From contig NZ_SRSG01000019.1 in the NCBI RefSeq assembly GCF_005543295.1, positions 1 to 35,976 of the forward strand: a stretch of 35,976 nt of DNA, given 5' to 3'. The notes beneath the pieces are model-generated. The model was given only the letters and a program-made list of their open reading frames with translations. It was not told the origin of the DNA and made no database searches. Origin of the DNA: Halalkalirubrum salinum (lineage in GTDB: Archaea > Halobacteriota > Halobacteria > Halobacteriales > Haloferacaceae). Numbering within the stretch: position 1 is the first letter of the stretch; every line of letters begins with the position of its first letter. This document shows, in pieces, positions 1 through 35,976 of this stretch. The translations under genes and the position numbers were made by a program.

Positions 1-80
1 ATCCGTTATTTCTTTAGCAGAACGCGGTATTCCTGATTGAGTTCTGAGAGGAGTCTCTGTGTAGCTTCCACGATCACACT

Positions 81-443
81 TCATTTGGATAGATCGTCTC
101 TGATTGCCAAATCCAGATATGGGCGGACGGAATCGATAGCGTCCAATCCAGTCACCGTCTCTTGTTCAATCTTGTATTCGATTACTCCTGCCTCGGTCAA
201 CTTCGGCAAATGAATGTGATAGAGGCTGGTCAGAATGCGTTCATAGTGATCGCGGGAGACGCTATCCTCCCAAAGGGCTAACTGTTCGGCGAGTGCACCA
301 AGTGGCACGCTGCCTGCGTGTCCGGCAAGAAAGTGCAATATGTTCCGACGTCGATTGTGGGCTAACAAAGGGAAAATGTCAGTTGCTGTGAGGTTAGTAG
401 TTGAACTATCGGGTGTGGGTTTGGATGGCGTCTTAGTGGTCAT
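81..443 (-). CDS. DUF7344-type winged-helix protein
   Basis: A 120-residue acidic protein. After a Thr/Ser/Pro-rich N-terminus of about 20 residues comes a compact domain beginning at the DIFPLLAHNRRRNILHFL segment, followed by helices ending in a LPKLTEAGVIEY wing. This pattern (NxRRRxIL, then a linker, then HxxLPKLxxxGVIEY) is typical of the haloarchaeal DUF7344 domain, a winged-helix-like fold common in small putative regulators. No sensor or output domain is attached. It sits alone on the minus strand with an AT-rich promoter region upstream. The DNA target is unknown. The family call is from recognition; a regulatory role is inference. Confidence 0.75.
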   Translation of the reverse strand: MTTKTPSKPTPDSSTTNLTATDIFPLLAHNRRRNILHFLAGHAGSVPLGALAEQLALWEDSVSRDHYERILTSLYHIHLPKLTEAGVIEYKIEQETVTGLDAIDSVRPYLDLAIRDDLSK

Positions 444-581
444 TATCTCCTTTCCTACTCGAATTATACTCGTCGTTTAACACGGTCAGCAGACCCTGCG
501 TCAGTATAATTCAGTCGTTACTCTGATATCAGGTGTAAAAACTGTATCTTAAAAATACATGAATATTCCATGTCTGAGACA

Positions 582-788
582 TTATTCTTTGATGAGAGTT
601 GGTTGATAGGAAGATTCTTCGTCGGAGTAAGACCTTGTTATGGTGACAGTCCAATCCGGTGCATCGGAGATCGGGACCGTGACATGCCACTCACCCTCGA
701 TAGCATGTCCATACGTGTAGGCTTCTAAGAGAAATTGTTCGAGGGATTGCTCAAAGGGAATACCTTGGTCTGTTGGTTGTGAGTCCAT
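582..788 (-). CDS. small haloarchaeal protein of unknown function
   Basis: A 68-residue acidic protein starting at the ATG at 788-786. An in-frame ATG at 875 would add 29 residues rich in aromatic and hydrophobic amino acids that do not resemble the rest, so the shorter form is preferred. The body has a helix-like first half (FEQSLEQFLLEAYTYGHAIEG) and a beta-rich second half (EWHVTVPISDAPDWTVTITRS), suggesting a small alpha/beta fold. I do not recognise the family. It is transcribed in the same direction as the gene at 81-443 but 138 bp separates them, so independent expression is likely. Confidence 0.5.
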   Translation of the reverse strand: MDSQPTDQGIPFEQSLEQFLLEAYTYGHAIEGEWHVTVPISDAPDWTVTITRSYSDEESSYQPTLIKE

Positions 789-875
789 GATCGGCTTGGA
801 GGCAGAGCAAGGGTAAAAATAAATCCACACTTCTACCTCTAACGCCCTAAGGAAATGTACAATATAAATAGTCAT

Positions 876-1192
876 CGGTCAATAGACCACTCCTTTCTTA
901 ATTCTGACAGCGCGAATCGTATATCTATCGAGTCTCTCGCCCTACAATCTGGACAAACTGTCTTGCAAGACACGCGCGTTGTATTCAGTATTTGATCCCG
1001 GTCATATTTGAAAGAGTTCAACAAAACGCATCAATTATATCCAGGATAGTTTTACTATCAATGATACTTGCAATACATTTTATTGTCAATGTATGTTAAT
1101 TTCAACAAAGTCGTATTAGCTAAAATGCCAGACCGTACTTTTTCGCTATTCTACGTATCCGAACAGGATTGACAGCACTGCGATGGATCTGC
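876..1192. other. AT-rich intergenic region
   Basis: About 300 bp of AT-rich DNA between the small gene at 582-788 and the end of nosY. I see no convincing gene. A short open stretch on the minus strand near 1120-1190 ends in a basic peptide (RIRRIAKKYGLAF) that looks protein-like, but it runs into an alternative frame of nosY and has no start of its own. Confidence 0.5.
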
Positions 1193-2023
1193 CTACAATC
1201 GCTTATGCGCAACGATCGCTGCAGCCGCCAAAAGCGGCCCGATGATCCACGAAACGAGCCCGATCGCGCTCGCGGCCGGCGAGCCGTAGGCCCCTTCGGT
1301 CGGCGCAGCGATCGCGATGACAGTCTCGAGTACGAGCGATCGATACGCGCTGTTCGGCACTGCAGCGAACGACCATGAGAGCGACGACGGTCCGATCCAC
1401 CCATCTGTAACCCCGGCGAGGATCGCGGCGTCACCGCCGACAACCGCCACAAGGACCGCGCCGATCGCCAGCGCAATCGCCGTGCGGAGCGATCGGGCGA
1501 TGACCGATCCAAGGAGAACGAGCGACAGCATGGACAGTCCGTACAGCGCCGTCAACACGACGAAGCGGCCGAAAAGCACCGGTGAATCGACGCCTGAATG
1601 GGTGGCAAACACCCCGGTGTCTGGCGAGGCGGTGAACGCAATGACTGCGCCGGTCGCGACAAGCGGAAGCCCGAGCATCCCGAGCATCCCAACCGATCGG
1701 CCGAGATATACCGCAGTCACGTACACTGGCGCGGGGACATCGTAGGTAGTGAAGACTGCGAGCTCGCCGCGATCGAGATCCGCGACGACACTCCGGTAGC
1801 CGATCGCGATCGCGAGCACCGGCACGATCACCTCAAGCGGTAGCAGCAGGTCAACAATTGCGGGCGTGTAGCCGGTCGCTGCGCCACCACCGCCAGCGAC
1901 GAGCACGAACAAAAACCCGAACAATCCCACGGCAAGGAGTGCGTATATCCGTGTTCGCAGGACGGTCTTGACTTCCCGGGCGGCGATCGCTGTCCCCTGA
2001 CCCAGCGCACTGTGGGCAGTCAT
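1193..2023 (-). CDS. nosY: NosY-type ABC transporter permease
   Basis: A 276-residue integral membrane protein with about six hydrophobic segments. It opens with a cytoplasmic helix (ALGQGTAIAAREVKTVLRTRIYALLAV), the arrangement of ABC-2/NosY permeases. NosY pairs with the NosF ATPase and the extracytoplasmic NosD protein; the complex supports copper-site assembly in nitrous oxide reductase NosZ. The start ATG at 2023 overlaps the nosF stop (ATGA), so translation is coupled. Gene order nosD-nosF-nosY is the canonical module, and this context makes the assignment firm although permease sequences are poorly conserved. No nosZ follows; downstream is an AT-rich gap. Confidence 0.85.
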   Translation of the reverse strand: MTAHSALGQGTAIAAREVKTVLRTRIYALLAVGLFGFLFVLVAGGGGAATGYTPAIVDLLLPLEVIVPVLAIAIGYRSVVADLDRGELAVFTTYDVPAPVYVTAVYLGRSVGMLGMLGLPLVATGAVIAFTASPDTGVFATHSGVDSPVLFGRFVVLTALYGLSMLSLVLLGSVIARSLRTAIALAIGAVLVAVVGGDAAILAGVTDGWIGPSSLSWSFAAVPNSAYRSLVLETVIAIAAPTEGAYGSPAASAIGLVSWIIGPLLAAAAIVAHKRL

Positions 2024-2838
2024 TGCCGCTCACCGTCGGTTGGATCGCCGCGATGGCGCTCGTCATTACCGTCGCCGTGGTCGGCTCGGTCTGCTGTGAC
2101 GACTGCGTGGTAGGCCTCCCGAAGATCTCCCACTCCATAGCGTGTCGCCAGCGTTTGTGGGGCTGTAAGCTCGGTCACCGTGCCGTCAGAGAGGACCCCG
2201 ACGCGATCGGCGTGGCGCGAAACCAATGAGAGATTGTGGGAGGTGAGCACCACCGCGGTTCCGGCTGCGGCCAGTTCGTCTGCGACCTCGAAGACGCGAT
2301 TCGCCATTGTTGGATCGAGTCCGCTTGCGGGCTCGTCGAAAATGACGACTGGTGGGGAGCCGACGATCGACTGTCCGACGCCGAGAAGCCTCGTCATCCC
2401 GCCAGACAGCGCCTCGACGGGTCGATTTCGAGCGTCTGTGAGCCTGACTCGATCCAAAATGCGATCGGAATCGACCGCCGTCTCGACAAGTGAAGCATAA
2501 AACTCGATCGTCTCTGCGACCGTAAACCCCGGCCGGAACGACGGCCGCTGCGGGAGGTAGCCGATTCGTCGGGCTGTCTGGGGCCCCTCGTACGTGACTG
2601 CCCCCGAGGTCGGTGCTTCGAGTTCGAGCAACAACCGAAGCAGCGTCGTTTTGCCCGTCCCGTTTGGTCCGACCAGTGCGGTTACCGCGGCGGCAGGGAT
2701 CTCGATCGAGACGTCTGAGAGGACTTCGACGCTGCCGTAGCGTTTCTCGATCGACTCCCCAGCCAGAACTGTCGTGGCCGCGTTTCGATCGGGCTGTGCC
2801 GCGTTCGCGCACTCAGTCGCTGGGTTCTTCGGTTTCAT
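2020..2838 (-). CDS. nosF: NosF-type ABC transporter ATPase
   Basis: A 272-residue nucleotide-binding subunit. Visible motifs are Walker A GPNGTGKT at residues 57-64, the ABC signature LSGGM at 143-147, Walker B VVIFDEP at 163-169 and a switch histidine in VVLTSHNLS. The open frame extends far upstream, but that extension is the antisense-like shadow of nosD. The ATG at 2838-2836 starts just before the first conserved strand (VLAGESIEKRYGSVEVLSDVS) and overlaps the nosD 3' end by 26 bp. The stop overlaps the nosY start. NosF powers the NosDFY machinery that helps assemble the copper centre of nitrous oxide reductase. Confidence 0.9.
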   Translation of the reverse strand: MKPKNPATECANAAQPDRNAATTVLAGESIEKRYGSVEVLSDVSIEIPAAAVTALVGPNGTGKTTLLRLLLELEAPTSGAVTYEGPQTARRIGYLPQRPSFRPGFTVAETIEFYASLVETAVDSDRILDRVRLTDARNRPVEALSGGMTRLLGVGQSIVGSPPVVIFDEPASGLDPTMANRVFEVADELAAAGTAVVLTSHNLSLVSRHADRVGVLSDGTVTELTAPQTLATRYGVGDLREAYHAVVTADRADHGDGNDERHRGDPTDGERQ

Positions 2839-4771
2839 TGGTGTCGAAATGTGAGCGGTTGTTGTCGATTCCGTCGCCCCGAACCGCCTGGGCGGTCTCG
2901 ATACGCTGGGGATTGTGTGGCTCGACGGATGGATACGGATCAATAATACTCCCGGATCGCAGCCCTGGGGCCGCTCCCTTGAGTGTTCGCAGTCCCTCAT
3001 AGACGGGTGACTGGTGGAGTGTTCGCTGGGCGGTCGATCGGTGCAGTTCACCCTGGACGGGGTCGGTCGGCGAGTACGCACGCTCGTAGATGCCCCCGGT
3101 CGATGGACCGTACATACCGGTCCAGTAGTTGCTAACGCCGTCGGCCGCCCAGATGCGGAGCGGGCCAGCACCAGCACCCGCGTGGCGATCGTTGTCGACG
3201 AAGTCGTTGCGGGCGATGTCGCTCGTGGCGATAACGGAGCCGGTCCGCATGCCGTACTCGTTACCCATGAGGACGTTGTGTTCGTACAGCGAGCCGATCG
3301 CACTCGTTGAGATCCCGAGTCTGCTGTCGACAGCAATGTTGTGCGCGATGTAGGAATCCGATCCGCTTGTGCCGATCGCCGTCGATGTGTTGGCAACGAC
3401 GTTGTTCACGATCGCGTTGCGGGCGGGGTCGGTCATGATCGTTATCCCGCCGTAGTCGTGGTTCGCGAATTCGTTTCCGTGGATGAGCGCGTCGGAGGTG
3501 TGCATGAGATGGACACCGTAGCGTCCGTCTGTGAAGGTTGACGATCGGATCACAGTTTCCGGCGATCGATGCAGGTACACGCCATCGCGGCCCGCCAGAA
3601 ATGTCGAATTCTCGACGACAGTCCGCGGCGATCGCATGAGCATCACACCCATGAAGCTGTCTCGCCACACCGCGGTGCCCGTGACTGAGACGTTTCGCAC
3701 GACCGTGTCCGGCGCGTCACGGACGAGAATCCCGTTCGAGTCGGTGTGTGGTACTCGGACATCCTGGACGAGTGTCCCGTTGGCTTCGACGATCGCGATC
3801 GCGGCGTCACCGTGGCCGTAGCCCAGTTCGATATTCGTGTCCCAGTCGCCCTCGGCGGTCGCGTTCGGGTCACGGGTCGTATCGCCTGCGCCCCGTACGG
3901 TGACTCCAACGATGGCTACTTCGTCCGCTGAGACCGCGATTACATCACCCTCCCCGCCGCCGTCGATCGTCGTCTGAGGACCCACGAGTGTCATTGGACG
4001 ATCGATCTCGATCGATTCCTCGTATGTCCCCGCTGGCAACACTACCGTCGATCCGTTCGGTGCAGCGTCGATTCGCGATTGAATCGAGGCTGTGCTGTTC
4101 ATGTCATTGCTAACGGCTGCAGGCGGCCGGTCGAGCAATCGTTGAGCCGTCCGCAGTCGCGCGTCCGCGCTGCCTTGCTGCGTCTCGACGCGATCACGGA
4201 CGAGTGACGCGTCGTCGATCGACACGGGCCGATCACGGAGGGCCGTCCAATCGAGCACCTGGCCGCCGTGCCGATCAGCAAAAGTCGTTGCCGCCGCTCG
4301 ATCGCTGAACGGGACCACGATCGGCCCGTTTGGGGCTCGCGCGTCGCTATCAACGACATAGTATGCCTCTCCGGCGGGCACCCATACTGTTGATCGGTCG
4401 GTCTGGATCGTTCCGTTGTCATCGAGTTCGATCCCAGTCCCTGCGTAGTCGGTCACGTACGTCGCGATTGGATAGCCAAACTGCTGTTGTCTGGTTGGAT
4501 CAGCAAGTGCCGCGGCGGCCCGCTCTAGTCCGTAGTAGCCGACGACGTACTGATACTGCGAGTAGAACACTTGTGCGCGTGGCACTGCGGCCTCGCTGTC
4601 GATCTCTCGGTGGACCTCAGAGGCAAAGCCGATCGATCGCGTTTCGGAAAACTCGACCGGCTCCGGCGCACTGCCCCCGAGATCGACCGCGAACAGGCCC
4701 ACGGCGACCGCAAAGAGCACGGCCACAATGACGAGTACAGCCGATCGCTTGCTCACGGGCACGCTGTCCAT
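2813..4771 (-). CDS. nosD: NosD beta-helix protein with N-terminal NosL-like domain
   Basis: A 652-residue secreted or membrane-anchored protein. Residues 10-29 form a hydrophobic signal/anchor. Residues about 65-178 resemble NosL: the segment AYYVVDSDARAPNGP followed by IVVPFSDRAAATTFADRHGG parallels GSDVGGAMGPDIIPFSDTEE in the stand-alone NosL at 30871-31449. The CxxCxM copper site of NosL is absent here. From about 228 to 600 there are repeated short parallel beta-helix rungs (NosD/carbohydrate-binding CASH pattern), for example NGILVRDAPDTVVRNVSV. NosD is the extracytoplasmic partner of NosFY in NosZ copper-centre maturation. It is first in a nosDFY operon and is preceded by a NarO-type palindrome. 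The fusion is seen directly; its function is inferred. Confidence 0.9.
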   Translation of the reverse strand: MDSVPVSKRSAVLVIVAVLFAVAVGLFAVDLGGSAPEPVEFSETRSIGFASEVHREIDSEAAVPRAQVFYSQYQYVVGYYGLERAAAALADPTRQQQFGYPIATYVTDYAGTGIELDDNGTIQTDRSTVWVPAGEAYYVVDSDARAPNGPIVVPFSDRAAATTFADRHGGQVLDWTALRDRPVSIDDASLVRDRVETQQGSADARLRTAQRLLDRPPAAVSNDMNSTASIQSRIDAAPNGSTVVLPAGTYEESIEIDRPMTLVGPQTTIDGGGEGDVIAVSADEVAIVGVTVRGAGDTTRDPNATAEGDWDTNIELGYGHGDAAIAIVEANGTLVQDVRVPHTDSNGILVRDAPDTVVRNVSVTGTAVWRDSFMGVMLMRSPRTVVENSTFLAGRDGVYLHRSPETVIRSSTFTDGRYGVHLMHTSDALIHGNEFANHDYGGITIMTDPARNAIVNNVVANTSTAIGTSGSDSYIAHNIAVDSRLGISTSAIGSLYEHNVLMGNEYGMRTGSVIATSDIARNDFVDNDRHAGAGAGPLRIWAADGVSNYWTGMYGPSTGGIYERAYSPTDPVQGELHRSTAQRTLHQSPVYEGLRTLKGAAPGLRSGSIIDPYPSVEPHNPQRIETAQAVRGDGIDNNRSHFDTNETEEPSD

Positions 4772-4790
4772 ACTGGTGGTTTTAGCCGAC

Positions 4791-4829
4791 CGAAGTTATG
4801 ACGTGTGGTACACGATTCGAAGCCGTTCG
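4791..4829 (-). promoter_or_regulatory. nosD promoter with CGAA-N4-TTCG (NarO-type) palindrome
   Basis: CGAAGCCGTTCG at 4818-4829 is a perfect CGAA-N4-TTCG inverted repeat, the motif associated with the haloarchaeal denitrification regulator NarO. Reading toward nosD it lies about 20 bp upstream of a TATA-like CATAACTT (about 4791-4798), which is itself about 23 bp before the nosD ATG. That spacing suits activator, TATA and leaderless start. The motif was found by eye, and a 4+4 match can occur by chance; the position supports it. Confidence 0.5.
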
Positions 4830-4922
4830 ACCAGCGTCGATTTATGCTACAACAGATCATTCGAGGCGTCTACACGTGTTTTTTATCGTCTGTTTAGAAC
4901 AACAGGTTTATTAGAGACAACT

Positions 4923-4940
4923 GTGTATTGTACAATACAC
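4923..4940. promoter_or_regulatory. 18-bp perfect palindrome at the tusA promoter
   Basis: GTGTATTGTACAATACAC is a perfect 18-bp palindrome ending 8 bp before the tusA ATG, just downstream of a TATA-like TTTATTA (about 4903-4909). It should therefore overlap the transcription start, the geometry of a repressor operator. The 12-bp core TATTGTACAATA recurs exactly at 29634-29645, upstream of the TSUP exporter gene. The regulator is unknown. Confidence 0.6.
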
Positions 4941-4948
4941 CCAATAAC

Positions 4949-5206
4949 ATGAAGGGAGAGTACCAAATCACCGAGACGTTGGACGTGAAAGGCCTCAGCT
5001 GCCCGATGCCGATCGTGAAGACCAAACAGGCGATCGACCCCCTCGATGCGGGGTCGGTGCTTGAGGTCGTTTCGACCGATTCAGGCAGTATGAGCGATAT
5101 CAAAGGCTGGGCCGACGGGACGGGCGGCGTCGAACTGCTTGAACAGTCTGAGGGCACCGAGGGCGGCGACGCTGTGTACAAACACTACGTCAAAAAGATC
5201 GAATGA
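4949..5206 (+). CDS. tusA: TusA-family sulfur carrier
   Basis: An 85-residue TusA/SirA-like protein with the hallmark CPMPI motif. Cys18 is the expected persulfide-carrying residue, within DVKGLSCPMPIVKTKQAI. The ATG at 4949 is preferred over the in-frame ATG at 4928 because the latter lies inside the 18-bp operator-like palindrome. TusA proteins pass sulfane sulfur between rhodaneses, DsrE proteins and acceptors. The DsrE2-type gene follows 4 bp after the stop, the common tusA-dsrE2 pairing of sulfur-oxidising and sulfur-reducing prokaryotes. It is divergent from nosD. A role in sulfur metabolism rather than tRNA thiolation is inferred from context. Confidence 0.92.
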   Translation: MKGEYQITETLDVKGLSCPMPIVKTKQAIDPLDAGSVLEVVSTDSGSMSDIKGWADGTGGVELLEQSEGTEGGDAVYKHYVKKIE

Positions 5207-5210
5207 ACAG

Positions 5211-5777
5211 ATGAGCACGGATACGCCCACAGCCGACGGCACCGACGCTGCGCTCACGGCGCGCATCGAGGCGCTCGAATCCGAGATTGCGGATCTGAAG
5301 GCGGATGCAGGCGACGAGCAAAAACAGATGACGATCGTCGCGACGAAGGGATCGTTCGACATGGCGTACCCGCCGTTGATCCTTGCGAGTACGGCGGCGG
5401 CGTTCGGCTGGGATGTCGTCGTCTTCCACACCTTCTGGGGGCTCGACATTCTCCACGAGGAGAAGTCGAAGAACCTCAAGCTGAGCGCGGTCGGCAACCC
5501 GAGCATGCCGATGCCCAACGCCCTTGCGGCGCTGCCAGGGATGGACTCGCTTGCCACCCGAATGATGGAAAAACGGATCGAAGAAAACGGCACAGCGACG
5601 ATCGAAGAGCTCATCGACCTCTCACTCGAAACTGGTGTCGATCTCCAGGCGTGTCAGATGACGATCGAGCTCATGGACTACGACGAGGAGGACTTCTACG
5701 ACGGCGTCACCACGGGTGTCGGCGCGGCGACCGCGCTAAACCACATGGCTGACTCTGACGTGCAGCTGCTCATCTAA
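5211..5777 (+). CDS. dsrE2: DsrE2-type (DsrE/F/H-like) sulfurtransferase
   Basis: A 188-residue protein of the DsrE/DsrF/DrsH-like (DsrE2) family. The N-terminus has a predicted short coiled coil (ARIEALESEIADLKAD, about residues 16-31). The alpha/beta domain (MTIVATKGSFDMAYPPLILA) is followed by the hydrophobic face FGWDVVVFHTFWGLDIL and a conserved cysteine, Cys148, in LQACQMTIELM, the likely persulfide site. The ATG at 5211 follows the tusA stop by 4 bp; an upstream in-frame ATG lies inside tusA and is rejected. DsrE2 proteins are typically membrane-associated partners of TusA that mobilise sulfane sulfur. Confidence 0.9.
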   Translation: MSTDTPTADGTDAALTARIEALESEIADLKADAGDEQKQMTIVATKGSFDMAYPPLILASTAAAFGWDVVVFHTFWGLDILHEEKSKNLKLSAVGNPSMPMPNALAALPGMDSLATRMMEKRIEENGTATIEELIDLSLETGVDLQACQMTIELMDYDEEDFYDGVTTGVGAATALNHMADSDVQLLI

Positions 5778-5803
5778 CCTCGAAAAACGTAAAAACAGTA
5801 AAA

Positions 5804-6022
5804 TTATTTTCGTTCGCAGGTATTCACGCCGATAAGCGAGTACGCCCCACAGGTTCGGGTTGTGGCGGTAACAAACAGCACCACGGAGACAATTCCCAAC
5901 ACTGCGGCCGCAAGACTGCTCGTTGAGATAATTCCGCCAAGGATGGCCAGCGACGCACCGCCGGCGATCGCTCCGAGTGCGATGCGAGCCGTTCGATCGA
6001 GTTCACCAACGTTTTGTTCCAT
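5804..6022 (-). CDS. YgaP-like (DUF2892) small membrane protein
   Basis: A 72-residue protein with the DUF2892 layout: N-terminal MEQNVGELDRTARIALG, two hydrophobic segments (about 15-32 and 36-52), then a TRTCGAYSLIGVNTC tail with two cysteines. In YgaP this transmembrane module is fused to a rhodanese; here it stands alone. It converges on the dsrE2-type gene with 26 bp between stops, consistent with a sulfur-linked neighbourhood. Function is unknown. Membrane location is clear from sequence; a link to sulfur transfer is inference. Confidence 0.85.
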   Translation of the reverse strand: MEQNVGELDRTARIALGAIAGGASLAILGGIISTSSLAAAVLGIVSVVLFVTATTRTCGAYSLIGVNTCERK

Positions 6023-6228
6023 ATCTTTGTCTTGGGTAGGTAGTCCAATAGAGTTGTCGACTATTTTGACAATGTTGTCCCAAATATCTCTTAATAAATA
6101 ATACGCGTTCTGTGTTCTTGGGAATATTGAGCACTATTATATGATGTAGTTTCATTAGTGTGAATGTATGTTTAATTGATATTTTATTATATTTGTCGAC
6201 GTGAACTTCCCGATCAAAGTCATATAAG

Positions 6229-6730
6229 TCATTTACCCTGACAACATTTGTGAGCTATTATGCTTTCATCCGCAAGGAGATGAATGATGTGATGAGCATC
6301 TTCTTCGATTTCAGTAAGGAGTTCTTGTTGGAGATGTGCAGTCCCTGTGTCGTCGGATTGCTGGGCAATACGAGCATCTTCATCTACCGCTGAGAGCAAC
6401 ATTTGGTAGGCGTTCGCGTCAGGCTCAAGCGATGACTGACTGTGGTATACTGTTTCAGCCCAAAAGTGACCAAACTATGTACGGTAGCATTCCCAGTCCT
6501 GCGACAGGAACTCCGCCTATTGCAGTAGTGCGCTCAATAAGCGCGTCGACTTGGTTTATTTCTGTATAATAAGTGCTACCGAGGAATCTGTGGATGTTGA
6601 CGGACTGCGGCTCAACCATGTTCCAGTGGTGCTTCTGTATCTCTTAGTTAAGTACTCGCATGGTGGCAACCAATTCATCTGACACAGTCCGTTCTCGCTG
6701 TCGGACAGGTGCACTGAAGATTGTGTTACA
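6229..6730 (-). pseudogene. dpsA-like ferritin pseudogene
   Basis: Three minus-strand segments line up with a haloarchaeal Dps (ferritin-like iron-storage and DNA-protection) protein. Segment 1 (about 6730-6647) reads RERTVSDELVATMRVLN and ends in an in-frame TAA at 6644-6646. Segment 2 continues in the same frame with EIQKHHWNMVEPQSVNIH and IERTTAIGGVPVAG, matching the Dps QLKKHHWN...ALGGVP pattern. A frameshift near 6460-6495 then leads to segment 3, including TAHLQQELLTEIEEDAHHI, which matches the Dps C-terminal TAHxLxExLxExExDAHHI, ending at TGA 6229-6231. One stop plus one frameshift and lower GC than nearby genes indicate decay. The ferroxidase-region histidines (HHWN, DAHH) are still readable. 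The exact 5' limit is uncertain. Confidence 0.75.
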
Positions 6731-6801
6731 CAGCAGTTATTCGTATTCTCATCATGAAGACTTGGTCTCATGTGAAGCAGAACTTGGTTGGGTAACTACT
6801 G

Positions 6802-6902
6802 ATAGGGATTATCGTAGCCATCCGGAGACTTCGACCCCACTCTTTTGACCCCGTGTCTCGATCTCTTAGCAGAAAATTATGACTTTCTACGATAATCCCT
6901 AT
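6802..6902. repeat. 101-bp element with 16-bp perfect terminal inverted repeats
   Basis: ATAGGGATTATCGTAG at 6802-6817 is repeated exactly in reverse complement (CTACGATAATCCCTAT) at 6887-6902, around a 69-bp core with no gene. The structure resembles a miniature inverted-repeat transposable element. I see no clear target-site duplication. It lies between the dps pseudogene and the 3' end of the feo operon; a terminator hairpin with such a large loop is less likely. Confidence 0.55.
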
Positions 6903-6953
6903 GAAAACGGCAGGATTTTTTTAGAATATTGACTCCTCCGAGGGAGAATAACC

Positions 6954-7223
6954 TCAGCGATTTGCTGTCGAAGAATCGATAAGTTCCCAACCGTTGGCCG
7001 AGACGATGTACTGGACGGGGCTGTCCATCGGCCCGCAAGCGTCGGCCATCGGGCAGGCCGCACACGCGCTGTCTTCACAGTCGACTCGATGGACGTGGTT
7101 CCGGCGGCGCATCGTTTCGAGCATCCCGCGTATGGCATCTTCGCGCCTGTCGAGTTCTACGGCGATGCGCTCAGGACTGGTCCCCTCGGCCAGCAATCTG
7201 AGAACTGATAGGTAGGTACTCAT
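6954..7223 (-). CDS. feoC: FeoC-like winged-helix protein with four-Cys cluster
   Basis: An 89-residue protein. The first 40 residues form a helix-turn-helix (YLSVLRLLAEGTSPERIAVELDRREDAIRGML). Residues 49-63 hold four cysteines in C-x4-C-x2-C-x5-C (CEDSACAACPMADAC), the spacing expected for an iron-sulfur or other metal site as in bacterial FeoC. The C-terminus (VQYIVSANGWELI) looks like the wing. It is the last gene of the feoA-feoB-membrane gene cluster and its ATG overlaps the preceding stop (ATGA). It probably modulates Feo transport or its expression in response to iron or redox state. The FeoC assignment rests on fold, cysteines and position rather than strong sequence identity. Confidence 0.65.
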   Translation of the reverse strand: MSTYLSVLRLLAEGTSPERIAVELDRREDAIRGMLETMRRRNHVHRVDCEDSACAACPMADACGPMDSPVQYIVSANGWELIDSSTANR

Positions 7224-7663
7224 TGCTCGTTCTCCTGTGACCAGTAGGCTAGTGCTGACAGCGCAAACGGTGCGGCGACGACTGAGGGCGAGAATGGCGG
7301 CCCCAACACGGCCAATATCTCACCGCTGCTGGCGAGCCACTGTTCGGACCCACCTGGAATTGTTTCTAGTAATCTCGCAAGCAGGTCAGTACCAGCGACA
7401 ATCCAAAGCATAAGACTTCCCAAAAACACGGTCCCCTGAGCGTTCCGTCGGTCGAGTCCTTCGACCACCCCCTGAAGATAGAATGCGCTCGCCGATAACA
7501 GGATGACCCCACGCCACAGCAAGAATGTCCCTGAGATTGTCAGCACTCCCAGTGTCGATATTGGGTTAGGGAGCGCCAATCCGAGGCCGCGGACAACCGC
7601 GAGCAGTCCCATGAGGCCGACTGCCACTCCAAGTACGCCAAAGTATACCTCATCGACGCGCAT
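7220..7663 (-). CDS. Feo-operon integral membrane protein, unknown family
   Basis: A 147-residue protein with about four hydrophobic helices. The ATG at 7663 is chosen because it follows the feoB stop directly (TAACATG) and precedes the first helix (VYFGVLGVAVGLMGLLAVVRGLGLAL); an upstream in-frame ATG at 7690 lies inside feoB. The protein has few charged residues and no recognisable catalytic motif. Its stop overlaps the start of the FeoC-like gene, so the four feo-cluster genes are probably co-transcribed and translationally coupled. A role as an accessory subunit of the FeoB transporter is inferred from location only. Confidence 0.65.
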   Translation of the reverse strand: MRVDEVYFGVLGVAVGLMGLLAVVRGLGLALPNPISTLGVLTISGTFLLWRGVILLSASAFYLQGVVEGLDRRNAQGTVFLGSLMLWIVAGTDLLARLLETIPGGSEQWLASSGEILAVLGPPFSPSVVAAPFALSALAYWSQENEQ

Positions 7664-7664
7664 G

Positions 7665-9449
7665 TTAGGCCACCCCCAGAATAATTCCAATCACCCGAAG
7701 CAGCCCGCCCCATATAAACAGCGCAGCCACGAGCGTAGCAAGCGCACCGCCGACCGCTCGAATAATGCCACCGCTCGTCCGGCCTTCTTTGATCAGCATT
7801 GCAAACGTCGCCACACACGGAAAGTAGATGCTTACCATCACGACAGACATCACCGTCTGGAAGGGGCTCATCGAGACGGCACTCAACTGAGCGATGGCGA
7901 GATCTTTGCGCATGAACCCCGCGATCAACGCCGGCACTGTTTCTTCGGGAACGCCGAACCAGCCTGACAACACTGGCTGGAAGACGGTGGCCAGCCAGTC
8001 GACAGCCCCGCCGAGATACAGTAAGTTGACAATACCGACACCAGCAAGGACGAACGGAACCGCAGACATCATGAAACCACGGATCCGAACTGAGAGCTTC
8101 ATGATCACGTTAGCCAACCGTGGTCGTCGCAGTGGCGGGATATCGACGGCAACCTCTGGTGCGGAACCCGGGACGATTCGATTGAGGACCGCTCCAAATA
8201 CAAAAAATCCAACGAGCAGATACAACAAGATATAGCCCGCATACTGGGGGATGAGCGATAGCATGACCCCTAACTGGGCCCCGCAAGGAATGAACACCGA
8301 GAGCAGTGTCATCGTCAGGAAGCGCTGTTTGTTAGTTTCGAGTGTTCGCGTGGCGGCGACGCCCGGGACGTTACAGCCGAACGACAGCACCATCGGGACG
8401 ATAGCGTAGCCATGGAGGCCGATCCGGTGGAAAGCGGCGTCTAGCAACACCGCCAGCCGAGCTATGTATCCAGAGTCCTCTAGTAGTGCAAGGACGAGAT
8501 ACAGCGCGAGAATAGCCGGCAGGACAACGCCAACCGCGACAAACAGCCCGCTCGTAAGCACGCCGAAGGCCTCGAAACTATTGACCGCTGTCGGATCGCC
8601 GACCAGCAGGAAGTAGAGCCAGCTACCTTCGGCCGGGAACGCCGACTGAATCCACGGTAGCCAGTGATCGTCGAACAGTGGGACAAAGTAGCCATCAGTG
8701 AAAAAGCCCGCCACCGAACTAAAAAATGCCCACACACCGTAGAGGACGGCGATAGCGAATGGAAGACCTGTCTTTGGGGCGATCGTCAGTTGGCCGAGTT
8801 GATCCGACAACGAAGGATCAGTCTCCTGGTATGTCACCACTGACTCGACGATTGTATCGACGATGTCCCAGCGGGCGGCGGGCTCGTCACCGGTGATAAT
8901 ACTGTCGTCGTGGACCTTGCTTGGTAGGCGGTCAGTGATCGACGCCAGTGATGACGAGTTCGCCCGATCGAGAATCGACCGGAGGTCGTCGACACCATCT
9001 CCTTCAGTTGCCACTGTTTGGACAACCGGAACACCGAGTCGATCGGCCAACATATCGGCATCGATGTCAACGCCTTTTCGACGAGCCTCGTCCCACATGT
9101 TCAGTGCGATTACCACCTCGTAACCACGGTCGAGAATTTCGAGGACGAGGTTCAGTCCGCGTTCGATCCGAGTCGCATCGATGACACAGACAACAGTAGG
9201 ATTAACCTCCGATTCGAGGAACCCGATCGCGACCGACTCGGCCCGGTCTTTTGGCTCTAGAGAAAAGGTCCCCGGCACGTCAATGATCGGAACGGGTTCG
9301 TTATTAAGTCTGAGTTGGCTTTTGGTGTACTCAACAGTCGTTCCTGGGTAGTTTGATTCAGCGATACTCGCACCGGCGAGTCGGTTGAACAACGCACTTT
9401 TACCAACGTTGGGGTGACCCATCAACAGCACGGACGCCGATTGGCTCAT
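7665..9449 (-). CDS. feoB: ferrous iron transporter FeoB
   Basis: A 594-residue FeoB. The N-terminal G domain shows G1 GHPNVGKS (residues 11-18), G2 at YPGTTVE, G3 DVPG and G4 NMWD. A GDI-like linker follows, then a membrane domain of about eight or more helices with the conserved core cysteines in FGCNVPG and FIPCGAQ and the FMRKDLA segment. It moves Fe(II) across the cytoplasmic membrane using GTP. It is shorter than E. coli FeoB (about 770) but close to many archaeal forms. The start overlaps the feoA stop (ATGA). A DtxR-type box at the feoA start suggests iron-dependent repression of the operon. Confidence 0.97.
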   Translation of the reverse strand: MSQSASVLLMGHPNVGKSALFNRLAGASIAESNYPGTTVEYTKSQLRLNNEPVPIIDVPGTFSLEPKDRAESVAIGFLESEVNPTVVCVIDATRIERGLNLVLEILDRGYEVVIALNMWDEARRKGVDIDADMLADRLGVPVVQTVATEGDGVDDLRSILDRANSSSLASITDRLPSKVHDDSIITGDEPAARWDIVDTIVESVVTYQETDPSLSDQLGQLTIAPKTGLPFAIAVLYGVWAFFSSVAGFFTDGYFVPLFDDHWLPWIQSAFPAEGSWLYFLLVGDPTAVNSFEAFGVLTSGLFVAVGVVLPAILALYLVLALLEDSGYIARLAVLLDAAFHRIGLHGYAIVPMVLSFGCNVPGVAATRTLETNKQRFLTMTLLSVFIPCGAQLGVMLSLIPQYAGYILLYLLVGFFVFGAVLNRIVPGSAPEVAVDIPPLRRPRLANVIMKLSVRIRGFMMSAVPFVLAGVGIVNLLYLGGAVDWLATVFQPVLSGWFGVPEETVPALIAGFMRKDLAIAQLSAVSMSPFQTVMSVVMVSIYFPCVATFAMLIKEGRTSGGIIRAVGGALATLVAALFIWGGLLRVIGIILGVA

Positions 9450-9766
9450 TGCTCAGTGGTAACTTCCAATTGGCGGGCGTGCGAGCGACTCAGTGAAACG
9501 GTCGATCGGCCGACTGAGACAACTACCGGACCATCAAATGGGTGTTTCGTACAGACCGTGATCCGCTTTCCTGGTCGGACCCCCATCGAGTGGAGATTCG
9601 GGCGACCGCACTCAACACATTCGATTGTCCCTGTCTCACCACACTCCAAGTCGCTGAGTCGCTTGCACTGCCTGCGGTTACCCTTACGTCTACACCCTCG
9701 TCGACAGCTCACTCCGTTGGCCCCAACTGAGGACTGACTCTCCGCTTTGGATTTGTTGTCGCTCAT
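9446..9766 (-). CDS. feoA: FeoA-domain protein with Cys-rich N-terminal extension
   Basis: A 106-residue protein. The C-terminal 70 residues form the SH3-like FeoA domain (LSDLECGETGTIECVECG, then HSMGVRPGKRITVCTKHPF and VVSVGRSTVSLSRSHA), which works with FeoB. The N-terminal 35 residues are unusual: basic and cysteine-containing (SCRRGCRRKGNRRQC), with Cys21, 25, 34, 42, 50 and 53 forming a possible metal-binding cluster. It is first gene of the feo operon. Its start codon immediately abuts a TTAGG-N4-CCTAA palindrome. FeoA function is well established; a metal-sensing role for the extension is inference. Confidence 0.92.
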   Translation of the reverse strand: MSDNKSKAESQSSVGANGVSCRRGCRRKGNRRQCKRLSDLECGETGTIECVECGRPNLHSMGVRPGKRITVCTKHPFDGPVVVSVGRSTVSLSRSHARQLEVTTEQ

Positions 9767-9780
9767 TTAGGCTCACCTAA
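9767..9780. promoter_or_regulatory. DtxR/IdeR-type operator at the feoA start
   Basis: TTAGGCTCACCTAA is a perfect TTAGG-N4-CCTAA inverted repeat matching the half-sites of DtxR/IdeR iron boxes. It touches the feoA ATG (9766-9764), so with a leaderless or short-leader transcript it would cover the transcription start. A DtxR/MntR-family regulator is encoded at 17336-17806, though any DtxR paralogue elsewhere could be the binder. Confidence 0.65.
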
Positions 9781-10184
9781 TTCTGTGATATCTAAGATTT
9801 GGATGTATCCCCACCTAATAATTTGGTCCATTACCAGAATTTGAGAATCACTGGTCTGCATATCACTAATATTTGTCATGTATTCATTATGTAAATAAAT
9901 CGATGACTGTTGCTTATGGGTTGAGCTGTGGGTCAAAGTAGCGAGGCGTTCGAAAAGGCCGAAAGTAGCTCGTGGTCGTTCCATATTCTTACAAGAAGGC
10001 AATCCAATAACGATTATTATGATGGCAATTTAACCGAACAGAGAGTTGGTTTTGATTCAAATATGATTACTATTCGTCACTTCTTGTCCATTTCAGCCGC
10101 CGGGCCGCCGAGGCCGACCCCCTGAACGACTACGCCGTCAAGGTCGACCAGACGAGTGAGGAATGGCCGGTAGCCAGTAACCGA
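9781..10184. other. intergenic region with a possible coding remnant
   Basis: About 400 bp between feoA and the torD-like gene. The left part is AT-rich with no gene. From about 10054 a plus-strand frame without a start reads on as RRAAEADPLNDYAVKVDQTSEEWPVA near 10096-10170 (given here in two overlapping ideas: RRAAEADPLNDY and AVKVDQTSEEWPV). The composition is typical of a haloarchaeal protein end. It may be a decayed gene fragment; I cannot name the family. Confidence 0.35.
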
Positions 10185-10745
10185 TCACAGAAGATCGTCG
10201 GCAGCGGCGGTCGTCAGTCGGTCGAGCGTCTGGACAGCCCAGTGGTAGAACGGGGCGTCGGCGGTCTCCTCAACCCGATTACGGAACGCCGGAATCCAGT
10301 CGAAGTGGGCCGTATGGAAGGCGGCATACTCCTCGCGGTTGCCCGCCTCCAGTAGCAGGCTGGCGTACTCCAACAGCAGCGAGACGTGATCAGCCGGGTA
10401 GGCCGCTGGAACCTCGGCGTCGAGGGCGTCGTACCGCTGCTGCATGTCGCTGGCGGGCGGCCCCGAGAGGATGCCCCGTTTCTCGCCGTCCCACCACGCC
10501 TCGTAGGCGGACTCCGCGGGTGGAGCGTACTCGCCGTCGAATGCCTCGAACGTCCGGAGATACGCCTCCCGTGGCGGCTCCTCGAAGGCCGGCGGCGACT
10601 CAATGCCGTCGACGCCGAGGTTGGCGGCGCACTCCTGGATCGTCGCCGCGAGTGTGCCGTCGTCGACGGCCTCAAAGAAGGCGTCGTCGGGGTGTTGGAA
10701 ACACGATGCGAGCACCGCATAGCAGTCGGCGTAAGTATCGTTCAT
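10185..10745 (-). CDS. TorD/DmsD-family molybdoenzyme chaperone
   Basis: A 186-residue helical protein of the TorD/DmsD redox-enzyme maturation family. Recognisable parts are the N-terminal ADCYAVLASCFQHPDDAFFEAV, a central acidic helix region, and the PADHVSLLLEYASLLLEAG segment that corresponds to the family's P-x-D-H-x2-x3-L-x3 motif. The ATG at 10745 is preferred because the 14 upstream residues (from 10787) do not match the family and run back toward the psrC-like gene. It is last in the molybdoenzyme operon. Such chaperones bind the Tat signal of the catalytic subunit and help cofactor insertion before export, here most likely for the protein at 12452-14791. Confidence 0.9.
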   Translation of the reverse strand: MNDTYADCYAVLASCFQHPDDAFFEAVDDGTLAATIQECAANLGVDGIESPPAFEEPPREAYLRTFEAFDGEYAPPAESAYEAWWDGEKRGILSGPPASDMQQRYDALDAEVPAAYPADHVSLLLEYASLLLEAGNREEYAAFHTAHFDWIPAFRNRVEETADAPFYHWAVQTLDRLTTAAADDLL

Positions 10746-10803
10746 CGGTGAAACCGTATGGTAGCTGTGAGCGTTTCTGCGACACATAAACTGTGTGGTT
10801 GGG

Positions 10804-11841
10804 CTACGTGACGATGATCGGCTGCTGAACCGCGGTGAAGATCAACAGGAGCCGCAGCAGGAACGAGCCGGTGATCACCAGCCCGAACTTCGCGGTCGTC
10901 ACGCGCTTGCTCGCCAGCGCGCTCTCGCTCCCGAGGAGCTGCTGGGCTGCCGAGATCACAAGCGGGAGCAACAGCCCCGCGCTGATCATCCCGACCAACA
11001 GCAGCAGGCCGGTCCCGCTGGTGAGCCCATCAAGCGTGCGGGCTGCACCATAGCCGCCGGTCGTGAGCGTGTACAGCAGCGCCGCCAGCACCAGCGCTTC
11101 GGCGACGATCACGGCGTCGTCAAGCAGGCCGAATCGGTGGACGAGGTGGCTATCGAGATCGTTCTGCCAGTAGGTGACCGCGACCACCATGGCGATCCCA
11201 GCCGAAAAGCCACTGGCGACGAACAACGGCGGAAGCAGGGTTTCGTTCCACAGCGGCACCATCCAGCTAACCGCGCTCAACAGTAGGGCGGTGTAGACCA
11301 CCAGCATGACCGCCAGCGCGACGCCGCCGACCTGCACCAATCGCCGGAGCAACCCAGTCGGTCGGGTGCGATCCGCCCCCCAGTCAAGAAGATCGATCCC
11401 CCAGTCGACCAGAAGGTTGTTGCCTAGCCGATCGACGACGTGCCGCGGCAGACCGCTGGGGTCCTCGGCGGCCTCGGCTCCGAAGGTCGCCCAGATCATC
11501 CGCGCCATGACGACGAGGCTGAAGGTGACGACCACCCAGGTGCCGATAGCCATCCAGGACGTCCAGTTGGTGAACTTCACCGGGAACATGAACGCCCGGA
11601 GAAACGGCCCCGAGAGGTGTGCCAGCAGCGTCCAGGAGCCGACAACGATCGTTCCGAACGAGAGCGTCCACCCCCAGCGGGTGATAAAGTCGTAGCCCTC
11701 GTGGTCGCTGCGCTCACCGAACCACTCGGCGATCGATGCGACGAGGAACGCGCCCCCGGAGATCCCCCCGAGGAAGAGGTAGATGGCCACGAAGACGTCC
11801 CAGTGGCCGACTCCTCCCCACCAGAGTCCGAATGATGTCAT
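10804..11841 (-). CDS. NrfD/PsrC-type membrane subunit
   Basis: A 345-residue integral membrane protein of the NrfD/PsrC family with about eight to ten hydrophobic helices. It starts GLWWGGVGHWDVFVAIYLFLGGISGG, the typical first helix of PsrC-like quinol-interacting subunits. It anchors the Mo and Fe-S subunits on the outer face of the membrane and exchanges electrons with menaquinone. The start lies 6 bp after the Fe-S subunit stop. The chaperone gene follows after about 58 bp. Whether it is proton-translocating like some PsrC proteins cannot be told from sequence by eye. Confidence 0.92.
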   Translation of the reverse strand: MTSFGLWWGGVGHWDVFVAIYLFLGGISGGAFLVASIAEWFGERSDHEGYDFITRWGWTLSFGTIVVGSWTLLAHLSGPFLRAFMFPVKFTNWTSWMAIGTWVVVTFSLVVMARMIWATFGAEAAEDPSGLPRHVVDRLGNNLLVDWGIDLLDWGADRTRPTGLLRRLVQVGGVALAVMLVVYTALLLSAVSWMVPLWNETLLPPLFVASGFSAGIAMVVAVTYWQNDLDSHLVHRFGLLDDAVIVAEALVLAALLYTLTTGGYGAARTLDGLTSGTGLLLLVGMISAGLLLPLVISAAQQLLGSESALASKRVTTAKFGLVITGSFLLRLLLIFTAVQQPIIVT

Positions 11842-11847
11842 CGTTGA

Positions 11848-12450
11848 TCACGCCTCGTATGGGAACGCGTTGGTGTCCTCTCTGTTCGCCTCAACGATCA
11901 CGTTGGCTGGCTCCTGTTCGAACTGCTCGACGGCCTTTGTCGAGGCCTTCTCCTTCAGCTCGCTGACCGGTCCAGCCTCGATCGCGCCGCCGACACAGTT
12001 GTCGACACACGCGGGTTGGGCACCGCCGTCTTCCTGCTCCTCGCGGGGCGGCATCCCGTAGCCGCCGCCGGGCCCCTCGCCGATACAGAGGTTGCATTTC
12101 GACATGATGCCACCGTCGTCGTAAGTCGGCGCGCCGTACGGGCAGGCCCACCCACAGTAGTGACAGCCGATACAACTGTCGCGGTCGACGACCACGATAC
12201 CGTCTTCTTCGCGTTTCTGGATCGAGTTGCACGGACAGACCTTCTCGCAGGGCGCATCCGAGCAGTGCATACACGACATTGAGATAGGCAGCGAGCTCAC
12301 GTCGGGGAACTCGCCGGTCGTGACGTTCTTGACCGTTCGCCACTCGTCCTGTTCGGGGTCGCGGCCGTGTCGCTGTTTACAGGACACCGAGCAGGCATGG
12401 CAGCCGATACATTTGTCCGAGTCGAAGTAGAATCCCCACTGTTCACCCAT
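11848..12450 (-). CDS. four-cluster [4Fe-4S] ferredoxin subunit (PsrB/DmsB-like)
   Basis: A 200-residue electron-transfer subunit with four cysteine groups: CIGCHACSVSC (Cys14, 17, 20, 24), CMHCSDAPCEKVC, CIGCHYCGWAC, and CNLC paired with a later CVDNC. This is the PsrB/DmsB/TtrB arrangement for four [4Fe-4S] clusters linking the Mo subunit to the membrane subunit. The start was chosen as ATG 12450: a strong GGAGGTG lies 6-7 nt upstream, and an in-frame GTG at 12459 overlaps that ribosome-binding site. The catalytic gene's TGA (12454-12452) is one base upstream of the ATG. No signal peptide, so it is exported with its Tat-bearing partner. Confidence 0.95.
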   Translation of the reverse strand: MGEQWGFYFDSDKCIGCHACSVSCKQRHGRDPEQDEWRTVKNVTTGEFPDVSSLPISMSCMHCSDAPCEKVCPCNSIQKREEDGIVVVDRDSCIGCHYCGWACPYGAPTYDDGGIMSKCNLCIGEGPGGGYGMPPREEQEDGGAQPACVDNCVGGAIEAGPVSELKEKASTKAVEQFEQEPANVIVEANREDTNAFPYEA

Positions 12451-12451
12451 T

Positions 12452-14791
12452 TCACTCACCTCCGGTGACTTCGACGGCGAGATGTCTGTCGGGCTGTCCC
12501 GTGATCGGGTCCATCTGGGTGTCGTGGAGTATCATGGTGTTCATCCCCTCGTAGTCCTGCTGGGTCGAGCCCTCGCCGAAGCCGTACTCGCTGGTCACAA
12601 CACCAGGTTTGATCAGCTCGGTGACGTGGGCCATCAGTTCACCGCTTCCGGTCTTTGACTCAACCGTCACTATATCGCCCATCTCGATGTCGCGCGCTTC
12701 GGCGTCGATCGGGTTAATATGGAGGTAGTTTCCGCGGTAGTCTTTCTCCTCTAGGTCGTTCTTGCGGGCGAACTGTTCAAGCAGCCGATCGATCCCCTGG
12801 TCACTGCCGTGTGAGAAGAACACTGACCGGATGTCGTAGAACTCCAGTGGGTACTCCTCGCTGAGTTCGTCGCCGTAGGTGCCCGGTGGGTGCCACTCGG
12901 GTGCGGTTCCCATCCCGGCCTCCTCGGCAGCCTTGGTAAACGGTCCGACTTGGTCAAGGTCGAATTTGAACGCCGGACCGTCGCTGTCGCGCCACTGCTC
13001 GTAGCCGTATTCGCCGACCAGTTCGTAGTTTGCCTCGCCGCTTGACAGTTCCTCGAGGGTGAGATCGACCTTCGACAGCTGGTCGTCGATGAATTCCTCG
13101 TGGTCTTCCCATGGGAAGTACTCGCCCCAACCCATCGCCTCGGCAATGCCGGTCAGGATCTCCCAGTCCGGCTTTGTGTTAAACTGCGGTTCGACAGCGG
13201 CTTTTCCGCCGACGACCCACTGTTTGTCGCTGTAGGAGCTCCACGAGCCTGTGCCGATCGTGTCCTTTTCGAGTTGAGTCGCGTCCGCGAACACCACGTC
13301 GGCGTTGCGGGTGATACCGTTCCAGTAGGCGTCGACGGCGATCACGAGCTCCATCTCGTCGAGGGCTTTGAGCCACGCCTCGGCGTTGCCGTCTTTCAGT
13401 GGCATGTCGTGGTGGCAGTACATCCCGTTGATGTGGCCGTTTTCGACCATTTCCGGGACAAGGTTGTGGGCGATCCCCGTGATGTGGCGGGCAGGATTAT
13501 CGCTGTATTCGTCGTATTTACGAAACGCCGGCGTTTTGCCCTCTGCATTGTTTGGTAGGTCGACGCCGATGGTCGTCTCTGTGGCTTTATCATCTGGCGT
13601 CCATTCGCAGACCTCGAAGGGGTCGGCGATCGGCGAAGACTTCCAAAATCTGAGGCCACCGGGGCGGTCAATATTGCCGACCAGCCCGTTGAGCGCGTTG
13701 ATATTCTGGGTTGTCTTCCAGCTGTTGCCTGTCTGGGCGGTTCCCGCCCAGACCGAGATGCCCGCCTGCGGGGCAGCCTCGGCGAAGCCACGAGCGATAT
13801 CACGGATCGCATCGGCGTCGAGATCGGTTATCTCAGCAGCCCATTCCGGTGTTCGATCCGCAACAGCCTCCTGATAGGCCTCAAAGCCATAGGTGTGGTT
13901 TTCGACGAACTCGGCGTCGTACAACTCCTCTTCAATGATGACGTTGGCCATCGCCAGCGCGAGCGCGCCGTCGGTCCGGGGCTTAATCGGCAGCCACATG
14001 TCGGACTTCTCGGCGGTCTCGGTGTACTGCGGGTCGATGGTGACCAGCGTCGCGTTGTTCTCCTCGATGGCTTTCAGTATGCCTTTGGCCTCGAACTGGC
14101 CGGCGAAGGACTCCAGCGGGTTGCGGCCCCACATGATGAGGTACTCCGAGTTCTGGTAGTCTGGGATCCGGTTGTTCGAACCGATTCCCATCATGCTGCC
14201 AGAGACGAACGTCGCACCCGCACAGACGTGGACGCCACGGCCGATTCGCTCGGGCGTACCGTAGAGGTCACGCCAGATTGTTCGGAAAATCGGCGTCTCA
14301 GCCCAACTACCGGCATCGAGGAACGTCTCAGCGCCGTATTCCTCGTCGAACGCTTCGAGTCGCTCGGCGGTGTACTCAAATGCTTCCTCCCACGTGGCCT
14401 CTCGGAGTTCGCCGTCGACGCGGATGTAGGGTTGTTTGATTCGCTCTGGGTCGTGGGTCTTGTCGAGTTGGCCCAACCCCTTTGGACACAGCGTCCCCTC
14501 AGTTCCGGGGCCTGCGCTCCCCCGTGGATTTCCATCGACACCGGTAATGCCGACGACGGTGCCGTCGTCTGTGACTTTCACCTCTTGGGCACAGTTGTGA
14601 CAGCACATCCAACAGTTGCCGAACGCAGTATTGGCGTCAGCTACGGGCGTTGCTGTTCGGTCGGTAGTGCCGATGCCAAGCTCTGCCGCCGTGTCGGATA
14701 CACAGCCGCCGAGTGCAGCCATCGTCGCCGCACCCACACCGGCTTTCAGCAGCGATCGACGTGTCAGGCAGTTCTCTGAGCGGCTACTCAT
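12452..14791 (-). CDS. molybdopterin oxidoreductase, polysulfide/thiosulfate reductase-like (PsrA/PhsA type)
   Basis: A 779-residue catalytic subunit of the DMSO-reductase superfamily. The N-terminus has a Tat motif TRRSLLKAG (residues 10-18) and a lipobox-like ALGGC with Cys30, suggesting a Tat lipoprotein on the outer membrane face. A [4Fe-4S] motif follows at Cys60, Cys63, Cys67 and Cys102 (LCPKG). The likely Mo ligand is Cys190 in GRGVHVCAGATF, a cysteine as in PsrA/PhsA rather than the serine of DMSO reductase. Later parts include the MGD-binding blocks (LIMWGRNPLES, VTIDPQ) and the C-terminal pterin domain (LHINPIDAEARDIEMGDIVTV). Substrate is not fixed by sequence. Polysulfide, thiosulfate or tetrathionate is inferred from the Cys ligand and from tusA, DsrE2 and CoA-disulfide reductase nearby. 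Confidence 0.92.
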   Translation of the reverse strand: MSSRSENCLTRRSLLKAGVGAATMAALGGCVSDTAAELGIGTTDRTATPVADANTAFGNCWMCCHNCAQEVKVTDDGTVVGITGVDGNPRGSAGPGTEGTLCPKGLGQLDKTHDPERIKQPYIRVDGELREATWEEAFEYTAERLEAFDEEYGAETFLDAGSWAETPIFRTIWRDLYGTPERIGRGVHVCAGATFVSGSMMGIGSNNRIPDYQNSEYLIMWGRNPLESFAGQFEAKGILKAIEENNATLVTIDPQYTETAEKSDMWLPIKPRTDGALALAMANVIIEEELYDAEFVENHTYGFEAYQEAVADRTPEWAAEITDLDADAIRDIARGFAEAAPQAGISVWAGTAQTGNSWKTTQNINALNGLVGNIDRPGGLRFWKSSPIADPFEVCEWTPDDKATETTIGVDLPNNAEGKTPAFRKYDEYSDNPARHITGIAHNLVPEMVENGHINGMYCHHDMPLKDGNAEAWLKALDEMELVIAVDAYWNGITRNADVVFADATQLEKDTIGTGSWSSYSDKQWVVGGKAAVEPQFNTKPDWEILTGIAEAMGWGEYFPWEDHEEFIDDQLSKVDLTLEELSSGEANYELVGEYGYEQWRDSDGPAFKFDLDQVGPFTKAAEEAGMGTAPEWHPPGTYGDELSEEYPLEFYDIRSVFFSHGSDQGIDRLLEQFARKNDLEEKDYRGNYLHINPIDAEARDIEMGDIVTVESKTGSGELMAHVTELIKPGVVTSEYGFGEGSTQQDYEGMNTMILHDTQMDPITGQPDRHLAVEVTGGE

Positions 14792-15044
14792 CGCGCATCA
14801 CCGCCGCCGGGCTGTAGTCATCGCCAAACTCTACGAGAAGTTCCTCTTCGTACTTTTCGTGAAATTCTCGTTCGTCTAATTCGCCGTTAGCGACGCGCAT
14901 GGCGTCGATACCCATGCGCCGACCGAGCTCTTGATCGTACTCGCTGTCGTCGGGGGCGTCGGCTAGGTCGTCAACGAGTTCGAGCGGATTCAGTCCGGCC
15001 TCGTCTCGAATCTGCCTTCCCGATTGATCGGTTGGGTTGCTCAT
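14784..15044 (-). CDS. small protein resembling the haloarchaeal '4Fe-4S ferredoxin N-terminal' domain
   Basis: An 86-residue acidic protein without cysteines. The segment EYDQELGRRMGIDAMRVANGELDEREFHEKYEE is split here as DQELGRRMGIDAMRV and NGELDEREFHEKYEE. It resembles the N-terminal domain seen on haloarchaeal ferredoxin subunits of molybdoenzymes (pattern DTELGxEMAxDAMRLxxGExxExEFHEKYH). Here it is a separate first gene, overlapping the catalytic gene by 8 bp. ATG 15044 is preferred over an upstream TTG at 15086. A TATA-like TATATAAAAC lies about 55 bp upstream and a second ATATAAAT touches the start. It probably assists assembly of the reductase; that is inference. Confidence 0.75.
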   Translation of the reverse strand: MSNPTDQSGRQIRDEAGLNPLELVDDLADAPDDSEYDQELGRRMGIDAMRVANGELDEREFHEKYEEELLVEFGDDYSPAAVMRDE

Positions 15045-15327
15045 ATTTATATGCTCACGCTGTACTCCCGTAGCGGTAACTCTCAACGGATGAAGGTTTT
15101 ATATACTATACCGTGTTTACCGGGATAGACACAGCCGATCGCGCTCTCCGCAACCATCATATGTTAGTGCGTCTTGACTGCCTGCCGACTGGCTATTCCT
15201 CTCAGCACTCGAATTAAAATCGCTTGTGGAACGGTGCGACCGAACACGGCGTGCTGGTTCGTTCAGCGTGATAGCTCGCTTAATTACGAATCATACTTAA
15301 AACCTTATCCAGTTGAGCAGTAAGACA
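15045..15327. other. divergent promoter region between the reductase operon and the 15328 gene
   Basis: About 280 bp separating divergent transcription units. On the minus strand a TATA-like TATATAAAAC lies near 15098-15107 for the reductase operon. On the plus strand CTTAAAAC (about 15296-15303) lies about 26 bp before the ATG at 15328, fitting a leaderless transcript. I see no CGAA-N4-TTCG site here, unlike nosD, and no additional gene. Confidence 0.5.
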
Positions 15328-15750
15328 ATGATCAATGAATACATTGCGTTAATTATGACACCGATGCACTCGACGCCTTACAACTACGAGATCGAGTTCG
15401 ACGTGATCGGAACCTGTCGACAAGCGTATGAACAGTGGCTGGCTGAAAACAGTATGGAATGGTTCACCCATGAAGCCGTCGCCACATTTGATGTTTGGAA
15501 GAACGACAAAGGAATGTCTCCGGAAATGAAGTTTATCTTTGGCTTTGAGTCGCTGGAGGCATGGGCGCAGTTCGTCAACAGTGAATGTCACTTGGCGGCC
15601 AAAGACAAGCTCAAACAGGTTGTCACAGAGCTCAACGGAACCCTGTGGGAGCGTGGCAGCATCCGGCTCGACGTAATCGAAGCAGACCAGGAACTGCCAG
15701 CCGCGATTGACTGCAATCACTTCGCCGCGAAGACGGAGGAATCGCTGTGA
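15328..15750 (+). CDS. unknown protein coupled to Mrp ATPase, possible dimeric alpha/beta-barrel fold
   Basis: A 140-residue protein that I do not assign to a named family. Alternating strands and helices (YNYEIEFDVIGTCRQAYEQWL, MKFIFGFESLEAWAQFV, LWERGSIRLDVIEAD) look like a ferredoxin-like or dimeric alpha/beta-barrel fold. Cysteines are few and unclustered. ATG 15328 sits about 26 bp after a TATA-like box, so it fits a leaderless start; ATG 15355 is an alternative. Its stop overlaps the GTG start of the Mrp-type gene (GTGA), so the two are translationally coupled. It is divergent from the molybdoenzyme operon. Confidence 0.7.
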   Translation: MINEYIALIMTPMHSTPYNYEIEFDVIGTCRQAYEQWLAENSMEWFTHEAVATFDVWKNDKGMSPEMKFIFGFESLEAWAQFVNSECHLAAKDKLKQVVTELNGTLWERGSIRLDVIEADQELPAAIDCNHFAAKTEESL

Positions 15751-16844
15751 GCCACGCTGTCGAGGGTGCTCTACGCGAGGTCATGGTCCCCGGCCCACCT
15801 GCCTCCGCAGGCACCGGGTCGGACACTGATCGTGATGGCACTGACATCGTTTCGCAAGGACTTGTTGGCGAGATTACTGTTGACGACGGAATGGCCCATG
15901 TGCCGCTGGCGTTCGGCGCGCCGTACTCACCTGCGGAAACGGAGCTGGCAGTAGCGGTTCGCGAAGCGATAGAGGCGGCTGGTTATGAGCCATCGCTGTC
16001 GATCGACATCGACGACGACACCCCGGCGGCAGACCCCAACGCACCGATCGTGATCGCGGTTTCATCCGGAAAAGGTGGGGTTGGAAAGAGTACCATCGCA
16101 GTCAACATTGCCGCAGGGATTGCCGACCGCGGCGCGCGGGTGGGGTTGTTTGACACCGATGTGTACGGGCCAAACATCCCCCGGATGCTTGGCGTGCAAG
16201 GCGAACCTGTACGGGCCGATCAAAACCAACGGATTGTCCCGGTCGAAGCCCACCAGATGCAGCTAATGAGTGTCGGCTTCCTGGTCGATCAGGACCTCCC
16301 GGTTATCTGGCGTGGTTCACTGGTCGATCAGACGCTGACTGAACTGTGGCACGATGTCAATTGGGGACCGCTTGACTATCTTGTCGTTGACTTACCGCCT
16401 GGCACGGGCGACGCACAGCTGACGATGCTCCAGCAGATGCCGGTTATGGGCTCGGTCGTAGTGACGACACCGCAGGATGTTGCCCTCGACAACGCCCGCA
16501 AGGGTGTCCGGCTGTTTGACGACCACGAGGCCGAAGTGTTCGGTATTGTCGAGAATATGAGTGCATTCGTCTGTCCGAACTGCGGCGAGAACCACGAGGT
16601 CTTTCGGGCGGGTGGCGGCAGCAAACTCGCTGAAGAGTTTGCTCTCCCTGTTTTGAGCCGTATTCCACTAGATCCGGCGATTGGAGAGGCCGGTGAGGTT
16701 GGCGAACCGATCGTGTTGAGCAGGTCGGGGGTTGGCGAGATATTTGCTGATCTCGCCTGCGACGTGATGGATCAGGTCGGCTGGCGTCGACGCCAGTCCC
16801 ACGCCGCGAGGGCCGATAAAGCGGCGGCGACCAACGAGGAATGA
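15747..16844 (+). CDS. Mrp/Nbp35-type P-loop ATPase with altered N-terminal domain
   Basis: A 365-residue Mrp/ApbC/Nbp35-family ATPase. The deviant Walker A SGKGGVGKST is at 107-116, followed by DTDVYGPNIPRMLGV, the DLPPGTGDAQLT block and a CPNCGE zinc/Fe-S-type CxxC near residue 270. These proteins bind and transfer iron-sulfur clusters. The N-terminal DUF59/MIP18-like part (IVSQGLVGEITVDDG) is present, but the usual DPE loop is replaced by a Gly/Ser/Asp-rich stretch (PGPPASAGTGSDTDRDG). Start is GTG, overlapping the previous stop. The stop overlaps the TrmO start (ATGA). Proximity to an Fe-S-rich reductase suggests a maturation role, by inference. Confidence 0.9.
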   Translation: MSHAVEGALREVMVPGPPASAGTGSDTDRDGTDIVSQGLVGEITVDDGMAHVPLAFGAPYSPAETELAVAVREAIEAAGYEPSLSIDIDDDTPAADPNAPIVIAVSSGKGGVGKSTIAVNIAAGIADRGARVGLFDTDVYGPNIPRMLGVQGEPVRADQNQRIVPVEAHQMQLMSVGFLVDQDLPVIWRGSLVDQTLTELWHDVNWGPLDYLVVDLPPGTGDAQLTMLQQMPVMGSVVVTTPQDVALDNARKGVRLFDDHEAEVFGIVENMSAFVCPNCGENHEVFRAGGGSKLAEEFALPVLSRIPLDPAIGEAGEVGEPIVLSRSGVGEIFADLACDVMDQVGWRRRQSHAARADKAAATNEE

Positions 16845-17332
16845 CCAGCGACCGATACTGCTACGAGCCGATTGGCGAGATCCGCACGCCGTTCGGGACG
16901 CCCGAGGGGATGCCGATCCAGCCGGCCGGCGAAGAAAGCGCCCGCGGGACGGTCGTCGTCGACCCGGCCTACGCGGCCGGCCTCGCGGACCTCGATGGCT
17001 TTTCACACTGCATCCTGCTGTACCACTTCCACGCCGGTGACGGTGATTACTCGCTGCGGCCGACACCGTTTCTCGACGAGGCCGAACGGGGACTGTTTGC
17101 CACCCGTGCGCCGAGCCGACCGAATCCGATCGGGCTGTCGGTCGTCGCCGTCGAATCGGTCGACGGCCGCGAACTCGCCGTCAGCGGGATCGACGTGGTC
17201 GACGGCACGCCGCTGGTGGACATCAAGCCGTTCGTCCCGCAGTTCGACGTGCCCGCCGACACGGCCGCCGGCTGGGTCGACGAGACCGACGCGGGCGTCG
17301 CGTCGACGACGGCCGACGACCGGTTCCGCTGA
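16841..17332 (+). CDS. TrmO/TsaA-family tRNA methyltransferase
   Basis: A 163-residue member of the TsaA/TrmO (VirR/YaeB) family. The N-terminal CYEPIGEIRTPF and the signature FATRAPSRPNPIGLSVV are diagnostic, followed by DGTPLVDIKPFVP. Bacterial TrmO N6-methylates t6A37 of tRNA-Thr using SAM. The substrate of haloarchaeal members is not established. The ATG overlaps the Mrp-type gene stop. From here to about 19,100 the DNA looks richer in GC than flanking genes. Confidence 0.93.
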   Translation: MTSDRYCYEPIGEIRTPFGTPEGMPIQPAGEESARGTVVVDPAYAAGLADLDGFSHCILLYHFHAGDGDYSLRPTPFLDEAERGLFATRAPSRPNPIGLSVVAVESVDGRELAVSGIDVVDGTPLVDIKPFVPQFDVPADTAAGWVDETDAGVASTTADDRFR

Positions 17333-17335
17333 GAC

Positions 17336-17806
17336 TCAGGTGTCGGTCGATCTGAGCTGGTCACAGTCGGCCGGTGCGGTCGCCTCACACCGGGACGTAC
17401 ACGGGAGTGTGGCACAGTCGCCGAGGCTGTCGATCTGGGCCGCATCGAGTTCGGTCGCGATACGGGCGGCCTGTTCGGCCAGCAGGTCGATCCCAAGTCG
17501 GTCCGCGAAACACTGCTCGACGGCACACCGCTGCCACAGGAGTCGACGGGCGAGGCGGTCGCCGCGGGCGGTCAACGTGACGCCGTGGTACCGTTCGTGG
17601 GTGAGCAGCCCCTCGTCGGCCAGCGTCTTGCTCATGCCGGTGACGCTCGCGCCGCTCACGCCGAGGAGGTCGGTGAGTTCGCGGTTGGTCACCGGTGGGC
17701 CGGCCCGCAGGCTCCGGTAGAGGACGCCGCAGAGATACCGCCCTTCGGCGGGCGTCAACTCGTCTTTGGGGGGCAGTTCGGCGGCCGAGTGGTCGCTGTG
17801 ACACAT
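17336..17806 (-). CDS. DtxR/MntR-family metal-dependent regulator
   Basis: A 156-residue regulator. The N-terminal winged helix includes LTPAEGRYLCGVLYRS, TNRELTDLLGVSGASVTGMSKTL and YHGVTLTARGDRLA, the DtxR/SirR/MntR pattern. The dimerisation/metal region follows (RCAVEQCFADRLGIDLL) with Cys, Asp and His/Glu residues that may bind Fe(II) or Mn(II). The C-terminal tail contains four cysteines (DCATLPCTSRCEATAPADC), unusual for the family. It converges on trmO with 3 bp between stops. It could act at the TTAGG-N4-CCTAA box at feoA, but no direct link is visible. Confidence 0.88.
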   Translation of the reverse strand: MCHSDHSAAELPPKDELTPAEGRYLCGVLYRSLRAGPPVTNRELTDLLGVSGASVTGMSKTLADEGLLTHERYHGVTLTARGDRLARRLLWQRCAVEQCFADRLGIDLLAEQAARIATELDAAQIDSLGDCATLPCTSRCEATAPADCDQLRSTDT

Positions 17807-17821
17807 CGCCTTCTCCCCCGA

Positions 17822-18265
17822 TCAGTCGCCACCGTTGTCGGTGGTCCAGTAGACGACCGTCCGGCCGGTCTTCCGGCGGCGCAACGGCCCCTCGCTAACG
17901 AGGTCGTTGAGGTGCTGGCGGGCCGACTCCGTCGAGATCCCCAGTACGTCGCCGACGTCGGTGCTGGTCACGATCGGCCCGTCGACGGCTCCGAAGACCC
18001 CGAGGACGTCCTCGCCGGTGATCGAATCGGCAAAGCGGCCGCAGCCATCCCGCTTGCGCTCGCGACGCCGCCGCCGGTCGCCATCACAGTCGCCCGATCC
18101 GGACCGGCCATTTCCATCGTGGTTGCCCCGTCCATGCGGGCTATCACCATCGTGGTTGTCTCGACGGTGTGGACCCTCGCCATCGCGTCTGCCCCGACCG
18201 CGTGGGCCCTCGCCGCGACCCGGTTCGTTTGCCGCCTCGCCGTCGCCGTTGCTGTTCGGTGCCAT
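17822..18265 (-). CDS. winged-helix regulator with Gly/Asp/His/Arg low-complexity N-terminus
   Basis: A 147-residue protein. Residues 1-75 are low complexity: repeats built on GRG, HDGD, GNHDGN and RRRRRERKR. Residues about 80-147 form a winged helix (VLGVFGAVDGPIVTSTDVGDVLG, STESARQHLNDLVSEG, TVVYWTT). It sits 15 bp upstream of the DtxR-family gene and may share its transcript. A 7-bp-arm inverted repeat lies about 40 bp upstream, suggesting autoregulation. The His/Asp-rich segment could bind metal, but composition alone does not show that. Confidence 0.75.
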   Translation of the reverse strand: MAPNSNGDGEAANEPGRGEGPRGRGRRDGEGPHRRDNHDGDSPHGRGNHDGNGRSGSGDCDGDRRRRRERKRDGCGRFADSITGEDVLGVFGAVDGPIVTSTDVGDVLGISTESARQHLNDLVSEGPLRRRKTGRTVVYWTTDNGGD

Positions 18266-18304
18266 GGCGTCGACTACGAACCCCCGGGAGATAAACTATT
18301 TGCT

Positions 18305-18321
18305 AGTACCAATGTGGTACT
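18305..18321. promoter_or_regulatory. inverted repeat upstream of the 18265 regulator gene
   Basis: AGTACCA-ATG-TGGTACT has perfect 7-bp arms with a 3-bp spacer. It lies just upstream of a TATA-like AATAGTTTAT (minus strand) and about 40 bp before the winged-helix gene's ATG, so it is a candidate operator for that regulator or its neighbour. Confidence 0.45.
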
Positions 18322-18333
18322 CACAGAACGGCG

Positions 18334-19113
18334 TTACAGGTCGACCTGCGAGCCAGCGCCGACCCGCAGGAAGTCATCGCCGAAGGCATCGGCGAGGGAT
18401 CGCCGGGCGAGCCGGCCGGTGCAGTGGGTGGGGGCGATCCGCTCGATTCGTCCCTCCAGCCACGCGACGATCGGCTCGATCTCATCGGGGTCGGTCGACC
18501 GGAGATGCGTCCCGCCGACGACCGTGTGGATCGGCTCCTCGAAGGTCGATTCGGCGTGGTTGATCGTGTTCCGGAGCCCCGCGTGACAGCAGCCGACGAC
18601 CAGCCCGAGCCCCGCCTCACCCTCGACGACCAGCGACTGGTCGTCCCACACCGGGTCGTCGACCCGCTCGCCGTCGACGACGTGGCACCCGGTGCGGCTG
18701 TCGGGGAACTCGCGGGGGATCTCCCCGAGGGCGTGGATTCCCGGCGCGACCTCGACCGGCTCGCGGTGGGTCCGCAGCTCTACCTGGGCAGCGATCCACT
18801 CCCGATCGTAGGGCATTCCGATCGGCTCGTCGCCATGGTACTTCGGCTCGAAGGCCGCCGGGTGGCAGTACAACTCGGCGACATCGTCCAGAAACGACGG
18901 CAGCGCAGTGGTGTGATCGTAGTGGCCGTGGCTCAGGACGATCGTCTCGAAGGGCCCGACCCCGAGGGTCACGGCGTTGTCGGCGGCAACGCCGGTCTGT
19001 CCGGCGTCGAACAGCAGCCCGTCGACGGCGGCGGCGAACCCCCATTCGGCCCGGAGTCCCTTTGGCCGCGATCTGTCGACCGCGTTGTCCGCGAGGATAG
19101 TGAGTGTTGGCAT
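18334..19113 (-). CDS. MBL-fold metallo-hydrolase (COG1237-like)
   Basis: A 259-residue metallo-beta-lactamase-fold protein. The metal-binding signature is SHGHYDHTTAL, with later ligands in GCCHAGLRNTI and a C-terminal His in APTHCTGR. This set, especially GCCHAGxxNT, matches the COG1237 group related to dihydropterin/beta-RFAP-synthase-like hydrolases. Actual substrate is unknown. It is divergent from the CoA-disulfide reductase gene (159 bp apart) and upstream of the two regulators on the same strand. A role in sulfur metabolism (as for persulfide-dioxygenase MBL enzymes) is not supported by motif. Confidence 0.88.
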   Translation of the reverse strand: MPTLTILADNAVDRSRPKGLRAEWGFAAAVDGLLFDAGQTGVAADNAVTLGVGPFETIVLSHGHYDHTTALPSFLDDVAELYCHPAAFEPKYHGDEPIGMPYDREWIAAQVELRTHREPVEVAPGIHALGEIPREFPDSRTGCHVVDGERVDDPVWDDQSLVVEGEAGLGLVVGCCHAGLRNTINHAESTFEEPIHTVVGGTHLRSTDPDEIEPIVAWLEGRIERIAPTHCTGRLARRSLADAFGDDFLRVGAGSQVDL

Positions 19114-19272
19114 GCGACATAACGGTTGGGTGCCCAGCGTCCAATAGCCATCGGAAGCCGCGGCCCCAACCGGGAGCTATGGCGGACAGAACCCCAGGTC
19201 GACCGACCGGTGGATTCTACACCAGTGGGAATACCGTACACGATATATTTGTCGTCGGTCCCAGCATCAGAT

Positions 19273-20922
19273 ATGAGAAAACAGGTGCTGGTCGTCGGTG
19301 GAAACGCGGCTGGAATGAGTACCGCAACGCGACTCCGCCGGCTCGACGAGGTCGCTGAGATCACCGTTATCGAGGCCACCGATCACGTGTCGTATGCGAG
19401 TTGTGGGTTGCCCTACCACCTGAACGACACGGTCCCCGAATCGGAGCTGGCAGTGATGGGCACCGACCAGCTGAGCGCGGCGTTCAATCTAGACATCCGG
19501 ACCGGCGAGCGCGTGGTCGACATTGTACCCGAGACACAACACGCCACCATCGAACCGAGAGATGGTGAGCCCTACGAACTCGGCTACGATGAGTTAGTGT
19601 TGGCCACCGGGGCCGAACCGCTGGTGCCGCCGATGTTCGACGTCGAAGCCATAGAGCACTGCCACACCCTCCGAACGGTTGACGATGCAATCGACATCCG
19701 CCAGGCGGTCGACACCGCCGAGCGTGCGCTGGTCATCGGCGGCGGCTACATCGGCATCGAAGTCGCCGAGAACCTCACTGAGTCCGGCCACGAGGTCGTC
19801 ATCGCCGAACTGCTTGATCAGGTGATGCCCAACACTCTCGGCGCGGAGATGGCCGCGCTCGTCGAGGCCCACCTCGAAGCCCACGGCGTCGACCTGCGGC
19901 TGGGAACGGGCGTCGAGGACCTGACCGAGACAGATTATAAGGCTGTCCTTGCCACGATGGACGGAACCGACCACGAATTCGATCTGGTCGTCATCTCGAC
20001 TGGCGTCCGGCCGCGAACCGAGTTGGCCGAGGCCGTGGGGCTCGAACTCCACGATAGCGGGGCGATCCCGGTCGACGAGCGGCTCCGGACCGAAGAGCCG
20101 TCGATCCACGCGGTCGGCGACGCAGTCGCGGTCCCGAGCATCTTCGGCGAGCGAGCGTGGATACCCCTCGGCGGGCCGGCCAACCGCGAGGGCCGGGTCG
20201 CGGCCAACGACATCGCGGGCCACGACGACGCGCTGGCCCCGGTGTTGGATACGGCGATCGCTAAAGTGTTCAATCTCGACGTTGGGACGGTTGGCCTCAC
20301 CGAGACGGCGCTGATCGAGGACGGCCGTCCCTACGAGGCGATCTACACGGCCGAACCGGACCACGCCGGCTACTACCCAGGGGCGACCGATATCCATTTC
20401 AAACTCCTGTTTGACCCCGACGACGGGACAATCCTCGGTGCCCAAGCGATTGGTGAGGCCGGCGTCGACAAACGAACCGACGTACTGGCGACCGCGATCA
20501 GCCACGGCGACACTGTCTTCGAAATCCGAGATCTGGATCTAGCCTACGCGCCGCCGTACTCGGCGGCGAAGGACCCTGTTAACATACTCGGGATGATCGG
20601 CGCGAACATCGTCGAAGGGGTCGCCGAGATCATCCATCTCGACGAGTTCCTCGACACGCGTGAGGCGGCAACGGTGGTCGACACCCGCCCGCCCGCAATG
20701 CGGGAGACACAGGGATCGATCCCCGGCGACGAGCACGTCCCGCTCGGAAAACTGCGGTCGTGGGCCGCCGATCGCGAGGCTGACGAGGAGGTGGTGACCT
20801 ACTGCAAGATCGGCAAAAGTTCTTACATGGCGACCCGAATTCTCAACCACGAAGGGATTGAGGCCCGCAGCCTTACCGGCGGATACTACCGCTACCGGGC
20901 GGCCGAAGGGGCCGACGACTGA
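19273..20922 (+). CDS. CoA-disulfide/NAD(P)H polysulfide reductase with C-terminal rhodanese domain
   Basis: A 549-residue flavoprotein. FAD-binding motif VVGGNAAGMS is at 7-16 and the catalytic cysteine is Cys44 in YASCGLPYHL, as in single-Cys CoA-disulfide reductases. The NAD(P)H-binding motif is ALVIGGGYIGIEVAE, the second FAD motif IHAVGDAV, followed by the dimerisation domain. The last 100 residues form a rhodanese domain with Cys511 in TYCKIGKSS. Such CDR-rhodanese fusions (Npsr/CoADR-RHD) reduce polysulfide, persulfides or S0 with NAD(P)H. ATG 19273 directly precedes the FAD strand and follows a TATA-like GATATATTT; upstream in-frame starts extend into non-homologous sequence. Confidence 0.93.
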   Translation: MRKQVLVVGGNAAGMSTATRLRRLDEVAEITVIEATDHVSYASCGLPYHLNDTVPESELAVMGTDQLSAAFNLDIRTGERVVDIVPETQHATIEPRDGEPYELGYDELVLATGAEPLVPPMFDVEAIEHCHTLRTVDDAIDIRQAVDTAERALVIGGGYIGIEVAENLTESGHEVVIAELLDQVMPNTLGAEMAALVEAHLEAHGVDLRLGTGVEDLTETDYKAVLATMDGTDHEFDLVVISTGVRPRTELAEAVGLELHDSGAIPVDERLRTEEPSIHAVGDAVAVPSIFGERAWIPLGGPANREGRVAANDIAGHDDALAPVLDTAIAKVFNLDVGTVGLTETALIEDGRPYEAIYTAEPDHAGYYPGATDIHFKLLFDPDDGTILGAQAIGEAGVDKRTDVLATAISHGDTVFEIRDLDLAYAPPYSAAKDPVNILGMIGANIVEGVAEIIHLDEFLDTREAATVVDTRPPAMRETQGSIPGDEHVPLGKLRSWAADREADEEVVTYCKIGKSSYMATRILNHEGIEARSLTGGYYRYRAAEGADD

Positions 20923-21618
20923 TCAGCCGTTGAACTGTCCCATCACGTGCCCCTCGGCGCGGGCGAGCCGCTGGGAGAATGCCGACGTCGAGATGCCAAG
21001 TTGGTCGGCCAGCGAGGCCATCGACGGCCGCTCGCCGCCCTCGTAGTACCCCTCCTCGATGGCCAACTCGAGGGCCTCCCGCTGTTTGTGGGTTAGCGCT
21101 GAGACGTCGACCTCGTAGATCTCGTCGCTGAGTTCCTCGCCGCTACCGGTGTGGGTCATACTCACCAGCCGGACGGTCGAGCCGATCTCGTTGAGGTCGG
21201 AAACGAGGTTAGAGACCATCGCGGAGTTGGGCAGAAACGCCTTGATAAAGAACGACCGGCCGTCGGCCCGCACGAAATGCGGGATGCAGCCGTAGGCCGC
21301 AAACACCGAACTCGGGCAGTGGTCACACACCTCATCGGTGTGGTATTTGGTAACTACGCGGTCCTCGTCGGACTCAATGTTGTTCGCTCGAGAGGTGTCG
21401 ATCGTCGAGTTCGTGGAGCTACTGGGCTCACACACCGTCGCCTCAGTGTGACAGGTCCCGTTGACGACACGGACGTCGATATCGATCACGTCGCCGGCGA
21501 GATCGTCCATGAAACAGGGGCCGCCCCGCTCGATTTCGAGGACGACCCGGAGATCGCGGTCTTCGATGGCTGCTGGCTTCGGATCGGCCGGTGTCTCCGA
21601 TCCATCCGAACGACTCAT
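20923..21618 (-). CDS. Bat/DmsR/NarO-like HTH_10 regulator with Cys-rich sensor region
   Basis: A 231-residue regulator. The C-terminus (about 175-225) is a bacterio-opsin-activator-type HTH_10 domain: VSALTHKQREALELAIEEGY followed by MASLADQLGISTSAFSQRL. The N-terminal half carries six cysteines (Cys35, 56, 63, 98, 101, 111), the last three as CDHC-x9-C. Cys-rich Bat-family regulators in haloarchaea include NarO and DmsR, which control anaerobic respiration; this spacing is similar but not identical. ATG 21618 is preferred to 21666. It ends exactly where the CoA-disulfide reductase ends (convergent, zero gap). A redox- or sulfur-sensing role is inference. Confidence 0.85.
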   Translation of the reverse strand: MSRSDGSETPADPKPAAIEDRDLRVVLEIERGGPCFMDDLAGDVIDIDVRVVNGTCHTEATVCEPSSSTNSTIDTSRANNIESDEDRVVTKYHTDEVCDHCPSSVFAAYGCIPHFVRADGRSFFIKAFLPNSAMVSNLVSDLNEIGSTVRLVSMTHTGSGEELSDEIYEVDVSALTHKQREALELAIEEGYYEGGERPSMASLADQLGISTSAFSQRLARAEGHVMGQFNG

Positions 21619-21681
21619 AACCGTATCTGTGCATGTGAGGAATAAAACCTTTTCTCGGTCTCCCAACCGTCAGGAGTCGAC

Positions 21682-22014
21682 CTACTCGTGGATCAGATCG
21701 TCGATCCACGTCAGCGTCGCCATTGCCTTCGGGAAGCCCAGAGTCGGAATCGAAAGGATGGCCACGTGACGCAGTGTTTCGGGTTCGATACCCTCATCGA
21801 GAGCACGCCGGACATGGGAATGAACTGCCCCTTCAGATTCTGAGCCGGCTGCAAGCGCGAGTTTGACCAGCCGTTTCGTCTCGTTGTCAACCGGACCTGC
21901 CTCTGAGCAGGCTTTGCCCACTCCTGAATAGGCCTCCCAGACGTCGGGATGCTCCTCGGCAAACTCGCCCGCGATCGACGGTAGTTCCTCGGTGTCTTCG
22001 ACTTTGTCAGCCAT
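21682..22014 (-). CDS. carboxymuconolactone decarboxylase/AhpD-family protein
   Basis: A 110-residue CMD-domain protein (ETKRLVKLALAAGSESEGAVHSHVRRALDEG), matching the AhpD-like core helix pair. The redox CxxC of AhpD is replaced by EGAVHSH, which is common in non-peroxidase members, so alkylhydroperoxidase activity is unlikely. The only cysteine is in KACSEAG. It lies 63 bp upstream of the Bat-like regulator on the same strand, and the spacer contains a TATA-like ATAAAAC, so the regulator probably has its own promoter. Function unknown; small CMD proteins are often found near sulfur- and redox-related genes. Confidence 0.9.
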   Translation of the reverse strand: MADKVEDTEELPSIAGEFAEEHPDVWEAYSGVGKACSEAGPVDNETKRLVKLALAAGSESEGAVHSHVRRALDEGIEPETLRHVAILSIPTLGFPKAMATLTWIDDLIHE

Positions 22015-22592
22015 ACCATCTTATCTCATCGGGCCCGTAAAAACTATTATGCTGACTGTTGGTTGGCGGGAATGGTCAGCTTGGAGATGGTTGGTGCCGA
22101 CAGCACAGCTATAATAGCGTTTGCAATTATTTTTTCACTTCGATTCAGGAACTGCTTGTTCATGCTCTCTCAAACCGTATTTCGAGGTGGCTATTGCAAA
22201 GAGTTGCAAACGTTACTATAGTGACAGCCTGCCACCGAACCGGCGTGGTCCTTGCCAGTGGGTGCTCAAACCACTTCAGCGAGACCGACAAGGCCCTTTC
22301 AGAGCTCAACGGTACCCCGAGGTCGCCCGCGTCGCCGACCGGCTTCCGGTTGCAGTCGACCGCCCCGGTGGGAGCCGTTGGATTAGCTCGATCGATTCGC
22401 GACCCGGAAGTCAAAGCCAGGCTCGGCTACCTGCTTACCAGTAGTTGGCATTATGACTTAGATTTATATACAAATCCGCTCTATCATAACCTGGAACCGT
22501 AATTTACGCGTTCGAAAACAAATAAAGAAGATCACACTGCCAACAACTGTTACGGTCGCAAAGGCAATCGGTGCGAGAAACGGGTAGTCGGC
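22015..22592. other. intergenic region containing a decayed gene
   Basis: About 580 bp between the CMD gene and the acetoacetate-decarboxylase-like gene. The outer parts are AT-rich with no intact gene. The centre, with higher GC, contains the DUF1641-like remnant at 22272-22439. A 444-bp open frame spans it but the N-terminal two thirds look unlike protein. Confidence 0.5.
22272..22439 (+). pseudogene. DUF1641 3'-end remnant
   Basis: The plus-strand peptide contains PVGAVGLARSIRDPEVKARLGYLLT, quoted here as PVGAVGLARSIRDPEV and KARLGYLL. It matches the C-terminal signature of DUF1641 proteins (PxGxxGLxRAxRDPxVqxGLGxLL). The usual N-terminal helical part is missing, and after LLTS the frame runs into AT-rich DNA with aromatic residues. 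DUF1641 genes often neighbour sulfide:quinone or disulfide oxidoreductases, which fits the location next to the CoA-disulfide reductase region. The evidence is one short motif, so the call is tentative. Confidence 0.5.
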
Positions 22593-23354
22593 TCAGACCG
22601 GCCCGATCGCTTCTCCTTCGTGGATCCAAAATTCAGCGTCAGCAGTGAATCGCAAAAGGGCTCGATCGCCGAGATCCAGCGTTGAGAGTGCCTGCGCACG
22701 TGGGTGCTCGCCAAACACGTAGTCGACCCGATCGCTGTAGGGCCACATCCCAAGGCGGCCGTCTAACTCGAGGCGTTCACGCAGCACCGTCCCGTTCTTT
22801 TCCGTGTAGCTCACTCCCGACTGACGCCACGGGAGCTGTGGCGGTCGATCGATCGCTATGTCAATCAGGCGCTCGCCGTCAACCCGAACCGAGGTGTGTC
22901 GTACCGACCCCTCGTCGCGATGGGTGATCTCAGCGACCTCCTTTGGATAGCCCCAGATATCGACGCCGAGCGCTCGCGCTGGCTCTGTCGTCACCGGGAG
23001 GTACTCGACGTATCCGCTCACGCCGTGGGTGAGCAACGACGCGTACGGGACTGTTTGTTTGTCTTCTGGGATCGCGGGGAGCAACACGCCAAACTCGTTG
23101 TACGGGTCGATGGCAGTGTCGTAACCAATTCGATCGTACTCGACACACAGGAACGTGATGGCCGCACGGCCCGGAGTTGCGCGAATCGGCTTGAGGGCAT
23201 TTGGTAACAGCGACGCGACCGCCGCTTTGGACGCCGAAAACACCGCGCCCGTAATCGTCGCGTGGGTCGAAAGCGGCAGCATCACACGGTGGCCGGTGGA
23301 GAGAACCGCCGGCTCGCCGTCGGTTCCGCCGATCGCGATCCGCTGGTCTGACAT
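22593..23354 (-). CDS. acetoacetate decarboxylase-family protein
   Basis: A 253-residue protein of the acetoacetate decarboxylase (ADC) superfamily. Evidence includes YNEFGVLLPA, the GYPKEVAEI segment preceded by ARALGVDIWG, and the C-terminal strand ALLRFTADAEFWIHEG. The GYPK lysine region corresponds to the conserved WGYPK of ADC-like proteins. Enzyme activity cannot be assumed; many members are not decarboxylases. ATG 23354 precedes the first conserved strand, while the upstream in-frame ATG (23456) reads into the copper ATPase gene. The copper ATPase stop is 41 bp upstream on the same strand, so co-transcription is possible. Confidence 0.85.
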   Translation of the reverse strand: MSDQRIAIGGTDGEPAVLSTGHRVMLPLSTHATITGAVFSASKAAVASLLPNALKPIRATPGRAAITFLCVEYDRIGYDTAIDPYNEFGVLLPAIPEDKQTVPYASLLTHGVSGYVEYLPVTTEPARALGVDIWGYPKEVAEITHRDEGSVRHTSVRVDGERLIDIAIDRPPQLPWRQSGVSYTEKNGTVLRERLELDGRLGMWPYSDRVDYVFGEHPRAQALSTLDLGDRALLRFTADAEFWIHEGEAIGPV

Positions 23355-23394
23355 ACCCCCGCTATGTGGACTATGAACCAAAGTGTTGTGCCGG

Positions 23395-25902
23395 TTACTC
23401 AAGCGATCGAAGCGTCGAGTTGAGTACGACAATAAGACTGCTCGAGCCCATCGCAAGCGCGGCCAACAGCGGGTTCAGTACGCCGGCGATCGCAAGTGGG
23501 ATGGCAACTCCGTTGTAGAGGAACGCCCACCCGAGGTTTTCCGCGATGCGCCGTTTCGTGTTGGCCGCAAGCGAGAACACGAACGGCAGCTCTGTAATGT
23601 CGCCGTCGACGAGAATCACGTCAGCTGCATCGGTTGCGAGCTTCGTCCCCGTGGCGAGTGCGATCCCAAGGTCTGCGGCCGCAAGCGCGGGCGCGTCGTT
23701 GCTCCCATCGCCGATCATTGCGACCTGTCCGCGGGATTTGAGCTGTTCGACGGTGGCCGCTTTCGCCTCCGGTGGCACATTCGCGAACACGGTATCGACG
23801 TCCGGGTGCGCTTCGAAGCGCGTCGTCGCCGGCTCGTCGTCGCCGGTGAGTACGACCAGTTCGCGATCGCCCGCCGCGAGTTCAGAGAGCACGCGATCCC
23901 ACTCGGGTTTTGGCTCGTCGCCGACCGCGATCACTCCTCGGACGACTTCCTCGAAACCGACGACAACCGCGACGTCTCCGTCGGCTTGGATTGACTCTGC
24001 GGCGGCGATCCAGTCGTTCGGATCTGCCCAGTCAGTAAACAACGCTGGGTGGCCAACTGCCGCGTCGATCGGTCCGTCTCTGCTGTCCGCACTGCGGACC
24101 GTGCCGTGCACCCCTCGATCGCCAAGCTCAACAGAGTCCATATCGGCAGTGACTGCCGCGTTTGCGGGCGCGACCTTGTCTTCTGAGACCGTCGCTGACT
24201 GCGTTTTGACCTTCGGGGCGGCCGCTCCGCCGTCGGCTGCGACGCGTTCAAACTCGTCTGTTGCTGGGCCGCTCTCGGCTGCAGCCGCAACGATCGCGTC
24301 GGCGATCGGATGCGGAGACGCACGTTCGAGCGCAGCCGCCACCGAAAGCACCAGGCCAGGATCGTCACCGATCGTCTCCGAGACCGTCATCCGACCACTC
24401 GTGAGGGTCCCTGTCTTATCAACCGCGATTATATCGACATCAGTTCCTCGCTCAAAGATTGCCGTTGACGCAACGACGATCCCGTGACTCGCCGCGGTTT
24501 TGATCCCACGAGCCACGGCCAGCGGGGTTGCGAGTCCGAGCGCACACGGACAAGACACGATGACTACAGTCAGCCCGACAAGGAGTGCAGCCGTCCCGCC
24601 TGCACCGGTGGACAGCGTCCAGGCGGTCGCTACAACCGCAGCGACGAGAACGAGCGGAACGAACACTGTCGCGAGTTTGTCGGCGACGCGCTGAACGCCC
24701 GGTGAGGAGCTTTGGATCTCCCACAGGAGTTCGACGAGCCGATCGAGCGTACTTTCGGCGGCCTCGCCGGCCCGAATCGTCACCGGTCGATCGGTCACGA
24801 CAGTTCCACCCCGAACGACATCACCCGGACGCTTTGTTCGCGGGACCGACTCACCTGTTACGAGTGCCTCGTCGATCGCCGCGACGCCGTCGACGACCTC
24901 GCCGTCGATCGGAATCCGCTCACCCGGCCGAACGAGCAACTCGTCGCCGGGGGCGATCGCTGCGACGGGGACGGTCGTCCCGTCGACTTGACGTGCCTCA
25001 GATACCTGAATGGCGGTCAGGTCAGAGAGGAGGTCTGAGGCGCGCCGTTTGATCCGTGACTCGTAGTAGTTGCCGGCGGTCACCACGAGGATAATCGCGA
25101 CAGTCACGTCGAAGTACAGGTCCGTTTGGCCGAGGAACATCGCGAGCGTGCTGTAGCCGTACGAGCCGAGTGCGGCGATCGAGACGAGCAGGTCCATGTT
25201 CGGCTGGCCGGCAGTTAGGCTGACGTACCCACCTCTGAGGATGGGATAGCCGGTGTAGAACAGCACGATCGACGTCAAAAGCCAGATCTGTGTAAAGAGA
25301 TACAAGCCGTCGAAGCCGCCGAGATCAACGAACGGCTCGTAGCCGAAGTACGTCGGATACAAAAACAGCGCGTACCACACCATCGTCATCATCCCGAACA
25401 ACCCGCCGCCGATGAGGAACTTGACCACCTCAATGTCTCCACTGGGATCGGGATCGGGTTCAATCGAACGATGCGAAGCGTCGTAGCCGTACCCTGAGAC
25501 GAGTTCCGGCAGTGAACGGCGATCGACAGCCGCCGGATCGTAGCTGATTTTTAGCGTATCAGTCGCGTAGCTCGCGGTCGCTTCAGCAACGCCGGGGTGT
25601 GCCTGTGCTTGCGATTCGAGGAACGTCTCACAGGTCGAACAGTGCATGCCCTCAACACTGAGGTAGGCGCTGTCACAGTCGTCGATCGTCTCCGACTGTG
25701 CATGACCCTCTGTAGCGTGTTCAGTGACTTGCGTGTCAACAATCGTATCGTCGACTGAATCAGCGTCAAGACGTTCAGCTTCTTCGGTGCCGAGCACACG
25801 AGCAACCTCAAGACAGCCTTGACAGCAATACACTCCGTCGATCGCCTCGTCAGTGACTGGAGGATCGGGTGTCGAAAGCCCACAGAGGGTACATGAGGAC
25901 AT
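23395..25902 (-). CDS. P1B-type copper-transporting ATPase, FixI/CcoI-like
   Basis: An 835-residue heavy-metal P-type ATPase. The N-terminus has a FixI/CcoI-like Cys-rich domain (CTLC at 4-7; CCQGC at 26-30) followed by an HMA domain with GMHCSTC (Cys88, Cys91). The membrane metal site is CPCALG; the catalytic aspartate is in DKTGT, the SPHPIA His-Pro motif and MIGDGSNDAPAL hinge are present. The FixI-type extension and position beside the ba3 oxidase operon, divergently transcribed, suggest copper delivery to the oxidase rather than only detoxification; this is inference. It is preceded by a 64-residue membrane protein gene 22 bp upstream on the same strand. Confidence 0.93.
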   Translation of the reverse strand: MSSCTLCGLSTPDPPVTDEAIDGVYCCQGCLEVARVLGTEEAERLDADSVDDTIVDTQVTEHATEGHAQSETIDDCDSAYLSVEGMHCSTCETFLESQAQAHPGVAEATASYATDTLKISYDPAAVDRRSLPELVSGYGYDASHRSIEPDPDPSGDIEVVKFLIGGGLFGMMTMVWYALFLYPTYFGYEPFVDLGGFDGLYLFTQIWLLTSIVLFYTGYPILRGGYVSLTAGQPNMDLLVSIAALGSYGYSTLAMFLGQTDLYFDVTVAIILVVTAGNYYESRIKRRASDLLSDLTAIQVSEARQVDGTTVPVAAIAPGDELLVRPGERIPIDGEVVDGVAAIDEALVTGESVPRTKRPGDVVRGGTVVTDRPVTIRAGEAAESTLDRLVELLWEIQSSSPGVQRVADKLATVFVPLVLVAAVVATAWTLSTGAGGTAALLVGLTVVIVSCPCALGLATPLAVARGIKTAASHGIVVASTAIFERGTDVDIIAVDKTGTLTSGRMTVSETIGDDPGLVLSVAAALERASPHPIADAIVAAAAESGPATDEFERVAADGGAAAPKVKTQSATVSEDKVAPANAAVTADMDSVELGDRGVHGTVRSADSRDGPIDAAVGHPALFTDWADPNDWIAAAESIQADGDVAVVVGFEEVVRGVIAVGDEPKPEWDRVLSELAAGDRELVVLTGDDEPATTRFEAHPDVDTVFANVPPEAKAATVEQLKSRGQVAMIGDGSNDAPALAAADLGIALATGTKLATDAADVILVDGDITELPFVFSLAANTKRRIAENLGWAFLYNGVAIPLAIAGVLNPLLAALAMGSSSLIVVLNSTLRSLE

Positions 25903-25924
25903 CTACTCGGATAGTGCGATTGGT

Positions 25925-26119
25925 TCAGTGTGCGGCTGTCTCGGCAGTCGTATCGTGTTCACTCCCAGTGGGACTCATTGCGAGGTACAACGACCCCGCG
26001 ATCAACACCACGTTTAGTGCCGCGACGGCGACGATCGGGGCTGGCTTGAACAGGAGGTAGCCGACAACAGCCGGCAACGCAGCCAGTGCAACGAGGCTCG
26101 CATGTCTTGGTTCGACCAT
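25925..26119 (-). CDS. small two-helix membrane protein, unknown
   Basis: A 64-residue protein with two hydrophobic segments (SLVALAALPAVVGYLLF and IVAVAALNVVLIAGSLYLAM) and a polar C-terminal tail containing His, Glu and Asp (GSEHDTTAETAAH). It is upstream of the copper ATPase by 22 bp and is probably transcribed with it, divergent from cbaD. A TATA-like TTATACTAT is seen about 30 bp upstream on the minus strand. Likely an accessory to oxidase or copper handling, from position only; I do not recognise the family. Confidence 0.7.
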   Translation of the reverse strand: MVEPRHASLVALAALPAVVGYLLFKPAPIVAVAALNVVLIAGSLYLAMSPTGSEHDTTAETAAH

Positions 26120-26185
26120 CTGTCGTGTATGTTTCGTGCGATAGTATAAGTTCGTTTCCCGTCCCTTATCTTCGAGAAGACCCGG

Positions 26186-26222
26186 GAGATTTATATGCTA
26201 TATTTTCCAAGACCGTCACACG
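26186..26222 (+). promoter_or_regulatory. TATA-like promoter of the ba3 oxidase operon
   Basis: GAGATTTATATGCTA (about 26186-26200) is a good haloarchaeal TATA element about 28-30 bp before the cbaD ATG (26223), implying a very short or absent leader. The divergent copper-ATPase unit starts about 100 bp away, so the two units may be co-regulated from this spacer. Confidence 0.55.
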
Positions 26223-26381
26223 ATGTCCACTGAGACACCGAAGCGGGAGATTGATCACGAGGAATTCGATCCAAAAGGTACGCTTGCTCTCATTCTGATA
26301 TATTTCGTGATTCTTTCCATACTGTGGGTCTTCATGTACTTCATCGAGTTCCTCGGCAATGACCTGACGGTGATCGGCTAA
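26223..26381 (+). CDS. cbaD: ba3-type oxidase small subunit (CbaD/IIa-like)
   Basis: A 52-residue single-span membrane protein: an acidic/basic cytoplasmic start (MSTETPKREIDHEEFDPKG), one helix (TLALILIYFVILSILWVFMYF) and a short tail ending in TVIG. It is the first gene of the operon and its TAA overlaps the ATG of the subunit II gene (TAATG). Small one-helix subunits like this are standard in ba3-type oxidases (subunit IIa; CbaD in Natronomonas pharaonis). It is too short to be picked up by many gene finders. Assignment rests on size, topology and position. Confidence 0.85.
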   Translation: MSTETPKREIDHEEFDPKGTLALILIYFVILSILWVFMYFIEFLGNDLTVIG

Positions 26382-26881
26382 TGCACATTCACAACTACGA
26401 GAAAATCTGGCTGGTACTGGCAATGTTGCTTATTGTCGCGTTTATTTCGACGGTCGCGTACGGCGCAACCGCCATGGGCGTCGACATGATCTCCGACGAT
26501 GAGGACACGATCGACCCCGGCGCGCTCGATGAGGATCCACGATTTGCCGATCCACGCGTCGAACAGGTCGGCGAGGATGAGTATGAGGCGTACGTCGTTG
26601 CCCAACAGTACGTCTTCGAGCCCGATCCGATCGAAGTCCCAGAAGGCAGCACGGTAACATTCTATGTGACCTCACGTGACGTAATCCACGGCTTCGAGAT
26701 CGTCGGAACGAACGCGAACGCAATGGTCGTCCCCGGTGAGGTGTCGACGTTTACTGTTGAGTTTTCCGAGGCAGGCGAATACGGCGTGTTGTGCAACGAG
26801 TACTGCGGAGACGGCCATCACGTGATGGAAGGTAGCGTAACTGTTGTACCTGAAGAGGAATACGACGGAGGTGACGAATGA
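26381..26881 (+). CDS. cbaB: ba3-type cytochrome oxidase subunit II (CuA)
   Basis: A 166-residue subunit II. One N-terminal membrane helix (WLVLAMLLIVAFISTVAYGA) is followed by a cupredoxin domain outside the cell. The CuA ligands are visible: His103 in VIHGFEI, then Cys138, Cys142, His146 and Met149 in CNEYCGDGHHVM. The single-helix form and short length match ba3/CbaB subunits. It accepts electrons, probably from halocyanin, and passes them to subunit I. Start overlaps the cbaD stop (TAATG) and its stop overlaps subunit I (ATGA). Confidence 0.95.
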   Translation: MHIHNYEKIWLVLAMLLIVAFISTVAYGATAMGVDMISDDEDTIDPGALDEDPRFADPRVEQVGEDEYEAYVVAQQYVFEPDPIEVPEGSTVTFYVTSRDVIHGFEIVGTNANAMVVPGEVSTFTVEFSEAGEYGVLCNEYCGDGHHVMEGSVTVVPEEEYDGGDE

Positions 26882-28668
26882 GCGAATCACTCGAATCTGG
26901 CGCGCCGAGTTTCCTCGATCAGTTCCCTGCGGAGGCAAAATTGGTTCGTGCAACGCTTTGGAGCTCGTTCACCGCACTCATTCTCGGTGGGCTATTTGGA
27001 ATTATTCAGACACTGCATCGGACGGACATCCTCCGCGTGATGGACTCGTCGTATTACTACACCGTGTTGACTGCCCACGGGGTATTGATGGTAGTTTCGT
27101 TTACGATCTTCTTCCTCGTTGGTGTGTTCACGTGGGGAGTCGTCAGGAGCCTCGATCGACCACTCGTTGACATGCGTTACTCGTGGACGTGGTACGGCCT
27201 GATGGTGCTTGGGACACTCATGGCTGTGGTCGCGGTTCTCGGTGGGTTCGTCGATACAACCGAGATGAGTGCTGACGTGCTGTTCACGTTCTACGCGCCA
27301 CTACAGGCGCATCCGCTGTTTTACGGCGGACTTGCGATATTCCTGATCGGTTCGTGGCTTGCGGGCGCTGACTGGTTCCGGGCGTGGTACGCCTGGAAGC
27401 GCGAACACCCTGATGAACGGATCCCACTGCAGACCTTCATGGCGTTGACAACAATGCTGATGTGGTACATCGCCTCGATCGGCATCACGATCGCGGTCGT
27501 CGTCTTTTTGTTACCGTGGTCGCTCGGGCTGTTTGATGAGGTGAACGCACTTTTGACTCGAACGCTGTTTTGGTTCTGGGGCCACCCAGTCGTGTACTTC
27601 TGGTTGATGCCGGCGTACATGCTGTGGTACACCGTCTTGCCAAAACTGGCGGGCGGCCGGCTGTTCAGCGACCCACTCGCGCGGGTGGTGTTCGTATTGT
27701 TCCTCCTGCTTTCGACGCCAGTTGGCATCCACCACCAGTACGTTGATCCGGGGATCGCCGAAGGATTCAAATTTATCGCGATGACGAATACCATGTTCCT
27801 GTTGTTGCCGAGCCTCCTCACCGCATTTACTGTCGTCGCGAGTATGGAGTACGGTGCTCGGCGCCGGGGTGGGACCGGCCTGTTCGGTTGGCTTCGAGCG
27901 TTGCCGTGGGCCCGTCCGGCATTCACTGGGATGGCGCTTGCGGGATTGATGTTCGCCGCCGGTGGCTTCAGCGGGATGATCAATGCCGGGATGAATATCA
28001 ACTACCTCGTGCACAACACGCTGTGGGTCCCCGGGCACTTCCACCTCACCGTCGGGACCGCTGTGGGACTTACCTTCATGGCAGCGACCTACTGGCTATG
28101 GCCACAACTGACAAACAAACCGCTGTTTAGTCGGCCGATCGGTCTCCTGCAGGTCGTCATGTGGTTCGTCGGGATGGCACTCATGTCGAATGCAATGCAC
28201 GTTTCGGGGCTGTTCGGTGTCCCACGACGGACTGCCGAACCGCAGTACGAGGGGTTCGACTTCACACCGGCGTTTGGGACGATGAACGAGTTCGACATGC
28301 AGATCGCAGTCGGTGGGACACTATTGTTCCTTTCACTGGGGCTGTTCATCGGGAACGTCGTGTTGACGTCGCTTGGCAGCAAACAGAGTGGCCTGGGAGA
28401 CAGCCTGCCACCGGCGCTGTCCGGCCCGAGTGACTCTCCTGTGGTTCTTGATAATCTCAAGCTATGGCTTGGGATCGCGCTGGTGCTCGTTGTGTTGGCG
28501 TACTCCTTGCCGCTCGTGAGCATCATCTCTCGTGGGGGATTGTTCGGACCTGGTGTCGGGACCTACCCAGTGATTATCGACACCTTCTCTGCAGTCGTAG
28601 AGTCAGTGGCAACCACAGGAATCATCGAGACGCTTGCCCAGTTTGAAGTGGGGGTGATCGTCCAATGA
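26878..28668 (+). CDS. cbaA: ba3-type cytochrome oxidase subunit I
   Basis: A 596-residue haem-copper oxidase subunit I with 12 or more membrane helices. Key elements are the low-spin haem histidine (His67) in VLTAHGVLMV, the CuB His-Tyr region GHPVVYFWLMPAY, the CuB pair in VGIHHQYVDPG and the high-spin/low-spin haem ligands in VPGHFHLTVGTA. Sequence and gene order are ba3 type (B family), a high-affinity terminal oxidase. It overlaps the subunit II gene by 4 bp and the next small gene starts at its stop (ATGAGC). The oxidase lets the cell use low O2 along with the alternative acceptors encoded nearby. Confidence 0.96.
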   Translation: MSESLESGAPSFLDQFPAEAKLVRATLWSSFTALILGGLFGIIQTLHRTDILRVMDSSYYYTVLTAHGVLMVVSFTIFFLVGVFTWGVVRSLDRPLVDMRYSWTWYGLMVLGTLMAVVAVLGGFVDTTEMSADVLFTFYAPLQAHPLFYGGLAIFLIGSWLAGADWFRAWYAWKREHPDERIPLQTFMALTTMLMWYIASIGITIAVVVFLLPWSLGLFDEVNALLTRTLFWFWGHPVVYFWLMPAYMLWYTVLPKLAGGRLFSDPLARVVFVLFLLLSTPVGIHHQYVDPGIAEGFKFIAMTNTMFLLLPSLLTAFTVVASMEYGARRRGGTGLFGWLRALPWARPAFTGMALAGLMFAAGGFSGMINAGMNINYLVHNTLWVPGHFHLTVGTAVGLTFMAATYWLWPQLTNKPLFSRPIGLLQVVMWFVGMALMSNAMHVSGLFGVPRRTAEPQYEGFDFTPAFGTMNEFDMQIAVGGTLLFLSLGLFIGNVVLTSLGSKQSGLGDSLPPALSGPSDSPVVLDNLKLWLGIALVLVVLAYSLPLVSIISRGGLFGPGVGTYPVIIDTFSAVVESVATTGIIETLAQFEVGVIVQ

Positions 28669-28892
28669 GCGACGCGACCACAAAGGCAGGTATCCTTGTC
28701 GGCGGGGCGGTGTTGTTCGTGATCCTCTGGGAGATCCGAAGTGCGATCGGCCTCTTTTTGGGGATTGACACGCCGGCAACGCCGTACATCGCGGTAACCG
28801 TGCTCATTGTCGCGGTTGTCGCTGTCGCGCTCAACCTCGGGTACCTCGGCGGCGGCCGAGCTGCGAGTGGAACGGAAGAAAAGAGCGACTAA
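28665..28892 (+). CDS. cbaE: ba3 oxidase-associated small membrane protein (CbaE-like)
   Basis: A 75-residue protein with two hydrophobic helices (AGILVGGAVLFVILWEIRSAIGLFL and YIAVTVLIVAVVAVALNLGYLG) and a charged tail. Start overlaps the subunit I stop (ATGA), so it belongs to the oxidase operon. Its position after cbaA corresponds to CbaE in Natronomonas pharaonis, a small subunit of the four-subunit ba3 oxidase. The sequence alone is not diagnostic; order and coupling support the call. Confidence 0.8.
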   Translation: MSDATTKAGILVGGAVLFVILWEIRSAIGLFLGIDTPATPYIAVTVLIVAVVAVALNLGYLGGGRAASGTEEKSD

Positions 28893-28909
28893 GCGCTCGC
28901 AAGCTCGTA

Positions 28910-29599
28910 ATGTCTGCATCAGCTTTGCCTGACTTTGTGCGTGATACAACGCCGCTGCAGCGATCTCTCGCGGTCGCAGTCGCCGTCGCGGTCGCAGTCG
29001 TCGCCTCGATCGCTGGGTATCTCCAGGCTGCTTCGCCTGCGATCACCGATTACCGATCTCTCGTGTACCCCGTGGTTTGGATCGTCGGTGGATCGGCAGC
29101 AACGGTGTGGGTGCACGGGGCCGTTCCTGTTCGATCGAACCGGGCGCTCGCGGTGATAATCAGCAGCGGCTACGTGACGGCGCTGCTTTGGGTGAGTGGA
29201 CTCATTCGGGCGGGTGCCGGGATGGGTTCGCTGTCGATCTCGCCAGCGATTCCTGGGTGGGGGCCGATCGTCGTATACGAGGGATCGATAATTGGGTTTT
29301 CTGTCGTGCCGTTCAAATGGATCGGCTATCTGGCACTGGGGTACATCGTCTACGTCCTCGTCGCTGGTGCCGGCGGATCAATAAAAGCCGCAGCCCTCGG
29401 GTTTGTCACGTGTGTGAGCTGTACAGCCCCGCTCGTCGGCTCGGTTGTGGGGGCGATCGGTGGGGCGGGTGCGAGCCGAGCCGTCGCCACTGCTGGATAC
29501 GATATCGCGACTGTCGTGTTTCTTGTGACCATCGGTCTGCTCGTGTTTGCAGTTGCGCGAACGACTGCTACCTGTTCTGTCTCGGAGACTTCGGTCTGA
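28910..29599 (+). CDS. DUF7546-type membrane protein, oxidase-linked
   Basis: A 229-residue membrane protein with about seven hydrophobic helices. A distinctive CVSCTAP motif sits in FVTCVSCTAPLVGSVVGAIGG, near a Gly/Ala-rich helix, which could bind copper or haem. I recognise it as the DUF7546 type seen next to haloarchaeal ba3 operons. It follows cbaE by 17 bp. A role in oxidase assembly or copper insertion is plausible from location and the CxxC, but unproven. Confidence 0.75.
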   Translation: MSASALPDFVRDTTPLQRSLAVAVAVAVAVVASIAGYLQAASPAITDYRSLVYPVVWIVGGSAATVWVHGAVPVRSNRALAVIISSGYVTALLWVSGLIRAGAGMGSLSISPAIPGWGPIVVYEGSIIGFSVVPFKWIGYLALGYIVYVLVAGAGGSIKAAALGFVTCVSCTAPLVGSVVGAIGGAGASRAVATAGYDIATVVFLVTIGLLVFAVARTTATCSVSETSV

Positions 29600-29841
29600 T
29601 CGGGTTGTGTTTTTTGCGATATATAAATGTTAGTATTGTACAATAGTACCAAAACTATATGTCTGCTGTTGCCGTATCATCACTCGAGTGCGTATGTCAT
29701 CACAATCTCAGTTGCCCGTCCGAGCGGAGTGGTACATAACGGAAACTCCTTCAATCGCGCCGGGTGCGCCGGCGAGAGGCACCGGCACACAACCGACACG
29801 CGATCGTGACGGAAACCGACGCCGCCGGGGGAGAGGGTAGC
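29600..29841. other. intergenic region before the TSUP gene
   Basis: About 240 bp between the DUF7546 gene and the TSUP gene. It holds a strong TATA-like GATATATAAATG near 29619-29630, the TATTGTACAATA palindrome listed separately, and a GC-richer second half. Short open frames here do not look like real proteins. If transcription starts near the palindrome, the leader would be nearly 200 nt, unusually long for this group. Confidence 0.5.
29634..29645. promoter_or_regulatory. TATTGTACAATA palindrome upstream of the TSUP gene
   Basis: A perfect 12-bp palindrome identical to the core of the 18-bp palindrome before tusA (4923-4940). It lies just downstream of the TATA-like GATATATAAATG, the same geometry as at tusA. 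A degenerate form (ATACGTACAATACTC) precedes the small gene at 31614. Confidence 0.55.
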
Positions 29842-30852
29842 ATGGAGCTGTTCGGAATCGCCGTGAGCGTGCTCGTGACGTTCGTCGGATTCGGCTTCGT
29901 CGTTGGGTTATTGTACGGCTTTTTCGGGATGGGCGGATCGTTCCTGGTCACGCCTGCGCTGCTCGTGATGGGCTATCCCGCACGAGTTGCGATCGGCAGC
30001 GCGATGGCGTTCGTTTTCGGGACGGCGATTATCGCCATGATCAAACACCACGGCATTGGGCAGGTCGACTACAAGCTTGGCCTGCTAATGGCAGTCGGAC
30101 TCAGCGTCGGTATTGAAATAGGCCGAATCGGCGTGTTTTACTTGGAGACACTTGGTGCGGCAGAGGTGGTTATCGGCGCGACGTACGTCGTCTTGCTCGC
30201 TGGGATTGGGCTGTTGTTCACAAAGAATGCGATCGAAGACGACAGCGACGAGTCTGACGCGAACGTCGACGAAGATATTCCCGAACTCGCCCGGCAGATT
30301 CAATCGTACAATATTCCGCCGATGGTCACCCTCAGCGGCGGCACACGAGTGTCGATTTGGGTCATCTCGGTGGTTGCTATCGCGGTGGGTATCCTCTCTG
30401 GTTTTTTGGGGATCGGTGGGGGCTTTATTCGGCTGCCAGCGATCCACTATCTAATCGGGATGCCGTTACCAGTCGCTGTCGGAACGAACCTGGTTGGCGG
30501 AGTCATCTCCGGTGGTGCGGGGGCGTTCACTTACGGGCAGGCCGGCGGTGTCGAGTTATCGATCGTCGTCCCGCTGTTGTTCGGAAGCGCGCTCGGCGCA
30601 CAGATCGGTTCGGCGTCGACAGTCGTGGTTGATGAGGACGAAACCCGAATCTACTTTGGGTTGCTGTTGCTTATCGCTGCGGTTGCGGTCGCGATCGACC
30701 GAGTTGGGACTATCCTTGGAATTGGATACCTTGGCACCGTCAGTTCCGTGTTGATCGTTGGTTCCGCAGTCATCGTCGCGAGTATCGTGATCGGGAGTGC
30801 GATTCGATCGGTTCGGTCTCGTGGGACTGACTCTGCGATGCTCTCTGATTAA
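29842..30852 (+). CDS. TSUP (TauE/SafE)-family sulfite/sulfur-compound exporter
   Basis: A 336-residue TSUP-family transporter. Two homologous halves are seen: VVGLLYGFFGMGGSFLVTPALLVMGYP near the start and VGILSGFLGIGGGFIRLPAIHYLIGMP in the middle, each a typical TSUP repeat. About eight membrane helices are present, with an acidic loop (DDSDESDANVDEDIPE) between halves. TSUP members export sulfite or sulfoacetate, or import sulfur compounds. ATG 29842 is preferred: GGGGGAGAGGG lies just upstream, while an in-frame GTG at 29764 adds a non-homologous stretch. It is convergent with nosL, 18 bp between stops. The upstream palindrome links it to tusA. Confidence 0.9.
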   Translation: MELFGIAVSVLVTFVGFGFVVGLLYGFFGMGGSFLVTPALLVMGYPARVAIGSAMAFVFGTAIIAMIKHHGIGQVDYKLGLLMAVGLSVGIEIGRIGVFYLETLGAAEVVIGATYVVLLAGIGLLFTKNAIEDDSDESDANVDEDIPELARQIQSYNIPPMVTLSGGTRVSIWVISVVAIAVGILSGFLGIGGGFIRLPAIHYLIGMPLPVAVGTNLVGGVISGGAGAFTYGQAGGVELSIVVPLLFGSALGAQIGSASTVVVDEDETRIYFGLLLLIAAVAVAIDRVGTILGIGYLGTVSSVLIVGSAVIVASIVIGSAIRSVRSRGTDSAMLSD

Positions 30853-30870
30853 GGGTCGTTTTGCGGTCGA

Positions 30871-31449
30871 TTACGATCGGATACCATCGATCAGTTCGCG
30901 ATCGATATCAACTGCATCAACAACGGTTCCGCTGTATTCGTCTGCGAACGTAGATGCCTCTTCGGTGTCGGAAAATGGTATGATGTCTGGACCCATCGCT
31001 CCGCCGACGTCGCTGCCCGCAACGACGACGAGCGTTGATTCAGGCCGGTAGCTGTCTGTGTTGAGATGTGGTGAGATTGAGCGGTCGCTTTCGCCCCTGA
31101 TGTCGTACTCAACACGACTGTAGTCAGTCAGGTACGTCACCAATGGTTCCCACCCTTCATCTTCGCGATCGAATCGATACGAGTACGTACATGTCCCGCT
31201 GCAGAACCACGCCGGGCCATCTCGATCGAGCCGGTCCTCAGCAAAAAATACCTGTCCGGTCGGCCCCGGGTGTTCGTTGATCACCATCCCACACTCGTCG
31301 CAGGTCTGTCCGTCGTCGAGTGACACCGCCTCTGGCGCTTGCTCGTCGCTTCCGAGACAGCCGGCGATCGCGGCCGTTGTTGTGATTCCGATCGCTCGAA
31401 GAAGTTTTCGGCGGGATTGGTCCTGATAGCGCTGCCTATTTCGAGCCAT
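30871..31449 (-). CDS. nosL: NosL-family copper lipoprotein
   Basis: A 192-residue NosL. The N-terminus has a twin-arginine motif QSRRKLLRAIG (RR at 13-14) and a lipobox IAGC with Cys31, so it is a Tat lipoprotein outside the membrane. The copper motif CDECGM has Cys50, Cys53 and Met55, and the C-terminal NosL part has GAMGPDIIPFSDTEEASTFA. NosL delivers Cu(I) for nitrous oxide reductase maturation. ATG 31449 is chosen because upstream in-frame ATGs (31512, 31482) add hydrophobic residues before the Tat motif. It lies 26 kb from nosDFY and shares no operon with it, sitting instead beside the ba3/copper cluster. Confidence 0.93.
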   Translation of the reverse strand: MARNRQRYQDQSRRKLLRAIGITTTAAIAGCLGSDEQAPEAVSLDDGQTCDECGMVINEHPGPTGQVFFAEDRLDRDGPAWFCSGTCTYSYRFDREDEGWEPLVTYLTDYSRVEYDIRGESDRSISPHLNTDSYRPESTLVVVAGSDVGGAMGPDIIPFSDTEEASTFADEYSGTVVDAVDIDRELIDGIRS

Positions 31450-31592
31450 ACTAGCTAGTTTGAGTCGGATGAGATAGGCCATATGGTACACCCCTCGAAT
31501 CACGCGACTCAAACTCTTTGAAGACCTGGGTATGAGTTTGGACGCGTGTACCTCGTTCCCGCCGCTTGAGAATCGCCACTTGAGGTTTTATG

Positions 31593-31608
31593 ATATACGT
31601 ACAATACT
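31593..31608. promoter_or_regulatory. degenerate copy of the TATTGTACAATA operator
   Basis: ATACGTACAATACTC at 31594-31608 matches the right half of the tusA palindrome (GTACAATACAC) with one change and is imperfect on the left. It lies 5 bp before the ATG at 31614 and after a TATA-like TTTTATGATA, the same geometry as at tusA. This could be chance. Confidence 0.3.
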
Positions 31609-31613
31609 CGTGT

Positions 31614-31862
31614 ATGAGCTACCAAACCGATAGCCAGTCTCCGATGATCGGCCCAATTTCCGTGTTCACGCTCATTTGGGCTGTGCTTGTCGGACTCTCA
31701 GCAGTGGTTTTCGCCGCGGTCGTGGCGATCCCATTTCAAGCAGAACTCACCGCGTTGTTGTCGACTGCAAACCCTGCGATCTTTGGAACCGCGTTGTTCA
31801 TGATCGCGGTCGCCGTGACGTACGTCATATCCACGCGTGTGGTTCGGCGATCGGTCCAATAG
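31614..31862 (+). CDS. small two-helix membrane protein, unknown
   Basis: An 82-residue protein with two long hydrophobic segments (VFTLIWAVLVGLSAVVFAAVVAIPF and IFGTALFMIAVAVTYVISTRVV). It has no Cys or His motif. ATG 31614 (MSYQTDSQSP) is preferred over ATG 31590, which lies upstream of the operator-like site. It is divergent from nosL with about 165 bp between starts. Function unknown; family not recognised. Confidence 0.7.
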   Translation: MSYQTDSQSPMIGPISVFTLIWAVLVGLSAVVFAAVVAIPFQAELTALLSTANPAIFGTALFMIAVAVTYVISTRVVRRSVQ

Positions 31863-31933
31863 ACGCTGACCGCGGTCGATCGCGACTCGAATTCCGGAAT
31901 GATTAACTTTCTCATCGGATAACGGGCGTATGC

Positions 31934-32006
31934 GGGCCGGTGGGGTAGCTTGGTATCCTTCGGCCTTCGGGTGGCCGTAACCGCAGTTCGAATCTGCGCC
32001 GGCCCA
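31934..32006 (+). tRNA. tRNA-Pro (anticodon CGG)
   Basis: A 73-nt tRNA without encoded CCA. Acceptor stem GGGCCGG pairs with CCGGCCC before discriminator A32006. The anticodon arm is CGGCC-TTCGGGT-GGCCG, giving anticodon CGG (codon CCG). The T arm is GCAG-TTCGAAT-CTGC. No intron is seen. Its 3' end is repeated several times downstream (32138-32476), the pattern expected where elements integrate into a tRNA 3' end. Confidence 0.95.
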
Positions 32007-32137
32007 CTTCTCCCGCAACGCAACACGAGGAGCGATAGCGACGAGTGTCCGTTGCGGGGAAGTAGCCACGCAGATTCGAGCAGGGAAGTCGCAGCCCGGG
32101 AAGCGAACGAAGTGAGCGACCCGGACCGTCTTCCCGA

Positions 32138-32476
32138 GTTCGACATCTGCGCCGGCCCATTTTTACCCCACGTCACAACCGTGAGCGATCGTGTTTCCGT
32201 GTTCGTCATCTGCGCCGGCCTACCTTTCCCGCATCTAACACCTGTCAGCCGAAGCCATGTCGGTCTTTGGGTGGTTGTAACCGCATCCCCGCGAGCGACG
32301 CGAACGGGGGCCAGCGAGACGAGTGGAGCGAGTCTCGCCCGGGGTCGGATCTGCGCCGGCCCATTTTCACCCCACGTAACAACGGTGAGTGATAGCGATT
32401 GGGTGCCAGCGAGTCGCAGCCCGCGAAGCAGAGCGAGCAGGACCATTTGGCACGGCTTCGAATCTGCCTTGGCCCA
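32138..32476 (+). repeat. array of tRNA-Pro 3'-end copies
   Basis: Four further copies of the tRNA-Pro 3' end follow the gene: 32138-32159 and 32201-32222 (variants of GTTCGACATCTGCGCCGG + CCCA), 32345-32363 (TCGGATCTGCGCCGGCCCA) and 32456-32476 (TTCGAATCTGCC, TTGGCCCA). Each copy is followed by a related pyrimidine-rich tail (TTTTACCCCACGTCAC, CCTTTCCCGCATCTAAC, TTTTCACCCCACGTAAC, CATTACCGCATCAC). At 32262-32285 a piece like the anticodon arm (CTTTGGGTGGTTGTAACCGCA) also recurs. None has a complete acceptor stem. They look like duplicated attachment sites or decayed tandem tRNA copies. Confidence 0.75.
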
Positions 32477-33223
32477 CATTACCGCATCACTCTTTCACAT
32501 ACTCCCTGACGGTGCTCAGGTATGGACTAGCAGGTGTAGAGATGCATTTATAGAATCACCTGTGGCAGAAATCGTTCCCTGCTTCCTGGCCGGGGCCGTA
32601 CCGAAGTTGTGAACAAGAAGGAACGCCCGTAGTTGTTTGGAAACACCTGTATCCATCGCAGTATGACTAATTTATCATATAGAAATACAGTTATATTTAT
32701 TGGAATATTTGCCATTAGTAGGCTCCACTACACTGTTCACAACTGGGGTATAATTCCGATATACTCCTCGGGAATGAACGAAGTCTGACCACGTTTTGTT
32801 GTAAATTCTGCAATACAGGCTGAGAAAGAATCATGCTAGCAGTCAAACTGTACTTAGAATATTCACTTCAGAAACGCACGTCTCGACCAAAATTACCTAA
32901 TTGCACCGCAGGTTTTCATAGAACTCCCCAAAATCACGATATCGTAGACGCGATCGCCCTGGGCACTGGCGCGGTTCTACGTCGCCAATTTAGTCGTAAG
33001 CACAATCTTGATAGTAGGGACAAATAGTGTGAATATTGGACCGCAATAAATATATAGAATAGTAGATTAAACATAGAAAAAGTAATAATCCAAACTGTTT
33101 TAACTACGCCTACGCAGAAACCGCGACAGTGGGCGATCGCACTTGTGTACGACACTAATCATCCACTCGACACTCGTACTACATAAGCAGATACAAAAAA
33201 CAAATGAGAGAAATAGCTTGGTC
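32477..33223. other. AT-rich region without a recognisable gene
   Basis: About 750 bp of mostly AT-rich DNA. A 64-codon plus-strand frame at 32833-33027 has a basic, low-quality sequence I do not believe. An 11-bp inverted repeat AGTTGTGAACA occurs at 32605-32615 and, inverted, at 32734-32744, about 140 bp end to end; it may be a mobile-element trace or chance. The stretch looks like old insertion or decay debris next to the tRNA array. Confidence 0.45.
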
Positions 33224-33469
33224 TCAGCCACCGTGTTTGCGGTACCAGACCACCTCACCGACGGGGGACTCCTCCTCACTGATATCCAACCGGCTAAGGA
33301 ATAACTCTCGAATCGCAAGCGTGACAACTAGCTCGACCGGTTCGTTGTTCTCGTCGATGACAGTGACGACATAGTGGCCATCCCGCTGATCGACTGCGTG
33401 AATCGTCCCGATCGACCAGCGTTCAATATCGTGAGTCGGTTTCCGGGCATGGAGGCGATCATGGTTCAT
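33224..33469 (-). CDS. small conserved-looking haloarchaeal protein, unknown
   Basis: An 81-residue acidic protein, beta-rich: THDIERWSIGTIHAVDQRDG then HYVVTVIDENNEPVELVVTLAIRELFLSRLD and a C-terminal VGEVVWYRKHG. It looks like a small barrel or SH3-like fold. I do not recognise the family. ATG 33469 (MNHDRLHARKPTHDIER) is preferred; the ORF extends to 33538 through a sequence unlike the rest. It lies 127 bp downstream of the broken DAC gene on the same strand. Confidence 0.6.
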   Translation of the reverse strand: MNHDRLHARKPTHDIERWSIGTIHAVDQRDGHYVVTVIDENNEPVELVVTLAIRELFLSRLDISEEESPVGEVVWYRKHGG

Positions 33470-33596
33470 ATGAGGAAAAAGATCGCAAGCAGTGTTTACT
33501 TTTCGTCTTTCCGTTCTGTCGAAACCGAGGTGAGCCACATAGGTCGATTACAGTGGTAGCGAGGCGAAAGCCACCGGCTTCAACCGTGGGAGGATG

Positions 33597-34151
33597 TCAA
33601 TCAGGTCGCCACCGGCCGCCGATCTCCTCCTGTGGGTAGTCCTGATACGTGCCATCAAGATACGTAGTGACACGTCCGTTTTCTTCACTGAGCGTGATTG
33701 CCCACAGGACCTTCTTTCGGAGTGACGTTTCCAGGGCACTCATGTGTTTAGTTCCCATCCAGTCAGGATACTCGAGGTACTCAACTGCCGGCACCTCCGT
33801 GGGGCTGGGGCTCCGAACGCGAACCATCTATCGTTGAATTGTCCCGTCTCCAGTTACAATGATCGCGCCATCCCGCCTAAATTCGACGTCTTCTGCGACC
33901 CGTCGAAATCTCTCGAGTGAGTCGTGTACGATCTTACACCGATCGGTCGGCCAGATATTCTCCCCAAGTGGGTCGGTGTATTCCTCGAAATCGGTTTCTG
34001 CTACGACCAGAAAGTACAAACTAGGGCCACTCACGTAGCGATCGTCCCACCTTTCAAATTCCATACTCAACGTCTCAGCAACATACCGGATCTGATCCAT
34101 AAGATCCTGGCTGGTGGCATACTTTTTCAACACCTGATCGAGTTCGTCCAT
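33597..34151 (-). pseudogene. DisA_N/DAC-domain gene interrupted by an in-frame TAG
   Basis: Two halves sit in one reading frame, separated only by TAG at 33830-33828. Half 1 (107 codons, ATG 34151) runs from MDELDQVLKKYATS to the DAC motif DGA (residues 94-96) in RRDGAIIVTGDGTIQR. Half 2 (76 codons) continues MVRVRSPSPTEVP, YPDWMGTKHMSALETS and ITLSEENGRVTTYLDG, matching the GTRHRAA and SEExGxVxxF parts of diadenylate-cyclase domains. In DisA the second motif is RHR; here it is KHM (135-137), so catalysis may already be altered. One CAG-to-TAG change would restore a 184-codon gene. Readthrough or a sequencing error are alternatives to pseudogenisation. An ATG immediately after the TAG could permit a separate second product. 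Confidence 0.7.
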
Positions 34152-34519
34152 TTGTCTCTTATTTACATAGATGCGGATCGTTATTAATTCTGTTCAGACC
34201 GAACTCACAATACTGTTGAACGAACCCGATCTATCCAACAGCCACATTTGTCAGTTGATACTGAATCCGACACAGCATCGAGTGAGAGGATAGTGGACGA
34301 AGACCGAGCGCGAAGTACGCCGCCGATCACTCTTGCAATTATCTGACTGCACTCTGATTGAAGCTTTGCCTTAGCAATCCTGACGAGAGGGCGAAACAGA
34401 ATCTGATCATTAGTCTGTAGAGGCTACCAGTAACCCGATTCACTCGTTGGGTGATTTCAGGTCATCCGTGAAGTAACCCGGCATCGTTGTTAGTTAATAA
34501 GAAGATCGGAATAACGCAG
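34152..34519. other. intergenic region, no feature seen
   Basis: About 370 bp between the DAC-like gene start and the DUF5518 gene stop. The sequence is moderately AT-rich. I see no tRNA, no repeat and no credible open frame. Confidence 0.4.
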
Positions 34520-34918
34520 TTAGCTGCCTCCGATGTCTGTTTCAGTAGCGATGTACACACCGAGATACCCCCCGAGCGCGCTCAGTCCGACACTCCAAAT
34601 GAGCGCAAACACGAATCCAAACAGAAGCACAAAGACGAACCCACCAGGAACTGCCATACCGGTGCCCATACCGTCGCTAATCATAGGGCCCGTCATAAAG
34701 AACCCTCCGAACACGAAAAACACCAAAAACAGCAAGAGAAACGGAAGGGCCGCGATCGCACCCGAGAGCGCACCGACACGGATGCCCCCGGTACGATCTC
34801 CCTTCTGAAGATAGCCTGCGACCATACCACCCAGAATCGGGGAAAACCCAGTGAATGATAGCACAACTGTAACGACTGCACCGATAACTGCGTTTATAAT
34901 CGTGTCTCCTTCGCTCAT
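34520..34918 (-). CDS. DUF5518-family membrane protein
   Basis: A 132-residue protein with four hydrophobic helices. The N-terminal half, INAVIGAVVTVVLSF then FSPILGGMVAGYLQKGDRTGGIRVGALSGAIAALP, is the recognisable DUF5518 pattern, common in haloarchaea and methanogens. Gly-rich helices and a KGDR(T)GGxRVGALSG loop are conserved in the family. No function is known. It appears to be a single-gene unit on the minus strand. Confidence 0.88.
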   Translation of the reverse strand: MSEGDTIINAVIGAVVTVVLSFTGFSPILGGMVAGYLQKGDRTGGIRVGALSGAIAALPFLLLFLVFFVFGGFFMTGPMISDGMGTGMAVPGGFVFVLLFGFVFALIWSVGLSALGGYLGVYIATETDIGGS

Positions 34919-35416
34919 ATCTCTCTCCTCTACTGCCAGTGATTATAATTCATCGGCTCTGTTGGTTGTTCGATTGTCGTTGTGGCTCGCCGAAATCAGG
35001 CTTCCGTTCTATAATTCTAAAATCGATGATATAACGCTGTTCGGGACCCGCGGGGACACTGTCGTTAGGACAGACGTGGGCGACGTAGTCGCTGGTGGCA
35101 ACGATGGTTGGCCTTTGATGAATTTGCGAATCGGCACGATTCTGGCGTCGGCCGTTACCGGCCTCACCGCGGTTGACATCCAAATCGGCGGCGCTGTTGA
35201 AATACTCAAAGATTGATAGGTACAGGTTACTGAATACAGAGCGCGTGTCTTGCAGAAAGAGCGATGTTCTATCGATCCGCGGATTTATCCAGGGACCGCT
35301 TGCACGCTACGTCTTCTTCGAAACGCTCACTGTGACAGTGGGATTCCTGCCGCCCACCCTGCGACGAATTATATCTCACCCCTGCCCTTTATTTTTTGAC
35401 TTCCCTAAGTCGAACT
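34919..35416. other. region without a recognised gene
   Basis: About 500 bp upstream of the aldo/keto reductase. A plus-strand frame reading VVRTDVGDVVAGGNDGWPLMNLRIG around 35060-35140 (quoted in two parts: VVRTDVGDVVAGG, NDGWPLMNLRIG) is partly protein-like but has no clear start and no family I recognise. The last 60 bp contain a TATA-like TTTATTTTTTG (about 35388-35398) for the reductase gene. Confidence 0.35.
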
Positions 35417-35893
35417 ATGACAGGAGATATCGAGGCCCGCAAGCTTGGCGACACCGATCAGGAAACCACGGTTGTCACGTTCGGCGCCATTGCCCTGAAC
35501 TGGCTCGAACAGGAGGGGGCCAATCAGATGATCGAACACGCTCTCGATCACGGTGTGAATCACTTCGACGTAGCACCCCAGTACGGCGATGCCGAACTCA
35601 AACTCGGGCCAAAACTCCGCCAACACCGTGAGGACATCTTCCTCGGCTGTAAAACTCAGAAACGCGAGTATGATGGTGCTCGGCACAAACTCGAGCGCTC
35701 GCTCGACAGACTCGGCATCGACACGATCAATCTCTACCAGGTCCACGGGCTGGAGTATGAGGAAGAACTCGACACCATCACGGGTGAAGGCGGCGCCCTC
35801 GAGGCGTTCCGCGAGGCAAAGGCCGAGGGACTGATCGATCACATCGGCCTGACGAGCCATGGGGATCCTGACCTCATCATCATTGGTCTTTAG
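35417..35893 (+). pseudogene. truncated aldo/keto reductase
   Basis: A 158-residue N-terminal part of an aldo/keto reductase (usual length about 270-330). The catalytic tetrad region is present: Asp and Tyr in HFDVAPQYG, Lys in FLGCKTQK and His in YQVHGLEYE. It ends abruptly at LTSHGDPDLIIIGL, where family members continue with several more beta/alpha units that bind NADPH. The break occurs close to the window end, and the next 83 bp look like the end of another open frame on the opposite strand, so insertion of a mobile element is likely. ATG 35417 (MTGDIEARKLG) is preferred to 35396. Confidence 0.7.
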
Positions 35894-35976
35894 CTAAGCC
35901 TCAGCAGTCGGTTGGATGGTGGTAGCAAGCCGTTCTTGGAGGATTGGTCGCTGCTTGTGGATCTTTTGAGCGTCTT
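35894..35976 (-). CDS. partial CDS, possible transposase C-terminus
   Basis: A minus-strand frame, open to the window edge, reads DAQKIHKQRPILQERLA, TTIQPTAEA and stops at TAG 35896-35894. It begins one base after the truncated reductase's stop. Its basic, helical character and position at the truncation suggest the end of an insertion-sequence transposase, but only 27 codons are visible and I cannot name the family. Confidence 0.3.
   Translation of the reverse strand, partial: DAQKIHKQRPILQERLATTIQPTAEA

Follow-up and report, generated by a model that had tools for sequence, protein, structure and literature searches.

A tRNA-Pro(CGG) gene in Halalkalirubrum salinum is followed by several partial copies of its own 3′ end, and the question is how such copies came to be there. 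The window analysed here is the whole stretch of 35,976 nucleotides in which the gene is found (contig NZ_SRSG01000019.1, positions 1 to 35,976, forward strand). A reading of this DNA from the letters alone, referred to here as the sequence-only reading, had offered two explanations, i.e. repeated integration into the tRNA 3′ end, leaving stacked attachment scars in an old integration hotspot, or the decay of tandem tRNA copies.

The array downstream of tRNA-Pro(CGG)

The block repeated downstream consists of the last ~20 nt of tRNA-Pro(CGG), from the TTC of the T-loop to the 3′ end (31987–32006). In a repeat search of the window, ATCTGCGCCGGCCCA-type copies are found at 31992 (inside the tRNA gene), 32145, 32208 and 32349, and a search with a 15-mer and at most two mismatches gives no further copy on either strand of the window. 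When the tail is shuffled with its dinucleotides kept (n = 2,000), the mean is 0.001 copies vs 3 observed. The parts of the array are as follows.

31934–32007, + strand: intact tRNA-Pro(CGG), the sole ARAGORN tRNA in the window (also repeat search, family D2)
32007–32062, + strand: trailer hairpin of unit 1 (CTTCTCCCGCAACG...CGTTGCGGGGAAG), from reading of the sequence; relatives also have a hairpin at that position
32067–32153, + strand: second hairpin of unit 1 (covariance model R1, E = 6.8e-24, 92.4 bits; this sequence is itself among those used to build R1)
32139–32159, + strand: first downstream 3′-end copy, TTCGACATCTGCGCCGGCCCA (repeat search, shuffles)
32202–32222, + strand: second downstream 3′-end copy, TTCGTCATCTGCGCCGGCCTA (repeat search)
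32260–32285, + strand: partial tRNA copy of 26 nt with anticodon arm, variable loop and 5′ T-stem strand (family D3, 85% identity to 31960–31985)
32287–32339, + strand: two successive hairpins (CCCCGCGAGCG...GAACGGGG; GCGAGAC...GTCTCGC), between the partial tRNA copy and the third 3′-end copy, from reading of the sequence
32348–32363, + strand: third downstream 3′-end copy, GATCTGCGCCGGCCCA, with a degraded T-loop (repeat search, shuffles)
32392–32470, + strand: second hairpin of unit 4, of the same family as in unit 1 (R1, 44.6 bits, E = 1.9e-9)
32457–32476/32477, + strand: fourth, degenerate 3′-end copy (TTCGAATCTGCCTTGGCCCAC; TTCGAATCTGCCTTGGCCCA) (repeat search)

ARAGORN finds no second tRNA in the array. 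The sequence-only reading had correctly placed the tRNA gene and the 3′-end copies behind it, as ARAGORN, the repeat search and the shuffles show, and the anticodon-arm-like piece that it noticed is present as the partial tRNA copy. It had counted four decayed copies, of which, more precisely, three are near-exact and one is degenerate. It had also missed that the spacers between the copies are structured, two of them holding the same hairpin family.

The units differ in make-up. In unit 1 the second hairpin carries an inverted T-arm, E′ (CGCAGATTCGA, 32069–32079), has a core with a GTCGCAG/ACCGTC internal loop, closes on the first direct copy and folds with −44.3 kcal/mol. The second 3′-end copy closes a unit of only 63 bp, in which a hairpin core is missing. 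The third unit opens with a partial tRNA copy that extends as far back as the anticodon arm; two hairpins of another kind and then the 3′ end follow. The partial tRNA copy forms the start of what we term a type II unit, and such units are also carried by loci L027, L030, L032 and L049; the hairpin region behind it is part of a region matched elsewhere in related genomes.

The trailer sequence CTTCTCCCGCA (32007–32017) is well conserved across many genera. Within it, CCCGCA is the complement of TGCGGG, which lies at the 5′ end of the tRNA (31929–31936).

Occurrence in Halobacteriales and the integration reading

The array at tRNA-Pro(CGG) is not a singular case in the genomes analysed, which were sampled by region. 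In the source genome, a tRNA gene is trailed by its own 3′ end in 20 of 43 cases, covering many isotypes (at most 2 mismatches in 17, within 700 nt downstream, a scan independent of the hairpin model), while upstream copies and 5′-end copies are each found at 0 of 43. Covariance model R1, which describes the second hairpin and was built from 13 sequences including unit 1 of the window, matches 67 of 78 relatives with up to 37 matches per genome. Within the phylum it matches 62 of 65 genomes of Halobacteriales vs 0 of 231 others. One genome of the order with zero R1 matches (G007) nevertheless has own-3′-end copies at 12 of 30 tRNAs, and a methanogen of the same phylum has them at 0 of 31. The hairpin-repeat array family is specific to Halobacteriales.

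BLASTN of the locus against 79 relatives finds the tRNA and also, for several genera, its tail; the remaining tail matches are located downstream of other tRNAs. In four complete or near-complete genomes (the source genome, G038, G015 and G071) most R1 matches are in the sense orientation just downstream of tRNAs of many isotypes, and a Haloferax genome displays the same arrangement. Several R1 matches with no ARAGORN tRNA show an evident tRNA 3′ end when the sequence is read (ARAGORN misses intron-bearing tRNAs), and a minority lie outside a tRNA context. On named contigs there are 30 core sites after a tRNA, most with a 19/19 copy of the tRNA's own 3′ end 8–11 nt beyond the core.

A tRNA-tail-like core (GGAAGTCGCAGCCCGC...GAGCAGGACCGTCTTCC) is also found at non-tRNA sites, e.g. 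L149, L158, L162, L171 and others. These cores are preceded by a CCCGCGAGCG...GAGCGGG hairpin and sit in a larger repeated haloarchaeal sequence (GGCTGGGGAGGCGTGAGG...GGGACTCAAAGGGGCAG; ...GGGGCTTTC). Cores at such sites suggest a dispersed repeat with a mobility of its own.

Spread of the units by known viruses or plasmids was considered and rejected. The phage collection has no unit and the viral contigs no exact match; the plasmids give two weak matches to the unit of the window and zero to the consensus hairpin. A description of the arrays was not found in the open-access literature, and an earlier account in subscription papers is possible.

The idea of stacked attachment scars, left at tRNA-Pro(CGG) by integrative elements, has points in its favour. 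tRNA-targeting tyrosine integrases use blocks of the kind copied here, from T-loop to 3′ end. Prophage ends with partial tRNA copies have been reported in Haloquadratum (PMC3119063). In G015, ~1.9 kb (L048, 2532–4419), mostly with no open reading frame of 90 aa, lie between tRNA-Pro(CGG) and a later 3′-end copy with a hairpin unit; this interval is perhaps a decayed integrated element. However, the flanks of the array are collinear in the two species of the genus that were compared: sister species G001 matches the window on the left at 22550–32017 (89%) and on the right at 33213–34214 and 34332–35013 (96%), and its tRNA-Pro(CGG) is without the first two units of the window array. Ten open reading frames around the array were tested, among them NosL, TauE/SafE, DUF7546, COX1, DUF7861 and an aldo/keto reductase, and no integrase, which the sequence-only reading had advised looking for, is among them. 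The downstream genes that it had taken to be broken are intact and conserved in G001 (DUF7861 95%, a 107-aa open reading frame 97% identical). It had held that the same array in all relatives would speak against integration; as it is, the number of units varies. Furthermore, small uniform units with common hairpin cores are found at most tRNA isotypes, and the many isotypes, the uniform spacer size and the common cores are not what scars of unrelated gene-bearing elements are expected to leave. Collinearity and the genome-wide pattern across the order thus largely refute attachment scars at this locus. Together with the integrase-free open reading frames tested, they led us to reject this explanation, which we regard as very improbable, along with the old hotspot. 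Integrases may at times use the 3′-end copies. Partial tRNA copies in haloarchaea should not, on their own, be taken as evidence of integrated elements.

A segment of ~115 bp in the window (22107–22221) is 87% identical to a segment in G001 downstream of the tRNA-Pro array (L035, 2529–2640), and the window near 33212 is without it. It is a possible small mobile element.

Architecture and turnover of the units

A typical unit of ~100–155 bp begins with a trailer hairpin, continues with a second hairpin that has the inverted cognate T-arm (E′) as its outer arm, and ends in the direct 3′-end copy (E), which repeats the 3′ end of the tRNA in question between the T-loop and the discriminator base. 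The edges of the copied block are precise: over 265 copies, a set in which some neighbouring tRNAs and spurious matches dilute the profile, identity rises ~2 nt before the TTC of the T-loop and drops 1–3 nt beyond the end of the tRNA. The first copy follows at a median spacing of 130 bp (quartiles 115–144). In 83 of 97 cores, E′ fits the cognate T-arm better than the mean of the non-cognate ones, and the acceptor part of E′ shows no cognate-specific match in the 97. A fully complementary inverted 3′ end was therefore rejected as a general rule, although single cases exist (Haloferax Leu UAA). Another class of unit, at the tRNA-Arg(GCG), Arg(TCT) and Ala loci of genome G000, copies the T-stem and acceptor strand only, and there the copy is preceded by a hairpin closing on inverted acceptor sequence.

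The arrays turn over fast. Between G000 and its sister species G001, copy number is unequal at 16 of 29 orthologous loci; Gly(CCC) is not independent evidence of a missing copy, since the G000 contig stops 74 nt beyond the tRNA. Units are gained, lost, swapped and given new cores, with breakpoints at 3′-end or T-loop boundaries. The two units at tRNA-Ser(TGA) stand as P-Q in one sister species and as Q-P in its relative. At this locus and at Gln(TTG) the sister species have the trailer hairpin in common and differ in the core between the T-loop boundaries. The tRNA-Gly(CCC) array of G000 extends to where contig C45 starts, and an apparent continuation of the array, in the opposite order, opens contig C3; with contig ends inside an array, the arrays seem to break assemblies.

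In 11 homologous unit pairs (12 substitutions) the E copies differ by 0.055 substitutions per site vs 0.058 in the spacers, the former value being biased low because copies are found by similarity. There is thus no detectable constraint on the copies, and the near-exact ones are best read as young; selection keeping E equal to the tRNA was rejected on these 11 pairs, in which E does not evolve more slowly. The sequence-only reading's decay of tandem copies was partly right, in that the units stand in tandem with the tRNA 3′ end as their boundary, and decay affects the distal ones.

The cores follow the genus more than the isotype. The nearest neighbour of a core is a core of another tRNA of the same genus in 45 of 97 cases (label shuffles: mean 24, maximum 42 in 2000), a moderate clustering by genus, and a same-anticodon core of another genome in 5 of 97 (2.3 expected). 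Inheritance of one ancestral unit per isotype was tried as an explanation and is unsupported by these neighbours.

The reading that we favour, and hold to be probable, is that the tRNA-Pro array is one member of a family of tandem units found in Halobacteriales at tRNAs of nearly every isotype and renewed by recombination or slippage at the E repeats, together with exchange of cores at the T-loop. The ~20-bp E repeats, with hairpins between them, would recombine or slip (E × E), and such events would duplicate, delete and permute whole units; unit loss, tandem amplification (e.g. four identical 156-bp units in G038) and permutation would follow. The T-loop sequence GGTTCRAATC, near-identical in all tRNAs and found at either side of each core, in inverted form at the left, could serve as microhomology through which cores pass between units of different tRNAs. 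By such exchange the tRNA-specific outer arms would stay cognate and the cores would be common within a lineage. From the sequence comparisons we infer that the arrays are birth-and-death cassettes driven by recombination at short tRNA-derived repeats, i.e. self-renewing by-products of, or passengers on, tRNA 3′ ends. The recombination is read from outcomes, in a pairwise comparison of sister species. The cores at non-tRNA sites, the moderate strength of the clustering by genus and the possible weak constraint on the hairpins (below) count against this reading.

A non-coding mobile mini-element could also produce precise units. A trans-acting enzyme, e.g. a T-loop tyrosine integrase, a casposase-like Cas1 or a hairpin-recognising Y1/RAYT-type transposase, would insert hairpin elements of ~100–155 bp at the tRNA 3′ end and duplicate the block from T-loop to 3′ end. 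In agreement with this, presence or absence of a unit is exact at E, and adjoins the tRNA, at Arg(CCT), Gln(TTG), Pro(CGG) and Lys(TTT); the edges of the copied block are sharp; and cores are common to isotypes within a genus and also dispersed away from tRNAs. The units are also palindromic, as substrates of Y1 transposases typically are. However, a simple target-site duplication would not make the inverted cognate arm E′, and some of the additional units are either distal (Leu TAA, Ser CGA, Asp) or tandem copies of near identity, as from slippage. The absence of units from the phage collection and of exact matches from the viral contigs also argues against it. Such an element is therefore an unlikely source of the units. 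It is likewise doubtful that Halobacteriales have an active dedicated system, with its own recombinase, which turns the T-loop-to-3′-end blocks of tRNAs into gene-free tandem hairpin cassettes at many isotypes per genome.

The units are always in the sense orientation and downstream, which would also suit a functional RNA module in the pre-tRNA, acting in termination, in tRNase Z processing or in the release of tRNA-3′-fragment-like RNAs. Consistent with this, the alignment of the second hairpin shows both-sided paired changes at 8 of 12 consensus pairs, and 70 of 97 folds reach z < −2 relative to mononucleotide shuffles. An RNA, RttR, is made from the E. coli counterpart. For Haloferax volcanii, two RNA 3′ ends have been located behind a tRNA-Pro gene (PMC7237163), and these would fit readthrough into such a tail. 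On the other hand, units are missing at about half of the tRNAs of the same genome, copy number is unequal at more than half of the sister-species loci, E copies evolve like spacers, and at orthologous loci the hairpin is replaced wholesale. A functional RNA module is thus quite improbable, and the arrays are probably not selected RNA. Variation is somewhat lower in stems than in loops, and 18 of the 32 pairs with changes remain paired; the hairpins may be under weak structural constraint.

Comparison with known systems

The closest likeness to the haloarchaeal architecture is found in the E. coli tyrTV operon (rttR/RtT RNA, tpr). Its sequence, checked here, shows three 178-bp units in tandem behind tRNA-Tyr (tyrV), and every unit combines an inverted copy of the T-stem (GGGGAAGGAT) with hairpins, a direct 3′-end copy (AATCCTTCCCCCACCACCA) and a trailer. 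To our knowledge an array of this type occurs at one locus only in E. coli, whereas the haloarchaeal arrays are found at many isotypes across an order. In Salmonella the rtT RNA locus varies in copy number as a 175-bp VNTR (PMC2658671). No sequence similarity between the two is detected with Rfam: RtT RNA gives no match at E ≤ 1 in window positions 31900–32900, and 15 related loci give the tRNA and unrelated matches only. A known RNA family was thus rejected for the haloarchaeal units.

REP/BIME and MITE-like repeats are likewise short palindromes common within a lineage, and a core dispersed over tRNA and non-tRNA sites, in a two-hairpin repeat, is a trait of this kind. The haloarchaeal units differ in being tandem, with outer arms and a flanking direct repeat that match the resident tRNA. 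Integron cassette arrays (attC hairpins) also consist of tandem cassettes with short-repeat bounds and imperfect hairpins, which are gained, lost and reordered. Here, however, the units are gene-free and of 50–200 bp, their boundary is the tRNA 3′ end, and the open reading frames tested include no integrase. The attachment sites of tyrosine integrases share the direct repeat of the T-loop-to-3′-end block, but the present units are gene-free, ~100–155 bp long and found at many isotypes, with no island or filled site at the locus in the two species compared and no integrase among the ten open reading frames tested. CRISPR and casposon arrays have a constant repeat and unrelated spacers, whereas the haloarchaeal spacers carry a common hairpin core.

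The t-elements of Haloferax volcanii, which have a tRNA-like structure and are cleaved by RNase P and tRNase Z (PMC4946936), are also haloarchaeal tRNA-related sequences outside tRNA genes. Unlike these, the array units show hairpins in place of a tRNA-like fold (ARAGORN, folding).

A tandem array built on a tRNA 3′ end is known from E. coli tyrTV; the genomes analysed here have the same architecture, in unrelated sequence, at many isotypes across an archaeal order. This breadth and the turnover between sister species make the origin of such arrays directly testable, e.g. in the genetically tractable Haloferax.
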